Assembly: GCF_039530225.1 (NCBI RefSeq)
Contig: NZ_BAAAOH010000001.1
Location: forward strand, 744,001 to 808,000
Direction: 5' to 3'
Length of the DNA: 64,000 bases
Source of the DNA: Microbacterium pumilum
GTDB lineage: Bacteria > Actinomycetota > Actinomycetes > Actinomycetales > Microbacteriaceae
Every line of letters starts with the position of its first letter. The first letter of the stretch is position 1. A program made the position numbers and the translations under genes. The notes below the pieces were generated by a model. That model made no database searches. It saw nothing but the letters and a program-made list of their open reading frames with translations, and was not told where the DNA came from. This document shows, in pieces, positions 1 through 64,000 of the stretch.

Positions 1-168
1 TACGGCGTCGACCGCGCCACCGCAGCGACGCGCACCCACGCGGTCGAGATCGCTCCGCGCGAGGCCGCTGCACGCGAGACCGCGTCGCGCGAACCGGCGC
101 TGGAAGAGGCTGCCCACCCCGATTCCGAGCTCGACGTCCCGGCGCCGTCGGGCACGATAGGGAGATGA
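1..168 (+). CDS. C-terminal tail of an unrecognised protein (5' truncated by window)
   Basis: The first reading frame is open from base 1 to a TGA at 166-168 and gives 55 residues rich in Ala, Glu, Arg and Pro, ending in SGTIGR. Its stop overlaps the ATG of the chelatase gene at 165 (ATGA), the coupling used all through this operon, which supports it as the real end of an upstream gene. The composition looks like a disordered tail and shows no motif. Position next to siroheme and sulfite-reductase genes suggests a role in the same pathway, but nothing seen identifies the family. Confidence 0.55.
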   Translation, partial: YGVDRATAATRTHAVEIAPREAAARETASREPALEEAAHPDSELDVPAPSGTIGR

Positions 169-866
169 CCCAGCCCGCACTCCTCGCGATCTCGCACGGC
201 ACCGCGTCGCAAGCGGGTCAGTCCGCCATCCGTCGACTGGCCGACGCGGTCGCGGAGCGGCTCGCCGACGTCACTGTGCGCCTCGGGCACGTGGACGTGC
301 AGCAGCCGGATGTCGCGGCATCCCTCGACGCACTCCCCGCCGGGAAGCCCGTCGTGATCGTCCCCCTGCTGCTGTCGGCGGGGTACCACGTGCGCGTCGA
401 CCTGAGGAAGCAGTCCGCCGGTCGCGAGGGAGTCGTGATCGCACGGGCGCTCGGGCCCGACGCCCGCCTTGTGGAGGTGCTGCTGCAGCGGCTCGGCGCC
501 CTCGGCATGCATGACACCGACGGCGTCGTGCTCGCCGTGGCGGGCTCGAGCGACGAGCGCGCCAACGACGACTGCCGCGCAGTCGGTGCCATGCTCGCTG
601 AGGCGCTGTCGCGCGAGGTCACGGTGGGATTCCTCGCGGCTGCAGAGCCGCGGCTCGGCGCCGCAGTCGGGTCGGCCCGCGGGAACGCAGCGCGCGTCGT
701 CGTCGCGAACTATCTGCTCGCACCCGGCTACTTCCACGACCTCGCCGTGCGCATCGCAGCAGGCTCGCCGGTCGCACGACCTCTCCTCGACGACGACGAA
801 CCGCCCTCCGTCCTCGTCGACATCGTCGTGGATCGCTACCGCGCCGCGATCGCCGCGGAACAATGA
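165..866 (+). CDS. Sirohydrochlorin chelatase-like protein, CbiX/SirB family
   Basis: 233 residues with two tandem CbiX-like halves. The first carries the start motif LLAISHGT (His11 the probable metal ligand), and the second begins at LAVAGSSDERAND, where the equivalent His-Gly is lost. Family members insert Fe2+ or Co2+ into sirohydrochlorin. Next to sulfite reductase, and with CobA further on, the likely job is the last step of siroheme synthesis, iron insertion in the cytoplasm. The ATG at 165 overlaps the upstream stop. About 155 bases separate it from the sulfite reductase gene, so the latter probably has its own promoter. Confidence 0.85.
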   Translation: MTQPALLAISHGTASQAGQSAIRRLADAVAERLADVTVRLGHVDVQQPDVAASLDALPAGKPVVIVPLLLSAGYHVRVDLRKQSAGREGVVIARALGPDARLVEVLLQRLGALGMHDTDGVVLAVAGSSDERANDDCRAVGAMLAEALSREVTVGFLAAAEPRLGAAVGSARGNAARVVVANYLLAPGYFHDLAVRIAAGSPVARPLLDDDEPPSVLVDIVVDRYRAAIAAEQ

Positions 867-899
867 GCGCTCCGGCTCGATAAGCAACTGTGTGTCGCC

Positions 900-918
900 G
901 CGTTACGCCCCGTAACGC
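900..918. promoter_or_regulatory. 19-bp perfect inverted repeat next to a TTGACA box upstream of sulfite reductase
   Basis: GCGTTACGCCCCGTAACGC is a perfect inverted repeat with 8-bp arms around CCC. A consensus -35 TTGACA follows at 922-927. No -10 with 16-18 spacing is obvious. The position in front of the sulfate-assimilation operon makes it a candidate operator for a sulfur-status regulator. The regulator is not identifiable from the site. Confidence 0.5.
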
Positions 919-1021
919 CCCTTGACACATCGATAGGCCGCCGCGCGATCGGCTCCTACGCTCACGGGGTGGGCTGCTTCAGAGTCCGCCCCGAGGACGC
1001 TCGGGACATTCGGAGGCCACC

Positions 1022-2761
1022 GTGACGATCAGCGACACCCATGAGCACGCCGGTGCGCCGCGCCCCGAGCACGCGCCGGCCCGGCCCCCGCGACCCTCAT
1101 CCAAGCCCAACGGGCAGTGGAAGATCGACGGCACCACCCCGCTCAACGGCAACGAGGAGTGGAAGCAGGTCGACGGCGGACTCGCGGTGCGCGAGCGCAT
1201 CGAGAAGATCTACGCCCCCGGCGGCTTCTCGAGCATCGACCCCACCGACCTGCACGGCCGCTTCCGCTGGTGGGGCCTCTACACGCAGCGCAAGCCCGGG
1301 ATCGACGGCGGCAGGACCGCCACGCTCTCACCGGAAGAGCTCGAGGACGAGTACTTCATGCTGCGCGTCCGCATCGACGGCGGCCAGCTGACCACCGAGC
1401 AGCTGCGCGTCATCGGCGACATCTCCACCGAGTTCGGCCGGGGCACCGCCGACCTGACCGACCGTCAGAACATCCAGCTGCACTGGATCGAAGTCGAGGC
1501 GATGCCCGAGATCTGGCGCCGACTCGAGGGTGTGGGCCTCGGCACGACCGAGGCGTGCGGCGACGTGCCCCGCGTCATCCTGGGCTCGCCCGTCGCCGGC
1601 ATCGCCGCCGACGAGCTCATCGACCCCACGCCGCAGATCGACGAGATCACCTCGAGGTTCATCGGCGATGAGTCGCTCGCGAATCTCCCGCGCAAGTTCA
1701 AGTCCGCCATCACGGGGCATCCGAGCCAAGATGTCGTCCACGAGATCAACGACGTGGCGTTCGTCGCGGTGCAGCATCCCGAGCTCGGCATCGGCTACGA
1801 CCTGTGGGTCGGGGGTGCGCTCTCGACCGCGCCGCGTCTGGGCGAGCGTCTCGGCACGTTCGTCGCTCCCGAAAAGGTGGCGGATGTCTGGCACGGCGTC
1901 GTGCAGATCTTCCGCGACTACGGGTACCGGCGACTGCGGAACAAGGCCAGGCTGAAGTTCCTCCTCGCCGAGTGGGGCACCGAGAAGTTCCGCCAGGTGC
2001 TGCAGGACGAGTACCTCGGCTATGCCCTGCCCGACGGCCCCCCGGCGCCGAAGCCGCTGACGCAGGGCGACCATGTCGGCGTCCACCGCCAGAAGGACGG
2101 GCGCTTCTACGTCGGGGTCACGCCCATCGTCGGCCGCGTCTCGGGCCCGACTCTCTCGAAGCTCGCCGACCTCATCGAATCACACGGCTCCTCGCGACTG
2201 CGGACCACCCCGCACCAGAAGCTCGTGATCCTCGACATTCCCGAAGACCATGTCGAGTCGCTCATCGCCGGCCTCGACGACCTGGGCCTTCAGGCGCGTC
2301 CGAGCCTCATCCGCCGCGGCACCATCGCGTGTACGGGGCTCGAGTTCTGCAAGCTCGCCATCGTCGAGACCAAGGGCTTCGCGACGACGGCCGTGCTCGA
2401 GCTCGAGGAGCGCCTCGCCCAGTTCGACCTGCCGCATCCGATCAGCCTGCATGTGAACGGCTGCCCCAACTCGTGCGCGCGCATCCAGACCGCCGACATC
2501 GGGCTCAAGGGCCAGCTCATCATGGATGACGCCGGTCAGCAGGTGCCCGGCTACCAGGTGCACCTCGGCGGAGGGCTCGCCTCGCAGCACCGCGACGAAG
2601 CCGAACTCGGCCGCACCGTCCGCGGCCTCAAGGTGACCGCAGACGGTATCGCGGTGTACGTCGAGCGCGTGGTCACGCGATTTCTCGCGGATCGGGATGC
2701 TGCGACCGACGAGACGTTCGCCGAGTGGGCCCATCGCGCCGAAGAGGAGGCGCTGCAATGA
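1022..2761 (+). CDS. sir: Ferredoxin-dependent nitrite/sulfite reductase (siroheme, 4Fe-4S)
   Basis: 579 residues. The cluster/siroheme cysteines are C437-x5-C443 (CTGLEFC) and C481-x3-C485 (NGCPNSC), the signature of the NirA/Sir family, and both duplicated halves are present. It would reduce sulfite to sulfide with six electrons from ferredoxin. Nitrite is the alternative substrate, but the gene sits with cysH, cysD and cysN, which makes sulfite much likelier. GTG start at 1022 is preceded by GGAGG at 1012-1016. The first 35 residues are Pro/His-rich and not part of the family core. The stop overlaps the ATG of a short ORF at 2758 (ATGA). Confidence 0.93.
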   Translation: MTISDTHEHAGAPRPEHAPARPPRPSSKPNGQWKIDGTTPLNGNEEWKQVDGGLAVRERIEKIYAPGGFSSIDPTDLHGRFRWWGLYTQRKPGIDGGRTATLSPEELEDEYFMLRVRIDGGQLTTEQLRVIGDISTEFGRGTADLTDRQNIQLHWIEVEAMPEIWRRLEGVGLGTTEACGDVPRVILGSPVAGIAADELIDPTPQIDEITSRFIGDESLANLPRKFKSAITGHPSQDVVHEINDVAFVAVQHPELGIGYDLWVGGALSTAPRLGERLGTFVAPEKVADVWHGVVQIFRDYGYRRLRNKARLKFLLAEWGTEKFRQVLQDEYLGYALPDGPPAPKPLTQGDHVGVHRQKDGRFYVGVTPIVGRVSGPTLSKLADLIESHGSSRLRTTPHQKLVILDIPEDHVESLIAGLDDLGLQARPSLIRRGTIACTGLEFCKLAIVETKGFATTAVLELEERLAQFDLPHPISLHVNGCPNSCARIQTADIGLKGQLIMDDAGQQVPGYQVHLGGGLASQHRDEAELGRTVRGLKVTADGIAVYVERVVTRFLADRDAATDETFAEWAHRAEEEALQ

Positions 2762-2898
2762 GTAGCTCGCTGCGCGGGATCGCGCACTCCGGCGGAGATC
2801 TGCCGTTCGAAGGACGGATGGCGAGCGGGGTCTCCTTCGAACGCGCGATCTCCTGTGAATCGACCGTGTCGAACGGCAGCGAGTGGAGGATCCAATGA
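2758..2898 (+). CDS. Small hypothetical protein (46 aa) coupled to both neighbours
   Basis: A 47-codon frame starts at an ATG overlapping the sulfite reductase stop (ATGA, 2758-2761) and ends in a TGA overlapping the cysH ATG (ATGA, 2895-2898). It fills the gap exactly. The product begins MSSSLRGIAHSGGDL and has one cysteine and no recognised domain. The double overlap matches the translational coupling at the neighbouring junctions, so the frame may be translated, either as a small protein or to carry ribosomes to cysH. It has no RBS of its own beyond coupling. Function unknown. Confidence 0.45.
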   Translation: MSSSLRGIAHSGGDLPFEGRMASGVSFERAISCESTVSNGSEWRIQ

Positions 2899-3638
2899 CC
2901 GTGTCCCTCGCCCCACGTCTCGCCACCAAGCGGTCCGCCGAAGAGCTCGAGGCGCTCGCCGAGCAGGGCAACCTCGAGCTCGGCAGTCTGACCGACCATG
3001 AGGCATCCCCCGCCGAGGTCGTCGCGTGGGTCGCCCGCAACTTCGGGGCGGATGCCGCGGCCGTCGCGTGCTCGATGGCCGATGCCGCGCTGCCGCACCT
3101 CGTTGCCGAGCAGCTGCCGGGCGTCGACGTGCTGTTCCTCGACACCGGCTACCACTTCGCCGAGACCCGCATCACCCGCGACGAGGTCGGTCGCGTGCTC
3201 GACGTGCGCATCGTCGACGTGCTGCCGCAGCTGACTGTCCCCGAGCAGGACGCGGAGTTCGGCGCCAAGCTGCACGACCGCAACCCGACGCTGTGCTGCG
3301 AGATGCGAAAGGTCGCACCGCTGAAGGACGCACTCGCCGGCTACGAGCTGTGGTTCACCGGCGTCCGCCGCGAAGAGGCTCCCACGCGCACGAACACGCC
3401 CCTCGTCACCTGGGATGCGCGAAATGGCCTGGTCAAAGTCAACCCGGTCGCCGCGTGGACCTTCGACGACCTGCTCGACTATGCCGGTGCCCATCAGGTT
3501 CCGGTGAACCTGCTCGTGACGAACGGGTACCCCTCGATCGGCTGCGAGCCGTGCACCAAGCCGGTCGCAGCCGGCGAGGACCCCCGCTCGGGTCGATGGG
3601 CCGGCCTCTCGAAGATCGAATGCGGGCTGCACCTATGA
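2895..3638 (+). CDS. cysH: Adenylyl-sulfate (APS) reductase, 4Fe-4S type, CysH
   Basis: 247 residues of the PAPS/APS reductase family. C134-C135 (LCCEMRK) and C217-x2-C220 (CEPC) are the four ligands of the 4Fe-4S cluster found in APS-reducing members and absent from PAPS-only enzymes. The catalytic cysteine is C243 in the terminal ECGLHL. It reduces activated sulfate to sulfite with thioredoxin, upstream of sulfite reductase. ATG 2895 is preferred over GTG 2883 because GGAGGA lies at 2885-2890 and the ATG overlaps the preceding stop. The stop overlaps the cysD ATG. Confidence 0.94.
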   Translation: MTVSLAPRLATKRSAEELEALAEQGNLELGSLTDHEASPAEVVAWVARNFGADAAAVACSMADAALPHLVAEQLPGVDVLFLDTGYHFAETRITRDEVGRVLDVRIVDVLPQLTVPEQDAEFGAKLHDRNPTLCCEMRKVAPLKDALAGYELWFTGVRREEAPTRTNTPLVTWDARNGLVKVNPVAAWTFDDLLDYAGAHQVPVNLLVTNGYPSIGCEPCTKPVAAGEDPRSGRWAGLSKIECGLHL

Positions 3639-4645
3639 CCGCCGTGGACGCCGCCCTCAGTCAGGTCCCGGAGCTTGTCGAAGGGTCCGGGCGTGCATCG
3701 GACGCTTCGACAGGCTCAGCGACCGATGCTCGCGGGCCGGCGAGCCGAAGTCACCGCCTCTCGACCCTCGACCTGCTCGAGGCCGAGGCCATCCACATCA
3801 TCCGCGAGGTCGTCGCCGAATTCGAGCGCCCTGTGCTGCTGTTCTCGGGCGGCAAGGACTCGGTCGTGGTGCTGCACCTCGCCGCCAAGGCGTTCGCTCC
3901 TGGCCGCGTGCCCTTCCCGGTGCTGCACGTCGACACCGGGCACAACTTCCCCGAAGTGCTCGCGTTCCGCGACGAGACCGTCGAACGTCTCGGGGTGCGG
4001 CTCGAGGTCGCGCGGGTTCAGGACTACATCGACGATGGGCGACTGCAGGAGCGCACCGACGGCACCCGCAACCCACTGCAGACACTCCCGCTCCTCGACG
4101 CGATCGCGGCCGGCCGGCACGATGCCGTCTTCGGGGGTGCGCGGCGCGACGAGGACAAGGCTCGCGCGAAAGAGCGGATCATCTCGCTGCGGGACGAGTT
4201 CGGGCAGTGGGATCCGCGCAACCAGCGGCCGGAGCTGTGGAGCCTGTACAACGGGCGTCACACGCCCGGCCAGCACGTGCGCGCGTTCCCGATCTCGAAC
4301 TGGACCGAGCTCGATGTCTGGCGCTACATCGAGCGCGAGCGCATCCCGCTGCCACCGCTGTACTTCGCACACGAGCGCGAGGTGTATGCGCGCGACGGCA
4401 TGTGGCGAGCGGTCGGTGAGTTCTCCCCCGCCCGAGCCGAAGAGACGATCGAGCGACGCGTGGTCCGATACCGAACCGTGGGCGACATGAGCTGCACCGG
4501 CGCCGTCGAGTCGGATGCCGCAGACCTGGCCTCGATCGTGGTCGAAGTCGGGCGCTCGACGCTCACCGAACGCGGGGCGACCCGCGCCGACGACCGCATC
4601 TCCGAAGCAGCCATGGAAGACCGCAAGAAGGACGGGTACTTCTGA
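3635..4645 (+). CDS. cysD: Sulfate adenylyltransferase subunit 2, CysD
   Basis: 336 residues. The PP-loop SGGKDS (residues 71-76) and GGARRDEDKARAKERI identify the ATP-hydrolysing small subunit of ATP sulfurylase, which with CysN makes APS from sulfate and ATP. ATG 3635 overlaps the cysH stop, and the stop shares bases with the cysN ATG (TGATG). The family core begins near residue 43 (STLDLLEAEAIHI). The earlier residues are mostly encoded by a palindromic repeat (3664-3724) that puts VPELVEG and ASTGSATDA into the N-terminus. This is odd but in frame. Confidence 0.93.
   Translation: MTAVDAALSQVPELVEGSGRASDASTGSATDARGPASRSHRLSTLDLLEAEAIHIIREVVAEFERPVLLFSGGKDSVVVLHLAAKAFAPGRVPFPVLHVDTGHNFPEVLAFRDETVERLGVRLEVARVQDYIDDGRLQERTDGTRNPLQTLPLLDAIAAGRHDAVFGGARRDEDKARAKERIISLRDEFGQWDPRNQRPELWSLYNGRHTPGQHVRAFPISNWTELDVWRYIERERIPLPPLYFAHEREVYARDGMWRAVGEFSPARAEETIERRVVRYRTVGDMSCTGAVESDAADLASIVVEVGRSTLTERGATRADDRISEAAMEDRKKDGYF
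3664..3724. repeat. Palindromic repeat inside the cysD coding sequence
   Basis: The left arm 3664-3683 and right arm 3705-3724 (CTTCGACAGGCTCAGCGACC) are inverted copies of the extragenic unit GGTCsCTGAGCyTGTCGAAG, with three mismatches between arms. The same unit recurs at 32241-32260 and twice at 46260-46316. Here it lies inside an open coding frame and does not interrupt it. Confidence 0.8.
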
Positions 4646-6108
4646 TGCCCGATCTCGCCACCTCCACCCCCACCCCCACCTCCACCGCCACCCCCACCGT
4701 TTACGGACGGGACACGCCGCGGGGCGCAGGGCCGACACGGCGTGTCGCGTCCGTAACCGGTAGAGGGGACCGGGAGTCCGAGCCCACGCTGTTCCGGTTC
4801 GCGACGGCGGGATCGGTCGACGACGGCAAGTCCACGCTCGTCGGGCGGCTGCTGCACGACTCCAAGGCGATCCTGGCCGACCAGCTCGAGCAGGTGGCGC
4901 GCACCTCTGCGGAGCGCGGGTTCGCGCACGGCGACTTCGACTTCGCGCTGCTGACCGACGGCCTGCGGGCCGAGCGCGAGCAGGGCATCACCATCGACGT
5001 CGCCTACCGCTACTTCTCGACCGGGTCGCGGTCGTTCATCCTCGCCGACTGTCCCGGACATGTGCAGTACACGCGCAACATGGTGACCGGCGCCACGACC
5101 GCGGATGCCGTCGTCGTGCTGATCGACGGCCGCAAGGGAGTGCTCGAGCAGACGCGGCGCCACCTTGCCGTCCTCGCGCTGCTGCGCGTGCCACACGTCA
5201 TCGTCGCGGTCAACAAGATCGATCTGCTCGGCTTCTCACAGGATGCGTTCTCGCCGGTCGAGGCTGACGTGCGCGCAGTGACCGCCGAACTCGGGATCGA
5301 GGACGTCCACGTCCTGCCCGTCTCGGCGCTCGAAGGCGACAACATCGTCGAGCGGTCCGAGCGCACGCCCTGGTACGAGGGTCCGGCTCTGCTCGAACTG
5401 CTCGAGTCGCTACCGACCCAGGACGAGCTCGTGACTCGATACGCTCCTTCGTCGCGGCTCGACGACCGGGCGCCCGGGCCGTTCCGCCTGCCGGTGCAGC
5501 TCGTGCTGCGTCCGCAGGGCGGGCTCTCGCCCGATCTCGCCGACGACCCGCTCCAAGCGGAGCGGCTGCGCGACTACCGCGCGGTAGCGGGGCGGGTGTC
5601 TTCGGGCAGCATCCGGATCGGTGATCGGGTCGAGATCTTTCCGTCCGGCATCGCGACGACGATCACCGGCATCCAGGCCGCCGGCACGGATGTCGACGAA
5701 GCCGGGGCACCGCAGTCCGTGTCTCTCCAGTTCGCCGACGACGTCGATGTGGCTCGAGGCGCCCTCGTCGTCGCGGCGGGCACTCTTCCTCCGGCGCGCC
5801 GCGAAATCGATGCCGAGCTGTTCCAGCTCGATTCCCGCACCCTGTCGACCGGAGCGCGCGTGCTCGTCAAGCACGGCACCGCGACTGTGCAGGCCATCCT
5901 GCAGCAGATCGACTCGCGCTACGACCTCGACCGCCTCACGCACGAGCCGGCCGACGAGCTCAGCACCAACGACATCGGCCGCGCGCGTCTGCGCCTGTCG
6001 GCCGACCTGCCGCTCGAGCCTTATTCCTCGAACCGCCACGGGGGCTCGTTCCTCGTCATCCATCCGTCCGACGGCGCGACTCTCGCCGCCGGCATCGTGC
6101 GCGACTGA
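4645..6108 (+). CDS. cysN: Sulfate adenylyltransferase subunit 1 (GTPase), CysN
   Basis: 487 residues. P-loop GSVDDGKST (56-64), switch DCPGH and specificity motif NKID mark an EF-Tu-like GTPase, followed by two beta-barrel domains. It couples GTP hydrolysis to APS synthesis with CysD. There is no APS kinase domain, consistent with a CysH of the APS-reducing type. The family core starts near residue 47 (EPTLFRFATAGSVDD). The first part is a Thr/Pro-rich stretch (TSTPTPTSTATPT) followed by about 20 residues encoded by a palindromic repeat (4696-4761). ATG 4645 overlaps the cysD stop. Confidence 0.93.
   Translation: MPDLATSTPTPTSTATPTVYGRDTPRGAGPTRRVASVTGRGDRESEPTLFRFATAGSVDDGKSTLVGRLLHDSKAILADQLEQVARTSAERGFAHGDFDFALLTDGLRAEREQGITIDVAYRYFSTGSRSFILADCPGHVQYTRNMVTGATTADAVVVLIDGRKGVLEQTRRHLAVLALLRVPHVIVAVNKIDLLGFSQDAFSPVEADVRAVTAELGIEDVHVLPVSALEGDNIVERSERTPWYEGPALLELLESLPTQDELVTRYAPSSRLDDRAPGPFRLPVQLVLRPQGGLSPDLADDPLQAERLRDYRAVAGRVSSGSIRIGDRVEIFPSGIATTITGIQAAGTDVDEAGAPQSVSLQFADDVDVARGALVVAAGTLPPARREIDAELFQLDSRTLSTGARVLVKHGTATVQAILQQIDSRYDLDRLTHEPADELSTNDIGRARLRLSADLPLEPYSSNRHGGSFLVIHPSDGATLAAGIVRD
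4696..4761. repeat. Palindromic repeat (GGTTACGGAC type) inside cysN
   Basis: The arms at 4696-4719 and 4738-4761 are inverted copies matching at 22 of 24 positions, around an 18-base centre. A second copy with the same core (TTACGG..GGGACACGCCG) is intergenic at 28704-28768. The copy here is read in frame as part of the CysN N-terminal extension. Confidence 0.85.
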
Positions 6109-6159
6109 ACCAGTCGAGCAGCTCACCCCATCGAAATACCCACCTGAAGGAGGCGAACC

Positions 6160-7224
6160 GTGAACACCATCCGCACCGCGACGACGATCACCACTCTTGG
6201 ACTTGTGGCTGCCATGATGGCCGGTTGCGCATCCGCCGCGGGCAGCAGCCCTGCCGAGGAGGAGCCGGTCACCGAGCTCCGTCTCGGCTACTTCGCCAAT
6301 GTCACGCACGCACCGGCGCTGGTGGGCCTCGAGGAGGGCCTGTTCGCCGATGCCCTCGGTGACGTCGACATCACGACTCAGGTCTTCAATGCCGGTCCCG
6401 CTGCGATCGAGGCGCTGTCCGCTGGCGCGATCGACGCCACCTACATCGGCCCCAACCCGTCGATCAACACCTTCATCCAGTCCGCGGGAGAGTCGGCGCA
6501 CATCGTCGCCGGCGCCGCGACCGGTGGTGCCGCACTCGTCGTGCGCGACGGGATCGACGCGCCCGCAGACCTCGAGGGCACGACCCTCGCCACACCGCAG
6601 CTGGGCAACACGCAGGATGTCGCGCTGCGCAGCTGGCTCGCTGACGAGGGATACGAGACGGACACCACAGGCGGCGGCGACGTCAGCATCACACCGACCG
6701 AGAATGCCCAGACGCTGACGCTGTTCCAGCAGGGCGACATCGACGGCGCATGGCTGCCGGAGCCCTGGGTGTCGCGACTGATCCTCGACGCGGGTGCTCA
6801 CGTGCTGGTCGATGAGGCGGACCTCTGGCCAGACGGTGAGTTCCCGACGACCGTGCTGCTCGTGCGCGCCGACTTCCTCGAGCAGCACCCGACCGTGGTC
6901 GAGCACCTGCTGGAAGGACACATCGCGGCCGTCCAGTGGATCGCCGACAACCCCGACGATGCGCCCGGCGTGATCAACGACGCCCTCGAGGCCGAGACCG
7001 GCAAGCCGCTGGACGATGCCGTCATCGAACGGGCTCTCCAGCACGTGACCTTCTCGGTCGATCCGCATGCCGACACGTTCCAGACGCTCGTCGAGAACGG
7101 GCTTGCAGCAGGCACTCAGAAGGAGGGCTCGATCGACGGGCTGTTCGACCTGACCCTGCTCAACGGACTGCTCGAAGCCGCCGGCGAGGAGCCGGTGTCG
7201 GCGGCGGGGCTCGGAGAGGAATAG
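6160..7224 (+). CDS. ABC transporter substrate-binding lipoprotein, SsuA/TauA type
   Basis: 354 residues. A lipoprotein signal ends at a lipobox near residue 22 (AAMMAGC), then an NMT1/SsuA-like periplasmic fold begins at ELRLGYFANVTHAPALVG. Family members bind alkanesulfonates, taurine or nitrate. Placement inside the sulfur operon favours sulfonates or sulfate esters as a secondary sulfur source. GTG 6160 has a perfect AAGGAGG at 6147-6153 with 6-nt spacing. The ATPase and permease genes follow directly. The ligand cannot be fixed from sequence. Confidence 0.85.
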   Translation: MNTIRTATTITTLGLVAAMMAGCASAAGSSPAEEEPVTELRLGYFANVTHAPALVGLEEGLFADALGDVDITTQVFNAGPAAIEALSAGAIDATYIGPNPSINTFIQSAGESAHIVAGAATGGAALVVRDGIDAPADLEGTTLATPQLGNTQDVALRSWLADEGYETDTTGGGDVSITPTENAQTLTLFQQGDIDGAWLPEPWVSRLILDAGAHVLVDEADLWPDGEFPTTVLLVRADFLEQHPTVVEHLLEGHIAAVQWIADNPDDAPGVINDALEAETGKPLDDAVIERALQHVTFSVDPHADTFQTLVENGLAAGTQKEGSIDGLFDLTLLNGLLEAAGEEPVSAAGLGEE

Positions 7225-7226
7225 CC

Positions 7227-8099
7227 GTGACCTCAGCGGCTCGCAGGTCTTCCGGTGCCGCATCGTCGAATCTCGACGGTGCGGCACCGGGCATCCGCGT
7301 CGCCGGCCCGCTCGCCCCGAGCTTCGACAGCGTCACTCCGGTGCGAGAGCCGGCGCGGCCGGTCGAGCCGGCCGTGCGCATCGAGCACGTCGGCAAGCGC
7401 TTCGGCGAGGGACCGCTCGTGCTCGACGACATCAACCTCGACATCGCGCCCGGGGAGTTCGTATGCCTGCTCGGCGCGTCGGGATGCGGCAAGTCGACGC
7501 TCCTCAACCTCATCGCGGGTCTCGACCGGCCGACGGCAGGACACATCGAGACGCCGGCCGCGGGCTCGGCCGTGATGTTCCAGGAGTCCGCGCTCATGCC
7601 GTGGCTGACCGCGCGGCGCAACGTCGAACTCGCTCTGCGACTGCGGGGAGTCCCGCGGGCAGAGCGTCGCTCGAAGGCGCTCGCGCTGCTCGACACCGTC
7701 AATCTCGCGGATGCCGCGGAGAAGCGTCCTCACGAACTCTCCGGCGGGATGCGGCAGCGCGTTGCTTTGGCACGCGCGCTCGCGCAGGACCGCCCGGTGC
7801 TGCTGATGGATGAGCCGTTCGCCGCGCTCGACGCGATCACCCGCGACCTCCTGCACGAGGAGTTGGAGCGCGTCTGGCGCGCCACGGGCCGCACGATCGT
7901 GTTCGTCACCCACAACGTCCGCGAGGCGGCCCGCCTCGGCGAGCGCGTGATCCTGCTGTCGAGCCGCCCCGGTCGGGTGGCCGGTGAGTGGCGCATCGCG
8001 AAGACCGCCGGGCGGCGCATCGAGTCGCCCGAGGTCGCCGCGCTCTCGATCGAGATCACCGATCAGCTGCGCAAGGAGATCCGCCGAAATGCCGCGTGA
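7227..8099 (+). CDS. ABC transporter ATP-binding protein, SsuB/TauB type
   Basis: 290 residues with Walker A GASGCGKSTLLN, signature LSGGMRQRVALARAL and Walker B LLMDEPFAALD. It is the ATPase of the importer with the lipoprotein before it and the permease after it. The frame is open far upstream, but the GTG at 7227, two bases after the upstream stop and preceded by AGAGGA, fits the operon. The first 50 residues are not conserved family sequence, so the true start could be a little later. Its end overlaps the permease start by 11 bases. Confidence 0.88.
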   Translation: MTSAARRSSGAASSNLDGAAPGIRVAGPLAPSFDSVTPVREPARPVEPAVRIEHVGKRFGEGPLVLDDINLDIAPGEFVCLLGASGCGKSTLLNLIAGLDRPTAGHIETPAAGSAVMFQESALMPWLTARRNVELALRLRGVPRAERRSKALALLDTVNLADAAEKRPHELSGGMRQRVALARALAQDRPVLLMDEPFAALDAITRDLLHEELERVWRATGRTIVFVTHNVREAARLGERVILLSSRPGRVAGEWRIAKTAGRRIESPEVAALSIEITDQLRKEIRRNAA

Positions 8100-8997
8100 C
8101 GTCGAGGTCGAAGTGCGCCCGGTCGCGGGAGGAGAGGACCTTCGCAGCCTCGCCGCGGGTCTGGATCGCCTCCAGACCGATCCGACCAGCACGCCCGGGC
8201 GCTGGCGGCGCTTCGCGACCAGCGTGCTGCCGCCCCTCATCTTCGTCGCGTTCCTCATCGTGGTGTGGCAGCTCTACGTCGTCATCGCGCAGCCCCGGCC
8301 CGACATCGTGCCCGGACCCCTCGACGTACTCGCGGCGATGGGCGAGGCGTGGCAGTCCGGCAGACTGCAGGAGGCGGTCACCACGAGCCTCGAGCGCGGC
8401 ATCGTCGGCTTCCTCATCGCGGTCGTCGTCGGCACGCCGCTGGGTCTCCTGCTCGCCGAGGTGCGCCCGCTGCGTCGTGCGATCGGACCGATCATCTCCG
8501 GCCTCCAGGTACTCCCCTCGGTGGCGTGGGTGCCGGCGGCGATCATCTGGTTCGGTCTGTCGGACGCGACCGTGTACTTCGTGATCCTGATGGGCGCCAT
8601 CCCGTCGATCGTCAACGGCCTCATCGCCGGTGTGGACCAGGTTCCCCCGCAGCTCAGGCGCGTCGGCACGGTGCTCGGGGCGAGCCGGGCGCAGCTCGCG
8701 ACATCCGTCATCCTTCCTGCCGCACTGCCCGGCTACCTCGCGGGCCTCAAGCAAGGGTGGGCATTCTCGTGGCGGTCGCTCATGGCCGCCGAGATCATCG
8801 CCGTCGGCGGCACGATCGGCTTCGGCCTCGGCTCGATGCTGCAGCAGTCGCGCGAACTCGCGGATCTCGCCGGCGTACTCGGGACCATCCTGCTGATCCT
8901 CGCGATCGGCATCCTGATCGAACTCGTCTTCTTCGGCCCCATCGAGCGCAGGATGCTGCGCCGCCGCGGGCTGCTCATCTCAGGAGGTTCCCGATGA
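8089..8997 (+). CDS. ABC transporter permease, SsuC/TauC type
   Basis: 302 residues with about six membrane segments, the first near LPPLIFVAFLIVVWQLYVVI. The permease coupling loop lies around AAEIIAVGGTIGFGLGSML. It completes the sulfonate-type importer. ATG 8089 (MPRDVEVEVRP) with AAGGAG at 8072-8077 is chosen over an upstream in-frame ATG inside the ATPase gene. The stop overlaps the cobA ATG (ATGA), so transport and siroheme synthesis are translated from one transcript. Confidence 0.88.
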   Translation: MPRDVEVEVRPVAGGEDLRSLAAGLDRLQTDPTSTPGRWRRFATSVLPPLIFVAFLIVVWQLYVVIAQPRPDIVPGPLDVLAAMGEAWQSGRLQEAVTTSLERGIVGFLIAVVVGTPLGLLLAEVRPLRRAIGPIISGLQVLPSVAWVPAAIIWFGLSDATVYFVILMGAIPSIVNGLIAGVDQVPPQLRRVGTVLGASRAQLATSVILPAALPGYLAGLKQGWAFSWRSLMAAEIIAVGGTIGFGLGSMLQQSRELADLAGVLGTILLILAIGILIELVFFGPIERRMLRRRGLLISGGSR

Positions 8998-9779
8998 CCG
9001 CGACGATTTCCGGCGGCAAAGTCTGGCTCGTGGGCGCCGGCCCGGGCGACCCGGGACTCTTGACCGTGAGGGGCCTGCGTGCCCTCGAGGCCGCCGACGT
9101 CATCGTCGCCGATCGGCTCGGTGCCCGTGCGGTGCTCGACGGCCTCGAAGCCGAGGGTGTCGAACTGCGGGCCGAGGTCATCGACGTCGGAAAGCTTCCC
9201 GGCCATCACGCCGTGCCACAGGATGCGATCAACGCCCTGCTGGTCCAGCTCGCCCGCGACGGCAAGACAGTGGTGCGGCTCAAGGGCGGCGACCCTTACG
9301 TCTTCGGGCGCGGCGGGGAGGAGCTCGACCACTGCCGTCGGGCGCAGGTCGACGTCGAGGTCGTTTCGGGCGTCACGAGTGCGATCTCGGTGCCCGCGCT
9401 CGCCGGCATCCCGCTCACACATCGCGGCGTCGCGACCGCGTTCACCGTCGCGACCGGGCACGACCAGATCCGCGAACTCGGGGGCGGCCGCGACCACACC
9501 GTGGTGCTGCTCATGGGCGTGGGCACTCTCGCTCATGCCGCGATCACCCTCGCGCGCGGCGAGCGCGGCGCAGGATGCCCCGTCGCGATCATCGAGGACG
9601 GGTTCGGGCCGAGCCAGCGCGTGACGATCGGCACGCTCGCCACCATCGCCCACCAGGCGGCGGAGCGCGGCGTGCGCTCGCCTGCGGTCGTCGTCGTCGG
9701 AGATGTCGTGCGCCTCAGCAGCTATGCGCCCGAGCAGATCGCCACGCTCGACCTGTCGAGCTTCGAACCGCTCGCATGA
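8994..9779 (+). CDS. cobA: Uroporphyrinogen-III C-methyltransferase, CobA/SUMT
   Basis: 261 residues of the tetrapyrrole methylase fold. The SAM loop VGAGPGDPGLLTVRG (near residues 12-26), LKGGDPYVFGRGGEE and GIPLTHRG are the SUMT signatures. It methylates uroporphyrinogen III twice to precorrin-2, the entry to siroheme. It is a single-domain enzyme, without the CysG dehydrogenase/chelatase part; the CbiX-like protein at 165 can supply the chelatase step. A precorrin-2 dehydrogenase is not seen in the window. AGGAGG lies at 8981-8986. Confidence 0.93.
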   Translation: MTATISGGKVWLVGAGPGDPGLLTVRGLRALEAADVIVADRLGARAVLDGLEAEGVELRAEVIDVGKLPGHHAVPQDAINALLVQLARDGKTVVRLKGGDPYVFGRGGEELDHCRRAQVDVEVVSGVTSAISVPALAGIPLTHRGVATAFTVATGHDQIRELGGGRDHTVVLLMGVGTLAHAAITLARGERGAGCPVAIIEDGFGPSQRVTIGTLATIAHQAAERGVRSPAVVVVGDVVRLSSYAPEQIATLDLSSFEPLA

Positions 9780-10105
9780 CGTACGTGATCGCGCTGCCGT
9801 GCGTGGACCTGAAGGATCGTGCGTGCATCGACGAATGTCCGGTCGACTGCATCTACGAGGGCGATCGGATGCTGTACATCCACCCCGACGAGTGCGTCGA
9901 CTGCGGAGCCTGCGAGCCGGTGTGCCCCGTCGAGGCGATCTACTACGAAGACGATGTGCCCGACGAGTGGCGGGACTACTACACAGCGAACGTCGAGTTC
10001 TTCGCCGAGGTGGGCTCACCCGGCGGCGCCGCCAAGACAGGTGTGATCGCGGGCGACCATCCCCTCGTCGCCGCTCTTCCACCGCAGGCGACCGAGCATG
10101 CGTGA
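9776..10105 (+). CDS. fdxA: Seven-iron ferredoxin, FdxA type
   Basis: 109 residues. ACIDECPVDCIYEG supplies the 3Fe-4S half and CVDCGACEPVCPVEAI the 4Fe-4S half of an actinobacterial 7Fe ferredoxin. The C-terminal 45 residues are the usual family tail. Lying two genes from the siroheme pathway and directly before a flavoprotein reductase, it is the likely electron donor to the sulfite reductase. ATG 9776 overlaps the cobA stop (ATGA), and the last bases overlap the ATG of the reductase at 10098. Confidence 0.93.
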   Translation: MTYVIALPCVDLKDRACIDECPVDCIYEGDRMLYIHPDECVDCGACEPVCPVEAIYYEDDVPDEWRDYYTANVEFFAEVGSPGGAAKTGVIAGDHPLVAALPPQATEHA

Positions 10106-11057
10106 TGACGTATACGACGCCGCGCTGTACGACGCCGTCATCATCGGCGGTGGGCCTGCCGGCCTGTCGGCGGCACTGAATCTCGGCCGCTCGCGCGCAC
10201 GTGTGCTCGTCGTCGACGCGGATCGCCCGCGCAATGCCGCCACGCTCAACTCGCACGGCTTCCTGACCCGCGATGGGGTGCCGCCGCACGAGCTGCGCCG
10301 CCTCGCCCGCGCCGAGCTCGTTGCCTACCCACTGGTAGAAGTCCTCGGGCGCACCCGCGTCACCGCCGTGACCGAACCATCCTGCAGGTCGGCAGCCCAA
10401 GCCCGGTTCGTCGTCGCGCTCGAGGGCCGCAAGGCACCCGCATCCGTCCTCGCCCGCGCCGTCATCGTCGCCACGGGGCTCCGCGAGACGCTGCCGGGTA
10501 TCCCGAGCATCCGTGCCTTCTACGGCATGTCGGTGTTCTCGTGTGCTGCGTGCGACGCGTGGGAGCTGCAGGACCGGGCGCTCGCACTCATCGGCGAGAC
10601 GCCCGACCTCGCCGATCGGGCACGGCTCATCGCGCGGTGGACCGATCGGCTCACCGTCTTCACGAACGGGGCGGATGTCGTCGACCCGGTCGAGGAGGCG
10701 GAGCTCGCGGCATCCGGAATCGTCGTCGAGCGCCGCCGGATCGCCGACCTCGAAGGCGAACGAGGCGCCGTCGGCGCTGTGCGGCTCGAGGACGGATCAC
10801 GGGTCGAGATCGCCGGCGGATTCGTGCGTCCGCACTGGAGCGCCGCGCTCGACTTCCTCGCTGATCTCGAGGTCGAGCTCGACGGTGACGGGCACCTCGC
10901 GGTGGATCGCTCGGGGCGGGCGTCTGTCGCGGGCCTCTACGGGGCAGGAGATGCCGTCGCCCCCGGCCCGCAGCAGCTCATCGTCGCCGCAGGCCAGGGG
11001 GCGAGGGTCGCCGCCGTGCTCGTGCACGATGAGATCGGGGTGCGCACCGCGCACTGA
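10098..11057 (+). CDS. FAD/NAD(P)-dependent reductase, thioredoxin-reductase-like
   Basis: 319 residues. The FAD-binding GGGPAGLSAALNLGRS is near residue 15 and a CAAC (C-x2-C) pair lies at the TrxR active-site position (FSCAACDAWEL). The NAD(P) segment is divergent: LALIGETPDLADRAR lacks a clean GxGxxA. A C-terminal FAD site (GLYGAGDAV) is present. It overlaps fdxA by 8 bases, so the natural reading is a ferredoxin-NADP reductase feeding FdxA and then sulfite reductase. A thioredoxin reductase feeding CysH is also possible, given the CxxC. Confidence 0.8.
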   Translation: MRDDVYDAALYDAVIIGGGPAGLSAALNLGRSRARVLVVDADRPRNAATLNSHGFLTRDGVPPHELRRLARAELVAYPLVEVLGRTRVTAVTEPSCRSAAQARFVVALEGRKAPASVLARAVIVATGLRETLPGIPSIRAFYGMSVFSCAACDAWELQDRALALIGETPDLADRARLIARWTDRLTVFTNGADVVDPVEEAELAASGIVVERRRIADLEGERGAVGAVRLEDGSRVEIAGGFVRPHWSAALDFLADLEVELDGDGHLAVDRSGRASVAGLYGAGDAVAPGPQQLIVAAGQGARVAAVLVHDEIGVRTAH

Positions 11058-11064
11058 ACCATCG

Positions 11065-11865
11065 CTATCGCCGCTGCTGCTCCGAACCCGACAACCGCTG
11101 CGCGATGTAGATCGGCACGATCGACACCACGACCAGCACAACCGCGATCACGCTCACGATGGGCGCCTGGTTGGGGCGGAACATGTTGTTCAGGATGAAG
11201 ATCGGCAGCGTCGTGACGCCGGATCCGGCCGTGAACGTCGTCACGATGATCTCGTCGAAGCTGAGCGCGAAGGCGAGCAGTCCACCGGCGAGGAGTGCAG
11301 ACCGCAGTTGTGGGAAGGTGATGAGCCGGAAGGTCGTCCAGATCCCGGCACCCAGGTCGGATGACGCCTCTTCGAGGCTCGTGCCGGTTCGTCGCAGGCG
11401 GGCGATCACGTTGTTGAAGACCGTGACGATGCAGAAGGTCGCGTGCGCGATCACCACGGTCCAGATCGACAGCGGCACGCCCATGATCGTGCGGAAGAAG
11501 TTGTTGAGCGCGATACCGGTGATGATGCCCGGCAGGGCGATGGGCAGGATGATCAGCAGGCTGATCGCCTCACGGCCGAAGAAGGTGAACCGCTGCAGGG
11601 CCAGCGAGATGAGCGTTCCGAGCACGAGCGAGATGAGCGTCGCCACGATCGCCACCTGAAGGCTCGTGAGGACGGCCTCCATCGCGCCGGCGCTCTGGAA
11701 CGCCTTGCCCCACCACTCCAGGGTGAACCCGGGCGGGGGCCACGTCAACGACGTCGACGTCGAGAACGAGTTGACGAGCACGACGAACAACGGCACGTAC
11801 ACCGCGACGAGGATGAGGCCGGTGACCACGGCGAGGATCACTCGCGCAGGCTTTCCGAGTCGCAT
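11065..11865 (-). CDS. potC: Polyamine-type ABC transporter permease, PotC-like
   Basis: 266 residues with about six membrane segments, beginning with a Met-Arg-Leu-Gly-Lys start followed by a long hydrophobic helix (ILAVVTGLILVAVYVPLFVV). The permease motif is around EEASSDLGAGIWTTFRLITF. It is the distal gene of a potA-potD-potB-potC operon on the minus strand, nine bases after potB. The substrate is probably spermidine/putrescine or a related amine. It converges with the plus-strand reductase gene, with only seven bases between stops and no obvious hairpin. Confidence 0.87.
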   Translation of the reverse strand: MRLGKPARVILAVVTGLILVAVYVPLFVVLVNSFSTSTSLTWPPPGFTLEWWGKAFQSAGAMEAVLTSLQVAIVATLISLVLGTLISLALQRFTFFGREAISLLIILPIALPGIITGIALNNFFRTIMGVPLSIWTVVIAHATFCIVTVFNNVIARLRRTGTSLEEASSDLGAGIWTTFRLITFPQLRSALLAGGLLAFALSFDEIIVTTFTAGSGVTTLPIFILNNMFRPNQAPIVSVIAVVLVVVSIVPIYIAQRLSGSEQQRR

Positions 11866-11874
11866 GTCCGCTTC

Positions 11875-12819
11875 CTAGAGGTTGTTCAGCGCACCGGTGC
11901 GACGCACCAGGGCGAGGTAGCCGAAGATGATGACGATCGGGATGAGGGCGATCGCCGCCGCGAGCGGCAGATTGTTCGCTGCGCCGACGTTCGTGTAGAC
12001 CAGGTTTCCGAGCATCTGGTTCGCGCCGCCGACGATGTTCACCGTGATGTAGTCGCCGAGCGACAGCGCGAAGCTGAAGATCGTGCCCGCGATGATCGCG
12101 GGAAGCGTGAGCGGCCACACCACGAGGGCAAGCGTCCGCCATGTCCTGCCGCCGAGGTCGGCGGAGGCCTCGAGCAGCGAGTCGGGCACCCGCTCGAGCC
12201 CCGCGTAGATCGGCAGGATCACGTACGGCAGCCAGAGGTACGAGAGGGTGATGACCGTCGCCGTGAGGCCGTAGCCCGGAGTGTGCAGTCCGAAGGGCGC
12301 CAGCATCCATTCCAGGATGCCGTCCTGCGACAGCACGGATCGCCACGCGTACGCCTTCACGAGGTAGCTCGCCCACAACGGCGTCAGCACCGCGATCACG
12401 AGGATCCGCTGCGCGCGCGGCGAGGCCACCTTCGCCATGTAGAACGCGATGGGCAGGGCAAGGGCGACGTCGATGAAGGTGACCGTCAGCGCCACACCGA
12501 GCGTGCGCAGCGTGACGGTCTGGTAGAGCGACCCGGTGAGCACCGTGATGATGTTGTCGAGCGTGAACTGGGTCTGGATCTCGCCGGTGAAGCTGTCGAC
12601 GCTCCAGAACGCGGTCACCAGCAGGAGGACCAGCGCCACGATGTAGACCACGCCCAGCCAGAACAGCGGCGCCGACAGCAGCAGCGTCAGCCTCGCGCGA
12701 GGATGCGTGGTGAGGAACGACGACGTTCGACGACCGATGCCGCGGCGAGGCGTCGGGACCCCAGCAGGCCCGGGCTCGGAGCCGGAGGCCCGAGGGGTTG
12801 TGGAGACGTCGGTCGTCAT
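11875..12819 (-). CDS. potB: Polyamine-type ABC transporter permease, PotB-like
   Basis: 314 residues. About 50 polar N-terminal residues precede six membrane segments (first at LTLLLSAPLFWLGVVYIVAL). The loop EASADLGGRTWRTLALVVWP is the ABC-coupling motif. It partners PotC in the importer. The start follows an intercistronic hairpin (12850-12883) that separates potD from potB. No signal peptide is expected; the polar N-terminus is cytoplasmic. Confidence 0.87.
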   Translation of the reverse strand: MTTDVSTTPRASGSEPGPAGVPTPRRGIGRRTSSFLTTHPRARLTLLLSAPLFWLGVVYIVALVLLLVTAFWSVDSFTGEIQTQFTLDNIITVLTGSLYQTVTLRTLGVALTVTFIDVALALPIAFYMAKVASPRAQRILVIAVLTPLWASYLVKAYAWRSVLSQDGILEWMLAPFGLHTPGYGLTATVITLSYLWLPYVILPIYAGLERVPDSLLEASADLGGRTWRTLALVVWPLTLPAIIAGTIFSFALSLGDYITVNIVGGANQMLGNLVYTNVGAANNLPLAAAIALIPIVIIFGYLALVRRTGALNNL

Positions 12820-12849
12820 GTGCCGTTCCTGGGTTCAGGCGATGTGGGG

Positions 12850-12883
12850 GCGTCGGGTGGCGGGTGCGGCCGCCACCCGACGC
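12850..12883 (-). terminator. Intercistronic GC-rich hairpin between potD and potB
   Basis: The arms 12850-12863 and 12870-12883 are 14-bp perfect inverted repeats around a 6-base loop. On the minus strand the hairpin follows the potD stop and precedes the potB start. There is no U-tract, so partial termination or 3'-end protection of the potD message, to make more binding protein than permease, is likelier than full termination. This is an inference. Confidence 0.6.
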
Positions 12884-12901
12884 TCCGGTTCGGTCGTGCG
12901 G

Positions 12902-14080
12902 TCAGCCCTTGATCTCTGACCAGGCCTGCGTCCACTGCGCGTAGTCGATGCACTCGACATCCGTGCGGCCGTCGACGCAGTCGGCGATCGGCGTCGTCCA
13001 GTACCAGATCTGCGATGCGTAGTCGGCGTCACCGGCGTGGTACGCCTCGCAGTCGTCGCGGAAGTCGCATGCCGCCTCGCTCGACGGCGCCTCGCCGAAG
13101 TACGCGGTCGCCGTGGCGTTGGCCTCGGGGCTCGCGATGTAGTCCAGCCATGCGTAGGCGCAGTTCGGGCTCTTCGCCTCGGATGCGATCATCCAGGTAT
13201 CCGACCATCCGGTGGCGCCCTCTTCGGGCAGCACGACGTCGGTCGCCGCTCCCTCGGCCTCGAGCGAGTTCTCGATGACCTGCCACGTCGTTCCGACGAC
13301 GGAATCACCGGTCTCGAACGCGCTGATCTCCTTGAGGTAGTCCGACCAGTACTCGCTGATGTGGGGTCGCTGCTCCTTCAGCAGATCGACGGCCGCCTGG
13401 AACTGCGTCTCGTCGAGGGCGTACGGGTTCGTGATGCCGAGGTCGGGCTGGTGCGCCATCAGGTACACGGCGGCGTCGGCGATGTAGATCGGCGAGTCGT
13501 ACGCCGTGACCTTGCCGGTGTACTCGCTCGCCTTGTCGAACACGACATCCCACGACGTCGGCGCAGGGGTCACGTCATCCGTGTTGTACAGCAGCAGGTT
13601 CGCGCCGTAGCCGTGCGGCACGCCGTACGACTCACCGTCGACGGAGTTCCACGCCTGATCCTTCAGGAAGTCGAAGATGCCCGCGTAGTTGGGGATGAGA
13701 TCGGTGTTGATCGGCGCGACGTCCCCCGCAGCGATGAGGCGCAGCGTCGCATCGCCCGACGCGGCGACGACGTCGTAGTCGCCGGTCTTCATGAGGTTGA
13801 CCGCGTCATCCGATGTGGGGTAGCTCTTCGACACGACCTCGCAGCCGGTGTCCTCCTCGAACGGGGTCACCCAGTCGACGGCGGGGTCGTTCGATCCGTC
13901 CTCGACGTAGCCCGGCCACGCCAGGATCGACACGGACGACTCCATGTCGCCGAGTTCGGTGGCCTCCGGTGCGGCGGTGCCGCCTCCGGAGCTCGTGCCG
14001 CATGCGGTGAGCACGGCGACCGAGCCGATCGCGATGGCGGCGACGATCGAGCCGCGCCGCATCGTTGTGATGCCTCTCAT
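12902..14080 (-). CDS. potD: Polyamine-type ABC transporter substrate-binding lipoprotein, PotD-like
   Basis: 392 residues from ATG 14080 (MRGITTMRRGS). The signal ends at the lipobox VLTACG (Cys near residue 27), followed by a PotD-like domain (SILAWPGYVEDGSNDPAVDW). The ATG at 14134 is less likely because AGGAGAGG lies about 3-9 bases before 14080 on the minus strand. Several cysteines occur in the mature domain (TGCEVV, ACDFRDDCEAYH, ADCVDGRTDVEC), unusual for PotD and possibly forming disulfides outside the cell. It delivers substrate to PotB/PotC. Confidence 0.87.
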   Translation of the reverse strand: MRGITTMRRGSIVAAIAIGSVAVLTACGTSSGGGTAAPEATELGDMESSVSILAWPGYVEDGSNDPAVDWVTPFEEDTGCEVVSKSYPTSDDAVNLMKTGDYDVVAASGDATLRLIAAGDVAPINTDLIPNYAGIFDFLKDQAWNSVDGESYGVPHGYGANLLLYNTDDVTPAPTSWDVVFDKASEYTGKVTAYDSPIYIADAAVYLMAHQPDLGITNPYALDETQFQAAVDLLKEQRPHISEYWSDYLKEISAFETGDSVVGTTWQVIENSLEAEGAATDVVLPEEGATGWSDTWMIASEAKSPNCAYAWLDYIASPEANATATAYFGEAPSSEAACDFRDDCEAYHAGDADYASQIWYWTTPIADCVDGRTDVECIDYAQWTQAWSEIKG

Positions 14081-14130
14081 GGTTCCTCTCCTGCTTCTCT
14101 CGGGTGCTGCGGATGGGTCCTGTATTGCGC

Positions 14131-15168
14131 TCAACCGCCGCCTGCCGGCGGGTAGAGCGAGATCACATCGCCGTCGTGCCAGTTGACGATCACGCGGTTG
14201 CCGCGCTCGTCGTCGTCCACTCGGCCGCGGACGTTGGGCTCGAGCACCGTCACCCGCACCCCGGCATCCAGATCGACGACGCTCCGGATGCCGCTTCCGA
14301 CGTAGATGGACTCCACGACCGTCCCGGGTGCCGAGTGGATGCCCTCCCCCTCCTGCGGCGTCCGCGAGAGGGTGAGCTTCTCGGGCCGGACGGAGTGCTC
14401 GCCGGCGCGACCGAGGATCGTCTGCGATCGCTCGTGGTCGAAGACGTTCGAGGTCCCGACGAAGTCCGCGACGAAGCGGGATGCGGGCCGCTCGTACAGG
14501 TCTCGCGGTGTGCCGAGCTGCTCGATTCCACCGGCGTTGAAGACCGCGATGCGGTCCGAGAGTGTCAGCGCCTCTTCCTGATCGTGGGTCACGAAGATGA
14601 ACGTGATGCCGAGCTCGCGCTGGATCTGCTTGAGCTCGACCTGCATCTGCTCGCGCAGCTTGAGGTCGAGGGCGCCGAGCGGCTCGTCGAGCAGCAGTGC
14701 CTTGGGCTGCACGACGGTCGCCCTGGCGAGCGCGACGCGCTGGCGCTGCCCTCCCGAGAGCTGGGCCGGGCGGCGGTCGGCGTACTGTTCGAGCCGCACG
14801 GAGGCGAGGGCCTTCATGGCGCGGTCTCGCCGTTGCGCACGCTTCATCCCTCGGACTCGGAGCCCATATGCGACGTTGTCGAGCACGCTCATGTGCGGAA
14901 AGAGCGCGTAGTCCTGAAAGACCGTGTTGACATCGCGATCGAACGGCGCCTTCGCGGTGACGTCCTGCCCGAACAGCTCGATCGTGCCCGACGTCGGCTG
15001 CTCGAAGCCCGCGATGAGGCGCAGCACGGTCGTCTTTCCCGACCCCGATGGACCGAGCATCGAGAAGAACTCCCCCGCCGCGATCTCGAGATCGACGTGG
15101 TCGACGGCGGTCACGCTGCCGAACTCCTTCGTGAGCCCGGTCAGCCGGATGGCGGGCTGGTCGGTCAT
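14131..15168 (-). CDS. potA: Polyamine-type ABC transporter ATPase, PotA-like
   Basis: 345 residues from ATG 15168 (MTDQPAIRLTGL), which has GAGGAG six bases upstream on the minus strand. Walker A is GPSGSGKTTVLRL, signature LSGGQRQRVALARA and Walker B LLLDEPLGALD, followed by a C-terminal TOBE-type regulatory domain. It powers the PotBC importer. It is the first gene of the minus-strand operon and diverges from a GntR regulator whose candidate operator lies at 15206-15221. Confidence 0.9.
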   Translation of the reverse strand: MTDQPAIRLTGLTKEFGSVTAVDHVDLEIAAGEFFSMLGPSGSGKTTVLRLIAGFEQPTSGTIELFGQDVTAKAPFDRDVNTVFQDYALFPHMSVLDNVAYGLRVRGMKRAQRRDRAMKALASVRLEQYADRRPAQLSGGQRQRVALARATVVQPKALLLDEPLGALDLKLREQMQVELKQIQRELGITFIFVTHDQEEALTLSDRIAVFNAGGIEQLGTPRDLYERPASRFVADFVGTSNVFDHERSQTILGRAGEHSVRPEKLTLSRTPQEGEGIHSAPGTVVESIYVGSGIRSVVDLDAGVRVTVLEPNVRGRVDDDERGNRVIVNWHDGDVISLYPPAGGG

Positions 15169-15205
15169 TCGCGTCTCCTCGATGTCGCTGGGAGTAATCA
15201 TATGG

Positions 15206-15221
15206 ATCCAGATGTCTGGAT
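15206..15221. promoter_or_regulatory. Palindromic candidate operator between potA and the GntR gene
   Basis: ATCCAGATGTCTGGAT has 7-bp perfect inverted arms around a TG centre, in the divergent intergenic region about 38 bases from potA and 117 from the GntR gene. FadR-type GntR proteins bind short palindromes of this size. Control of both divergent units by the adjacent regulator is inferred. Confidence 0.65.
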
Positions 15222-15337
15222 TCGACCTTCCGTGTTACGGTCGTGTCACGGATCTCGGGAGTGCCGCCGTCAACGCCGCCCAGCCGCGGTCATCGGGGCC
15301 ACCGTCATCCGTGCCGCCGTCATCCGTGGGAGCACAC

Positions 15338-16147
15338 ATGCCGCAGGCCACGACCGGCCGGGACGCGACGCACGCAGTGGTCTTCTCGCCGCTCGACGCC
15401 ACCGGCCGCGCCGAACTCGTCGAGCAGCGGCTCACCGATGCGATCGTGGCCGGTGTGCTGCGCGACGGTGAGCGACTGCCGAGTGAGTCCGAGCTCGCGA
15501 AGAGCCTCGGAGTCGCGGTCGTCACCGCCCGCGAGGCACTCGAGGGCATGCGCGACAAGGGTCTCGTGCAGACGCGTCGAGGTCGCGACGGCGGGAGCTT
15601 CGTGACGTACGACCGGGATGCCGCGCGCACCCTCATGGACGCGCGACTGCGCGATCTCAGCCGCATCGAGATCCGCGACCTCGCGCTGCACGCCGCAGCG
15701 ATCGCGGGCACGGCGGCGGAGGTCGCAGCCGACCGCGCAAGCCAGGACGACCTCGAGACGCTGCAGGCGATCGACGAGCGCGCCGACCTCGCGACGGCGG
15801 GCGGCGCCCGGCGCGCTGTCGGCCGCTTCCAGTTGGAGGTGGCCGCTGTCAGCCAGTCACCGCGGCTCGTGCACGAGGAGCTGCGGCTGCAGGCGGAAGC
15901 GGGCCCGGTGCTCTGGCTGTGCCTGCGGGAGCAGGAGTACCGTGACGAGAGTGCGCGACGTCGTGCGGAGGTGATCCGCGCGATCCGGGATGTCGCGCCC
16001 GCTGCTGCCCGCGCGGCCACGGTCACCCACATCGAAGCGGCCTTCGAGTGGCTCGTGGACGAGAAGCTGCGACTCGACGCATCCGTCCAGCTCGCCGGCG
16101 GCTCGACCGGTGACGATTCCCACCCGATCCAGGAGACGGCACGATGA
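15338..16147 (+). CDS. GntR-family transcriptional regulator (FadR/FCD type)
   Basis: 269 residues. An N-terminal winged helix (ELVEQRLTDAIVAGVLRDGE, LPSESELAKSLGVAVVTAREAL) with the GntR recognition helix is followed by a helical FCD-like ligand domain. It diverges from the pot operon and its stop overlaps the next gene's ATG (ATGA), so the Cache protein is co-translated with it. The predicted role is to sense an amine or a metabolite and control potADBC through the palindrome at 15206-15221. The start at ATG 15338 has GGGAG upstream; GTG 15326 is possible. Confidence 0.85.
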   Translation: MPQATTGRDATHAVVFSPLDATGRAELVEQRLTDAIVAGVLRDGERLPSESELAKSLGVAVVTAREALEGMRDKGLVQTRRGRDGGSFVTYDRDAARTLMDARLRDLSRIEIRDLALHAAAIAGTAAEVAADRASQDDLETLQAIDERADLATAGGARRAVGRFQLEVAAVSQSPRLVHEELRLQAEAGPVLWLCLREQEYRDESARRRAEVIRAIRDVAPAAARAATVTHIEAAFEWLVDEKLRLDASVQLAGGSTGDDSHPIQETAR

Positions 16148-16914
16148 CTGCAACCGCGACGATGAGCCCGCCGGCGATCGCGGCCTACGTGGCCGAGACG
16201 ATCGACCCGATCTTCGCCACGATCGATGCGTGGCGCGACGCTCTCGAGGCCGGGCTGTCGCGGCATCCCGAACCGACGGCGGCACTGCTCGACCCGATCG
16301 TCAGCGCGCTCGTCCACCCGGCCCTCGAGGGCCCGGGACTCATCACCGGCGCCGGCTTCGTCGCGACGCCGGGCTATCTCGCCGACGCCCAGTGGCATCT
16401 CGCGTGGTGGCTCGCCGGCGACGGAGCGCGCGGCGCAGCCGGGGTGCGCCGGCTCGCCGCGGTCAGCGATCCCGACAGCGAGGATTTCCGCGACTACACG
16501 GGACTCGAGTGGTGGCGCGTGCCCGAGCGGACCGGCACGAGACACCTGACCGGGCCGTATGTCGACTACGTCTGCACCGACGACTACACCGTCACCATCA
16601 CGACACCCGTTCGGGCGGCGGGGCGGATGGTCGGAATCGTCGGAGCCGACGCCTACGCCGCGCGGCTGGAACTGGAGCTTCGGCAGGTGATCCGCGGCAC
16701 CGGAGCGCCGTGCGCCGTCGTGAACGCGTCCGGTCGAGTCGTGACAGCCACCGAGTCCCGCCGCGAGCCGGGCTCGATCCTGCGGTTCGACGGACTTTCG
16801 GATGCCCTCGCTCCGCTGCGGGAGGCGGATCCGGGCGTCGTGGCGGCGGTGCTCCCCGGCGGCCAGAGCGTGCTCGCGTGCGGCGACACCTCGCTGGCGC
16901 TGGTGATCGGCTAG
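16144..16914 (+). CDS. Soluble Cache/PDC-domain ligand-binding protein
   Basis: 256 residues with no signal peptide or membrane segment. The middle (DYTGLEWWRVPERTG, GPYVDYVCTDDYTVTITTPV, then GRMVGIVGADAY) has the aromatic/acidic pattern of PDC/Cache sensor domains, which usually bind amines or amino acids outside the cell. Here the domain seems cytoplasmic. Coupling to GntR by ATGA and divergence from a polyamine-type importer suggest a co-sensor or ligand buffer for that regulator. This is an inference. Confidence 0.65.
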   Translation: MTATATMSPPAIAAYVAETIDPIFATIDAWRDALEAGLSRHPEPTAALLDPIVSALVHPALEGPGLITGAGFVATPGYLADAQWHLAWWLAGDGARGAAGVRRLAAVSDPDSEDFRDYTGLEWWRVPERTGTRHLTGPYVDYVCTDDYTVTITTPVRAAGRMVGIVGADAYAARLELELRQVIRGTGAPCAVVNASGRVVTATESRREPGSILRFDGLSDALAPLREADPGVVAAVLPGGQSVLACGDTSLALVIG

Positions 16915-16923
16915 GCGGGGAGG

Positions 16924-17529
16924 TCAGTCGCCGCGCGACCCCGCGTCGGACCTGCCGACATCCGTGCGGTGGAAGTTCTGAGACGAACGGGATGCCGTCG
17001 GCCCCCGCTGGCCCTGATACCTGTTGCCGTACGGCCCGGAGCCGTAGGGGTTCTCAGCGGGAGACGACAGCCGGAAGAAGCACAGCTGGCCGATCTTCAT
17101 GCCCGGCCACAGCGTGATCGGCAGTGTCGCGACGTTCGAGAGCTCGAGCGTGACGTGGCCCGAGAAACCGGGGTCGATGAATCCCGCGGTCGAGTGGGTG
17201 AGGAGGCCGAGACGGCCGAGCGACGACTTGCCCTCGAGCCGTGCGGCGATGTCGTCGGCAAGCGACACGAGCTCGAACGTGGATCCGAGGGCGAATTCGC
17301 CAGGATGCAGCACGAACGGCTCATCCGGTGCGACCTCGATCAGGTGAGTGAGGTCGGGCTGGTCGAGCGCCGGGTCGATGAACGGGTACTTGTGGTTGTC
17401 GAACAGCCGGAAGTACCGGTCGAGCCTCACGTCGACGCTCGATGGTTGCACCATGTCGGGCTCCCACGGGTCGAGCCCGATGCGCCCGGCCTCGATCTCG
17501 CCACGGATGTCACGGTCGGAGAGCAGCAC
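16924..17529 (-). CDS. dcd: dCTP deaminase (possibly bifunctional dCTP deaminase/dUTPase)
   Basis: 201 residues with [15 protein letters not shown] at the start, the substrate motif [20 protein letters not shown] and the trimeric dUTPase-like core ([11 protein letters not shown]). It makes dUTP, or dUMP directly in bifunctional actinobacterial members, for thymidylate synthesis. The last 40 residues ([12 protein letters not shown] and a Ser-rich tail) are longer than E. coli Dcd but common in actinomycetes. It converges with the Cache gene with nine bases between stops. Confidence 0.93.
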
Positions 17530-17634
17530 GCGATCAGCCTACCGGCGGCGGTCTGCGCGAGGATCCCCGGTTCGGCGCTCGGTCGGGCACGCGAGGTCGG
17601 TTTGCTATGCTGGCCGGGCGCCGAAAGGCCTGCC

Positions 17635-17708
17635 GGGGATGTAGTTCAATGGCAGAACTTCAGCTTCCCAAGCTGATAGCGCGGGTTCGATTCCCGTCAT
17701 CCCCTCCA
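17635..17708 (+). tRNA. tRNA-Gly (anticodon CCC), CCA encoded
   Basis: The acceptor stem GGGGATG (17635-17641) pairs with CATCCCC, discriminator T, then encoded CCA at 17706-17708. The D arm is GTTC-AATGGCA-GAAC. The anticodon arm is TCAGC-TTCCCAA-GCTGA, giving anticodon CCC for GGG codons. The T arm is GCGGG-TTCGATT-CCCGT. All stems pair, with one G-T. No terminator hairpin is obvious after it. Confidence 0.95.
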
Positions 17709-17823
17709 ATGCCTGTAGGAGTCACTCCCGTGCGGGCGGGCCCACCGCGACCCTGTTTAGTGTTGTAGGTGCATCGCCGGCACACCGAGCTCGTCGACCC
17801 GCCGGCAGCAAAGGAGCCTCACC

Positions 17824-18822
17824 ATGCGCGCACTCATCCATTCGACTTTCGGCGATCCGACCGAGGTCCTCGAGGTTGCCGAGCGCCCGCTCCCGGAGCC
17901 TGGGACCGGACAGGTGCGCGTGCGGACCCTGCTCTCGCCCATCCACAACCACGACCTGTGGACGATACGCGGCACGTATGGGTTCAAGCCCGAACTGCCT
18001 GCGGCATCGGGCACCGAGGCGGTCGGCGTGGTCGACGCACTCGGCGATGGTGTCGATGGCCTGCAGGTGGGGCAGCGAGTCACCGGCGGCGCATTCGGGG
18101 CGTGGAGCGAGTACTTCCTGGCCAAAGCGGCCGGGCTCGTACCGGTGCCCGATGCGATCGACGATGAGACCGCCGCGCAGCTCATCTCGATGCCGTTCAG
18201 CGCGCTCGCCCTCCTCGACTCGCTCGACGTGCAGCCAGGCGACTGGATCGCGCAGAACACCGCAAATGGCGCGGTAGGCAAGCTGGTCGCGCAGTTTGCG
18301 CCCGCGCGCGGCATCCGTGTTCTCGGCCTGGTGCGCCGCGATGCGGGCGTCGATGAGCTCGCAGCCCTCGGCATCCGCGATGTCGTGTCGACTGAGGGCG
18401 CGAATTGGCGCGATCGCGCCGCTGAGATCCTCGGCGGCGCGGAACCGCGCGCGGCGGTCGACTCGGTCGGGGGGAAGGCGGCCGGAGAGCTGCTGTCGCT
18501 CCTCGGCGAGGGTGGCACGCTCGTGTCGTTCGGAGCGATGGGATCGAGCACGCTGGAGATCTCGTCGGGCGATCTCATCTTCAAGAACGCGACGGTGAAG
18601 GGCTTCTGGGGAAGCACCGTGAGCAGGACGATGGATGCCGCGAAGCGCGGCGCGCTGATCGGCGAACTGCTTCAGCGCATCGGTTCGGGCGAAGTGTCAC
18701 TCCCGGTCGAAGCCGTGTATCCCTTCGAGGAAGCACGCGCCGCCGCGGCCGCGAGCGCCGTTCCCGGCCGTGCCGGGAAGATCCTGCTGCGCTTCGGCGC
18801 GAGCGACGCGAACAGCAGCTGA
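17824..18822 (+). CDS. Zinc-independent MDR-family oxidoreductase (enoyl/quinone reductase-like)
   Basis: 332 residues of the medium-chain dehydrogenase fold, related to MECR/quinone reductases. It has a GroES-like N-terminal domain (PIHNHDLWTIRGTYGFKPELP, GTEAVGVV) and a Rossmann segment around WIAQNTANGAVGKLVAQFA. The structural-zinc cysteines of alcohol dehydrogenases are absent. The reaction is probably NADPH-dependent reduction of an activated double bond; the substrate is unknown. AAGGAG lies about 9 bases before ATG 17824. It is a single gene, converging with an EamA gene. Confidence 0.8.
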   Translation: MRALIHSTFGDPTEVLEVAERPLPEPGTGQVRVRTLLSPIHNHDLWTIRGTYGFKPELPAASGTEAVGVVDALGDGVDGLQVGQRVTGGAFGAWSEYFLAKAAGLVPVPDAIDDETAAQLISMPFSALALLDSLDVQPGDWIAQNTANGAVGKLVAQFAPARGIRVLGLVRRDAGVDELAALGIRDVVSTEGANWRDRAAEILGGAEPRAAVDSVGGKAAGELLSLLGEGGTLVSFGAMGSSTLEISSGDLIFKNATVKGFWGSTVSRTMDAAKRGALIGELLQRIGSGEVSLPVEAVYPFEEARAAAAASAVPGRAGKILLRFGASDANSS

Positions 18823-18849
18823 ACCGTCCAGACGGATGCAGCGACGACG

Positions 18850-19725
18850 TCACGCCAGCGGTTCGGCCGCTTCGCGCGCAGCACGCCCCGAAGAGCGCAC
18901 AGCGCCGATGCTGGCGGTGATGACCAGCCCGATGCCGACGAGCTCGAGCCACCCCAGCGTCTGATCCAAGAAGACGAATCCGGCGAGCGCCGCGGTCGCC
19001 GGTGCGAGGCTCATGAGAATCGCGAACGCTGCCGCCGGCAGCCTCCGGAGGGCGATGAGCTCGAACGCGTACGGGATGGTCGACGACAGCAGGGCGACCG
19101 CAGCCCCGATGGCGAGAATGTCGACGCGAAGCAGCGAGGCACCGGCATCCGCGATTCCGAACGGCAGAGAAAGCAGCGCGCCCGCCGTCATGGCGAGTGC
19201 GAGGCCATCGAGTTTGGGGAAGGCGCGTCCGACGCGAGCGGAGGCGAGGATGTAGAAGGCCCAGCTCGTCGCCGCGCCCAGTGCGAACAGCACCCCGAGG
19301 GCGTCGAGGTCATCCCAGCCTCCACCGCCGAGGGCGACCACTCCGACGAGGGCGAGCAGCGCCCACAGCCAGGCCGACGCTCGGCGGCTCGCGACGATCG
19401 AAAGCACGAGCGGTCCGAGCACCTCGATCGTGACTGTAACGCCGAGCGGCAGGCGCTCGAGGGCGAGATAGAAGAGGCCGTTCATGGCGGCGAGCACCAC
19501 GCCGAAGCCGGCCACGGCGAGCCAGGCATCGCGTGAATGACCGCGCATGCTCGGACGGGCGATCGCCAGCAGGAGCACCGCGGAGAACACGAGGCGCAGC
19601 ATGACCATGCCGAGCGGGCCCACTTCGGGGAACAGCAGCACCGCGAGCGACGCCCCGACCTCTTGGCACGCCAGCCCCGCGATGACCAGCAGGATGGCGG
19701 GAGTCGTCCCCGCGCGGGGCGTCAC
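18850..19725 (-). CDS. EamA/DMT-family exporter (RhtA-like)
   Basis: 291 residues with about ten membrane segments in two EamA repeats. It begins TPRAGTTPAILLVIAGLACQ, and the second repeat ends near LGWLELVGIGLVITASIGAV. Members export amino acids and metabolites such as threonine or homoserine. GTG start at 19725, ten bases after the end of the upstream serine-hydrolase gene, so the two may be co-transcribed. The substrate is not predictable. Confidence 0.82.
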   Translation of the reverse strand: MTPRAGTTPAILLVIAGLACQEVGASLAVLLFPEVGPLGMVMLRLVFSAVLLLAIARPSMRGHSRDAWLAVAGFGVVLAAMNGLFYLALERLPLGVTVTIEVLGPLVLSIVASRRASAWLWALLALVGVVALGGGGWDDLDALGVLFALGAATSWAFYILASARVGRAFPKLDGLALAMTAGALLSLPFGIADAGASLLRVDILAIGAAVALLSSTIPYAFELIALRRLPAAAFAILMSLAPATAALAGFVFLDQTLGWLELVGIGLVITASIGAVRSSGRAAREAAEPLA

Positions 19726-19735
19726 GGCCCGCTGG

Positions 19736-21019
19736 TCACTGGGTCGGGAGCGGGCAGATGGCGCCCTTCGCGATCATGTCGTGGTACTGCGAGGCGGTCC
19801 ACGGCAGACCTGCTTCCGGAGCGGTCTCTCCCGCCGCGGCGGGCGCCTTCGATGCGATGGCGGCAAGCTGCCAGGCGAGAAACGCCACGAGATCGCTCGA
19901 CGCGGCCGAGTTGTTCAGCACGACAGCGACGGTGAGACCCGAGTCAGGGTCGGAGAAGACCGCCGGCAGGTACCCGGGCACCTTGCCGAACTGCCCGATC
20001 AAGGATCCAGCCTGAAAAGTCCCGCCCGTCGCGGTGTACCACGCCGGCGCCTTCGCATAGGGTGCGATCGGGTCGGCGAAGCGGTCGATGCCGTCCGGCA
20101 GCAATGCTCCCGCCGCAAGCGCCCGCCCGTACCTGCCGAGATCGGCGATGGTCGATACGACGCCGGCGTCGGTGAAGCCGACGCTCGACGACAGTTCTGT
20201 GATGTCGCGAGGCTTTGCGCAGTCGAGTCCGTTCTTGCCGGTCAGAGACACGGTTCCGCTGAGCACCGAACCGCTGGATCCGGGCTCGACGGTGCTCGGC
20301 GAGGGCAGTTCCGTGCCGGCGAGGTCGAGCGGGTCGACGACGTACCGGTCGATCAGGGCGGCCGCGCGCTGGCCGGTGGCGCGCTCGAGCGCCAGGCCGA
20401 GCAGGACGTATCCCGCATCCGAGCTGGCGTATGCCTTGCCCGGATCGAAGAGCCGCTTCTGGCCGAGACCGTAGCTGGCGAGTTCGCGGGGATCCCACGT
20501 TCTCGAGGGGTTGCTGAGCCAGAGCGGCCCGAGCTGCTTCGCGAACGAGCCGATCCCCGATGTGCCATTGCACAGTTCCTGAAGGCTCACGCCCGTGGCT
20601 TCGGGAACCCCTGCGACGTAGTCCGACACGTTGTCATCGAGGCTCACCTTGCCTTCGGCGGCCACGGCGTAGAGCACATCGCACGTCATCGCCCGGGTGA
20701 TCTTGCCCGCCCGGAACTGCATGTCTGCGGTGACCGCCTCGTCATCGCCCGGGTGCTGCGTTCCGATTCCGGTCACCCAGCTGCCGCTCCACGGCGCCCA
20801 CACGCCGACGACGGCACCCGACGATCCGGTGGCGGCCATCGCGAACTCCACCGCGGCCTGCAGCTGCGCGGCGGTCTCGTCGGGGAAGGCGGCATCCGAC
20901 TGAGCGGGGAAGTCCAGATCGACGTGGTTGTCGGCGGCGCATCCGGCGAGACCACTCACAAGCCCCAGCGCGACGAGGATGGCGACAGCACGGTGCTGTC
21001 GTGTGGAACTTATGCGCAT
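19736..21019 (-). CDS. Beta-lactamase-fold (class C-like) lipoprotein, nucleophile apparently lost
   Basis: 427 residues from ATG 21019 (MRISSTRQHR). The signal ends at LAGC (Cys27). The rest follows the serine-hydrolase/PBP4 fold: FRAGKITRAM, LCNGTSGIG, YASSDAGY and VPGYL. The normal SxxK position reads K106-I-T-R109, so both the nucleophilic Ser and the Lys are replaced. The DNA was re-read on the minus strand and supports this. The protein may bind peptidoglycan or D-Ala peptides without hydrolysis. GGGGTGAG precedes the ATG. An ACACAC/GTGTGT palindrome sits 31 bases upstream. Confidence 0.75.
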   Translation of the reverse strand: MRISSTRQHRAVAILVALGLVSGLAGCAADNHVDLDFPAQSDAAFPDETAAQLQAAVEFAMAATGSSGAVVGVWAPWSGSWVTGIGTQHPGDDEAVTADMQFRAGKITRAMTCDVLYAVAAEGKVSLDDNVSDYVAGVPEATGVSLQELCNGTSGIGSFAKQLGPLWLSNPSRTWDPRELASYGLGQKRLFDPGKAYASSDAGYVLLGLALERATGQRAAALIDRYVVDPLDLAGTELPSPSTVEPGSSGSVLSGTVSLTGKNGLDCAKPRDITELSSSVGFTDAGVVSTIADLGRYGRALAAGALLPDGIDRFADPIAPYAKAPAWYTATGGTFQAGSLIGQFGKVPGYLPAVFSDPDSGLTVAVVLNNSAASSDLVAFLAWQLAAIASKAPAAAGETAPEAGLPWTASQYHDMIAKGAICPLPTQ

Positions 21020-21049
21020 CTCACCCCCCGGTGTAGTGCAATGATTCAA

Positions 21050-21062
21050 ACACACCGTGTGT
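21050..21062. promoter_or_regulatory. Short palindrome ACACACcGTGTGT in a divergent promoter region
   Basis: Perfect 6-bp arms around one central base, in the 76-base gap between the lipoprotein gene (minus) and the DUF2470 gene (plus). It could be an operator for either gene. Only position and symmetry support it. Confidence 0.35.
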
Positions 21063-21095
21063 CGTTCCCGTATTCAACCTCCTTAGGCTGTTGAA

Positions 21096-21407
21096 ATGCC
21101 CCACCGATTCGACGACGCCGCACGCGCGGGAGTTCTCGGCCACATGAATGCCGACCATGGCGACGACAATTTGCTGATCGCGAAGGCATTCGGGCCGACG
21201 AGCGACATCGTGACGGCGACGATGACCGACTTCGACGGCGAGGGCGGCCGGTGGGATGCGCAGCTCCGCAGCGGCGAGACGATCGAGGTCAGCATCCCCT
21301 GGCCCGCGGGCGGGATCACCCAGCGCCCCGAGGTTCGCCGAGAGATCGTGGCGCTCTACGACGAGGCATGCCGACGGCTCGGGCTCGAACCACGAGCGCA
21401 CGCCTGA
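21096..21407 (+). CDS. DUF2470 domain protein (heme-oxygenase partner)
   Basis: 103 residues beginning MPHRFDDAARAGVLGHMNAD, with NADHGDDNLLIAKAFG typical of DUF2470 (PF10615), a split-barrel-like domain found fused to or beside heme utilisation proteins. It lies 53 bases before a heme oxygenase gene in the same direction, which supports a role in heme binding or breakdown. There is no good RBS before ATG 21096, so it may be leaderless or depend on a short leader. Confidence 0.85.
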   Translation: MPHRFDDAARAGVLGHMNADHGDDNLLIAKAFGPTSDIVTATMTDFDGEGGRWDAQLRSGETIEVSIPWPAGGITQRPEVRREIVALYDEACRRLGLEPRAHA

Positions 21408-21423
21408 CCGGTGCCGAGATCGA

Positions 21424-21442
21424 CTAGGTAAGGATGCCCTAA
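21424..21442 (+). promoter_or_regulatory. IdeR/DtxR iron box upstream of the heme oxygenase gene
   Basis: CTAGGTAAGGATGCCCTAA matches 13 of 19 positions of the DtxR/IdeR consensus TTAGGTTAGCCTAACCTAA. It lies seven bases before a -10 box (TAGACT, 21449-21454), so a bound repressor would cover the -35 region. Heme oxygenase HmuO is DtxR-controlled in corynebacteria; the same logic is inferred here. Confidence 0.75.
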
Positions 21443-21448
21443 GTCTTC

Positions 21449-21454
21449 TAGACT
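21449..21454 (+). promoter_or_regulatory. -10 box of a probable leaderless promoter (TAGACT)
   Basis: TAGACT followed by exactly six bases and the ATG at 21461. Transcription would start at or next to the start codon, giving a leaderless message, and no Shine-Dalgarno sequence is present. Confidence 0.65.
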
Positions 21455-21460
21455 TGCGCC

Positions 21461-22114
21461 ATGCCCGACCCGATCCCGTTCTCCACGGCGCTCCGCGAGC
21501 GCTCGAGTGGAGCGCACTCCGGCAGCGAGCACGCAGGATTCATGGCCGATCTGATGTCGGGCGAGGGAACGCGGGCGGATTACACCGCGCTCGTGGTGCA
21601 GCACTGGTACATCTATGAGGCACTCGAGCGGGTGGCCGAGCAGATGCGCCGCGATCCGGTGGCGTCGGTCTTCATCAGTGACAAGCTCACGCGGATGCCG
21701 GCCCTCGAGGCCGACCTCGAGTTTCTGATCGGCGCCGACTGGCGTGATCACATCACGCCGCTGCCCACGACGCGGCGCTACGTCGATCGGATCAACATGG
21801 TCGGCGCGACCTGGCCGGGCGGCTTCGTCGCGCACCAGTACACACGCTACCTCGGCGACCTCTCGGGTGGGCAGTTCATCGGCCGCCTCATGGCCCGTCG
21901 CTTCGGGTTCGAGGCGAACGGCATCGGGTTCTACCTCTTCGCCGACATCGCAGACCCGAAGGCTTTCAAAGAGGTCTATCGCGAACAGCTGGATGCCGCA
22001 CCGTGGGATGCCGAAGAGCAGGCGCGGGTCATCGACGAGGTCCTGCTCGCCTACCGCTTCAACACCGAGCTGTTCGACGATCTCGCGCGTGCGAAGCAGT
22101 CGCAGGTCGCCTGA
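21461..22114 (+). CDS. hmuO: Heme oxygenase, biliverdin-producing (HmuO type)
   Basis: 217 residues of the heme oxygenase family. The proximal heme ligand is His19 (SSGAHSGSEH), and the distal helix signature YLGDLSGGQFIGRLMARRFGF is complete. It cleaves heme to biliverdin, CO and Fe2+, releasing iron. The iron box at 21424-21442 and the DUF2470 gene just upstream fit iron-starvation induction. Reductant is likely to come from a ferredoxin. Length is normal for bacterial HO (about 215). Confidence 0.93.
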   Translation: MPDPIPFSTALRERSSGAHSGSEHAGFMADLMSGEGTRADYTALVVQHWYIYEALERVAEQMRRDPVASVFISDKLTRMPALEADLEFLIGADWRDHITPLPTTRRYVDRINMVGATWPGGFVAHQYTRYLGDLSGGQFIGRLMARRFGFEANGIGFYLFADIADPKAFKEVYREQLDAAPWDAEEQARVIDEVLLAYRFNTELFDDLARAKQSQVA

Positions 22115-22163
22115 GCACCGGCATCCGCGCCCGCATTCTGCTGGCGAACCCACTCCTTTTCGC

Positions 22164-22221
22164 CGAGCCCATCCGTTCGGCGCGACCGAGCGGGTGGGTT
22201 GGCGCGGAAAGGATGGGCTCG
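22164..22221. terminator. Inverted repeat between convergent genes, probable bidirectional terminator
   Basis: CGAGCCCATCC (22164-22174) and GGATGGGCTCG (22211-22221) are perfect 11-bp inverted arms around 36 bases, between the stops of hmuO and the helicase gene. Part of each arm region also resembles the flanking AACCCACTCC. The loop is long and no T-run follows, so it could equally be a dispersed palindromic element. Confidence 0.5.
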
Positions 22222-22233
22222 ACAACCGCAGTG

Positions 22234-23595
22234 TCAGGAGGCCGACGGCCGCAGCGCGGACGCCATGAACCGCTGCACATCCGGATCGACGCGGATGTCG
22301 CTCGGTCGCAGCGGCCGCGACAGATAGAGGCCGTCGAGCGATGTCAGCCGCGAGAGTGCGACGTAGGTCTGTCCCGGCGCGAACGCACCGGAGCCGAGGT
22401 CGATGACGGCCCGATCGTACGTCTGTCCCTGCGACTTGTGGATCGTGACCGCCCACGCCAGCCGCAGTGGGAACTGCGTGAACTCGGCCACGATCTCGCG
22501 CGTCAGCGACTTCGAGCCGGCGTCGTACGCGTAGCGGAATCGCTCCCAGACCGTCGGCTCGACGTCGAACTCGTCGCCTTCCACCTCGACGCGCACTGTT
22601 CCGCCCGCGATGCGCGTGACCGTGCCGATCGTGCCGTTGACCCAGCGAGGCGGCTCACCGAACGAACCCGTGTCATTGCGCAGGAACATCACCTGCGCCC
22701 CGACCTTCAGCTGCAGCTCCTTGTCGGCGGGGTAGGCGGCATCCCCGCGTCCGAAGTCCCCCGTGATCTCGGCGACCGCGGTCTGCGAGCGGCCGGCGAG
22801 GGCATCGAGGTGGCGGCGATTGATCGAGTTGACGATGTCGTTGCGCGTCGCCAGCGTGATGAGCGGGGATTCCCCGTCGACGGGCTCGGGCGGCGTGCGG
22901 GAGCCGGTGTCGTTGAAGATCTGCGCGATGTCAGCCGTCACGCGCCCGTGGCGCACGGCGTTCAGCATCGCCTTGAACGCCGGATCCGCCTGCCGATGGA
23001 TGTCGACCAGCTCCCTGATGTGGAGCTCCGCACCGTACGAGCCGACGTCGATGAGGCCGTCGCCGGCCGCCTCGCCGACCCACACCTTGGCGTCGAAGAA
23101 CCAGAACGAGCGGTAGTGGTCGCGGATGTAGTGCGCCTCGTCGCCGCGCGGCGGCACCGGCGCGAGCTGATAGGGGTCGCCGAACATGACGACCTGTGCG
23201 CCCCCGAACGGCTCGGCTTTGCGGCCCCGGGCCTGGCGCAACGCCCGGTCGATCGCATCCATCAGGTCGGCGTTGACCATCGAGATCTCGTCGATGACGA
23301 GCGTGTCGATCGCGTTCAGGATGCGGCGGGTCGGATCGGACTGGTCGATCTCACCGTTCGCGATGAGACCGATCGGCAGCCGGAACAGCGAGTGGATCGT
23401 CTGGCCCTCGACATTCAGCGCGGCGACGCCCGTCGGGGCGCACACCGCGATCTGCTTCGAGGTGTTCCATGCGAGGTGCTGCAGCAGGGTGGACTTGCCG
23501 GTGCCGGCGCGGCCGGTGACGAACACGTGCTCGCGGGTGTCCTCGATGAGCCGGAACAGCGCCTCCTGCTCGGGGGACAGGGCGGGCGCGGTCAC
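22234..23595 (-). CDS. PIF1-like superfamily 1B DNA helicase
   Basis: 453 residues. Walker A is GRAGTGKSTLLQH and Walker B is LVIDEISMVNADLMD. GDPYQLAPVPP and the C-terminal WAVTIHKSQGQTYDRAVIDL plus YVALSRLTSLDGLYLS are PIF1/RecD2-type motifs. It is a 5'-3' helicase likely to act on stalled forks or DNA structures. It is shorter than RecD2 and lacks its N-terminal HhH region. GTG start. Single gene, converging with hmuO and diverging from the next. Confidence 0.88.
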   Translation of the reverse strand: MTAPALSPEQEALFRLIEDTREHVFVTGRAGTGKSTLLQHLAWNTSKQIAVCAPTGVAALNVEGQTIHSLFRLPIGLIANGEIDQSDPTRRILNAIDTLVIDEISMVNADLMDAIDRALRQARGRKAEPFGGAQVVMFGDPYQLAPVPPRGDEAHYIRDHYRSFWFFDAKVWVGEAAGDGLIDVGSYGAELHIRELVDIHRQADPAFKAMLNAVRHGRVTADIAQIFNDTGSRTPPEPVDGESPLITLATRNDIVNSINRRHLDALAGRSQTAVAEITGDFGRGDAAYPADKELQLKVGAQVMFLRNDTGSFGEPPRWVNGTIGTVTRIAGGTVRVEVEGDEFDVEPTVWERFRYAYDAGSKSLTREIVAEFTQFPLRLAWAVTIHKSQGQTYDRAVIDLGSGAFAPGQTYVALSRLTSLDGLYLSRPLRPSDIRVDPDVQRFMASALRPSAS

Positions 23596-23674
23596 CGACT
23601 CATGCTAACCAGCGCCGCGGGGCGCCGGGCGCGGCATCCACAGCCCGCGGAGACATCTTTCAGGTGCCCGTCCA

Positions 23675-23680
23675 TAGACT
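23675..23680 (+). promoter_or_regulatory. -10 box of a probable leaderless promoter (TAGACT)
   Basis: TAGACT, six bases, then the GTG at 23687. The spacing is identical to the heme oxygenase promoter, and no ribosome-binding site is seen. Confidence 0.6.
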
Positions 23681-23686
23681 TGTGGC

Positions 23687-24820
23687 GTGGACCAGGGGGC
23701 GGTGGACACGGCGGGCGATCACGCGTCGGCGACGACCGCCACCGCTCAGCGCCCGGAGCCCGAGCCCGCCACACCACCCGGTCGCACCCGGGCCCGCCTC
23801 GCCGTCGACTTGACGCTGCTCGGGATCGTCGGCATTCTGCTCGTCGCGGCGATGTGGGCCGCAGTCTCGGCCGTCTCCCGTGAGTACTACAGCCCCACGG
23901 CGTTCGTCGAGCGCTACCTCGAGCTGCTCTCGGACGGTCGAGCGGCCGAGGCGCTCGCTGTTCCCGGTGTGGCCGTCGACTCGGCCGCACTCGATGCCGC
24001 GCGCCTGCCCGAGAACGCGTCACAGGCGCTGTTGCGTCACGACGCGCTCGCGGCGCTCACCGGCATCCGCGTCCTGTCCGAAGAGCCCGATGGCGACGTG
24101 ACCCGCGTCACCGTCGAATACCGTGCGGGCGACTACCCCGGAACGACCACCTTCGACGTGGTGCGCGATGGGTCGATCGGCCTCGCCCCGACGTGGCGCT
24201 TCGCCACCAGTCCGCTCGCCGTGATAGACCTCACCGTGACCGGCTCGATGGTGTTCGACGTGAACGGGTTCTCGATCGACAAGCGCCAGGTGTCACCTGA
24301 TGGAGCGGATGCCAATCCGCTCGTGCCGGTTCCGCTCCTCGTCTTCTCGCCGGGCGTCTACTCGGTGTCCGTCGACACGCAGCTGTCCGAGACACCGGGG
24401 GTCGCCATCCTGTCGGACAGTCCGTTCACCGAGGTGCCGGTGCAGGTTCATGCGACGGCGACGAAGGAGTTCGTGGCGATCGTGCAGCGCCGGGTGGCGG
24501 AGTTCCTCACCTCCTGCGCGACCCAGGAGGTGCTGCAGCCGACCGGGTGCCCGTTCGGCTTCGTGGTCGCCGACCGCATCGCCTCGACACCCGTCTGGTC
24601 GATCGCCGCCCAGCCCGCCGTCAGTGTCGACCCCGACGGCGGCGGGTGGAAGATCCCTGCGACGGATGCTGTCGCCCACATCGAGGTCGACATCCAGTCC
24701 CTGTTCGACGGATCGATCAGGCACGTCAGCGAGGACGTTCCCTTCCTCGTGACCGCGGCGATCACGGTGCTGCCCGATGGCAGCGCCTCCATCGCGGTGA
24801 GCGGACCCGACACGTTCTGA
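23687..24820 (+). CDS. Hypothetical membrane-anchored protein
   Basis: 377 residues. A polar Ala/Pro/Glu-rich stretch of about 45 residues precedes one membrane segment (LTLLGIVGILLVAAMWAAVS), then an extracytoplasmic part of about 300 residues. Inside it, AFVERYLELLSDGRAAEAL looks like an NTF2/Lumazine-binding-like start and the rest appears beta-rich. Two cysteines close together (SCATQEV, TGCPFG) may form a disulfide. No family is recognised with confidence. GTG start directly after a -10 box. Confidence 0.6.
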   Translation: MDQGAVDTAGDHASATTATAQRPEPEPATPPGRTRARLAVDLTLLGIVGILLVAAMWAAVSAVSREYYSPTAFVERYLELLSDGRAAEALAVPGVAVDSAALDAARLPENASQALLRHDALAALTGIRVLSEEPDGDVTRVTVEYRAGDYPGTTTFDVVRDGSIGLAPTWRFATSPLAVIDLTVTGSMVFDVNGFSIDKRQVSPDGADANPLVPVPLLVFSPGVYSVSVDTQLSETPGVAILSDSPFTEVPVQVHATATKEFVAIVQRRVAEFLTSCATQEVLQPTGCPFGFVVADRIASTPVWSIAAQPAVSVDPDGGGWKIPATDAVAHIEVDIQSLFDGSIRHVSEDVPFLVTAAITVLPDGSASIAVSGPDTF

Positions 24821-24895
24821 TCGGATGCCGCGCACGACGCGACCGCCACACCGCGGTCTCTATCCGCCATGATGTGGATCGGGAGGCGCGAGGCG

Positions 24896-26653
24896 ATGAC
24901 CAACGCGATAGGTCGGTGGCTGCCGGGCGTCGGCACGGCAAGGAACTACCGGCGCGCCTGGCTGTGGCCGGACCTCCGTGCCGGCCTCGTCGTGACGGCA
25001 CTGCTCATCCCGGCGGGCATGGGCTACGCAGAAGTGGCCGGGCTCCCGCCTGAGACGGGTCTCTATGCCACCATCGTGCCCTTGATCGCGTATGCGGTGT
25101 TCGGTCCGTCCCGGATCCTCGTCCTGGGCCCCGATTCCTCACTGGCACCCATCATCGCCGCGTCCATCCTGCCGCTCGCCTTGGGCGACAGCGAACGCGC
25201 GGTGGCGCTCGCGGGTCTGCTGGCGATCATGGTCGGCCTGCTGCTGCTGATCGGAGGGATTCTGCGGCTCGGGTTCGTGACCGACCTGCTGTCGAAGCCG
25301 ATCCGCGTCGGCTACCTCAACGCGATCGCGCTGATCGTGATCATCTCGCAGATCCCCAAGCTGCTCGGCTTCTCGATCGACGCCGAGTCGGTCTGGCAGG
25401 AGGTGGTCGCCAGCTTCACGGGCATCAGGCTGGGCGAGGTGCAGCCGCTCGCCACGGCGTTCGGGGTCGGTTCGCTCATCGTGATCTTCGCGCTCAAGTG
25501 GCTTCGCTCGCCCGTGCCGGGAGTGCTCGTCGTGGTCGTCGTCGCGATGGCCGTGACCGCGATCTTCGGCCTCGCGGAAGCACTCCCCGTGGTCGGTGCG
25601 CTGCCGCAGGGACTCCCGGCTCCCGCGCTCGAGGGACTGCAGTGGGCGGATGTCGGCGCGCTCGCGCTGCCCGCGGCGGGCATCGCACTCGTGGCGTTCA
25701 CCGACAGTGCCGTGCTCTCGCGCACGTTCGCCGCGCGCCGTGGTGAGACAGTCGACGGAAGCCAGGAGATGTCGGGGATAGGCCTCGCGAACATCGCAGG
25801 AGGCCTGCTGGGCGGGTTCCCCGTCTCGGCGTCGTCGTCGCGCACGCCCGTCGCCGAGCAGGCCGGATCCCGCACCCAGCTCACGGGCGTCGTGGGTGCG
25901 GTGGTCATCCTCGCCTTCATCCTCCTGGTTCCCGGCCTCACGGCGTTCCTCCCCTCAGCCACGCTCGCGGCCATCGTGATCAGCGCGGCAGTCGGTCTCA
26001 TCGATGTGCGCGGCGTGCGCAGGCTCGTGCGGATGGACACCGTGGATGCCACGCTCTCGGCCGCCGCGTTCCTCGGGGTGGTGGTGTTCGGCGTCCTTCA
26101 GGGGATCGTCGTGACGATCGGCCTGTCGCTGCTTGCATTCGTCATCCGCTCGTGGCGACCTTACCGAGCAGAACTCGGCCGCATTCCGGGCCGAAGGGGA
26201 TACCACGACCTGTCACGGAATCCGCAAGGGTCGCGCATCCCCGGCATCGTGATCGTTCGGTTCGACGCACCGCTGTTCTTCGCCAACGGTGCGACGTTCG
26301 ACGACTGGGTGCGCTCATGCGTGCGGGCGGCGGGGCCCGGTGTGCACTCCGTGATCCTCGCGTCCGAGCCCATCACGGACATCGACACGACCGCGATCGA
26401 TGAGCTCGTCGAACTCGACGACTTCCTCTCGGCGCACGGCATCCGGCTCCTTTTCGCGGAGATGAAAGGGCCCGTCGTCGACGTGCTGCGTCGATACGGG
26501 ATGACGGAGCGCTTCACGCCCGACCGCTTCGCGCCAACGGTCGGCGCAGCCGTGGACGAATTGACAGGCACCATCCGCGGCGATCTCGAGGGGACGAAGT
26601 GGGACGACACGCCCGACGCTCCGCCGGACCCCCCGCAACCCGGGTCCGGCTGA
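24896..26653 (+). CDS. SulP/SLC26-family anion transporter with STAS domain
   Basis: 585 residues. The SulP signature GLPPETGLYATIVPLIAYAV and about 10-12 membrane segments are followed by a STAS domain (VIVRFDAPLFFANGATFDDW, then ASEPITDIDTTAIDELVEL). Members carry sulfate, bicarbonate or other anions. Distance from the cys operon gives no evidence for sulfate here. ATG 24896 with GGGAGG at 24881-24886 is preferred over the ATG 27 bases earlier. Confidence 0.87.
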   Translation: MTNAIGRWLPGVGTARNYRRAWLWPDLRAGLVVTALLIPAGMGYAEVAGLPPETGLYATIVPLIAYAVFGPSRILVLGPDSSLAPIIAASILPLALGDSERAVALAGLLAIMVGLLLLIGGILRLGFVTDLLSKPIRVGYLNAIALIVIISQIPKLLGFSIDAESVWQEVVASFTGIRLGEVQPLATAFGVGSLIVIFALKWLRSPVPGVLVVVVVAMAVTAIFGLAEALPVVGALPQGLPAPALEGLQWADVGALALPAAGIALVAFTDSAVLSRTFAARRGETVDGSQEMSGIGLANIAGGLLGGFPVSASSSRTPVAEQAGSRTQLTGVVGAVVILAFILLVPGLTAFLPSATLAAIVISAAVGLIDVRGVRRLVRMDTVDATLSAAAFLGVVVFGVLQGIVVTIGLSLLAFVIRSWRPYRAELGRIPGRRGYHDLSRNPQGSRIPGIVIVRFDAPLFFANGATFDDWVRSCVRAAGPGVHSVILASEPITDIDTTAIDELVELDDFLSAHGIRLLFAEMKGPVVDVLRRYGMTERFTPDRFAPTVGAAVDELTGTIRGDLEGTKWDDTPDAPPDPPQPGSG

Positions 26654-26676
26654 CCCGACCGTGGATGCCGCTGGGG

Positions 26677-28653
26677 TCAGCGGCCCGCCCGGGCGTCCCG
26701 CTCGGCGAGTGCGGCCAAGCGCGCGTTGTACTCCTCGAGCTCGGCATCCCCCGTCCGATCGGCGTGCCGATCCCTACGACGCTGATCTCGATCGTCGCTT
26801 CGGCTCCATTGGATCGCGACGGTGATCGCCAGGATCAGAGTCGGGATCTCCCCGACCGACCACGCGACACCGCCCCCGGTGTACTGGTCTTCGAGCGGCG
26901 TCGGTCCCCATGTGCGGCCCATTGATCCGAACCACTCGGCGACCATGAGTCCCGACTGGGACATGATCGCGATGCCGAAGAACGCGTGCATCGCCATGAT
27001 GCCGATGAGAAGCAGCAGCCGGCCGGCGTACGGCAGCCGGTAGGGCACCGGGTCGATGCCGATGAGGGTGAGCACGAAGAGGTAGCCGGTGACGAGGAAG
27101 TGGACGGTCATCCACTCATGACCCAGATGGTCGTAGAGCGACCAGCGGAAGAAGTCCGTGAAGTAGAAGACCCACAGCGATCCGATGAACAGCCCGGCCG
27201 CCACGAAGGGGTTGGTGAGGACGCGGGCGACCGGCGAGTGCACAGCCCACAAGATCCACTCGCGACCGCCCCTGGTGCCGTCGTCGCGCCGGACCACGGC
27301 TCGGGCTGCAAGGGTGACCGGCGCTCCCGCGACGAGCAGCATGGGGATCGCCATCGTCAGCAGCATGTGGCCCACCATGTGCATGCTGAACAGATAGTCC
27401 TGATAGACGTTGACCACTCCACCGGTCACCCACACGAGCAGGGCGAGACCCAGGACCCAGAAGATGGTGCGATAGATCGGCCACCCGTCTCCCCGCCTGC
27501 GCATCCGCCACACGCCGGCGAGATAGAAGAAGACGGCGAAGGCGGCGATGAGCGCCCACAGCAGATCGACGTTCCACGCGGTGATCCAGTCGATCGGCGC
27601 GAGCTCGGGCGGCACAGGCGCACCGGTGAGGCGCTCGGCGGGCGAGGGAGTCACCGGAGCCGTGCCCGGCACGGGCGGCGGTGTGCGGGCGAGAGCGACG
27701 GCAGCGCCGGCGGCCGCACCCATCAGGGCGAGTTCGAAGACGACGAGCGTCCAGAACCGGCGGGATGACGCATCCTCCGTGAGGCGGGCGATGAGCCGCC
27801 GGCGGTACCAGGCCCCGAGCACGCCCAGTGCGATCAGGGCGACGATCTTGACGCTCAGGATGAGACCGTACGGCGACAGCATCGCCTCCCACGACCGGAG
27901 CCCGATCACAGCCCGCACCGTGCCCGAGACGGCGACGATGATGAACGCGACGAGCGCGATGCTCGAGTACCGGGTCAGCGCGACGGCGGTCGCGCGGCGT
28001 CCGAGCACCGGGCGCACCAGCACCATGAGAATCAGGCCACCGAGCCACACCGCCGCGGCGATGATGTGCAGTACGAGGGCGATGACCGCCTCGTTGTGGT
28101 CGGCTTCGGCACCGGAATGCCCCTGCGTGCCCATCGGCACGAGCGCGGCGAGCGCCAGCAGCGCGACGAAGAACGTCGCCGTCCACGACCTGACGGCGAA
28201 GGTCAGGACCGTGAGGATGGCTCCGGCGACCGTCGTGATCAGCCAGGTGCGCCCGAGTTCCGTCTCGACGAGGAATCGGCCCAGCTGCGCTCCGAACTCC
28301 GGACCCGCGCTGATCGCCGGGTTGAAGGCGTCGACGAAGGTGAGGAAGCCGGTGGCAGCGGCCGAGACGGTGAAGATCGCCGCAGAGACGGATGCCGCAT
28401 CCAGCGCGACGTCGAACTCGCGCTCGCCGGCGCGCAGGGTGTACAGCGCGGTGACGAGCACACCGACCATGCCCGCGGCCGAGAGGTTGACGAACAGCCG
28501 AGCGACCGGAAGCCCCCAGCGCACGAACGGACCCGGGTCGCCGATCGCGAGGGCCGCCGCGCCGCCGCCGTACGCCAGTGCCCACACCATGACCACGAGC
28601 GCGGTCACGACGAGGATCGCGGGCCCGGCGGCCCGCAGCGCGCGCGGCTTCAC
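26677..28653 (-). CDS. CopD-CtaG fusion membrane protein (copper resistance / cytochrome oxidase assembly)
   Basis: 658 residues with about 15-16 membrane segments. The N-terminal half is CopD-like (VWLGGLILMVLVRPVLGRR; FLTFVDAFNPAI). The C-terminal half is caa3-type CtaG (YLFSMHMVGHMLLTMAIPMLL; HEWMTVHFLVTGYLFV) with conserved His residues for copper. It probably supplies copper to cytochrome oxidase or handles excess copper. This fusion is common in actinobacteria. The last about 40 residues are charged. It converges with the SulP gene, 23 bases between stops. Confidence 0.87.
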   Translation of the reverse strand: MKPRALRAAGPAILVVTALVVMVWALAYGGGAAALAIGDPGPFVRWGLPVARLFVNLSAAGMVGVLVTALYTLRAGEREFDVALDAASVSAAIFTVSAAATGFLTFVDAFNPAISAGPEFGAQLGRFLVETELGRTWLITTVAGAILTVLTFAVRSWTATFFVALLALAALVPMGTQGHSGAEADHNEAVIALVLHIIAAAVWLGGLILMVLVRPVLGRRATAVALTRYSSIALVAFIIVAVSGTVRAVIGLRSWEAMLSPYGLILSVKIVALIALGVLGAWYRRRLIARLTEDASSRRFWTLVVFELALMGAAAGAAVALARTPPPVPGTAPVTPSPAERLTGAPVPPELAPIDWITAWNVDLLWALIAAFAVFFYLAGVWRMRRRGDGWPIYRTIFWVLGLALLVWVTGGVVNVYQDYLFSMHMVGHMLLTMAIPMLLVAGAPVTLAARAVVRRDDGTRGGREWILWAVHSPVARVLTNPFVAAGLFIGSLWVFYFTDFFRWSLYDHLGHEWMTVHFLVTGYLFVLTLIGIDPVPYRLPYAGRLLLLIGIMAMHAFFGIAIMSQSGLMVAEWFGSMGRTWGPTPLEDQYTGGGVAWSVGEIPTLILAITVAIQWSRSDDRDQRRRDRHADRTGDAELEEYNARLAALAERDARAGR

Positions 28654-28703
28654 CGTCCCAGCCTAAGCGTCGTGCGCTGGGCACCTGCCCTCGCCCGCCC
28701 CCC

Positions 28704-28768
28704 ACCGGTTACGGCCGGGACACGCCGCGCCGGACGTCGGGGGCGCGGCGTGTCGCGTCCGTAACCGT
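28704..28768. repeat. Palindromic repeat (GGTTACGGAC type), intergenic copy
   Basis: The arms 28704-28731 and 28742-28768 are near-perfect inverted repeats sharing the core of the element inside cysN at 4696-4761. It lies upstream of the CopD-CtaG gene and downstream of the HU terminator. Confidence 0.85.
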
Positions 28769-28802
28769 GAGGGTGGGAGGGGGAGATGCCGGCGGGCACG
28801 AA

Positions 28803-28832
28803 GAAGGGGGATGCCCCGTGGCATCCCCCTTC
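28803..28832 (-). terminator. Hairpin terminator of the HU gene
   Basis: The arms GAAGGGGGATGCC (28803-28815) and GGCATCCCCCTTC (28820-28832) are perfect 13-bp inverted repeats with a 4-base loop. The hairpin lies about 41 bases after the HU stop on the minus strand and is followed by a short T-containing stretch. Confidence 0.8.
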
Positions 28833-28847
28833 CTCACACCTGAGTGT

Positions 28848-28888
28848 TACTTGACGGTGCTACTTGACAGTGCCTACTTGACAGCGGC
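28848..28888. repeat. 13-14-base tandem repeat at the HU stop codon
   Basis: Three copies of TACTTGACaGtGCc (28848-28860, 28861-28874, 28875-28888) run through the last codons and stop of the HU gene. Read on the minus strand, each carries GTCAAGTA, so the AVK-stop sequence is repeated downstream, giving back-up stop codons. Confidence 0.7.
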
Positions 28889-29161
28889 CTTCAGCTTCGA
28901 GCCCGCGGTGACCTTCACGCGCTTGCCCGCGGGGATCTTGATCTCGGCACCCGTCTGCGGGTTGCGGCCCGTGCGGGCCGACGTCGCGACCTGCTCGAAC
29001 GAGATCCAACCGGGGATCGAGACCTTGCTGCCCTTTGCGACCGCCTCGGAGACGGTGGCGAAGAGGGAATCGAGCACGCCCGACACGGCGGACTGGCTCT
29101 GCCCGGTCGCGCTCGCAATGCTCGCGACGAGTTCGGTCTTGGTGATGGACTTGTCGGCCAT
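28874..29161 (-). CDS. hup: HU-family DNA-binding protein
   Basis: 95 residues from ATG 29161 (MADKSITKTELVASIASATG). The HU arm GRNPQTGAEIKIPAGKRVKVTAGSKLK is complete. It is a short HU without the Lys/Ala-rich tail of mycobacterial HupB. It binds and bends DNA as a dimer in the nucleoid. GGAGGA lies nine bases before the ATG on the minus strand. A 13-bp terminator follows, and the stop region is triplicated (28848-28888). Confidence 0.94.
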   Translation of the reverse strand: MADKSITKTELVASIASATGQSQSAVSGVLDSLFATVSEAVAKGSKVSIPGWISFEQVATSARTGRNPQTGAEIKIPAGKRVKVTAGSKLKAAVK

Positions 29162-29378
29162 GTGGATTGTCCTCCAAGGGGGCTGAGACGCCACCCTTTG
29201 ATTGCTTGGACCGGGGCGCTCGCGCCCCCCGGCTGGTCGGATCGACCGCCTTGAATGTACCTGACTTCCCCCACGATTCCGCGGATTTCTGCGGTTTTTC
29301 CGTCATCCGCGCGGCGTGTCGGGGGCTGGTGTGACTCGTGTGGCCGCTGTGGCCCCTTCTCGTGGCCATCGCGGCGGC

Positions 29379-29969
29379 TCAGTGACGGTGCGCGGCGATG
29401 ACCTGGCGCGCGGTGCGCGCGAAGGCCGGGGCGACCCGATCGTGCCCGTCGAGGTAGCCGCCGACGAGCGCCGCGTCGCGCAGCAGCACGAGCGATTCAG
29501 CCACCTCGGGGGGCTCGGAGAGGCCAGCCGCGCTCGCCAGCTGCTCGAGCGTCGCCCGGAACCACCCACGGTGATCGGAGATGAGGGTGCGCACAGGTCC
29601 CGCGTGCGGGTACTCGGCGGCCGCGTTGATGAAGGGGCATCCTCGCGTGTGACGGTGACGGATGTCGGCCTCGATCCCGGAGACGACGGCATCCAACAGG
29701 ATGTCGGGGTCATCCGAGAGGCCGGCCGCGTCGACGAACAGCGTCCGCAGCTGCTGGTCCTCGCCCTGGAGGTACGCCAGGACGAGCCCTTCTTTGCCGT
29801 CGAACTGCTTGTACATCGTCGCGCGGGTGACACCGGCAGCCTCGATGATCCGATCGACGCCGACGGAGTGGATGCCTTCGCCATAGAACAGGTCTGTCGC
29901 AGCATCCAGCAGTCGCTGCCTCGCTGGAGAGGGGCGCGAGTTTCCCGCCGTTGCAGTGGTGGTGCTCAT
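29379..29969 (-). CDS. TetR-family transcriptional regulator
   Basis: 196 residues from ATG 29969 (MSTTTATAG), preceded by GAGGAG on the minus strand. The N-terminal helix-turn-helix reads ARQRLLDAATDLFYGEGIHS, then GVDRIIEAAGVTRATMYKQF, and the rest is a helical ligand domain with a CPFINAAAEY segment found in a TetR subgroup. It diverges from an alpha/beta hydrolase and probably represses it and itself through the site at 30038-30057. The inducer is unknown. Confidence 0.88.
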   Translation of the reverse strand: MSTTTATAGNSRPSPARQRLLDAATDLFYGEGIHSVGVDRIIEAAGVTRATMYKQFDGKEGLVLAYLQGEDQQLRTLFVDAAGLSDDPDILLDAVVSGIEADIRHRHTRGCPFINAAAEYPHAGPVRTLISDHRGWFRATLEQLASAAGLSEPPEVAESLVLLRDAALVGGYLDGHDRVAPAFARTARQVIAAHRH

Positions 29970-30037
29970 GATTGCTCCTCGGTCTCCCATCGTGCCACTT
30001 TGGGCGTCAGAGGAAATTGTTTGGGGAAGGACTTGTG

Positions 30038-30057
30038 TAGATAGAACGTTCGGTCTA
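30038..30057. promoter_or_regulatory. TetR-type operator candidate
   Basis: TAGATAGAACGTTCGGTCTA is a 20-base imperfect palindrome (8 of 10 pairs) centred on AACGTT, between the divergent TetR and hydrolase genes. Its right half CGGTCTA matches the half-site found in many TetR operators. It probably overlaps the promoters of both genes. Confidence 0.7.
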
Positions 30058-30147
30058 CTATCAGAGTATCACCCCGGGACCGCAAAGGATCCGGAACCTG
30101 AAGCTCCGCAACGACAACCCACCGCAATACCTCAAGGAGAAGAACCA

Positions 30148-30978
30148 ATGGCCGCCACGACCAAGACCCCGATCGTCCTCATCCACGGACTCTGGATGAC
30201 CCCCAAGAGCTGGGACACCTGGGCCGACCGCTTCCGCGCCGCCGGACACGACGTCATCGTCCCGGGCTGGCCCGGGATAGATGACCGCACCGTCGAGGAC
30301 ATCCGCAAGAACCCCGAGGCACTCAAGGGGATCGGCCTGAAGCAGATCGCCGACAACTACGAGCGCATCATCCGCGCCCTCCCCGAGAAGCCGATCATCA
30401 TCGGGCACTCGTTCGGTGGCGTGATCACCCAGATGCTCGCCGACCGCGGACTCGGGGTCGCCTACGTCGGTGTCGCCCCCGGCCAGACCGCCGGAGTCAC
30501 GGCGCTGCCGCTGTCGACGCTGTGGACCGGAACCCCGATCCTCTCGAACCCCTTCGGCAAGAACGGTGCCAAGCCGCTCTCGAAGCGCCACTTCCACTTC
30601 ACATTCGGCAACGACCTGCCCCGCGCCGAGTCCGACAAGCTGTGGGAGGAGTACGCCGTCAACTCCTACAACCGCGTGTTCTTCGAGGGAGTGCTCTCCG
30701 TGCTCAACGAGAAGGGCGGCGTGACGCACGTCGACTACGCCCGCACGGATCGCGCGCCGCTCCTCATCATCACCGGTGAGATCGACCACGTGGTGCCGCC
30801 GGCGATCGGCGAGGCCATCGTGAAGAAGTACCACGCGACCGGAAGCCCCGCGATCGTCGACTACAAGACATACCCCGGCCGCACCCACCGCCTGGTCAGC
30901 CAGGACGGCTGGGAGGAGATCGCGGACTACGCGCTCGAGTGGGCGACCTCGCACGCGATCACCGAGACGGCGAAGTAG
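30148..30978 (+). CDS. Alpha/beta hydrolase
   Basis: 276 residues with the oxyanion motif IVLIHGLWMTP, nucleophile elbow GHSFGG (Ser near residue 91) and a C-terminal GRTHRL that supplies His. The acid is probably in TGEIDHVVPP. It looks like an esterase or lactonase of the general family, substrate unknown. AAGGAG lies 8 bases before ATG 30148. The frame is open further upstream but that part overlaps the operator. It is divergent from the TetR regulator, its likely controller, and ends at a strong terminator. Confidence 0.82.
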   Translation: MAATTKTPIVLIHGLWMTPKSWDTWADRFRAAGHDVIVPGWPGIDDRTVEDIRKNPEALKGIGLKQIADNYERIIRALPEKPIIIGHSFGGVITQMLADRGLGVAYVGVAPGQTAGVTALPLSTLWTGTPILSNPFGKNGAKPLSKRHFHFTFGNDLPRAESDKLWEEYAVNSYNRVFFEGVLSVLNEKGGVTHVDYARTDRAPLLIITGEIDHVVPPAIGEAIVKKYHATGSPAIVDYKTYPGRTHRLVSQDGWEEIADYALEWATSHAITETAK

Positions 30979-30998
30979 GAGCCGCCACCACGGGGAAG

Positions 30999-31027
30999 AG
31001 GCCCCGGGGTTTCAGACCCCGGGGCCT
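30999..31027 (+). terminator. Rho-independent terminator after the hydrolase
   Basis: AGGCCCCGGGGT (30999-31010) pairs with ACCCCGGGGCCT (31016-31027) around TTCAG, a 12-bp perfect stem starting 21 bases after the stop, followed by TCTCACG. It may also serve the converging esterase gene. Confidence 0.85.
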
Positions 31028-31065
31028 TCTCACGTTGAGATCCCTGTGCCGTGTCCGCCGGCCGG

Positions 31066-32154
31066 TCAGTCCTCGTACAGCCGCCGCAGAGCGCTCACGA
31101 CGTCCGAATGCCAGCGCCGCGCGGAATCGAGCACTCCGGTGAAGATGGCGATGTCGTGGGTCACACCGAGGTATTGCACGACACTCGCCTCGACGCCCGC
31201 CCGACGCAGCGCGGCACCGTACGCGGCGCCATCGCCGCGCAGCGGGTCGTACTCGGCGGTGAGGATCACCGCCGGCGGGAGTCCGGCATGGGACGGAGCG
31301 CGCAACGGAGAGGCGTAGGCCTCGAGAGCATCGGCGTCGATGGGCAGGTAGGTGCGGGCGACCGAGCGAAGCTCGCGCACGGCGATGAGGGTCGGGATGC
31401 CGAGGGCCCGGGTCGCACGGAAGTCGAGGTGTCGTCCGGTCAAGTCGGTCACGGGCACCTCGAGTACCTGCAGGCGAAGCGGCAGCCGCAGGCGATCGCG
31501 GTTCATCAGGGTGACCGCCGCAGCGATGCCGCCGCCGGCCGACATTCCGGCGACGCCTATCCGCTCCGCATCGACACCGAGTTCTTCGGCGTGCTGGAAC
31601 AGCCAGACGAGGGCGGCGTGCGCCTGCTCGACCTGTGTGGGGTAGCGGTGCTCCGGTGCGAGGGCGTAGTCGACCGCGATGATCGCGATTCCGGCATCGA
31701 CGGCACGACGTCGGAAGGCGGCATCCGTTGTGGGATAGTCGATCCCGCCGATGCGGAAGGCTCCGCCGAAGAACGCCAGGCACGCGGGCACAGCGCCGGC
31801 GTGCTCGATGCCGGGGTAATAGATGCGCACGCGAACGTCCGGCTGACCGCCCACGGCGACCACATGCTCGGCCGTGCGGACCACTGGCCCGGCGGTGCCG
31901 ACCGTCTGCAGCTCCTTGCGATCCCATGCGAGCGCGGCGCGTCGGTGGCGGGCCCGCGTGCGCGTCGGCGTGCTCACGGCCGGGGCGCTCGCGCCGCCGG
32001 TCTTCCGGGGTTCATCAGCGCCGGACCCGGCCGGACTCTCGCGCTGGAAGGGCCACAGCGCGGAGATGCGCCCACGAACGGCGCTCAGAGCCTTCCCGAG
32101 CAGGTACCGCCGATGCACGCGCAGCCGCTCTTCGAAGAACGGATCCAGGGGCAT
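31066..32154 (-). CDS. Alpha/beta hydrolase, HSL-type esterase/lipase
   Basis: 362 residues from ATG 32154 (MPLDPFFEERLRVHR). The esterase core has LAFFGGAFRIGGIDY at the oxyanion-hole position, where HGGG is usual and FGGA here is divergent. The nucleophile elbow is GMSAGGGIA, Asp is in TAEYDPLRGDG and His in VTHDIAIF. It probably hydrolyses short acyl esters. GGAGG lies only one base before the ATG, an odd spacing. A TTG further upstream is excluded because that stretch is the ribosomal-operon terminator. Confidence 0.8.
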   Translation of the reverse strand: MPLDPFFEERLRVHRRYLLGKALSAVRGRISALWPFQRESPAGSGADEPRKTGGASAPAVSTPTRTRARHRRAALAWDRKELQTVGTAGPVVRTAEHVVAVGGQPDVRVRIYYPGIEHAGAVPACLAFFGGAFRIGGIDYPTTDAAFRRRAVDAGIAIIAVDYALAPEHRYPTQVEQAHAALVWLFQHAEELGVDAERIGVAGMSAGGGIAAAVTLMNRDRLRLPLRLQVLEVPVTDLTGRHLDFRATRALGIPTLIAVRELRSVARTYLPIDADALEAYASPLRAPSHAGLPPAVILTAEYDPLRGDGAAYGAALRRAGVEASVVQYLGVTHDIAIFTGVLDSARRWHSDVVSALRRLYED

Positions 32155-32180
32155 GCCTCCATCATCGACTGCCCGGATGC

Positions 32181-32218
32181 CGAAAGGCCCGGAGTTCCGA
32201 GGAACTCCGGGCCTTTCG
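32181..32218 (-). terminator. Strong hairpin terminator of the rpmB-rpmG-rpsN operon
   Basis: The arms 32181-32198 and 32201-32218 are perfect 18-bp inverted repeats with a 2-base loop, downstream of rpsN on the minus strand. Little T-run follows, typical for high-GC actinobacterial terminators. Confidence 0.85.
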
Positions 32219-32240
32219 CTCAAGCTCAGCGGTCACTGCC

Positions 32241-32260
32241 CTTCGACAGGCTCAGGGACC
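32241..32260. repeat. Dispersed repeat half-unit CTTCGACAGGCTCAG
   Basis: CTTCGACAGGCTCAGGGACC is another copy of the unit found in cysD and the E1-beta gene. A degenerate direct relative (TTCGCTCAAGCTCAGCGGTC) starts at about 32215. It lies between rpsN and its terminator. Confidence 0.7.
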
Positions 32261-32272
32261 GAGTCTTGATGC

Positions 32273-32578
32273 CTACCAGCTCGACTTGGTCACGCCGGGC
32301 AGCTCGCCACGGTGTGCCATGTCACGGAAGCGGACACGCGAGATGCCGAACTTCGTGAGGACACCACGGGGGCGCCCGTCGATGACGTCGCGGCTGCGCA
32401 CGCGCACCGGCGACGCGTTGCGGGGCAGCTTCTGCAGGCCGAGGCGTGCGGCCTCGCGCTGCTCGTCGGTCGACTCCGGCGACACGAGCGCCTTCTTCAG
32501 CTCGGCACGCTTTGCGGCGTAGCGGTCGACGACCACCTGACGCTGCTCGTTGCGGGCGATTTTGCTCTTCTTAGCCAT
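32273..32578 (-). CDS. rpsN: 30S ribosomal protein S14, zinc-independent form
   Basis: 101 residues beginning [20 protein letters not shown], with the long S14 form and no CxxC zinc ribbon. [20 protein letters not shown] and [11 protein letters not shown] are the conserved rRNA-binding and terminal motifs. It is the last gene of rpmB-rpmG-rpsN, three bases after the rpmG stop. Cysteine-free forms are often used when zinc is short. No Zur-like site is seen upstream of this cluster. Confidence 0.96.
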
Positions 32579-32581
32579 GGA

Positions 32582-32752
32582 TCAGCGCTCCTCTCGGAAT
32601 TCGACGTGCTTGCGGATGACCGGGTCGTACTTCTTCAGCACGATGCGGTCAGGGTTGTTGCGGCGGTTCTTGCGCGTCACGTAGGTGTACCCCGTGCCGG
32701 CGGTCGAACGCAGCTTGATGATCGGACGGACGTCCTGAGCCTTCTTCGCCAT
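32582..32752 (-). CDS. rpmG: 50S ribosomal protein L33, cysteine-free form
   Basis: A 56-residue frame starts at ATG 32752 and ends with TGA at 32582. It begins [20 protein letters not shown] and ends [15 protein letters not shown], the L33 pattern without the CxxC pairs. The ATG overlaps the rpmB stop (ATGA). It sits in the usual actinobacterial order between L28 and S14. Confidence 0.95.
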
Positions 32753-32988
32753 CAGAGCTTCACACCCTTCGCGAGGAGGTCCTTGACGACGGACTCGATG
32801 CCGCGTGCGTCAATGACCTTGATGCCCTTCGCCGAGACGTTGAGCTTGATGTTGCGACCCAGCGACGGAACGAAGTAGGTCTTCTTCTGCACGTTCGGGT
32901 CGAAGCGGCGCTTCGTCCGGCGGTGCGAGTGCGAGATGCTGTGACCGAAGCCGGGAACCGCTCCAGTCACCTGGCACACTGCTGCCAT
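32752..32988 (-). CDS. rpmB: 50S ribosomal protein L28
   Basis: 78 residues, [20 protein letters not shown], then [14 protein letters not shown]. It has only one cysteine in its N-terminal ribbon, so it does not bind zinc in the CxxC way. It is the first gene of the small ribosomal operon, with GGAGACATCACT just before the ATG on the minus strand. The upstream 260 bases to the divergent giant gene hold both promoters. Confidence 0.95.
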
Positions 32989-33252
32989 AGTGATGTCTCC
33001 TTAATACCGTGGGGCCGGACGGCCTCACCCAAGATCCCTTGTCTGCACTTCGACGAGCCTGATTGGCGGGCTGATCGAAGCACGAACTGCGTGCTGGAGT
33101 GCGCGCAGACAAAGAGTCAGTCTAGCACGGGGGATGCCGCGACCAAGACCACCGGCCCGTCTTGGACTGTGCACAACCGGATCACATATACGGAATACGG
33201 CATCCGGAGTATGGAATCATTTGGGCACCGCAACTCCAAAGGAGGAGTGCAG

Positions 33253-36200
33253 ATGTCTGATTCAGCTGATGACGCGTCAATGTGGCCGGGTTTCCCCCAC
33301 GTGCTCGCGGACAGAGGATTGTGTCCGAGCTGCTGGTCCAATCTCACGGCGATGACCTGCTCGAACTGCGGGCTCGTGCTCGCGGATCCGCGGGCTCCTC
33401 GACTGCTCGAGATCGGGCGCAGCATGGTGTCTCTCGAGGCCGAGCGACAGGGTCTGATCCGCACGATCCGCTCCGAACATCGGCTCGCGCCGGAGCCTTC
33501 GCCGCCGAAGCAGCCATGGTCGGCGACGGATCGGCCCGAAGTGGCCTCAGTCGCTACGCTCGCGGCCCTGCTGGAACCCGCCGCTGAGTCGATCGCCGTC
33601 ACGATCACCGTCGGCGGCGAGCCCGCCGGCGAGCTGGTGGTCGAGCCGAGGGCCGAGGCCGGTGCGGTCGCCCCGCCCCCCGAGCCGCCGATGACGCGGG
33701 CTGCGGCATCCGCCCCGTCCCAGCCGCCACGGCGTCGGCTCAGCGTGCCGGTGCTGCTGCTGATCGTCGGCGTGTCACTCGTGGGTATCGCGGCGATCTT
33801 CTTCCTGGTACTCGCCTGGAACATCGCCGACATCGGGATGCGCGCATTGATCATCGGCGGTGTCACTCTCGCGACGATGGCCGCGGCCGCGCTGCTTCGG
33901 CGGTGGTCGCTGACGGCGACCGCCGAGGGAATCGGTTGTCTGGGCGTCATCCTTCTGGCACTGGACGGCTGGGCGGTGCGCGCGAACGATCTGTTCGGCG
34001 CAGGAGGCATGGACCCCGTCGTCTATGCGGGAGTGGCCGCACTCGCGCTCGCCGCGGTGTGTCGCGCGTGGGCTGTCTTCTCGCGGCTGCGCGGCCCCGA
34101 CCTCGCCGCGACGCTCGCCCTCCCCACGGGCGTCGGCCTGCTCGTGGCAGGGCTCGTTCCGCTCGATACCGCGGGCGCGTTCGCGGCCGGCTTCGTCGGG
34201 ACAGCGATCGGCGGGCTCGCGTTCGCGCTGCCTGCGCCATGGTCCGCGGCCCGAACGCGCACCGATTCCGTGCCGGAGCACACGGCACTCGCCGTGCTCG
34301 GTATGGCGGGTCTGGTCGGAGCCGGCGCAATGCTCGCCCTCGGCCTCGAGTCAATACCCGTGCAGCTCATGCTGGCTGTGAGCGTCATCGTGCTGGGCAT
34401 CGCGTATGTGCTGCTTCTGCGAACGCGACCCGACGCCGAGCCTCTGCCGGCGTCGCGGGCACTCGAGGCTGCGGCCGGTGCTGTCTCGGCCGCGGCCACG
34501 GCGACGCTGGGCTGGCAGGTGGCCGCTCAAAGCGCCCTGCCGGTCTACGCCGAGCTCGTCGCTCCGGTCATCGCGGTGACCGTCGCCGTGGGACTCGATC
34601 GATGGGCGCGGCGGGGGGCCGCGTTCGTCGCCGCCCGGATCAGCGGCGCGATCTTCGGCGCGCTGAGTCTCATCGTGCTGCTGACGGCGTCGGCCCTCCG
34701 CGCCCAGCAGGCGCTCGGCGTGGACTGGGGGATGTGGCGGACACCCGTGTTCACTGCTCCGATCGCCTCCGACACCACGGCGGCGATGCTCGGAGCGCTC
34801 GCGGCGATCATCGTCTCGACGCTGCTCTTCTTCGCACCCGCTCTCGCCCGCCCGGTCCTGCGGGACGTGCGGCCGATCGTGGGCGCGATCCTCGTGCTCG
34901 TCGGTGTCATGGGCACGGGCATCCCCATCCTCATCGTGGCCACGGCTGTCGCACTCGCCGCAATCGCGCTCGCCCGCCTCGCACTTCCCGCCCGCAGCCT
35001 CGCGCCGATGGGATGGGGAGTGGTTGCCGGCCTCGCGGCGCTCACCGCCTTCATCGCCGGCCTGGCCGCTCCGTGGTTGTGGGGGATCGGCGTGGTCGTC
35101 GCCATCGCGGTGCCGATCACGGCGCGGGCTCTCATTCGCCCCAAAGCCGAGGGAGCCGTCCTGCTTGCACTCGCGCCAGTGGCGGTAGCTGCGGTGGCCG
35201 CCTTCATCGCTCCCGCCGCCATCGGAGCCGCGTTCGATGTCGAGGTCGACACGCGGGCCGCGTTCAAGCTGCTGCAATGGGTGGCAGCGGGCGCGCTGGT
35301 CTGCGCCGTCGCCCTACGCCTGGACTCCCCGAGCCGCGCCGCGCTCGCCATCTCGTCGTATGGCCTCCTCGGCATCTCACTGCTCGCCTTCCTGTCCGAA
35401 CCTGCGGGCGCCGGAACGGCGTCGGCATCCATCGGCGAGCCCCTGCTCGCGATCGTCCGAGCCGCCGCACTGCTCGTGCTGCTCGTCGTGGTCGCGCTGG
35501 TGCGGACGCGCATCGATCCCCTGACGTCGCTGGGGGCCGCAGTGCTGCTGGCACCGGCGGCTGCCTGCGCTGTGGTGGGCGTACTCGAGACCCTTCGCGT
35601 CACGGATGAAGGCCCGACCGCGCTCTTCGTCGCAGGGGCCGCCGTGGCCGTCGTCTGGCTCGGCGCTCTGGTCCCCCGGCGGATGTATGGCGTCGCCGAG
35701 GGCGCGGCGGCATCGACGGATGCCGCGCCGAGCGCGGAGCCTGCGACATCGCAAGCGGGCCCGGCGCCCTACGCCACGCTCGCGCGCCGGTGCGCCGACG
35801 TCGGCGCGCTCGCGACGCTCGTGGCCGCAGGCAGCGTCGTCCCGTCGGACGTCGACTGGGCGATGCTCCTCACGATCGCCGTAGGGCTGGCCGGGGCATC
35901 CATCACCCGCGGCTGGGCGGCACCGGCGACGAGCCGCGCTGTCGGCGTCCCCGAGACGCGAGCTGTCGGACTGCCGCTCACACGCGCGCCACGCCGACTG
36001 CTCGCCTGGCCCGCGTTCGCCGCCGCGACACTCGCCCTGTGGGTCTGGCTCGACGGTGCGGGTTCCTACGAGATCGAGGCGTTCGCCGTTCCGCCGGCCG
36101 TCGGGCTGCTCGTGTTCGCGGTGGTGCTGGTCTGGCTGCGACGGGGCGTGGAGGCGACGATCGCCGTGGCGGCATCCTTCACGCTCGGGCTGGTCCTGCC

Positions 36201-38196
36201 CGCTCTGGCGAGCGTCGCCGTCGGCTCGGATTCGCCCGTGCGCGGCACCGCCGTCGCGACCGTCGCGGCCGCCCTGACGGCGCTGGTCGCGTGGACGCCG
36301 GCGCGTCGCGTGCGGGTTCCGGCGATCGCGGGCGCGGTGGTGGCGATCGTCGGCCTCGGGATCGTCGCCGTCGACCGAGCACTCACGACCCCGGCCGGCA
36401 CCGGATGGCTGCTGCTGCTGGTCGGCGCCGCATACGCCGCGGCGTTGGGCTTCTTGCGACCCTTCGCACAGCAGGCGTCGTTCGCATCGATCAGCGCAGG
36501 AACCGTGTCGTTCGTGCCGGAGCGGTGGTTCGCCGTCCTCGCGCCGGCGCTCGCCCTGGCGACATCGGCCTTGGCGGTCATCCCATCGCTCGACGAAGGG
36601 GTCGTCGTCGCCGTGGCGATCGCCGTCCAGGGTGCGCTTCACCTCGCCGCGTCCGCGCTGCACCGAGACCCGCTCGGCGCCGCCACCCGATGGACCGCCC
36701 TCGCCGGTGCCGTTGTCGCGGCCGGCGGCGCGTTCGTCCTCGGCGACGTCGACGCGGTCGAACTGGTCAGCCTGCCGATCGCCGGCATGCTTTTGGGCGG
36801 CGCGGCCCTCGCGATATGGCGGCGCGCTCGCGCCGGAGAGCCGTGGCCCGGCCGTGAGCTGTTCGCCTGGCTCGCCGGCCTTGCAATCGCGGTCGCACCG
36901 AGCGTCGTCGCCGAGCCGAACGACCCGAGGACCTGGCTCGTCATCGCCGGCACGCTTCTCGCCGCTATCGGATGTCTCGTCGCCCCGATCGCCGACTCGA
37001 CTGGGCTGAAGACCCCCTCCGCGATCGTCCTGACCACCGGCGCCCTGGCGATGGGAGTGCGGGCGCTGTTCGCGGGGAACGTCGAATCCCGGGAGTTCGC
37101 TGCGATCGCGGCCGGCGTGGGTGCGCTGCTGGTCGCGGCGACGATGGTCTGGATGAGCGAGTCGGACGCGCCGCCGATCGCATCGACGGCGCTCGCCGGC
37201 GCCGGGGCGGCACTTCTCGTGGGAGTGGTCACCGTCCAATCGGAGGGCGAGCTCGTCCAGGCATCCCTGACCGCCGTCATCGCCGGGACGATCGGCGTCG
37301 GAGGCGCCTTCCTGTTGCGCTGGCCCCGCTGGGCGGGTCTCGGCGGGGTGCTTGCCGTCGGCGGCCTCATCGCCGCCCTGGTCGCGATCGCCCTCCGATT
37401 CGCTCAGGTCGCCACCCTCGCCGGGACCGGCGTGGAGCCCGATCTCTGGGCGGTCGCCGGGGTGGGCATACTCGTGGCGATCGGTGTCATGGCGCTCCGG
37501 TCCACCACCTCCTCCGGTGTCGCGACGGCCGTGGGCGTGACCTTCTCCACCGCGCTCGTCCTCTTCGCCGCGGCGGAGCTGATCCTGCTCGGCACCGGCG
37601 ATGGCGATCAGATGCGGACCGTTCTTACGATGACCGCACTCGTCATCGTGGGGATCCTCGGCTGGATCCTGCGCTCGCGCGTCGGTGCGGCACTCGCTCC
37701 GACGGCGGCCGTGGCGGCCGGACTATTCGGCCTCGTTGCGCTGGTGGTCTTCGCCGTCCGTCCGATCGAGCTCGTGACCGTTCCTGCAGCGCTCGGCATG
37801 CTCTTCGTAGGCGCCCGCGAGCTGCGGCGACGGTCCGCGCTGCGGACCTGGCCCGCCCTGGGCCCGGGGCTTGCACTGCTGCTCATCCCCTCGCTCGCAT
37901 ACGACTTCGGCACCACCAGCCTGTGGCGCGTGGTCGCTCTCGGGGTCGTCGCCATCGCGCTGATCGTGGTGGGTGCCGTGTGGCGGCTCCAGGCGCCGCT
38001 CATACTCGGCTCGGTCGTCGTGCTGGTGCACGCGGTCAGCCAGCTCTGGCCCTGGATCTCGGACGTCTACGCGATCGTGCCGTGGTGGCTGTGGCTCGGC
38101 ATCGGCGGCGCGCTGCTCATCTACATCGCGGCACGCTACGAGCGGCGCATGCGAGCGCTCCGTGCGGCTTTCACGGCCGTGACGAGCCTCCGCTGA
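33253..38196 (+). CDS. Giant multi-pass membrane protein, SCO7613 C-terminal-domain family
   Basis: 1647 residues. It opens with a zinc ribbon (CPSCWSNLTAMTCSNC, two CxxC pairs near residues 21-36), then a basic/acidic linker, and from about residue 165 an unbroken series of dozens of hydrophobic segments rich in Ala, Leu and Val to the end (WWLWLGIGGALLIYIAARYE). This matches the actinobacterial family named for SCO7613. No enzyme motif is seen and function is unknown. ATG 33253 has GGAGGA at 33241-33246; the frame is open further upstream without another RBS. The single cytoplasmic zinc ribbon suggests a partner-binding site. Confidence 0.8.
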   Translation: MSDSADDASMWPGFPHVLADRGLCPSCWSNLTAMTCSNCGLVLADPRAPRLLEIGRSMVSLEAERQGLIRTIRSEHRLAPEPSPPKQPWSATDRPEVASVATLAALLEPAAESIAVTITVGGEPAGELVVEPRAEAGAVAPPPEPPMTRAAASAPSQPPRRRLSVPVLLLIVGVSLVGIAAIFFLVLAWNIADIGMRALIIGGVTLATMAAAALLRRWSLTATAEGIGCLGVILLALDGWAVRANDLFGAGGMDPVVYAGVAALALAAVCRAWAVFSRLRGPDLAATLALPTGVGLLVAGLVPLDTAGAFAAGFVGTAIGGLAFALPAPWSAARTRTDSVPEHTALAVLGMAGLVGAGAMLALGLESIPVQLMLAVSVIVLGIAYVLLLRTRPDAEPLPASRALEAAAGAVSAAATATLGWQVAAQSALPVYAELVAPVIAVTVAVGLDRWARRGAAFVAARISGAIFGALSLIVLLTASALRAQQALGVDWGMWRTPVFTAPIASDTTAAMLGALAAIIVSTLLFFAPALARPVLRDVRPIVGAILVLVGVMGTGIPILIVATAVALAAIALARLALPARSLAPMGWGVVAGLAALTAFIAGLAAPWLWGIGVVVAIAVPITARALIRPKAEGAVLLALAPVAVAAVAAFIAPAAIGAAFDVEVDTRAAFKLLQWVAAGALVCAVALRLDSPSRAALAISSYGLLGISLLAFLSEPAGAGTASASIGEPLLAIVRAAALLVLLVVVALVRTRIDPLTSLGAAVLLAPAAACAVVGVLETLRVTDEGPTALFVAGAAVAVVWLGALVPRRMYGVAEGAAASTDAAPSAEPATSQAGPAPYATLARRCADVGALATLVAAGSVVPSDVDWAMLLTIAVGLAGASITRGWAAPATSRAVGVPETRAVGLPLTRAPRRLLAWPAFAAATLALWVWLDGAGSYEIEAFAVPPAVGLLVFAVVLVWLRRGVEATIAVAASFTLGLVLPALASVAVGSDSPVRGTAVATVAAALTALVAWTPARRVRVPAIAGAVVAIVGLGIVAVDRALTTPAGTGWLLLLVGAAYAAALGFLRPFAQQASFASISAGTVSFVPERWFAVLAPALALATSALAVIPSLDEGVVVAVAIAVQGALHLAASALHRDPLGAATRWTALAGAVVAAGGAFVLGDVDAVELVSLPIAGMLLGGAALAIWRRARAGEPWPGRELFAWLAGLAIAVAPSVVAEPNDPRTWLVIAGTLLAAIGCLVAPIADSTGLKTPSAIVLTTGALAMGVRALFAGNVESREFAAIAAGVGALLVAATMVWMSESDAPPIASTALAGAGAALLVGVVTVQSEGELVQASLTAVIAGTIGVGGAFLLRWPRWAGLGGVLAVGGLIAALVAIALRFAQVATLAGTGVEPDLWAVAGVGILVAIGVMALRSTTSSGVATAVGVTFSTALVLFAAAELILLGTGDGDQMRTVLTMTALVIVGILGWILRSRVGAALAPTAAVAAGLFGLVALVVFAVRPIELVTVPAALGMLFVGARELRRRSALRTWPALGPGLALLLIPSLAYDFGTTSLWRVVALGVVAIALIVVGAVWRLQAPLILGSVVVLVHAVSQLWPWISDVYAIVPWWLWLGIGGALLIYIAARYERRMRALRAAFTAVTSLR

Positions 38197-38203
38197 GGCC
38201 TGC

Positions 38204-38893
38204 TCAGGAATGCTCGGCGCCGCGGCCCCACCGGAAGGGCGAGACTGTGGGATTCCCGGCGATCCAGAAGCGCCACGGAAACGCCGCGGTGCCCGCGACG
38301 CCCGCGACCCCGACGCGGGGTCCGGCTGCGATGCCGGTCAACGGCTGCGCGCGCAACGAAAGTCGTGCGGCGGCGCCGTGCCACTCGGAACCGGTGACGG
38401 CGTCGATGCCGTCATGGATCGGATGCCGCAGCCCCACTGCATCGCCGAGGCGGCCGGGTCCACGCGCCAGGTCGCGCGGCGAGCGCGCAGCCGGGCGGCG
38501 CCGGGCCGCGGCATCCTGCCCCTCGATGATCTCTCCGGCACGCAGCAGGATTCCGCCCGCGACCCCCGGAGGCCCGCAGACCACGTTCACGCACGAATGG
38601 ATGCCGTGGCTCAGGTAGACGTACAGGTGGCCGGGTTCGCCCCACATCGTGGCGTTGCGCGCGGTCTGACCCATCCGCGCGTGTGACCCCGGATCGGGGA
38701 CAGATCCTGTGCCGAGCCCGTGGTACGCCTCGACCTCGGAGAGCCGCACGGTGACGATCTCGCCCGCCACCGTGGTCGTGAGGTGCGCGCCCAGAAGGCG
38801 CGGCGCGACATCCGCCGGCAGTCCCTCGAAGTCAGCGCGGACCGCCGGGCGGACCGTGCCCGCGGAGTCGGTCGCCGCCGGCGGGTCGCTCAA
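38204..38893 (-). CDS. 3-methyladenine DNA glycosylase (AAG/MPG family)
   Basis: 229 residues. APRLLGAHLT, EVEAYHGLGTGSVPDPGSHA, ARMGQTARNATMWGEPGHLY and VYLSHGIHSCVNVVCG are the AAG signatures, with Glu in EVEAY the catalytic residue. It excises alkylated purines. A TTG start at 38893 (SDPPAATDS) overlaps the zur stop (TTGA), and no ATG or GTG gives a sensible start, so it is translationally coupled to zur. Frames further upstream lie within zur in another frame and are rejected. Confidence 0.85.
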   Translation of the reverse strand: MSDPPAATDSAGTVRPAVRADFEGLPADVAPRLLGAHLTTTVAGEIVTVRLSEVEAYHGLGTGSVPDPGSHARMGQTARNATMWGEPGHLYVYLSHGIHSCVNVVCGPPGVAGGILLRAGEIIEGQDAAARRRPAARSPRDLARGPGRLGDAVGLRHPIHDGIDAVTGSEWHGAAARLSLRAQPLTGIAAGPRVGVAGVAGTAAFPWRFWIAGNPTVSPFRWGRGAEHS

Positions 38894-39369
38894 GCGCTCG
38901 CAGGCGCCGCCGCGCACGACGCGCACAGGCCGAAGATGTCGACGACGTGCTCGGCTTCGGTGAAGCCGTGCGCCGCGGCGGTGCGCTGCGCCCACTGTTC
39001 GACATCCGTCGCGGCGATCTCGACCGTCAGGCCGCATGATCGGCAGATCAGGTGGTGGTGATGTCCGGGAGAGGTGCACGCGCGGAACAGGTTCTCGCCC
39101 TCGGGGCTCTGCAGCGAGTCGGCCTCGCCCTGTGCGGCGAGCCCGGCGAGCGCGCGGTACACGGTCGCGAGACCGATCCCGGTGTCGTCGTCGCGCAGCG
39201 TCGCATACAGCGTCTGAGCGCTCACGAAGCCACTGGCGTCGGAGAGCGCTTCGCGCACTCGATCGCGCTGCCAGGTGTTCCGGTGCACCACCATGCCTGG
39301 AATTCTAGTCGCGGGGCGCCCACCCCGGCCGGGAGCAGCGGTGGCGCCCCTGCCCTCTGTTCCTGTCAT
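38890..39369 (-). CDS. zur: Fur-family zinc uptake regulator, Zur
   Basis: 159 residues from ATG 39369, which overlaps the znuB stop (ATGA); the core starts at MVVHRNTWQRDRVREAL. The wing is FVSAQTLYATLR and the metal sites include TSPGHHHHLICRSCG and FGLCASC, a Fur-type Cys4 structural zinc pattern. Co-translation with znuB, znuC and znuA identifies it as Zur rather than Fur. It would repress the operon at the Zur box 42030-42044. A shorter start at ATG 39294 is possible. Confidence 0.88.
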   Translation of the reverse strand: MTGTEGRGATAAPGRGGRPATRIPGMVVHRNTWQRDRVREALSDASGFVSAQTLYATLRDDDTGIGLATVYRALAGLAAQGEADSLQSPEGENLFRACTSPGHHHHLICRSCGLTVEIAATDVEQWAQRTAAAHGFTEAEHVVDIFGLCASCAAAPASA

Positions 39370-40229
39370 GCGACAGTCCTCGTGACCCGGCCGCGCCGCC
39401 CGCCGACGACCCGGCACACGACATAGATGAGGAACGAGATCGTCGTGATGAAGGGACTGACGGGCAGCGTGCCGGCGACCGCGAGAAGGATGCCGCCCAC
39501 CGCCGACACGAAACCGAACGCCGTCGCGAGCAGTGGAACCGACCGCGGTCCCGTGGCGACGCGCATGGCCGCGGCCGCGGGCGTGACGAGCAGCGCCATG
39601 ACCAGCAGCGCACCGATGATGTGCACGCTGACCGCGACGATGAGCCCGAGCAGCAGCATGAAGGTGAGCGATACGGCTGTCGTCGGCACTCCGCGTGCAG
39701 CGGCCGACTGCGGATCGAGCGAGTCGAATCGCAGCGGTCGCCAGATCACGAGCAGCGCCGCGAGCGCGACGGCGCTGATGGCGATCAGCCAGCCGAGCTG
39801 ATCGGACTGCACCGACACGATCTGACCGGTCAGCAGACTGAACCGGTTGGCGCTGCGGCCGTCGTACAGCGACAGGAACAGGATGCCCAGCCCGAGCCCG
39901 AACGGCATCAGCACGCCGATGATCGAGTTGCGGTCCCGTGCTCGCGCGCCGAGCCAGCCGATGATCGCGGCGGCGATGAGGGACCCGACGATGGAGCCCG
40001 TCACGACGTCGGCGCCGATCAGGAGCGCCGCCGCCGCACCGGCGAACGACAGTTCGGCGATGCCGTGCACGGCGAACGCCATGTCGCGCTGCATCACGAA
40101 GACGCCCACGAGGCCGCCCACGAGACCGAGCACGGCACCCGCGACGACGGCGTTCCAGACGAGCCCGAGGATCTCGCCGTAGAAGGGGAGCCCGGCGAAC
40201 ATCGCATCCCAGATGTCGGCCCAGTTCAT
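39366..40229 (-). CDS. znuB: Zinc ABC transporter permease, ZnuB
   Basis: 287 residues of the ABC-3 permease family with about eight membrane segments. MQRDMAFAVHGIAELSFAGA carries the conserved His/Glu. It forms the channel with ZnuC. Start 40229 overlaps the end of znuC, and its stop overlaps zur. Manganese is a possible alternative substrate in the family, but Zur and the operator favour zinc. Confidence 0.9.
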   Translation of the reverse strand: MNWADIWDAMFAGLPFYGEILGLVWNAVVAGAVLGLVGGLVGVFVMQRDMAFAVHGIAELSFAGAAAALLIGADVVTGSIVGSLIAAAIIGWLGARARDRNSIIGVLMPFGLGLGILFLSLYDGRSANRFSLLTGQIVSVQSDQLGWLIAISAVALAALLVIWRPLRFDSLDPQSAAARGVPTTAVSLTFMLLLGLIVAVSVHIIGALLVMALLVTPAAAAMRVATGPRSVPLLATAFGFVSAVGGILLAVAGTLPVSPFITTISFLIYVVCRVVGGRRGRVTRTVA

Positions 40230-41050
40230 CCGTCGGCCTCATCGTGCTCGTGATGGTGATGCGACTCCTCGGCGTCGGGCGCACCCACGACGACCAGCCG
40301 ACCCCCGGCGCGCAGCACGAAGACCGGCGCACCGTACAGAGCGGTGAGCACCTCGGAGTTCAGGACCTCATCCGGTCGCCCGAGCATGAACCTGCCGTTG
40401 GCGAGGTACAGGATGCGGTCGACCTTGCCCAGCACGGGGTTGATGTCGTGCGTCACGAGCAGGACGGCCCCGCCGCTCTCGCGGCGGTACCGGTCGATGA
40501 GCTCGACGACGGCCTGCTGGTTGGCGAGATCGAGGCTCGTGAGCGGCTCGTCGCACAGCAGCAGTCCCGGATCGTCGGCGAGTGCCTGTCCGACGCGCAG
40601 GCGCTGCTGCTCGCCGCCCGAGAGCAGCCCGACCGGATCGTCCGCGAAGTCGCGGGCTCCGACCGCATCGATCAGGCGCTCGATGCGCTGCGCGTCGCCG
40701 CGTCGCGAGAACGGCAGGCCGAATCGGTGGCCGTCGACCCCGAGCGCGACGAGGTCGCGGCCTCGCAGAGCCGTCTCGGGCGGCAGCGGGCGCTGCTGCG
40801 GGATGTAGCCGATGCGCCGGTTGCCGCGCCCGCGGACCGGCTCGCCCAGCGCGCGGATGCTGCCCTCGCTGAGCGCCTCGAGTCCTAGGATCGCCCGCAG
40901 CAGCGTCGTCTTGCCCGACCCGCTGGGCCCGAGCACGGCGATCAGCTCGCCGGGCTCGACGGCGAGATCCAGACCCTCCCACAGCCGACGATCGCCTCGA
41001 CGCAGTCCGGCGCCGGTGATCTCGAGCGGCATCGGATGCGGCGGGGTCAT
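40226..41050 (-). CDS. znuC: Zinc ABC transporter ATPase, ZnuC
   Basis: 274 residues from ATG 41050 (MTPPHPMPLEITGAG), which overlaps the znuA stop (ATGA). Walker A GPSGSGKTTLLRAILG, signature LLSGGEQQRLRVGQAL and Walker B LLLCDEPLTSLDL are intact. The C-terminus ends ESHHHHEHDEADG, a His-rich tail that may hold metal before or during transport. An in-frame start 45 bases upstream is within znuA and rejected. Confidence 0.91.
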   Translation of the reverse strand: MTPPHPMPLEITGAGLRRGDRRLWEGLDLAVEPGELIAVLGPSGSGKTTLLRAILGLEALSEGSIRALGEPVRGRGNRRIGYIPQQRPLPPETALRGRDLVALGVDGHRFGLPFSRRGDAQRIERLIDAVGARDFADDPVGLLSGGEQQRLRVGQALADDPGLLLCDEPLTSLDLANQQAVVELIDRYRRESGGAVLLVTHDINPVLGKVDRILYLANGRFMLGRPDEVLNSEVLTALYGAPVFVLRAGGRLVVVGAPDAEESHHHHEHDEADG

Positions 41051-42009
41051 TGCGCGAGTCCGTCGGTGAGGGCAGCGATGTTCGCCTGCATCCATTCGAT
41101 GTAGCTGTCGCCAGCCGGCAGCGTCTCGGCGAATTCCAGCACGGGGACCGACTGCGCGTCGGCTTCACCGAGCACCAGTGTCGTTTCTGTGCCGCCGGTC
41201 TGCGCGTTGACGATGACGATCGCCACGTCGTCCGAGCGCAGCAGCTTGAGTGCTTCGAGAAGGGTCGCGGGCGCGACATCCTGGCCCTCTTCGACCGCCT
41301 GCGTGAAGTCATCAGGAGCGACGTCGACGAGCCCGGCTGCGTCGGTGAGGTGGAGCGGCAGCGGTTCGGTCACGAAGATCTCGGTGCCGCCGTGCGCCTC
41401 GTCGATCCGCGCGAGTCGGTCCTCGAGTTCGGCGATGCCGGCCATGAAGGCGTCGAGATTCGTCGCGAACTCGGCTGCGTGGCCGGGGTCGAGCACCTCG
41501 AGCTGGGACTGGATGCCCTGGGCGAGCGCGCCCATCGCCTGAACGTCGTACCAGACGTGCTCGTTGAACCCGTCGATGTGTCCGTGATCCTGGTCGTGAT
41601 CGTCGTGACCGTCTGCGGATTCGGTGGCCGCTCCGCCGGGCCAGTCCCACGAGAATTCGACGGCCGTCAGCACCGGGGACTTCGACCCGCTCGCTTCGAT
41701 CAGCGCGTCGACGAAGGCGTCGTAGCCGCCGCCGTTCTCGATGACGAGGTCGGCGTGGCGCACAGCCAGCTGGTCGCGCGCGCTCGGCTCGAACGAATGC
41801 GGATCCTGGGCGGCCGACGAGATGATCGGGGTGACGTCGACGAGGTCGCCTCCGATCGCTTCGGCGATCTGGCCGTACGCGCTCGTGGAGGCGACGACCG
41901 CGACGGGCCCACCGTCGCCGCCGGCGGCGGTTCCCGCACATCCCGCGAGCGCGAGAGCGGATGCGGCGGCCAGGGTCATAGCCAGCATCAAACGCGTCGG
42001 GGGGATCAC
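41047..42009 (-). CDS. znuA: Zinc-binding lipoprotein ZnuA
   Basis: 320 residues from GTG 42009. The signal ends at the lipobox ALALAGC. The cluster A-I metal fold has DPHSFEPSARDQ, a His/Asp-rich loop (HDDHDQDHGHIDG) and EHVWYDVQAM, typical zinc-binding features. It captures zinc for ZnuBC. Longer frames upstream would lack a signal at the N-terminus. The Zur box at 42030-42044 lies 20 bases upstream of the start. Confidence 0.9.
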   Translation of the reverse strand: MIPPTRLMLAMTLAAASALALAGCAGTAAGGDGGPVAVVASTSAYGQIAEAIGGDLVDVTPIISSAAQDPHSFEPSARDQLAVRHADLVIENGGGYDAFVDALIEASGSKSPVLTAVEFSWDWPGGAATESADGHDDHDQDHGHIDGFNEHVWYDVQAMGALAQGIQSQLEVLDPGHAAEFATNLDAFMAGIAELEDRLARIDEAHGGTEIFVTEPLPLHLTDAAGLVDVAPDDFTQAVEEGQDVAPATLLEALKLLRSDDVAIVIVNAQTGGTETTLVLGEADAQSVPVLEFAETLPAGDSYIEWMQANIAALTDGLAQ

Positions 42010-42029
42010 ACTTCTCAACCTAACGCTAT

Positions 42030-42044
42030 TGATAATCGTTCTCA
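42030..42044 (-). promoter_or_regulatory. Zur box upstream of znuA
   Basis: TGATAATCGTTCTCA, read on the minus strand TGAGAACGATTATCA, matches 12 of 15 positions of the actinobacterial Zur consensus TGAAAATGATTTTCA. It lies just upstream of the znuA start and so probably covers the promoter of znuACB-zur. The intergenic region 42010-42335 otherwise holds the direct repeat at 42216-42258. Confidence 0.82.
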
Positions 42045-42215
42045 AGTCAATCTCGAGTCTGCCTTCTCCACCATGACCTTCGTGCTCACACGCAAGCTCT
42101 CGGATCTCGCGATGCGACGTTGACGGCCGGAAGCGATGACCGTCCGGACGCAGTTGGCAGGCTTCTGGGATCCTCACCGGGCGCGACGATCGACACGCGG
42201 CTCGAACGGGAGCGC

Positions 42216-42258
42216 GTGAGCGCGAAGTTCAACCAGGGCATGTGAGCGCGAAGTTCAA
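42216..42258. repeat. Two 17-base direct repeats (GTGAGCGCGAAGTTCAA)
   Basis: The repeat occurs at 42216-42232 and 42242-42258, 26 bases apart, in the gap between znuA and the PheRS-like gene. A small GACAG-AAA-CTGTC hairpin follows. No coding frame is supported here. It may be a regulator site or the relic of a mobile element. Confidence 0.5.
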
Positions 42259-42335
42259 TGAGCAAGACAGAAACTGTCGCGCGGAGGCGCCGTCCCCACG
42301 GTGCGGCGGCTGTGGACGAGCTGCCCGGGCCCTGT

Positions 42336-43502
42336 TCAGCCGAGGCGCCGGGCACGTCCGTCGAACCCGGATCCCGGACGGGCTGAGATCAACTCCATGA
42401 CCGGTCCCTCGTGCACGGCCAGATAGATCGCATTGCGGATCGCGTTGGCCTGATCCGAGGTGAGCGTCCGATCGATCGGCCGCAAGACGATCCGCAGCAG
42501 GAGATTGACCTGCCCATCTCGGGTTCCGAGACGCGACCGCGCCGCGTGGGGGAGTGACTCATGAGGCGTGCGACTGAGCAGTTCGATCGACTCGACGACA
42601 TCCGCATCTTCTCCGAGAGCGGTGCGGATGCGGTCACCCAGCGTCTCCTCGTCCTCGTCTGCAGCGACCACCACGGAGATGTCGCGCCGTGAAGCCGGGA
42701 GTGGTGAGACATCCCGCCACGGCTCGAGGCTCAGCATCTGCGAGGCGATCCGGGGATCTTCCGCGCGCAGGTAGCGGATGTCCGGAATGGACTTCCGCAG
42801 CATCAGGGCGCGTTCCAGCCCCATGCCCAGCGCGAGCCCCGACCACCGGACCGGGTCCAGACCCGAGCCGAGCAGAACATCGGGATGGATGCGGCCGCAC
42901 TCCGCCAGTTCGAGCCACTGGCCCTCATGGCGCACATCGATCTGACGCCCGGCGACGGTGTACGGGTGCGTCGCGTCGGCGACCGTCCACTCCGCGCCCG
43001 GAAGGACCGCCTCGACCAGGCGTTCGATCATGACGAGCATGTCGCCATCGTCGGATTCGCCGGTGCTGCGAATGCGCCAGAGATCGACCTGATGGGGTTC
43101 GCCGACATGGCTGCGGTCGACCGTATCTCGCCGGTAGACGAGCCCGGGCGCGACGATGAGCTCGTCGACATCCGACCGGCCGGCATAGTGCTCGAGTGCG
43201 GCAGGCAGTTCTGCGCTGGTGTGACTGCGCAGCATCACTGTGGGACTGATGTAGCGGGTGTACCGCCGGGCACGGGTCACGTCGTCGGCGTTGTAGCCGA
43301 GGCGGTCGTAGTTCTCGTGCACCGGCACGACGGGCGAGCTGCGCACGTAGCGGACCGTGCTGCCCCACTCGGATTGCAACGCGGCGACCACCGCGTCGAG
43401 AAGGACTTGGATCGCGTGCTCGCCGTGAGCGGGGTCGGTCAGATCGCGCAGCGCGAGCGCGCGGGAAAGCTGGTCGGGCGTCAGATAGTCGACATACGAC
43501 AT
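42336..43502 (-). CDS. Orphan PheRS-alpha-like ligase with FDX-ACB domain
   Basis: 388 residues. The class II core has VYRRDTVDRSHVGEPHQVDL (motif 2) and GLALGMGLERALMLRKSIPD (motif 3), the PheRS alpha pattern. The C-terminal 110 residues look like an FDX-ACB/anticodon-binding domain (RRDISVVVAADEDEETLGDR). This layout recalls monomeric mitochondrial PheRS rather than bacterial alpha2-beta2 PheRS; no pheT neighbour is present. I recall a RefSeq family called PheS-related mystery ligase SrmL that may fit, unverified. It follows E2 of the dehydrogenase complex by 225 bases and is preceded by a structured leader (43506-43630). Confidence 0.75.
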   Translation of the reverse strand: MSYVDYLTPDQLSRALALRDLTDPAHGEHAIQVLLDAVVAALQSEWGSTVRYVRSSPVVPVHENYDRLGYNADDVTRARRYTRYISPTVMLRSHTSAELPAALEHYAGRSDVDELIVAPGLVYRRDTVDRSHVGEPHQVDLWRIRSTGESDDGDMLVMIERLVEAVLPGAEWTVADATHPYTVAGRQIDVRHEGQWLELAECGRIHPDVLLGSGLDPVRWSGLALGMGLERALMLRKSIPDIRYLRAEDPRIASQMLSLEPWRDVSPLPASRRDISVVVAADEDEETLGDRIRTALGEDADVVESIELLSRTPHESLPHAARSRLGTRDGQVNLLLRIVLRPIDRTLTSDQANAIRNAIYLAVHEGPVMELISARPGSGFDGRARRLG

Positions 43503-43505
43503 GAG

Positions 43506-43630
43506 GGGGTCTCCAAAACGGTTGCGGGCTGGCGGAGGAGGACTACCCCCGGCCGTGCCTGCGGAGACCCGGTGCTATCGGCGCACGTCGGAGACCCCGA
43601 GGCCGTTAGCCGGCCGGGGGTCGCGAAATC
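43506..43630 (-). promoter_or_regulatory. Structured 5' leader with alternative anti-SD pairings before the PheRS-like ligase
   Basis: On the minus strand the Shine-Dalgarno GGAG (43514-43511) lies in GGAGACCCC (43514-43506), which can pair fully with GGGGTCTCC (43598-43590) or with a second copy GGGTCTCC (43570-43563). A competing hairpin pairs GACCCC (43622-43617) with GGGGTC (43598-43593), with an inner GGCC/GGCC stem, and would free the SD. A GTGC/GCAC hairpin (43586-43572) and GGGGG/CCTCC (43550-43537) lie between. Translational control is inferred. Confidence 0.6.
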
Positions 43631-43727
43631 GCTGCTGCTCGTGCACGCCACCAGGGTACATCCGCCCGCTACGCCTCAGCGAGCGCCCGCACGGCGCCGG
43701 CACGCGCCGGCCGCGCCGCGCCCCGCG

Positions 43728-45095
43728 TCAGTCGAGGAGGAGAGCGGGCTCTTCGAGGATCGACGCGATGTCGGCGATGAAGCGGGACGCTCCGTCACCG
43801 TCGATCACGCGATGGTCGAACGAACCCGCGACGGTCGTGACGAACCGCGGTCGAACCTCGCCGTCGACGACCCACGGCTTCTGCCGGATCGTGCCGAGGG
43901 CGACGATCGCCGCCTCACCCGGGTTGATGATGGGGGTTCCGGCATCCATCCCGAACACCCCGATGTTCGTGATCGTGATCGTGCCGCCCTGCTGGTCGGC
44001 TGGGGTCGCCTTGCCGTCGCGCGCGGTGATCGTGAGCTTCTCCAGCGCACGGGCCAGGTCGCGCATGTTGAGGTCCTGCGCATCCTTGATGTTCGGCACG
44101 AGCAGGCCGCGCGGCGTCGCCGCGGCGATGCCCAGGTTCACATAGTGACGCACACGGATCTGCGCACCGTCTTCGACATCGACCCACGCGGCGTTCACCA
44201 TCGGCGTGCGGCGCACGGCCCAGATGACGGCGCGCGCCATGATCAGCAGGGGCGAGATCTTGACGTCGGCGAAGTCGGTCGATGCCTTGAGCCTGCGGAC
44301 CAGCTCCATCGTGCGGGTGGCGTCGACGTCGGTCCACACCGACACGTGCGGGGCGGAGTACGCCGACTGCACCATGCCCGAGGCCACCGCCTTGCGCACG
44401 CCCCGGACCGGGATCGATTCCTCGCGCCCCTCGACCGGGTCAGCGACCTGTCGCGTGACCGGAGCCGGGCGTGCGGGAGGGGCGGCGGCGACCGGGATGG
44501 TCTCTTCGCGCACCTCGGGCCACTGCGGCGTCTCGATGTTGCGGAACACCGACGCCTGCGACGCGTGCTTGAGCACGTCGTCGCGGGTGACCTCGCCGGC
44601 GGGGCCGCTCGGGACGACATGCGTGAGGTCGACGTCGAGATCGCGGGCGAGCTTGCGGATCGGCGGCTTCGCGACGACGCCGACGGATGACTCGACCCGC
44701 TCCTGCGCGCTGACGGCGGGCTTGCGGCGGCGTGACTGGGCGTGGCCGCCGGTGCCGTAACCGACCAGCACCGCGCCTTCGCCCCCTGAAGCCGGCTCGG
44801 CCGGCTCGCCGTGCTCACTCTGGCCGACGGTCGCGGGTCCGGCGGGGGCCGCGACCGACGAGGCGATCGTGATGATCGCGGCGCCGACGTCGACCGTGTC
44901 GCCCTCGGCCGCGAGCAGTTCGCCCACCGTCCCTGCGAAGGGGGAGGGCAGCTCGACGAGCGATTTCGCCGTCTCGATCTCGACGAGGACGTCGTTGACC
45001 GCGACCGCATCCCCGGGGGCGACGTGCCACGACACGATCTCAGCCTCGGTGAGGCCTTCGCCGACATCGGGGAGAAGGAACGTCTGAGTGCTCAT
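43728..45095 (-). CDS. bkdC: Dihydrolipoamide acyltransferase E2 of a 2-oxoacid dehydrogenase
   Basis: 455 residues from ATG 45095 ([19 protein letters not shown]), with AAGGA 7 bases upstream. It has one lipoyl domain (lipoyl-lysine K44 in [10 protein letters not shown]), a peripheral-subunit-binding domain ([20 protein letters not shown]) and the acyltransferase core with [13 protein letters not shown] as catalytic His-Asp. With E1-alpha and E1-beta it forms a branched-chain 2-oxoacid (or pyruvate) dehydrogenase. E3 is not in the window. A 136-base palindrome separates it from E1-beta. Confidence 0.9.
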
Positions 45096-45112
45096 CGGGA
45101 GTCCTTTCGCCG

Positions 45113-45248
45113 CCGGTCGTTGAGCGAGGAGCGAAGCGACGAGACAAGACGTGGCTCCCCGACGAGGCTCATCGGCTCGGCGCATTTCGTCTCGCGGAGA
45201 CTAGCACTGAGCGAGCGCCAGCGAGTCGAAGTGTCGCTCAACGACCGG
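45113..45248. repeat. 136-base palindromic element between E1-beta and E2 genes
   Basis: Its outer arms CCGGTCGTTGAGCGA (45113-45127) and TCGCTCAACGACCGG (45234-45248) are perfect 15-bp inverted repeats, and weaker inner symmetry continues. No open frame is supported inside. It resembles a small MITE/REP-like element and would form a strong hairpin in the operon transcript. Confidence 0.7.
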
Positions 45249-45260
45249 TAGGCAGCCATG

Positions 45261-46331
45261 TCAGTAGGTGAGGGATCGGTCGACGGCCTCGAGGATGCGG
45301 TCGGCGTCGGGCAGGTACGCGCCTTCGAGCTTGGCCGGAGGGAACGGCGTGTCGAAGCCGGACACGCGAAGGACCGGAGCTTCGAGCGCGTAGAACGCCC
45401 GCTCCATCACGGTCGCCGCGATCTCGGAGCCGAGGCTCGTGAAGCCCGGGGCCTCCTGCGCGTAGACCATCCTGCCGGTCCGCCTGACGGAGTCGAGGAT
45501 CGGGCCGTAGTCGACGGGCGACAGCGATCGCACATCGACGACTTCGCAGCTCGTGCCCTCGGATTCCGCGATCGCGGCCGCCTGCAGGAGCACCGAGACC
45601 ATCGCTCCGTGTCCGACGAGGGTGACGTCGGTGCCTCGCCGCACGACGCGGCTGGCGTGAAGGGGCAGCGCTCGGGCGGAGGTGTCGACCTCGCCCTTCT
45701 GCCAGTACTTGGCCTTGGGCTCGAGGAAGATCACGGGGTCGGGCGACGCGATCGCATCCTGGATCATCCAGTAGGCGTCATTGGGGGTCGAGGGACTCAC
45801 GACGCGAAGCCCGGGTGTGTGGGTGAAGTACGCCTCGGGGCTCTCCTGGTGATGCTCGACAGCGCCGATGTGTCCGCCGTACGGGATGCGGATCACCACC
45901 GGCAGCTGCAGCGCACCCTCATGGCGATAGGTCTGCTTGGCGAGCTGGGAGGTGATCTGATCGAACGCGGGGAAGACGAAGCCGTCGAACTGAATCTCGC
46001 ACACCGGCCGAAAGCCCGCCATCGCCAGTCCGATCGCGGTGCCGACGATGCCCGACTCGGCGAGCGGGGTGTCGAGCACACGTCGATCGCCGAATTCGGC
46101 CTGCAGACCCTCGGTCACCCGGAAGACTCCGCCCAGCGGCCCGATGTCCTCGCCCATCAGCAGCACTCGGTCGCTTCCGGCGAGTGCCGCCCGCAGGCCG
46201 GCGTTGAGCGCGCGGCTGAACGGCATGGTGGTCACGGTCGAAGCAGCCGGGCTCGCATCGGTCGCTGAGCCTGTCGAAGCGGCCGCGCTCGCATCGGTCG
46301 CTGAGCCTGTCGAAGCGATCGTCTCGGTCAT
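45261..46331 (-). CDS. bkdB: 2-oxoacid dehydrogenase E1-beta subunit
   Basis: 356 residues from ATG 46331, which overlaps the E1-alpha stop (ATGA). LLMGEDIGPLGGVFRVTEGL, LDTPLAESGIVGTAIGLAM and EIQFDGFVFPAFDQI are transketolase-like beta motifs. Family conservation starts near residue 36 (MPFSRALNAG). The residues before are two 12-residue copies of ASTGSATDAS(A/P)A, encoded by the dispersed repeat at 46260-46316, and partly match the CysD N-terminus. It pairs with the alpha subunit to bind ThDP. Confidence 0.9.
   Translation of the reverse strand: MTETIASTGSATDASAAASTGSATDASPAASTVTTMPFSRALNAGLRAALAGSDRVLLMGEDIGPLGGVFRVTEGLQAEFGDRRVLDTPLAESGIVGTAIGLAMAGFRPVCEIQFDGFVFPAFDQITSQLAKQTYRHEGALQLPVVIRIPYGGHIGAVEHHQESPEAYFTHTPGLRVVSPSTPNDAYWMIQDAIASPDPVIFLEPKAKYWQKGEVDTSARALPLHASRVVRRGTDVTLVGHGAMVSVLLQAAAIAESEGTSCEVVDVRSLSPVDYGPILDSVRRTGRMVYAQEAPGFTSLGSEIAATVMERAFYALEAPVLRVSGFDTPFPPAKLEGAYLPDADRILEAVDRSLTY
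46260..46316. repeat. Two repeat units inside the E1-beta coding sequence
   Basis: The unit GGTCGCTGAGCCTGTCGAAG starts at 46260 and again at 46296, a 36-base (12-codon) tandem duplication. On the minus strand it is read in frame and gives STGSATDA twice. A degenerate third half-unit is at about 46236-46244. Confidence 0.85.
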
Positions 46332-47473
46332 GACGCCTCCTGCTCGCCATCGAAGGACGCCTCGTACCCGGCGAACCACTGACGCTGCTCCTCGACGAGC
46401 GGATGCGGGTCGGAGTACACGTGGTCGAACATCGCATCCGTCTCGAGGCCGCCCAGCTCACCGGTGCGGATGCGGATGTCTTCTGCGACCGCGGCGGACT
46501 CGGCCTCCACGTCGGCGAAGAAGGCCTCGGACGCGCCGCGGCTCAGCAGATAGTTGCGCATGCGGTCGATCGGGTCGCGTGCCCGCCACGAGTCCTCCTC
46601 TTCGGAGGTGCGGTACTTGGTCGGGTCGTCGCTCGTGGTGTGGGCGCCCATCCGGTAGGTCAGCGCTTCGATGGCACGCGGACCCTCGCCCGCACGCGCC
46701 TCCTCGAGGGCGAGTCTGGTCACGGCCCAGCTCGCGAGGACATCGTTGCCGTCGACGGCGATGGACGGCATCCCGTATCCCTCGCCGCGCTTGTAGAGCG
46801 GCGCACGCGACTGCGTCGCAACCGGCACCGAGATCGCCCACTGGTTGTTCTGCAGGAAGAACACCTGGGGCGTGCGGTAGCTCGCGGCGAAGACCATGGC
46901 CTCGTGGATGTCGCCCTGGCTCGACGCGCCGTCGCCGTAATAGACGATCACAGCCTCATCGCGCTCGGGATCGCCGGTGCCGCTGCGCTCGTCGAACGCC
47001 AGTCCCATGGCCAAACCCGTCGCGTGGAGGGTCTGGGACCCGAGCACCAGCGTGTACACATGGACGTTGCCGTTCTTGGGGTCGAACGGATTCCAGCCGC
47101 CGTGGGTGAGGCCGCGCATCACCCGGATGATGTCGATCGGGTCGACGCCGCGGATGCGGGCCACGACGTGCTCTCGGTATGAGGGGAAGAAGTGGTCCTG
47201 CGGGCGCGCTGCTCGCGCCGAGCCCACCTGGGCGGCCTCCTGTCCGAAGCTCGGCGGCCACAGCGCCAGCTGTCCCTGCCGCTGCAGGTTCGTGGCCTGC
47301 ACATCGAACGCGCGGATGACGGCCATGTCGCGATAGAAGCCCTCGAGTTCGGCGTCGCTGAGAGCGTCGATGAGCGCCAGGTAGGGTTCCGCAGCGGGTG
47401 TCGGTGCGAAGGAGCCGTCCGCTGTGAGAACGCGGACGGTGCCCGGGTCGGGAGAGCTCACAGGCAAGGTCAC
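46328..47473 (-). CDS. bkdA: 2-oxoacid dehydrogenase E1-alpha subunit
   Basis: 381 residues with the ThDP motif GDGASSQGDIHEAMVFAA followed by NNQWAIS, and the phosphorylation-loop-like YRMGAHTTSDDPTKYRTS. It decarboxylates the 2-oxoacid. The GTG start at 47473 lies four bases after the pat stop, so the aminotransferase and the complex form one unit. The Mtb PdhABC/BkdABC arrangement is the closest pattern I know; branched-chain 2-oxoacids are favoured over pyruvate by that comparison only. Confidence 0.88.
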   Translation of the reverse strand: MTLPVSSPDPGTVRVLTADGSFAPTPAAEPYLALIDALSDAELEGFYRDMAVIRAFDVQATNLQRQGQLALWPPSFGQEAAQVGSARAARPQDHFFPSYREHVVARIRGVDPIDIIRVMRGLTHGGWNPFDPKNGNVHVYTLVLGSQTLHATGLAMGLAFDERSGTGDPERDEAVIVYYGDGASSQGDIHEAMVFAASYRTPQVFFLQNNQWAISVPVATQSRAPLYKRGEGYGMPSIAVDGNDVLASWAVTRLALEEARAGEGPRAIEALTYRMGAHTTSDDPTKYRTSEEEDSWRARDPIDRMRNYLLSRGASEAFFADVEAESAAVAEDIRIRTGELGGLETDAMFDHVYSDPHPLVEEQRQWFAGYEASFDGEQEAS

Positions 47474-47477
47474 GGTT

Positions 47478-48590
47478 CTACGCTAACCCTCGTCCGGAAT
47501 GGCCTTCCGGGAGGTCTTTCACAACGGATGCCGCGATCCGTAGGACCTTCTCGACAGACTCTTCCTCACCCACCGAGATGCGGATGCCGTCACCTGCGAA
47601 CGGCCGAACGATCAGACCGGCACCTTCGAACGCCGCCGCGATCTCACGGCTCTCGTCGCCCGCCGGAAGCCAGACGAAGTTGCCCTGCGCGGCCGGGACG
47701 CGCCATCCGACCTCTCGCAGACCCTCGGCGAGGCAATCGCGCCGATCGGCGATCGTGCGCACGCGCTCGAGCAGTTCAGCCTCGGCCGCGAGGCTCGCGA
47801 GCGCCGCTTCTTCGGCCTGCGCGGTGACCGAGAGCGGGATGCTGGCGCTGCGCGCCGCGTCCAGGATCCGCGGATGCCCGACGGCGTAGCCGACCCGCAG
47901 GCCGGCGAGGCCGAACGCCTTCGAGAAGGTGCGCAGGACGACCACGTTGGGTCGCCCGGTACCTCCGGGCTCCCGCAGTCCGTCGACGGAGTCGGGATCG
48001 GTCACGAACTCGGCGTACGCCTCGTCGAGGATGACGAGCACGTCGGCCGGCACTGCGGCCACGAACTGGTCGAACTCGGCCTGGGTGACGACGGGCCCCG
48101 TCGGGTTGTTCGGGCTGCAGACGATGATCGCCCGCGTCCGGTCGGTGATGGCATCGGTCATCGCGGCGAAGTCGTGTCGCGCGTCGGCGGTCAGGGGCAC
48201 CTGCACGGCGGTCGCGCCCGCGACCACCACGAGCCACGGGTACGCCTCGAACGAACGCCACGCGTAGATCACCTCGTCGCCGGGTCCGGATGTCGCCAGC
48301 ACCAGCTGCGCCAGGATCGACACACTGCCCGCCCCGATGTGAATCGAGTCGATGTCCACGCCGAATCGCTCCGCGAGTCGCTCCCGAAGGCGGGCGGCCG
48401 AGGCGTCGGGATAGCGGTTGAGCGCCGTCGCCGCCTGCACGGCCTCGAGCACCCCGGGGAGCGGCTCGAAGGGATTCTCGTTGCTCGAGAGTTTGAAAGC
48501 GTCGTCGCCGGCCTGTCGGCCCTGCTTGTACGGCGGGAGCGCGGCGATCTCTGGGCGCACGCGAATAGGGATGTCGGAGGCCTCGGTCAC
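47478..48590 (-). CDS. pat: Aromatic/phenylalanine aminotransferase, HisC-like (Pat type)
   Basis: 370 residues of the fold-type I HisC branch. [35 protein letters not shown] and the PLP lysine in [17 protein letters not shown] are all present. The substrate-specific YKQGRQ near residue 21 resembles actinobacterial Pat enzymes, which transaminate aromatic 2-oxoacids, though histidinol phosphate is possible. It heads the minus-strand unit with the dehydrogenase genes, so it may provide the 2-oxoacid. Confidence 0.85.
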
Positions 48591-48736
48591 CCTGCCGAGT
48601 CTATGGCGGCCTCGATGTCGCGGCAGACTGCGCGTGGTGGTCGGCAGGTCGGAGCCGGCCCGCCGAGGGCAGCCCTCCCGCGCCGGCGGCGCCCACCTCG
48701 CCCGCGCGGGTCGCGCATGCCAGACTTGTCGTCACT

Positions 48737-49132
48737 ATGCGCTTCATCATCCGCGTCGTCGTCAACGCGTTCGCGATCTGGGTGGTCACCCTGATCCCTG
48801 CGCTGCAGGTCACCGTCATCGCGTTCCCCCCGGGAGACACGCTGCAGCTCGTACTCACGCTCCTCGCTGTGGCCGTGATCTTCGCCCTGGTCAATACGTT
48901 CATCGGCACCGTCATCAAAGTCCTCGCGTTCCCGATCTACATCTTGACTCTGGGACTGATCGGGCTGCTCATCAACGGCTTCCTGTTGTGGCTGACGGCC
49001 TGGATCACGAGCTTCTGGGATTGGGGCCTGCGCGTCGAGGACTTCTGGTGGGGCCTCCTCGCCGCGATCGTGATCTCGCTCATCAACTGGATCTTCGGAA
49101 TCATCCTGCGGCCGCAGAAGAAGGACGACTGA
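48737..49132 (+). CDS. Phage-holin-4-family (YvlD/DUF360) membrane protein
   Basis: 131 residues with four hydrophobic segments, MRFIIRVVVNAFAIWVVTLI first, and the family block FPIYILTLGLIGLLINGFLL. PF04020 proteins are chromosomal membrane proteins despite the holin name; no phage genes are nearby. The upstream CCAGACTTGTCGTC resembles the leaderless promoters here but ends in a non-consensus -10. Function unknown. Confidence 0.82.
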   Translation: MRFIIRVVVNAFAIWVVTLIPALQVTVIAFPPGDTLQLVLTLLAVAVIFALVNTFIGTVIKVLAFPIYILTLGLIGLLINGFLLWLTAWITSFWDWGLRVEDFWWGLLAAIVISLINWIFGIILRPQKKDD

Positions 49133-49142
49133 CCGGCCGCAT

Positions 49143-50447
49143 TCAAGGACGTTCGGCACCGTACTCCGTCGCCTCGACGGATACCGCGTCGCCCAGGCCG
49201 TCGAAGAGGTCGCGCACGGCGCCCATGCGCGGGTCGGGGGTTGCGTCCAGCAGCCGAGCGGTCTCGGTGTACGCAGCGGCGTCGTGGGCCGGCAGGGCCA
49301 CATCCTGCAGCCCGCTGGCAGGATCTGCGACACGGTGGGCGACGAAGCTGCCCGGAGCTCCGACCGGATGGTCATGCCCACCGCCGGTCATCATCGCAAG
49401 TGGATCGTCGGTGTGGCGGAGCGAGACGCTCAGGGTCTCTGGCCCGACGTCCGCCTCGATCGGCGAACCCAGCGAGATGAGCGTGCGCGTGTCGAAGTCA
49501 CCCTCGAGCGCCAGGTGGCCGAGCACCATCGCTCCCTGCGAGTGTCCGAACGCATGCACCACATCGCCGGGCTCCGCGCCCGCCTCACGGAGCGCCTCGA
49601 TCGTCGCCTCGTATGACGCCGACCGCCGACCTACCTCGAGCTCGCCCGCCGAAGCCGCGTCGAACGCTTCGGATCGCGAGGCCACGAGCTTCGTCCCGGC
49701 GACGTAGACGGCGAACTGCCGCGATCCATCGACCATGGTGTACTTCTCGACCCTGATGCGTGCGTCTCCCGCCGACACGGAGGGGATTCGGGCCGCCGCA
49801 CCGGCGAGCGTCGCGGGTGCGCCGACGTCACGGGATGCAGAAATCTGCCGCACCCGGACGTCGACCGGGTCCCCGGTCAACCGCTCGCCGCGGTCGATCG
49901 TGCCACGCCCCAGCGCTTGCGCGCTGCGAGCGAATCCGTACGCCAGCGCTCCGCCGATGACGCCGGGCACCTCGCCCCACGGCTCACCGAGTTCAGTCGC
50001 CTGACGCACCAGCTCGGAGGGCCACATCAGGTTGTACTCGAACTGGGCGCCCCACGCGTCCCAGACCGCGGAGGGGAATGTCTCGCCGAGCTGAGCCCGA
50101 CGCCGGTCGATGCGGGCCGCGGTGTCGAGGTCTCCCGCGAAGATCGCCGCCGCGTGCGCGGCATTGAGCTCGGCCATCTCGTACACCGCTGCCGCCTGTC
50201 GCAGCCGCCCCGCCACACTCTGCGCGAAGTCGTCGGACTCTGTGAGGCTGCGGTACAGCGCGAAGGCGCTGGTGCCGGCATCCCATGCCCGCCGCTCACT
50301 GAGAAGAGTGGACTGCACTGATGCCGCCAGCCCCGCGAGCTCGGCGAGCTCCGCACCCAGCGCGACGAACCCGGCTGCGGCGGAGCGGAGCGTCTCGGTG
50401 TCGACCGCGATCGCTCCGCCGCCGCGGATGTCGAGATCGTCGCTCAT
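49143..50447 (-). CDS. Alpha/beta hydrolase with ESX/WXG-like N-terminal region
   Basis: 434 residues from ATG 50447 (MSDDLDIRGGG), which overlaps the stop of the small gene before it (ATGA). The first 120 residues are helical and WXG100-like (LRSAAAGFVALGAELAELAG, then LTESDDFAQSVAGRLRQAAA). The C-terminal half is an alpha/beta hydrolase with elbow FGHSQGAMVLG, Asp in LRHTDDPLA and His near VALPAHDAAAY. It may be a secreted lipase-like effector or a cell-wall enzyme handled by a type VII-like system. No ESX machinery is in the window. Confidence 0.7.
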   Translation of the reverse strand: MSDDLDIRGGGAIAVDTETLRSAAAGFVALGAELAELAGLAASVQSTLLSERRAWDAGTSAFALYRSLTESDDFAQSVAGRLRQAAAVYEMAELNAAHAAAIFAGDLDTAARIDRRRAQLGETFPSAVWDAWGAQFEYNLMWPSELVRQATELGEPWGEVPGVIGGALAYGFARSAQALGRGTIDRGERLTGDPVDVRVRQISASRDVGAPATLAGAAARIPSVSAGDARIRVEKYTMVDGSRQFAVYVAGTKLVASRSEAFDAASAGELEVGRRSASYEATIEALREAGAEPGDVVHAFGHSQGAMVLGHLALEGDFDTRTLISLGSPIEADVGPETLSVSLRHTDDPLAMMTGGGHDHPVGAPGSFVAHRVADPASGLQDVALPAHDAAAYTETARLLDATPDPRMGAVRDLFDGLGDAVSVEATEYGAERP

Positions 50448-50740
50448 CGGCAGTCCCACGTGTCCTGGACGACGACCCGGGCCCGTGCGAGGGCGATCTC
50501 GACCCGCACGGCCTCGGCCAGCGGGGCGAGCGCCACGACCTCCTCGGCCAGATGCTCGGCCAGCGCGAAGAACGCCCGCGCCGCCGGCGTCTGCCAGTCG
50601 GTGGAGGCGGCGAGTCGTCGCACGGCGACCGCGACATCGGTCAGTCGGTCGGCGACACGTCGCAGCAGGAGGGATGCGTGGTCCATCGTCGCCAGGGCGG
50701 ATGCGGAGGAAGGAGTGAGGCAGATGAGGTCGAGCGACAT
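50444..50740 (-). CDS. Small WXG100-like helical protein
   Basis: 98 residues from ATG 50740 (MSLDLICLTPSSAS). The protein is all helix, with a TDWQTPAARAFF turn resembling the WxG hairpin and a second helix (EHLAEEVVALAPLAEAVRVE). It is coupled by ATGA to the hydrolase, whose N-terminus looks similar, so the two may form a heterodimer as ESX partners do. The RBS-like GAGGGG directly abuts the ATG, so an internal ATG at 50686 cannot be excluded. Confidence 0.55.
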   Translation of the reverse strand: MSLDLICLTPSSASALATMDHASLLLRRVADRLTDVAVAVRRLAASTDWQTPAARAFFALAEHLAEEVVALAPLAEAVRVEIALARARVVVQDTWDCR

Positions 50741-50878
50741 CCCCTCACTGTGCTCGTCGAAGATGCCGTGCGCGGCGCACGAGGAGGCCTCTGGGGATGG
50801 ATTCGCTGCGCGATCTGCTGGGGAGGAGTCGTCGCGAGACTCAATACGGCTCACACCTACGGTGCGAGGAGAGAGAGA

Positions 50879-51403
50879 ATGAACCCCATGACCGCGAGCG
50901 CCGGCGACCGACCAGCGCCATTCCGCGTCGTCTTCGTCTGCACGGGCAACATCTGCCGTTCGCCGATGGCGCAGGTGGTGTTCCGCGAGTTCGCGGAACA
51001 GGCGGGCCTCGGCGCCCGCGTGGTCTCGACGAGCTCGGGCACGGGCGACTGGCACGTCGGAGAGCCCGCCGACCAGCGCACGATCGACGCTCTGCATCGC
51101 CGCGGCTACGACGGCACCACGCATCGCGCCCGACAGTTCACGCACGACGATTTCGCCCACAGCGACCTCGTCGTGGCCCTCGATCGCAGCCACGAGCGCA
51201 TCCTGCGGGGGTGGGCGCGCGGCGAGGCGGATGCCGGCAAGATCGCTCTGCTGCTCACTTTCGACCCGTCGGCCCAGAGCCTGGACGTGCCCGACCCGTA
51301 CTATGCCGGCCCGGTAATGTTCGACGAAGTGCTCGGTATGATCGAGAGTGCGAGCCGGTCGCTCTTCCGGCAGCTCGAACCAGCGATCCGCCCGGCGATG
51401 TGA
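50879..51403 (+). CDS. Low-molecular-weight protein-tyrosine phosphatase
   Basis: 174 residues. The P-loop VCTGNICRSP has Cys21 and Arg27, and the general acid is in DVPDPYYAG. It dephosphorylates Tyr (or Ser/Arg) residues on proteins. ATG 50879 follows GAGGAGAG. The ATG nine bases later is less well placed. It diverges from the WXG-like gene. Confidence 0.9.
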   Translation: MNPMTASAGDRPAPFRVVFVCTGNICRSPMAQVVFREFAEQAGLGARVVSTSSGTGDWHVGEPADQRTIDALHRRGYDGTTHRARQFTHDDFAHSDLVVALDRSHERILRGWARGEADAGKIALLLTFDPSAQSLDVPDPYYAGPVMFDEVLGMIESASRSLFRQLEPAIRPAM

Positions 51404-51451
51404 CCGCGCCCGCACGTTCGGCCCCCTCCGAATGACTCCGACGGGAGCACC

Positions 51452-52831
51452 GTGTCTTCTCTCCCCCCGCAGCCGCTCAGCCCACTCGACGGCCGCTACC
51501 AGGCCGCCGTTGCGCCCCTCGCCGACTTCCTGTCCGAGGCGGGCCTCAACCGCGCGCGCGTCGAGGTCGAGGTCGAATGGCTGATCGCCCTGACGGACCG
51601 CTCGCTGTTCGCCACGAACCCGCTGGACGACGAAGACAAGGCCCGCCTGCGGGCGCTGTACCTCGAGTTCGGGCAGGCCGAGATCGACTGGCTCGCCGAG
51701 AAGGAGGCGGTCACGCGTCACGACGTCAAGGCCGTCGAGTACCTCGTTCGCGACCGGCTCTCGACGCTCGGCCTGGATGCGATCGCCGAGCTCACCCACT
51801 TCGCGTGCACGAGCGAAGACGTCAACTCCACCTCCTATGCGCTCATCGTGCAGCGCGCGGTCGAGCGGGTGTGGTTGCCGAAGCTGCGCGAGGTGATCCG
51901 CACCCTCCGTGAGCTCGCCATCGCTCACCGCGATGCTCCGATGCTGTCGCGCACCCACGGGCAGCCCGCGACGCCCTCGACGATGGGGAAAGAGCTGGCG
52001 GTGTTCGCGTGGCGCCTCGAGCGCGTCGCGGCGCAGATCGCGGGCGGCGAGTACCTCGCCAAGTTCTCGGGAGCGACGGGCACCTGGTCGGCCCACCTGT
52101 CAGCGGCTCCGGATGTCGACTGGCCCGGGCTGTCGCGCTCGTTCATCGAGGGTCTCGGACTCGGCTTCAACGTGCTGACGACCCAGATCGAGTCGCACGA
52201 TTGGCAGGTCGAGCTGTACGACCGGGCACGGCATGCCGGCGGCATCCTGCACAATCTCGCGACCGACGTGTGGACATACATCTCGATCGGCTACTTCTCG
52301 CAGATCCCCGTCGCCGGCGCCACCGGGTCGTCGACCATGCCGCACAAGATCAACCCGATCCGGTTCGAGAACGCCGAGGCCAACCTCGAGATCTCGAGCG
52401 GGCTGTTCGCCACACTCTCGCAGACTCTGGTGACCTCACGGCTGCAGCGCGACCTGACCGACTCGACGACGCAGCGCAACATCGGCGTCGCCTTCGGACA
52501 CTCCCTGCTCGCACTCGACAACCTGCAGCGCGGGCTCGGCGAGATCTCGCTCGCCGAGGATGTGCTGCGGGCCGACCTCGACGCGAACTGGGAGGTGCTG
52601 GCCGAGGCCATCCAGACGGTCGTCCGCGCCGAGATCGCGGCCGGCCGCTCGCGGATCACGGATCCCTACGCGCTGCTCAAAGACCTCACGCGCGGGCGTC
52701 GCGTCGGCGCGGCCGAGCTCGCAGACTTCGTGCGCGGGCTCGACATCGGGGATGCCGCGAAGAATCGCCTGCTCGCATTGACACCCGCCACCTACACCGG
52801 GATCGCATCGGAGCTCGTCGACGAGCTATGA
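51452..52831 (+). CDS. purB: Adenylosuccinate lyase, PurB
   Basis: 459 residues beginning LSPLDGRYQAAVAPLADFLS, with SRTHGQPATPSTMGKELAVF and the family signature GSSTMPHKINPIRFENAEAN. It acts twice in purine synthesis, on SAICAR and on adenylosuccinate. GTG start 51452 is 48 bases after the phosphatase gene. Its last six bases overlap the converging membrane-protein gene. Confidence 0.96.
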   Translation: MSSLPPQPLSPLDGRYQAAVAPLADFLSEAGLNRARVEVEVEWLIALTDRSLFATNPLDDEDKARLRALYLEFGQAEIDWLAEKEAVTRHDVKAVEYLVRDRLSTLGLDAIAELTHFACTSEDVNSTSYALIVQRAVERVWLPKLREVIRTLRELAIAHRDAPMLSRTHGQPATPSTMGKELAVFAWRLERVAAQIAGGEYLAKFSGATGTWSAHLSAAPDVDWPGLSRSFIEGLGLGFNVLTTQIESHDWQVELYDRARHAGGILHNLATDVWTYISIGYFSQIPVAGATGSSTMPHKINPIRFENAEANLEISSGLFATLSQTLVTSRLQRDLTDSTTQRNIGVAFGHSLLALDNLQRGLGEISLAEDVLRADLDANWEVLAEAIQTVVRAEIAAGRSRITDPYALLKDLTRGRRVGAAELADFVRGLDIGDAAKNRLLALTPATYTGIASELVDEL

Positions 52832-53161
52832 CGAGGGCTTCGGCCCGTCTCCGGATGCCGTGGCATCCGGATCGTCATCTTCATCGTCGACCAGCACGCC
52901 GCGATCCACGGTCTTCGTGATCTGGGCTGGGTCGACGGCGAGAAGCAGCAGCGCGACGATGACGAGCACCGCGATGAACGAGATGCCCGCGATGATCAGC
53001 GCGAGCACGACCGCCGCCTGGCGCTCCTCCGCTGTCTGGGTCTGGAAGAACCCCATCGACACCAGCGTCACGATGCCGGCGAAGAGGGCTGCGCCGAATG
53101 CCAGCCCTAGCAGCTGCACGGGCTTCATCAGGTCGCGGCGGGTGGGTCGGTCGTCGCTCAC
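52826..53161 (-). CDS. Small two-pass membrane protein
   Basis: 111 residues from GTG 53161, which overlaps the stop of the upstream DUF308 gene (GTGA). It has two hydrophobic segments (PVQLLGLAFGAALFAGIVTL; VVLALIIAGISFIAVLVIVALL) and an acidic tail (VDDEDDDPDATASGDGPKP). The family is common in Microbacteriaceae as an uncharacterised protein. It overlaps the end of purB by six bases. Confidence 0.7.
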   Translation of the reverse strand: MSDDRPTRRDLMKPVQLLGLAFGAALFAGIVTLVSMGFFQTQTAEERQAAVVLALIIAGISFIAVLVIVALLLLAVDPAQITKTVDRGVLVDDEDDDPDATASGDGPKPSS

Positions 53162-53913
53162 GCGGAGTCCTTCTGGTCGGCGGGGGCGGACGCGTCGACG
53201 GTCGGGGGCTCGCCCGTCGCCGACGCGGCCACCTCGTCTGTGTCGGCTGCCGGCTTGCGCGGCGAGAACCCCGCGATCGCGAGGTACACGGCGATGATCG
53301 CCGCGTAGCCGCCGAAGAGGCCGACGCCGATGGTGATGCCGGTCAGTGTGAACGTCTGGTGCGCCTCGTCCACCGTGTACTGCAGCGCGTACTGCGTCGG
53401 TACGAAGAGCAGCGCGCCACCGAGAATCAAGGTGATCACGCCGACCACGACTCCGTCGCGTGATTCGCCTCCAGGGCCGGGCTCGACGAAGGGCCTCGGA
53501 TCCACGACCCCGGGAGCGATCTCGCGCCGCACGCGCGTTCGCCCTGCGTTGCGCAGGTCGCGCCATCCCGCGATCAGCTCGATCGCACCGCTGATCAGCG
53601 CCCAGGCGATGACAGTGGCGAAGAAGCCGGTGACGGTTCGCAGCGTGCCGATGCCGCCGGCCAGTCCCGCGATCAGAGCGACCGTGCCCAGCAGTGCGGC
53701 CGGCCAGCGTCGTCCCGAGGGGTAGACCAGCCACACGGCGCCGAAGAGCACGAAGGCTGTGGTGATCGCGAACCCGCTGAACACCGACATCCCGATCACA
53801 GCGGAGTGGTCGGGCGAGAACGTCACCATGATCGCGGCGAGCGCGGCGAGGGCTGCGCGGGCGATCTGCAGGTGACGCACTTCGAGAGTGCGGGCGGGCG
53901 GGGCTGACGTCAC
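53158..53913 (-). CDS. HdeD/DUF308-like membrane protein
   Basis: 251 residues with about six hydrophobic segments (ALAALAAIMVTFSPDHSAVI, WALISGAIELIAGWRDLR and others). The pattern fits the DUF308/HdeD group, often misnamed acyl-CoA synthetase in actinomycetes. No catalytic motif is present. The Lys/Asp-rich tail is cytoplasmic. It is coupled to the small membrane protein after it. GTG start. Confidence 0.65.
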   Translation of the reverse strand: MTSAPPARTLEVRHLQIARAALAALAAIMVTFSPDHSAVIGMSVFSGFAITTAFVLFGAVWLVYPSGRRWPAALLGTVALIAGLAGGIGTLRTVTGFFATVIAWALISGAIELIAGWRDLRNAGRTRVRREIAPGVVDPRPFVEPGPGGESRDGVVVGVITLILGGALLFVPTQYALQYTVDEAHQTFTLTGITIGVGLFGGYAAIIAVYLAIAGFSPRKPAADTDEVAASATGEPPTVDASAPADQKDSA

Positions 53914-53981
53914 GACGGTTCCTGGTGGGACGGGAGGGATGCCTCCAGTCTAGGTCGTGCGGAAGTTCGGGCCTCCGCGGC

Positions 53982-54947
53982 TCAAAGTCCTTCGTAGGCC
54001 TCGCCGTGCTGGCCGGTGAGCGCTCGGGGGGTTCCGTCGACCGACAGGATGAAGCGCGATGCGACCATCGCGCGGGGAACGAGCTGCGCATCGACGGCCT
54101 GCAGGACACCGGGTGCCTCGTTGCCGACCCAGACGCAGTCGAGCGCGCGGACGGTTTCGACGAACCGCGCCTTCGCCTCGTCGTCCAGGTAGAGCAGCAC
54201 CGCGGAGTGGAAGACGACGAGCGTGGCATCCGTCGGCGCCTGCGATGCAAGCCGCTCGAGTTCGTCGTTGATGTCGCCGGTCACGATGTGCGTGGGCTCG
54301 GATGCCGCGACCGCCGCGGCGGCGCGGAGGCGGCGACGCCGCTCGTCGTGCTCGGGCCAGATGAGGGTCTCGAGCCAGTCACGATCGGCGGGGTTCGACA
54401 CTTCGAGCGGATTCCGATCGATGCCCGCGCGCCATACGACCTCGGGAACCGTGGCCGGAAGCGTCGCGTTGCGCAGTTCGCAGCGGAGGCGGACCGCGCT
54501 CGGCCCGGTGGGCGGGTCGAGCGCGACCACCCCTCCGTCGGTGACGTAGTCGTAGCTGTAGCGATCGGGGTGGAGGCACAGGCCCGCCGACGTCCCGACC
54601 TCGAGCAGCGCGATGGGACCCTCGATGAGCCCGAACGCGGGCAGGAGCGTCGCGCAGCGCCCCGCCTCATTCGTCTGCGTCTCATGGGTCAGCGCGATCT
54701 CGCGGATCGCGTCCCAGTGCGCCCGCATCCACTCGCGCATGACCGCCCAGTCCTCGAGCGGCGCTCCCGCCGCACGCGCGGAGGCGAACACCAGGGTCGC
54801 GATGCGCTTCGACCGCGGAAGCTCATCGATCCTGGAGAGGATGTCGGCATCCGACGCGACGCCGCGTGCCCACGCCTCGTATATGGGCGAGCTGCCGTGC
54901 GCGCCGAATTCGGCGAAGACGAGGTAGTGCTCGGCGGTGGTGGCCAC
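53982..54947 (-). CDS. DUF2332 domain protein
   Basis: 321 residues from GTG 54947, with GGAGGA eight bases upstream. It carries the DUF2332 pattern: FAEFGAHGSSPIYEAWARGV, LLEVGTSAGLCLHPDRYSYD, then RAGIDRNPLEVSNPADRDWL and VVFHSAVLLYLDDEAKARF. LLEVGTSAGL looks like a SAM-binding loop, so a methyltransferase-like role is possible. Single gene between the DUF308 and VOC genes. Confidence 0.85.
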   Translation of the reverse strand: MATTAEHYLVFAEFGAHGSSPIYEAWARGVASDADILSRIDELPRSKRIATLVFASARAAGAPLEDWAVMREWMRAHWDAIREIALTHETQTNEAGRCATLLPAFGLIEGPIALLEVGTSAGLCLHPDRYSYDYVTDGGVVALDPPTGPSAVRLRCELRNATLPATVPEVVWRAGIDRNPLEVSNPADRDWLETLIWPEHDERRRRLRAAAAVAASEPTHIVTGDINDELERLASQAPTDATLVVFHSAVLLYLDDEAKARFVETVRALDCVWVGNEAPGVLQAVDAQLVPRAMVASRFILSVDGTPRALTGQHGEAYEGL

Positions 54948-55019
54948 CCGCCGATCCTCCCACCGCAGGCGGTAGGCGTGCGCCCGCACCCGTCGTGCCG
55001 TGCCCGCGCGGGCGACCGT

Positions 55020-55400
55020 TCAGCGAGCACTGCCCCCGGGACGGTCTTCGATGAGGTGCAGCTGCGTGCCGTCCAGGTCGATGAGGAAGGCAGCGCGCTG
55101 TCCCCAGGACTGCATCGCGATCGCCGTGATCCGAGGGATGCCCCTCGATGACTCGGGGACTCCCGCGGCGACGACCGCCGAGCGCAGGCCCTCGAGATCG
55201 TCCACCCGGATGCTGCACATGAACGAACTCGTCGCCGGGTCGAGGTCGGGCATCGGAAAGAACTCGAGCTGCAGCGTGCCGCGCGCAACGATCAGCCAGC
55301 CGTCGTCATGGAACGACTCGGCGAAGCCGAACGCACCGTAGAACTCCGCCGTCGCTGCGAAGTCGCGTGACGGCAGGTTGGGGACCGCACGATCGACCAT
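55020..55400 (-). CDS. VOC-superfamily (glyoxalase/bleomycin-resistance-like) protein
   Basis: 126 residues, VPNLPSRDFAATAEFYGAFG at the start, ending FLIDLDGTQLHLIED, the single-domain VOC fold of bleomycin-binding proteins. It could bind an antibiotic or other small hydrophobic ligand. Dimerisation is typical of the fold. Substrate unknown. Confidence 0.82.
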   Translation of the reverse strand: MVDRAVPNLPSRDFAATAEFYGAFGFAESFHDDGWLIVARGTLQLEFFPMPDLDPATSSFMCSIRVDDLEGLRSAVVAAGVPESSRGIPRITAIAMQSWGQRAAFLIDLDGTQLHLIEDRPGGSAR

Positions 55401-55440
55401 GGCGAGAGGGTACCCCGAGTGCCGGCTTGAGCGCGCTGAA

Positions 55441-56349
55441 TCATCGGCGAGCGGGTCCCGGCGCCGGCATCCTGCGACGGATCCGCCGCAGGATGCGGCT
55501 GCCCTGCGAGATGACCACGACGCCCGCGATCACCACGAGCCCGCCGATGAGTTCCGCGGGGAGAGGGATCTCGCCGAGCCACACCCAGGAGATGAATACG
55601 GCGATCGGGGGGACGAGGTACAGCAGCGATGTCGACACGGCCACCGGAAGCCGGGCGACGGCATACGCCCACAGCACGAACCCGAGTGCCGAGGGCAGCA
55701 GACCGAGATAGATCGCCGCCACCCAGCCACCCGAGCCCGCCGACGAGAGCTGGTCCCATCCGAACGGGACGAATGGGATCGTCATGATGGTGCCGGCGAC
55801 CATCGCGTATGTCGCGACCTCGAGGCCGGTGTAGGTGCGCAGCAGCGGGCGCTGCAGCGGATGGTAAATCCCCTGCACGATCATCGCCGCCAGGACGATC
55901 CCTACCGAGGCCGAAAGCGAGACGCCCGCCCGCGCGAGACAGACGATCGCGACACCGGTGAGTGCCACCGCACTGCCGACGAGCGTGCTGCGGCTGATGG
56001 GCTCGCGGAAGAGTACCCACGCGACGGCGACCGACACGAGCGGAGCCGCCGCCACGACGATGCTCGCCGTGCCGGCCGGCACCCGCAGCTCGCTGGCGTT
56101 GAGCAGCAGCTGGTACGCCGTCATGCCGAAGAACCCCGCGCCGGCGATCCATCCCAGATCCCGCGCCTTCGGAATGCGCGCTCCTCGCAGCACCGCGACG
56201 ATGAGCAGAGCCGCCATGGCGACGACGAGACGGATGAACGACAGCCCGATCACGCCGAGCTCGGGCACCGCAACCTGGATGGCCGGAAACGCGCTCGCCC
56301 AGAGGGCGACCACGCCGCACCCGGCGATGACCGCGCGCTTCACCTTCAT
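55441..56349 (-). CDS. EamA/DMT-family transporter
   Basis: 302 residues with ten hydrophobic segments in two repeats (first CGVVALWASAFPAIQVAVPE). The second repeat shows FISWVWLGEIPLPAELIGG, the usual EamA pattern. It diverges from a LysR regulator across 70 bases that hold an inverted repeat (56386-56402), the usual arrangement for a regulated exporter. The tail (RRIRRRMPAPGPARR) is basic. Substrate unknown. Confidence 0.83.
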   Translation of the reverse strand: MKVKRAVIAGCGVVALWASAFPAIQVAVPELGVIGLSFIRLVVAMAALLIVAVLRGARIPKARDLGWIAGAGFFGMTAYQLLLNASELRVPAGTASIVVAAAPLVSVAVAWVLFREPISRSTLVGSAVALTGVAIVCLARAGVSLSASVGIVLAAMIVQGIYHPLQRPLLRTYTGLEVATYAMVAGTIMTIPFVPFGWDQLSSAGSGGWVAAIYLGLLPSALGFVLWAYAVARLPVAVSTSLLYLVPPIAVFISWVWLGEIPLPAELIGGLVVIAGVVVISQGSRILRRIRRRMPAPGPARR

Positions 56350-56385
56350 GTCTCGAGCCTGACGCGCGCATCACCGAAGCACTAC

Positions 56386-56402
56386 TGAGTTCTACTGACT
56401 CA
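56386..56402. promoter_or_regulatory. Inverted repeat in the EamA/LysR divergent promoter
   Basis: TGAGT (56386-56390) and ACTCA (56398-56402) form a 17-base palindrome with a 7-base centre, overlapping two CTACTGA direct repeats. It lies just upstream of the LysR -10 box and is a candidate LysR-type binding site. Confidence 0.5.
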
Positions 56403-56407
56403 TTTAG

Positions 56408-56413
56408 TAAGCT
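56408..56413 (+). promoter_or_regulatory. -10 box of a probable leaderless promoter (TAAGCT)
   Basis: TAAGCT, then six bases, then the ATG at 56420. The spacing is the same as at 21449 and 23675, and no Shine-Dalgarno sequence is seen. Confidence 0.55.
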
Positions 56414-56419
56414 GCGCTT

Positions 56420-57343
56420 ATGATCGATGTCCGTAAACTCCGGATGCTGGCTGCTCTGGACCGGCTGGGAACGCTCGCGGCCGTGGCGGAGGAACTGCGA
56501 CTGACGGCCCCCGGCATCTCGATGCAGCTGAGCGCCCTCGAGCGCGAGCTCGGAGTCGCACTGACCGAGCGACAGGGCCGACGGCTCGTGCTCACCCCTG
56601 CGGGAAAGCTCCTCGCCGCGCACGGACGCGTTCTGGTCGACCGTCTCTCGCTGGCCGAGCTCGAGGTCACAGCGCTACGACTCGGCGAAGTCGGAAGTTA
56701 CCGAGTGGCGGCCTTCCCATCGGCAGCCCGGACGTTCGTCGCCGACGCCTGGCGTCGCCTGCTCGCCGAGGGCGCGGGCGTCTCGCTGACCTTGACGACA
56801 CCTGAGCCGGAGGATGCGCTCGCGGCTCTCACGACCGGTGAGACCGATCTCGCCGTCGTGCATTCCTACTCGAATGTGCCGCGGGACATCCCCGACGGCG
56901 TTGCACTCCACGCCATCGTGACGGAGCCGGTGTGGCTCGCGATGCGTGCGGACGACCCGCTCGGTGCGCCCGCAGTCGACCTCGCCGAGCTCGCGAACCG
57001 CCCCTGGATCACCCCCACGCCCGACCTCACCTGCTTCGAGATGACCGAGCGCGCTTGCGGACTGGCGGGCTTCCGCCCCCGCATCGTTGCGCAGTCGATG
57101 GATTTCCAGGTGCAGCTCGAGCTGGTCGCAGCCGGCGTCGGCGTCGCCCTCGTGCCCGACCTCACGGTCGCCGCCCTTCCTCGCGAGGTCGTCCTCGTTC
57201 GTCCTGCGCAGGCGCTGAGCCGCCGCATCCATGCCGCGCAGCGTTCGTCGACGCACGGTGACCCCGGGGTGGCGCGCCTGGTCGAGGCGTTCCGAGTCGC
57301 CGCAACCGGGCGAGTCCGGCAAGACACGTCCTTGCCCGACTAG
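56420..57343 (+). CDS. LysR-family transcriptional regulator
   Basis: 307 residues. The N-terminal helix-turn-helix is LDRLGTLAAVAEELRLTAPG then ISMQLSALERELGVALTERQ, followed by a substrate-binding domain of the usual two lobes. It probably controls the divergent EamA gene. The promoter seems leaderless (TAAGCT at 56408). The C-terminus is slightly extended with a polar tail. Confidence 0.9.
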   Translation: MIDVRKLRMLAALDRLGTLAAVAEELRLTAPGISMQLSALERELGVALTERQGRRLVLTPAGKLLAAHGRVLVDRLSLAELEVTALRLGEVGSYRVAAFPSAARTFVADAWRRLLAEGAGVSLTLTTPEPEDALAALTTGETDLAVVHSYSNVPRDIPDGVALHAIVTEPVWLAMRADDPLGAPAVDLAELANRPWITPTPDLTCFEMTERACGLAGFRPRIVAQSMDFQVQLELVAAGVGVALVPDLTVAALPREVVLVRPAQALSRRIHAAQRSSTHGDPGVARLVEAFRVAATGRVRQDTSLPD

Positions 57344-57480
57344 CGCCGACCGCCGGGGCGCTCTTCGCTGCTCCTCCGCGCGGTCGAAATCAGTATCCGC
57401 TGCCCCTGCGAACCGGCGCGTACGGCGGTTTGGTCAGCGCGAGCGACACAGCGGGATGTCGCGCCACGCCGCACCGGTCC

Positions 57481-58515
57481 TCAGTCCCAGACGGCGACCG
57501 TCATGCCCGCCGACGGAGCGGGGCCCGACATCCCCGCCAGCGCCCCGCCGAGTTCGTCGAAGCCGATCCTCCGACCGAGGGTGAGGGCGGGTGAGAGCCG
57601 CCCCTCGGCTATCTGAGCGAGCATGGCCGGATACTCGTGTGCCGCCATGCCGTGGCTGCCGAGGATGTCGAGCTCGTTCGCGACCACGTCGCCCATCGGG
57701 AGCGGCGGCATCGCCTCGTCGCCGAGCAGCAGCCCCACCTGCACGTGGCGCCCGCGCGGGCGCAGACTCGCGATCGACGCGCGGCACGTGGCAGCGCTCC
57801 CGAACGCGTCGAGCGACACGTGCGCCCCACCGCCGGTGATCGAGCGGATCTCGTCGACCGCCGTCGGGCCGGCCCGCAGTATGACTGCGCCGAGCCGCTC
57901 CGCCGCGGCGAGCGCACCGGGAGCGACATCCACCGCCACGACCTGAGCCCCCGCCGCCCGGGCCACGACGATCGCCGAAAGCCCGATGCCGCCGCAGCCA
58001 TGAACCGCGACCGACTCGCCGGGCCGGACGGCCGCCCGAGTGACGACGGCCCGGTAGGCCGTGGCGAATCGACAGCCGAGGGCGGCTGCCTCGGCGTACC
58101 CGAGCGCATCGGGCAGCGCGACGAGGTTGAGGTCTGCCTCGAGCACCACGACGAGGTCGGCGAACGATCCCCACAGAGTGAACCCGGGCTGCTCCTGCCT
58201 GGTGCACACCTGGTTGTCGCCCGCACGGCACTGCGCGCAACGGCCGCAGGCGTACACGAACGGCGCTGTCACCCGATCACCGACCCGAGAGCGGGTGACC
58301 TCTGCGCCGAGCTGCTCGACGACGCCGGCGAACTCGTGACCGGGCACATGCGGCGTCCGGACGCTCGAATCGTGGCCTGTCCAGGCGTGCCAGTCGCTGC
58401 GGCACACGCCGGTCGCCTTCACACGGACGACCGCACCGGTCGGCGGACACTCCGGAGCCGGCACATCCGCGATGCGCGGCATGATTCCGAACTCCTCGAT
58501 CAGCACAGCCCGCAT
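57481..58515 (-). CDS. Zinc-dependent alcohol dehydrogenase
   Basis: 344 residues from ATG 58515 (MRAVLIEEFGIMPRIAD). The catalytic zinc ligands are in GVCRSDWHAW and GHEFAGVV. The structural zinc has CGRCAQCRAGDNQVC, all four cysteines. The cofactor loop is VHGCGGIGLSAIVVA. It oxidises alcohols or reduces aldehydes with NAD(P). GGGGGAGGG precedes the ATG. The upstream in-frame ATG 42 bases earlier has no better RBS. Confidence 0.9.
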   Translation of the reverse strand: MRAVLIEEFGIMPRIADVPAPECPPTGAVVRVKATGVCRSDWHAWTGHDSSVRTPHVPGHEFAGVVEQLGAEVTRSRVGDRVTAPFVYACGRCAQCRAGDNQVCTRQEQPGFTLWGSFADLVVVLEADLNLVALPDALGYAEAAALGCRFATAYRAVVTRAAVRPGESVAVHGCGGIGLSAIVVARAAGAQVVAVDVAPGALAAAERLGAVILRAGPTAVDEIRSITGGGAHVSLDAFGSAATCRASIASLRPRGRHVQVGLLLGDEAMPPLPMGDVVANELDILGSHGMAAHEYPAMLAQIAEGRLSPALTLGRRIGFDELGGALAGMSGPAPSAGMTVAVWD

Positions 58516-58950
58516 GGGCGCCCTCCCCCTTGTCCTGCGGTTCGACGCTAGTGTCATCGGTTCACGAATCGCTGCGGCGACAGCCCAAGAGGCCGGCGCT
58601 CACTCGTCGGGCATCCGGACGAGATGATGGCCGCCGACATTGATGCCCCGCAGCAGTGCAACAGCGGATGTCGCCGACATGCGGCCATTGTCATCGCAAG
58701 CGAAGCCGGGCTCAACCCGTCGCCCTCACCGGGACGACCCCGTCACTGAGGCAGAACTCGTCGATGGCGGATCATCCGGTCCCCGCGCGAGGTTGACATC
58801 GAGGTGCGGGCGGTGCGGCCGATCTTCGGTCCGTGGTGTGATGGGGACCCCGCTGGGCGGGTGAGGTCCTCGACCCGTGGGACGGGGGTTGTATCTTTCC
58901 GCGCCGTCGATCCTCCTCACTTGCAACCATCCAGACCAAGGGAGACTCGG
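58516..58950. other. Intergenic gap with no supported gene
   Basis: 435 bases between the divergent alcohol dehydrogenase and the AGxINN gene. A consensus TTGACA is at 58793-58798 but has no -10 at normal spacing. A weak TATCTT is at 58892-58897. Several GC-rich half-palindromes lie around 58670. No coding frame, tRNA or repeat shared with the rest of the window was recognised. Confidence 0.5.
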
Positions 58951-59442
58951 GTGAGCAATCCAGCACCTACCCCTAACGCCGGAGCGCCTCGCTTCGACGT
59001 GCACAGCCAATCGGCGGGCGCCATCAACAACGTCGGCCGCGACCAGTACACGTCGTACGTCGCGCACATCCAGTCGCAACGGGAGTCCTTCCTCCGCGAC
59101 GTGGCGGCGACGCGCTCCAAGGCGCGCTGGCTCGTGTGGCTCGGCCTGCTCGGCATCCTCGCCGGCACAAGCATCTTCCTCTGGATCTTCGCCGGCTACT
59201 TCGACGCCTTCGCCGACGCCTTCCGCAACATGGGCGACCCCACTGCCTTCGAGTACGTGTTCGAGGCCGGGTTCGGCCAGGAGATCGCAGGCGTCAACGC
59301 CCTCATCGTGGGGTTGGGCGCGGCCATGATCGGACAGGTGATGGTGATCGTCGGCATCATCCTGCACATCGTCGCCACCGCTCGGCGCAGGCGAGTCGAT
59401 CGCGAACTGACCGTGCCCGCACCATGGAACTTCGCCGGATAG
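58951..59442 (+). CDS. Two-pass membrane protein with N-terminal AGxINN motif (TRADD-N-associated membrane-like)
   Basis: 163 residues from GTG 58951, with AAGGGAG six bases upstream. The N-terminus has SAGAINNVGRDQYTSYV (21-37), then a charged helix (RESFLRDVAATRSKARW) and two membrane segments (about 60-83 and 114-143). The GxINNxxxDQ motif recurs in the next gene. It resembles the membrane domain described with bacterial TRADD-N proteins, and amyloid-like signalling motifs. This assignment is from memory, not a search. It forms an operon with the gene at 59453. Confidence 0.6.
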   Translation: MSNPAPTPNAGAPRFDVHSQSAGAINNVGRDQYTSYVAHIQSQRESFLRDVAATRSKARWLVWLGLLGILAGTSIFLWIFAGYFDAFADAFRNMGDPTAFEYVFEAGFGQEIAGVNALIVGLGAAMIGQVMVIVGIILHIVATARRRRVDRELTVPAPWNFAG

Positions 59443-59452
59443 GAATGGCGCC

Positions 59453-59842
59453 ATGACCTTCCACATCGGACAGCAGAACGCCGGGGTGATCAACAACACC
59501 GAGGGTGACCAGATCATCCACGGCGGGCAGCGCGGCACATTCGTGTCGGCGGATCCTTCGCAGGCCCTTGCGGCCCTGCGCGCCGCTCTCGGCGAAGTGG
59601 CCCTTCCCTCCGGCACGGCCGAAGCCGTGAGTAGCGACCTCGACCAGGCGGCGGCCGCCATCCAACAGGCCGAGCCCGATAAGGAGCGCGCCGCCGGTCC
59701 GCTCGAGAGGGTGACCCAGACGCTGAAGTCGACTGGCGCGCTGGCGGCCGCGGGTGCCGCGCTCATCGCACCGCTGCAGGTGCTCGGGCAGTGGCTCGGC
59801 CCCCTCGGCGCGGGATTGCTGAAGCTGCTGCCCTTCATCTGA
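59453..59842 (+). CDS. Small protein with AGxINN motif and hydrophobic C-terminus
   Basis: 129 residues. It starts MTFHIGQQNAGVINNTEGDQ; residues 10-20 repeat the AGxINNxxxDQ motif of the neighbouring protein, followed by IIHGGQ. A helical middle (DPSQALAALRAALGEVALP) leads to a C-terminal hydrophobic stretch (about 95-129, ending LGPLGAGLLKLLPFI). This could insert in or lie on the membrane. The two proteins may assemble through the shared motif. Ten bases separate the genes. No enzyme is seen. Confidence 0.6.
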   Translation: MTFHIGQQNAGVINNTEGDQIIHGGQRGTFVSADPSQALAALRAALGEVALPSGTAEAVSSDLDQAAAAIQQAEPDKERAAGPLERVTQTLKSTGALAAAGAALIAPLQVLGQWLGPLGAGLLKLLPFI

Positions 59843-59956
59843 GTCGGGGAGGGACCCCGTTGGACATCCGCGGCGGCGCTCCCTAGCGTTGAGGCGGATG
59901 GGCGGCAGAGCACCGCCCACGGCCGTTCCGGCATCCGCCATCGCAAGGGAGTACCC

Positions 59957-60892
59957 GTGAAGTCGATCAATCTGTCCGCCGCAGGCATCGTCGCCCCGAA
60001 CGTCGTGCTCGGCGTGATGAGGATCGCCGAGATGTCGGACGAGGCGGTCCGCGATCTGGTGCGGTCCGCTCGGGATGCCGGCATCGACTTCTTCGACCAC
60101 GCAGACGTCTACGGGGGAGTGCTGCACGGCTGCGAGCGTCGCTTCGCCGAGGCGCTGCAGCTGTCCGCGTCGGAGCGCGCCGAGATCACGATTCAGACGA
60201 AGGCTGGAATCGTTCCTGACGGACCGTACTTCGACTTCTCGGCCGAGCACATCATCGAGTCGGTGAACGGCTCGCTGGAGGCTCTTCAGACCGACTACAT
60301 CGACATCCTGCTGCTGCACCGCCCGGACGCGCTCGTGGAGCCGGAGGAGGTCGCCCGTGCCTTCGACGAACTCGAAGCAGCCGGCAAAGTGCGCGCGTTC
60401 GGAGTTTCGAACCACACGCCCCGGCAGATCGACCTGCTCACGAAGTACGTGCGTCAGCCGATCGTCGCGAACCAGCTGCAGCTGTCGATCACCCATTCGC
60501 CGATCATCGCCCAGGGCGTCTCGGCCAACATGTCCGCCGAGACGCAGTCGATCACGCTCGACGGCGGCGGAATCGTGGACTACTGCCGCCTGAACGACAT
60601 CACCGTCCAGGCGTGGTCGCCCTTCCAGGGCGGGTTCTTCACGGGCGCGTTCCTGGACTCGCCCGACTATGCCGAGCTCAACGCCGTCATCGGCAAGCTT
60701 GCGGCGGCATACGACGTGCCGGCGATCGCCATCGCGACGGCGTGGATCACCCGGCATCCGGCGAACATGCAGGTCGTGCTCGGAACCACGAACTCCGAAC
60801 GGGTCAGGGGTGCGGCGCTCGGCTCCGACATCCCCCTCAGTCGCGCAGAGTGGTACGAGCTGTTCCGCGCCGCCGGTCACATCGTGCCCTGA
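59957..60892 (+). CDS. Aldo/keto reductase (YdhF-like)
   Basis: 311 residues of the (beta/alpha)8 AKR fold. DFFDHADVYGGVLHG has Asp and Tyr of the catalytic set, and the Lys is in TIQTKAGIV. LLHRPDALVEPEEVA and FGVSNHTPRQIDLL are the usual AKR blocks. It reduces carbonyls with NADPH; substrate unknown. GTG 59957 has AAGGGAG seven bases upstream. It appears monocistronic, converging with the sigma-factor gene. Confidence 0.87.
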   Translation: MKSINLSAAGIVAPNVVLGVMRIAEMSDEAVRDLVRSARDAGIDFFDHADVYGGVLHGCERRFAEALQLSASERAEITIQTKAGIVPDGPYFDFSAEHIIESVNGSLEALQTDYIDILLLHRPDALVEPEEVARAFDELEAAGKVRAFGVSNHTPRQIDLLTKYVRQPIVANQLQLSITHSPIIAQGVSANMSAETQSITLDGGGIVDYCRLNDITVQAWSPFQGGFFTGAFLDSPDYAELNAVIGKLAAAYDVPAIAIATAWITRHPANMQVVLGTTNSERVRGAALGSDIPLSRAEWYELFRAAGHIVP

Positions 60893-60906
60893 CGGCCGCG
60901 ACTCGC

Positions 60907-62145
60907 TCACCCGAGCGGCAGCTCGTCGCGGCGACGGGTCAGGTGGGCGATCTCAGCGCTGTTGCCGGTCAGCCCGATGGCCCTGTCGTAGGCGGACCGC
61001 GACTCCTCGGTGCGGCCGAGGCGGCGCAGGAAGTCGGCCCGCGTCGCGTGGTAGGCGTGGTAACCGGACAGATGATCGTCGAGACCACCGATCGCCGCCA
61101 ACCCGACCTCCGGGCCGTCCAGCTCCGCGACCGCGACCGCGCGATTCAGGGCGACGATGGGGGACGGGTCGAGGCTTATGAGCTGGTCGTAGAGGGCGAC
61201 GACCTGCGACCAATCCGTGTCGCGCGCGTCGGGGGCCGATGTGTGCACGGCACTGATCGCGGCGAGGATCTGATACCGGCCCGGCGCCACACCGGTCGCC
61301 AGGCGCTCGCGCACCAGGGCATGACCCTCGGCGATCAGCTCGGCATCCCAGGACCGGCGGTCCTGGTCGTACAGCGGAATGAGTGCCCCGGCCTTCGATA
61401 CGCGCGCCTGGCGGCGAGCCTCGGCGAGGAGCATCAGCGCGAGCAGGCCGGTCACCTCGCCGTCGCCCGGAATCAGCAGCCGGATGAGGCGGGTGAGGCG
61501 AATGGCCTCGGCAGTCAGATCGGACCGGACCGGGTCGGTGTCGGAGCTCGTGGTGAGATACCCCTCGTTGAACACGAGGTAGATCACGGCGAGGACGCCC
61601 GAGACGCGCGCGGGCAGGTCGGCGGCGGACGGAACCCGGTAGGGCACGCGCGCCGCCTTGATCTTGCCCTTCGCGCGGGTGATGCGCTGCCCCATCGCAC
61701 TCTCCTGCACCAGGAACGCCCGCGCGATCTCCGGCACCGTCAGCCCGGCGACCATCCGAAGGGTCAGCGCCACCCGGGCCTCCATCGCGAGCGCCGGGTG
61801 GCAGCAGGTGAAGATGAGTCTCAGCCGGTCGTCGTCGATCACGCCGAGGGGCTCGGGTGGGCCATCGTCGTACAGCATCTGAGCCTCCTGGTGTTTGGCG
61901 TCGCGCCGAGCCTCGCGCCGGATCCGGTCGATGGCCTTGCGGTTCGCCGTGGTGGTGAGCCACGCACCGGGGTTCGGCGGGACACCGTCCGTCGGCCACC
62001 GCTCGAGGGCGATGGCAAACGCCTCCGCTGCGGATTCCTCCGCGATGTCGAGGTCGCCGAACCGCCGGGTCAGACTCGCGACGATCCGGGCCCACTCCTC
62101 GCGGTGGGCCCTGATGACCGCCTCGCCGGCGTCGATGCGGCTCAC
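60907..62145 (-). CDS. ECF sigma factor, ECF42 group, with C-terminal TPR-like extension
   Basis: 412 residues from GTG 62145, which overlaps the stop of the DGPF gene (GTGA). Sigma region 2 is RFGDLDIAEESAAEAFAIAL and region 4 is GLTVPEIARAFLVQESAMGQ. The C-terminal 200 residues carry DUF6596/TPR-like helices (VFNEGYLTTSSDTD; LISLDPSPIVALNRAVAVAE). In ECF42 the extension controls activity, and no anti-sigma is needed. The neighbour encodes the DGPF protein that is the hallmark partner of the group. Confidence 0.92.
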   Translation of the reverse strand: MSRIDAGEAVIRAHREEWARIVASLTRRFGDLDIAEESAAEAFAIALERWPTDGVPPNPGAWLTTTANRKAIDRIRREARRDAKHQEAQMLYDDGPPEPLGVIDDDRLRLIFTCCHPALAMEARVALTLRMVAGLTVPEIARAFLVQESAMGQRITRAKGKIKAARVPYRVPSAADLPARVSGVLAVIYLVFNEGYLTTSSDTDPVRSDLTAEAIRLTRLIRLLIPGDGEVTGLLALMLLAEARRQARVSKAGALIPLYDQDRRSWDAELIAEGHALVRERLATGVAPGRYQILAAISAVHTSAPDARDTDWSQVVALYDQLISLDPSPIVALNRAVAVAELDGPEVGLAAIGGLDDHLSGYHAYHATRADFLRRLGRTEESRSAYDRAIGLTGNSAEIAHLTRRRDELPLG

Positions 62146-62471
62146 ACGACCAGAAACGGCCGCAGCTCGACCCTGCGATTGCAGTGCTTCGATCCCTCGG
62201 CGGCGAGTTGGAGAGCGACGTCGAGGTCGGGCGCGTCGAAGACCCAGAAGCCGGCCACCCACTCCTTCGACTCGAGAAACGGGCCGTCCGTGAAGAGGGC
62301 CTGGTCGCCGCGGTTGTCGACGACGGTGGACGTGGTGGGATCGGCGAGGCCACCCGCGAACACCCAGTGACCGTCCGCCTGCACACGATCGTTGAACGCG
62401 TCGATCGCTGCCATCTCGTCCTCGGTGGCGGAGCCGGTCCGATCGTCGATCACGGATATCAGGTACTGCAT
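62142..62471 (-). CDS. DGPF/YCII-domain protein, ECF42 partner
   Basis: 109 residues from ATG 62471 (MQYLISVIDDRTG), with AGAGGGGG nine bases upstream; the ATG at 62480 abuts the RBS. The signature TDGPFLESKEWVAGFWVFDA defines the DGPF branch of YCII. It is coupled to the ECF42 sigma gene and is a probable target of it. The role is unknown; a stress or detoxification function is usually proposed. Confidence 0.88.
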   Translation of the reverse strand: MQYLISVIDDRTGSATEDEMAAIDAFNDRVQADGHWVFAGGLADPTTSTVVDNRGDQALFTDGPFLESKEWVAGFWVFDAPDLDVALQLAAEGSKHCNRRVELRPFLVV

Positions 62472-62612
62472 CTGAATCATCCCCCTCTGCTCTCAGGCGC
62501 CCCTCGCGGGCATCCCGTCATCCGCTCAACGAACAGTCGTGCTCCAATCCGACACCATTCCGCATGATTTCGGCAGGGATTGTGAAACGGGCAGTCGTTC
62601 GACGTCCTCGCC

Positions 62613-62618
62613 TAGACT
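62613..62618 (+). promoter_or_regulatory. -10 box near the deazaflavin-type reductase gene (TAGACT)
   Basis: TAGACT ends eight bases before the ATG at 62627. This is similar to the leaderless promoters seen elsewhere in the window, with slightly longer spacing. Confidence 0.5.
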
Positions 62619-62626
62619 GGCCCACG

Positions 62627-63037
62627 ATGGATGCCTCGATCGCGAAAGCCCTGTCGCTGGGACCCGAGTCGACGATCGCCGACCACACCGTGGACATCAC
62701 CACCACCGGTGCGCGGTCGAATGAGCCGCGTCGCATCGAGATCTGGTTCCACAACATCGACGGCAGCGTGTACCTCACCGGCCTGCCCGGTCCCCGCGCT
62801 TGGTACGCGAACCTGCTGTCGCACCCGCGCTTCACCTTCCACGTCAAGCACGCCGTTCGCGCAGATCTTCCTGCCACCGCGGCGCCGGTCACGGATCCAC
62901 GCGAGCGGGCCGCGCTGTTCGACGCGATCATCACCGGCATCGACGCCCTCTACGCCCGGCGCGGATCGCACCAGCGAGTGGCCCACCCCGAGCGCTGGGT
63001 CACCGACAGCCCTCTGGTCCGCGTCTCGTTCGACTGA
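62627..63037 (+). CDS. Deazaflavin/FMN-type reductase, DDN/DUF385 family
   Basis: 136 residues from ATG 62627 (MDASIAKALSLGPEST). DITTTGARSNEPRRIEIWFH and VYLTGLPGPRAWYANLLSHP are split-barrel blocks of the nitroreductase/deazaflavin-dependent group. It is short and lacks a clear coenzyme-binding tail, so the cofactor (F420, FMN or heme) is uncertain. The ATG lies just after a -10 box, so it is likely leaderless. A longer upstream frame start is less likely. Confidence 0.75.
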   Translation: MDASIAKALSLGPESTIADHTVDITTTGARSNEPRRIEIWFHNIDGSVYLTGLPGPRAWYANLLSHPRFTFHVKHAVRADLPATAAPVTDPRERAALFDAIITGIDALYARRGSHQRVAHPERWVTDSPLVRVSFD

Positions 63038-63069
63038 TCGACACCCGCCGGCCGCGGAAAGGAGACTCG

Positions 63070-63363
63070 GTGGTACTCCGCATGTGCGTGCTGCTGTGGG
63101 CGCGGGAAGGCCGCGAGGAGGACCTTCGCCGCTACGAAGACACGGTCCTCGCGTTGCTCGACGACCATGAGGGCACCCTGATCCAGCGCAGCCGTGTGCT
63201 GCGGCAGAGCCCGACCGACCCGACAGAGATTCAGGTCATCGAGTTCGCCCATGTCGCGGCGATGGATGCGTACATGGATGATCCGCGCCGAACAGCACTC
63301 CACGACGAGCGGGATGCCGCTATCGCCGACACGCGGATCCTGCGCCTCGATTCGACCGACTAG
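63070..63363 (+). CDS. Small alpha/beta-barrel protein (YciI/DUF1330/ABM-like fold)
   Basis: 97 residues from GTG 63070, with AAGGAG five bases upstream. MCVLLWAREGREEDLRRYED and IQVIEFAHVAAMDAYMDDPR suggest a dimeric ferredoxin-like alpha/beta barrel similar to antibiotic-monooxygenase proteins. No catalytic residue is certain. It overlaps the converging gene by four bases at the stops. Confidence 0.6.
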   Translation: MVLRMCVLLWAREGREEDLRRYEDTVLALLDDHEGTLIQRSRVLRQSPTDPTEIQVIEFAHVAAMDAYMDDPRRTALHDERDAAIADTRILRLDSTD

Positions 63364-63677
63364 CTCCGCTGCTCGTAGTGCCGAACGTGGAGGTCGCGTT
63401 CCAGCAGGAACCGGTCATCCTCGGGGTAGAACACCGCCCGCTCGATGTCGGTGCCGGCGAAGCCCACGATGGCATCGCGCGACTCCCATCGCGACACCGT
63501 CGTGATCTCCGTCCTGCCGTCACCGAGATCGCGGGTGAGCAGCCACGCGTCGAGGTTCCCCGCTGTCGTGCGGTACTCGTCCATCCCGGTGCGTTCGACG
63601 TACTCCACATAGCTGTCCCGGTCCTCCGTGCGGACCACACCGGTCCACATGCGCACCACCGCTCGCTGCTCGGTCAT
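63360..63677 (-). CDS. Antibiotic-biosynthesis-monooxygenase-like small protein
   Basis: 105 residues from ATG 63677 (MTEQRAVVRMWTGVV). GVVRTEDRDSYVEYVERTGM, then RTEITTVSRWESRDAIVGFA, fit the dimeric alpha/beta barrel of ABM-type proteins. Starts further upstream at 63773 or 63833 would add a Pro-rich stretch without RBS. It converges with the gene at 63070. Reaction unknown. Confidence 0.65.
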   Translation of the reverse strand: MTEQRAVVRMWTGVVRTEDRDSYVEYVERTGMDEYRTTAGNLDAWLLTRDLGDGRTEITTVSRWESRDAIVGFAGTDIERAVFYPEDDRFLLERDLHVRHYEQRS

Positions 63678-63774
63678 GAGATCCAGGATGCTCCGCCGTG
63701 CCCGCGGCGTCACTCGGGCATCAGGGAATGGCGGTGGAGGCACGGACTCTGGCAGATCGCCGTCGATCGCCATG

Positions 63775-64000
63775 CTAATGATCGGATCCCGATGCGGCGC
63801 GAGAGGCGAGGGCGGCCGCCAGGCGACGGCCACGCTGCGAGTCGGGGAAGCGATCGATCATCTGCCTGAGCTCGCGGGCATCGACATCCGCCCCGAAGGG
63901 CTCGGTGCCCGGCTCGAGCCGGATTCCGTCGGCGAGCGCTCCCACGATGACCGGGTCGAAGCCCAGGTCATCCACGATGCCCGACACGACCTCGAGGTCG
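63775..64000 (-). CDS. C-terminal part of a probable NAD(P)-binding/F420-linked reductase (truncated by window)
   Basis: The frame is open from the stop at 63775 to the window end (75 codons). It reads DLEVVSGIVDDLGFDPVIVG, then LADGIRLEPGTEPFGADVDA. This matches the C-terminus of NADPH-dependent F420 reductase-like dinucleotide-binding proteins. The Rossmann N-terminus lies outside. The family call rests on this tail only. Confidence 0.6.
   Translation of the reverse strand, partial: DLEVVSGIVDDLGFDPVIVGALADGIRLEPGTEPFGADVDARELRQMIDRFPDSQRGRRLAAALASRAASGSDH

Follow-up and report, generated by a model that had tools for sequence, protein, structure and literature searches.

Attenuators upstream of synthetase genes are known at pheST in gammaproteobacteria and at trpS and leuS in Streptomyces, as described in the consulted sections of a 2005 survey (PMC1262725). 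Those sections report no conserved RNA structure or attenuator upstream of the phenylalanine operons of Actinobacteria. They also describe the actinobacterial LEU element, which lies in leaders with leucine codons; mutating these codons left regulation unaffected, a case that by analogy we count against a codon-reading attenuator for the gene considered here. In mycobacteria, cysteine-rich leaderless upstream reading frames are proposed to be amino-acid attenuators, according to the consulted part of another study (PMC4633059). A further point of comparison is provided by second synthetases that are insensitive to an antibiotic. The consulted part of a review on these enzymes (PMC9437257) covers TrpRS1 and indolmycin, a second IleRS and mupirocin, and a second SerRS and albomycin; the terms "phenylalan" and "PheRS" are absent from the review.

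The gene considered here, srmL, is located on the minus strand (42336..43502, start ATG at 43502) of a 64,000-nt stretch of Microbacterium pumilum (GCF_039530225.1, NZ_BAAAOH010000001.1, 744,001-808,000), referred to below as the window. It encodes a single-chain ligase of 388 residues that resembles phenylalanyl-tRNA synthetase (PheRS). Our preferred reading, to which we assign a probability of roughly 0.65, is that ribosome-mediated attenuation induces srmL, a spare mitochondria-like single-chain PheRS, upon shortage of Phe-tRNA. This reading draws on features of the sequence (an upstream frame, its Phe codon, a -10 box, co-evolving pairs and a one-to-one link with srmL within the genus) and on a predicted protein fold. 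Like the attenuators of the survey sections, the srmL leader places a cognate-codon peptide and alternative helices before a synthetase gene. It differs from them in that it mostly has one Phe codon, is probably leaderless, appears to hide the Shine-Dalgarno sequence (SD) in most copies, and precedes a patchily distributed extra synthetase. Compared with the mycobacterial frames, as far as the consulted part of that study describes them, it has another codon, another target gene and co-evolving alternative helices. SrmL itself resembles the second synthetases covered by the consulted part of the review in being a distant second copy beside the housekeeping enzyme, separately expressed and sometimes plasmid-borne. 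The parts are of known kinds. What is new to us is their combination: a putative leaderless Phe attenuator placed ahead of a probable single-chain bacterial PheRS with a patchy distribution. Literature searches found no publication on SrmL, its leader peptide, or a second or single-chain bacterial PheRS.

The window protein is a full-length member of NCBIfam family NF051887 ("PheS-related mystery ligase"), scoring 528.8 bits against a curated cut-off of 300 and spanning profile positions 1-349 of 349. The family name states no function. The class II PheRS motifs and the FDX-ACB-like tail named in a preliminary description of the locus are both recovered by profile search, the class II core PF01409 above its gathering score and the tail (PF03147) with 26.5 bits, which is below the Pfam gathering score of 31.1. 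The succession of class II core and FDX-ACB within a single chain is the arrangement of mitochondrial-type PheRS. SrmL falls short of the cut-offs for both mitochondrial-type PheRS (TIGR00469, 130.1 vs 258.35 bits) and bacterial PheS (TIGR00468, 86.9 vs 237.45 bits). Its predicted fold resembles that of human mitochondrial PheRS (FARS2; 3cmq and 5mgv, 24-27% identity) across the entire chain, anticodon-binding domain included. Unlike FARS2, SrmL is bacterial, contains HPYT where the mitochondrial enzyme has FPFT, and is extra to an ordinary pheS, which the window genome also carries and behind which a pheT-like frame begins. The 41 SrmL sequences compared all retain residues R124, D126, E198, E201 and R231, together with the block W-x-E-x-x-E-C-G. 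The HTS motif is not retained in every copy, with QMS found in Azotobacter, for example.

SrmL is probably a PheRS, with Phe as its likeliest substrate. Alternatively, it could charge tRNA-Phe, or some different tRNA, with a non-Phe amino acid, or serve a non-translational route, in which case the Phe codon of the leader would report a tRNA pool altered by SrmL. This view draws on H179 and Y181, invariant in the 41 sequences, which stand opposite the two Phe residues of FPF in bacterial and mitochondrial PheRS, presumably substrate-facing contacts, and on the curated NCBI name, which avoids "PheRS". However, archaeal and cytosolic PheRS also carry Tyr at the second of these places, and Tyr as a substrate is disfavored by A224, likewise invariant in the 41 sequences and taken by us to be the counterpart of the small para-position residue of PheRS. 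Moreover, Phe codons are found in leaders of two unlike designs, and we regard a non-Phe substrate as unlikely. The non-tRNA acceptor envisaged in the preliminary description is unsupported, given that the whole chain resembles mitochondrial PheRS, including the anticodon-binding domain, and that even the phage leader described below has Phe codons. A leader that reads Phe-tRNA would make the supply of Phe-tRNA the most likely task of SrmL. Bacteria would then gain a single-chain PheRS, and the widespread "mystery ligase" family, now provided with a leader that appears to read Phe codons, a testable job.

The core of the leader is a short upstream reading frame that had escaped the preliminary description. 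Comparison of upstream DNA, backed by detector controls, identifies it as a 23-codon leader peptide, VHEQQRFRDPRPANGLGVSDVRR* (43575..43646, minus strand). Codon 7, UUU (43626..43628, minus strand), is a conserved Phe codon that no helix explains; among 64 distinct leaders, 62 have TTT and the remaining two TTC. Such a frame, as expected of a ribosome-mediated attenuator, is present at 77 of 80 loci with DNA 5' of srmL (73 found by the detector and four by hand). The three others are L067, in which the motif is degraded, and two phage loci, one with another Phe leader (L107) and one with none (L108). Among the 77, one locus has CTG at the start position of the frame (L033) and another has Phe at codon 11 (L099). 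Phe occupies codon 7 in 49 of the 64 distinct frames, codon 8 in 11 and other positions in 4. The next fixed codons, located in helix arm A1, are Pro (64/64) followed by Arg (61), Pro (2) or Trp (1). Since the detector itself requires F-x-x-P, the figure of 77/80 and the controls are the better guides to how well this motif is conserved. Of the 77 real leaders the detector recognizes 73; it also responds to 5 of 77 reverse strands and 5 of 946 other stretches, and to none of the 23 regions upstream of canonical pheS. Combined with the -10 box, it retains 71 real leaders, no pheS region, no reverse strand and one other stretch. In the window this box is TACCCT (43653..43658, minus strand), 6 nt before the GTG of the frame. 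The form TANNNT, sought 3-10 nt before the start, occurs in 61 of 64 distinct leaders with gaps of 5-8 nt, against a background of 3/952 windows. The proximity of the -10-like box to the GTG indicates that the frame is probably leaderless, with the transcript probably starting at its first codon.

Within the genus, the leader pattern GCGATTTNNNNNCCCCCGGCC is found in 7 of 149 genomes, once per genome and each time adjoining srmL. These are exactly the seven genomes in which SrmL exceeds the NF051887 cut-off, and a backward version of the pattern, used as a control, has no match in the 149. Codon usage adds to the picture. The gene-like frames of the window contain 13 TTT vs 476 TTC codons, and those of 23 relatives 195 TTT vs 1881 TTC, although these counts may include wrong-strand frames. 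That UUU is kept in genomes preferring UUC suggests that the codon, and not merely the residue, is conserved. The leader is very probably an attenuator that reads a Phe codon. It counts against this that most srmL leaders hold just one such codon; in classical attenuators the regulatory codon usually occurs several times.

The leaders of erm genes encode arrest peptides that sense ribosome-directed antibiotics, and the upstream frame might do the same, with SrmL protecting the cell in some other manner. The peptide core F-x-x-P, mostly F-x-x-P-R, would fit such a role, as would the patchy spread of srmL and the copy on Glutamicibacter plasmid pGnB68, which lies beside a chloramphenicol efflux gene. 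On the other hand, the P-R residues sit in helix arm A1 and are replaced by P-W or P-P in three distinct leaders, UUU is maintained despite the preference for UUC, and the phage peptide resembles the others in Phe alone. We therefore consider an arrest peptide improbable.

The arms of the leader are all on the minus strand. A1, CCCCCGGCCG (43611..43620), starts 8 nt beyond the first nucleotide of the conserved UUU and pairs with A2 or A3. A2, CGGCCTCGGGGTCTCC (43590..43605), pairs with A1 or, through its G-run, with B. B, GGGTCTCCG (43562..43570), is the conserved anti-SD and pairs with C or A2. A3, CGGCCGGGGGT (43545..43555), is complementary to A1 over 11 bp and emerges from co-evolution and length tests. 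C, TGGAGACCC (43507..43515), contains the srmL SD and shows compensatory changes with B. The preliminary description had proposed that the SD within GGAGACCCC (43514-43506) pairs perfectly with a first copy of its complement, GGGGTCTCC (43598-43590), and nearly so with a second, GGGTCTCC (43570-43563), whereas pairing of the first copy with GACCCC (43622-43617) frees the SD. All four strings are present on the minus strand; the first copy lies in A2 and the second corresponds to B.

Co-evolution was evaluated by comparing cognate arms with arms swapped between leaders, using 38 representatives of 69 leaders or 15 from coarser clusters, where clustering serves as a rough control for relatedness. 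The strongest signals are those of A1:A2 (z -8.5 with 38 representatives, -4.7 with 15) and B:C (-8.1, -5.5), followed by A1:A3 (-6.3, -4.4). With A1, A2, B and C numbered 1 to 4, A2:B (2:3) is the weakest of helices 1:2, 2:3 and 3:4 (-4.0, -3.2), and the segments compared for it may contain a small local hairpin close to the stop codon. No co-evolution is detected for the control pairs A1:C (0.2; -0.7), A2:C (0.3; 1.0) and A2:A3 (0.3; -0.4). A3:C scores -7.1 and -5.3, but this test overlaps B and is not independent. The leader thus possesses the alternating, co-varying helices 1:2, 2:3 and 3:4 of a ribosome-mediated attenuator. Among 22 aligned close relatives, 17 cells of A1:A2 and B:C are changed on both sides (shuffled mean 5.1, 0/500 as high), and B:C shows compensatory changes. 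Weaker measures for the same two helices yield 5 pairs with changes on both sides (33/500 shuffles as high) and 11 further pair types (204/500).

These results bear differently on the pairings first proposed. The GACCCC/GGGGTC hairpin (A1:A2) and the pairing of the second copy with the SD are upheld, and the covariation among related genomes on which the preliminary description had staked its proposal is seen in A1:A2 and B:C. The pairing of the first copy with the SD fares poorly: 85.8% of cells are paired with a single compensatory cell, 77/500 shuffles are as good, A2:C gives the z values above, and the perfect match is not kept in relatives. Mutually exclusive pairings do exist as A1:A2, A2:B and B:C, with the second copy, not the first, as the conserved anti-SD.

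A1:A3 is 100% paired and nearly invariant in the 22 close relatives. It measures 7 to 16 bp across 62 leaders, in most cases with its first pair 8 nt downstream of the nucleotide that opens the Phe codon, and exceeds the length expected from shuffled 3' regions in five groups (mean z 4.0-5.2). By the same measure B:C stands out in group 1 (z 2.4), and helix length alone shows no excess for A1:A2, A2:B (all groups) or B:C (groups 3 and 4) in these 62 leaders. A1:A3 is the most widespread pairing, being near-universal, and fits neither an on-state nor an off-state cleanly. We note that the 77 leaders were used in subsets: 69 for co-evolution, 62 for helix length and equilibrium SD folds, 52 actinobacterial leaders plus Azotobacter and phage for the snapshots described below, and 58 for shuffled snapshots. 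Duplicates, leaders with no clear srmL start and the four added by hand were left out.

A strongly conserved leader with exclusive helices could also be a ligand-binding riboswitch, or bind an RNA or protein directly. Against this, what is conserved but unpaired in the leader is a reading frame, probably leaderless; arm sequences vary between leader groups while pairing persists; and the window leader matches no Rfam family at E values as high as 5, nor do five relatives at gathering scores. We judge direct binding improbable. The riboregulator of a non-canonical ligase put forward in the preliminary description is retained insofar as the conserved alternative pairings can hide or free the SD; its sensor is most likely a ribosome decoding the Phe codon, in place of a bound RNA or amino acid.

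In the attenuation that we favor, the mRNA would begin at the GTG of the short leaderless frame. With plentiful Phe-tRNA, the ribosome would pass the UUU at codon 7, after which A1:A2 and B:C would form, the latter enclosing the SD, and srmL would stay untranslated. With Phe-tRNA in short supply, the ribosome would wait at UUU and cover the start of A1, 8 nt downstream; A2 would then pair with B, leaving the SD free, and the SrmL produced would restore Phe-tRNA. We infer translation and stalling in vivo as well as the direction of the switch, on which the folding models bear.

Snapshots were modeled as transcripts ending 24 nt past the first stop-codon base, with a ribosome footprint of either of two sizes at each codon, for 52 leaders. 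For most group 1 leaders this end point lies immediately upstream of A3; for many leaders of groups 2 and 3 it lies within A3. With the ribosome at the Phe codon (F) to F+4, the expected number of B:A2 pairs is 10.3-13.9, 8.4-12.0 and 10.5-13.3 in groups 1, 2 and 3, respectively; it is 1.9 in ribosome-free transcripts and 0.0 at F+12. The rise starts before F (5.3-11.8 at F-1) and persists to about F+5, longer in group 3, so F is not singled out. At F to F+2, the gain relative to whichever of the free and stop states is better amounts to 8.8 pairs, vs 0.8 in dinucleotide shuffles (58 leaders); it exceeds 3 pairs in 51 of the 58 leaders, and 82/870 shuffles reach the gain of their leader. According to these models, a ribosome at the Phe codon favors A2:B in half-made transcripts.

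Full-length equilibrium folds keep the SD mostly closed at every ribosome position, with a mean change of -1.0 kcal/mol at F (62 leaders), and a second equilibrium analysis of the SD in 62 leaders shows no clear change with ribosome position. Terminator-like hairpins surround A3 in Azotobacter (L105), L049 and L092. At equilibrium with the ribosome at F, the terminator has a probability of 0.96 in Azotobacter and 0.99 in L092, compared with 0.00 a few codons before F and, at the stop codon, 0.18 and 0.00, respectively; L049 forms little terminator at any ribosome position. The modeled equilibrium folds of Azotobacter and L092 therefore point opposite to the proposed switch direction. Classical attenuators act kinetically, and for this reason we weigh the snapshots above the equilibrium folds, which is a matter of judgement. 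The snapshots are consistent with the logic of classical attenuation, in which waiting for Phe-tRNA would free the SD.

In Azotobacter and a huge phage, a terminator would replace SD hiding. The 635-kb phage LR745206.1 encodes a SrmL that is 40% identical, and its leader frame reads ATG AAC ACG AAT ACT ACA TTT AAT TTC TTT TTT AGC CAC AAA ATG GTC TGA, giving a peptide, MNTNTTFNFFFSHKMV, with four Phe codons. This leader looks unrelated to the common srmL leader, and the peptides are alike in Phe alone. GGTCTGAG overlaps the stop codon and can pair with the later CCCTCAGAC; the terminator CCCTCAGA...TCTGAGGG-TTTTTT follows. As judged from its sequence, phage srmL has a classical attenuator composed of a Phe-codon peptide and a terminator, so that an unlike leader design before the same protein also holds codons of the same amino acid. 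In snapshots, a ribosome at the Phe codons gives the antiterminator a probability of 0.94-0.99; the value is 0.01 when no ribosome is present and 0.00 when it stands at the stop codon. The antiterminator also forms with the ribosome at some neighboring codons. The full-length equilibrium fold gives a terminator probability of 1.00 at every ribosome position. In a second huge-phage contig (L108, 2350-3060), srmL has no leader and directly follows a gene that appears by eye to be kinase-like. Should the attenuation proposed for srmL hold, phenylalanine would join the amino acids with attenuators in Actinobacteria.

Beyond the genus, a protein search (E <= 1e-70) finds SrmL in 12 of 398 genomes of the family, 11 of 396 of the order and 26 of 394 of the class, samples that overlap and each count the window genome. 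With Azotobacter SrmL as the query (E <= 1e-60), it is found in 3 of 396 genomes of the phylum. Named genome contigs supplied 24 srmL loci; the first 14 listed share 75-83% identity along almost the entire protein, although about a dozen genera are represented. In addition to pGnB68, srmL is carried by an Azotobacter plasmid and two huge-phage contigs. All 10 distant proteins scanned, Azotobacter and one phage copy among them, pass the SrmL cut-off, and relatives above it come from a gammaproteobacterium, a cyanobacterial bin and a huge phage. This patchy distribution suggests horizontal transfer. Three rows were dropped as copies of the window locus (L001, L056, L109), six because the match starts inside the gene (L009, L053, L055, L069, L094, L104), and L112-L118 as pattern matches at loci already counted.

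Several loci show how srmL may move and decay. L036, L095 and L106 share one leader. L036 and L106, in Brevibacterium mcbrellneri and on pGnB68, also have identical ORF coordinates around srmL, indicating recent transfer of several kb. At L009 and L053, the C-terminal part of SrmL alone matches and the upstream DNA is near-identical and transposase-like by eye; srmL has seemingly been broken by insertion. L067/L069 is a decaying copy, with srmL in two pieces and a degraded leader motif.

A bolder version of our reading, which we put forward tentatively and would not rely on, holds that SrmL would be the first single-chain PheRS known in bacteria: a mobile standby of several phyla and of huge phages, induced when the housekeeping PheRS is blocked by a natural inhibitor or analogue. 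The leader would act as a two-register switch whose A1 arm pairs with A2 or A3 depending on where the ribosome stands. We know of no inhibitor of SrmL. A patchy, sometimes plasmid-borne second PheRS hints at undiscovered natural PheRS inhibitors, which would be drug leads. SrmL may serve as a standby or inhibitor-resistant enzyme.

The neighbors of srmL examined in the window do not include pheT, in agreement with the preliminary description. Directly upstream (43728-48590, minus strand), profile matches identify genes for 2-oxo-acid dehydrogenase E1alpha, E1beta and E2 behind a HisC-like aminotransferase (PRK03321); no 2-oxo-acid dehydrogenase or HisC-like gene is seen among the 20 flanking genes examined at other srmL loci, where the sole notable gene is an integrase core, at two loci. 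Downstream lies the gene of a zinc- or manganese-type metal ABC transporter binding protein (38890-42177, minus strand; AztC and MntC matches), adjoined in the same interval by what appear by eye to be an ATPase, a permease and a Fur-family regulator. Just downstream of srmL (42217-42258, minus strand), two exact copies of TTGAACTTCGCGCTCA start 26 nt apart, where none is expected by chance; they are possibly remains of a mobile element.
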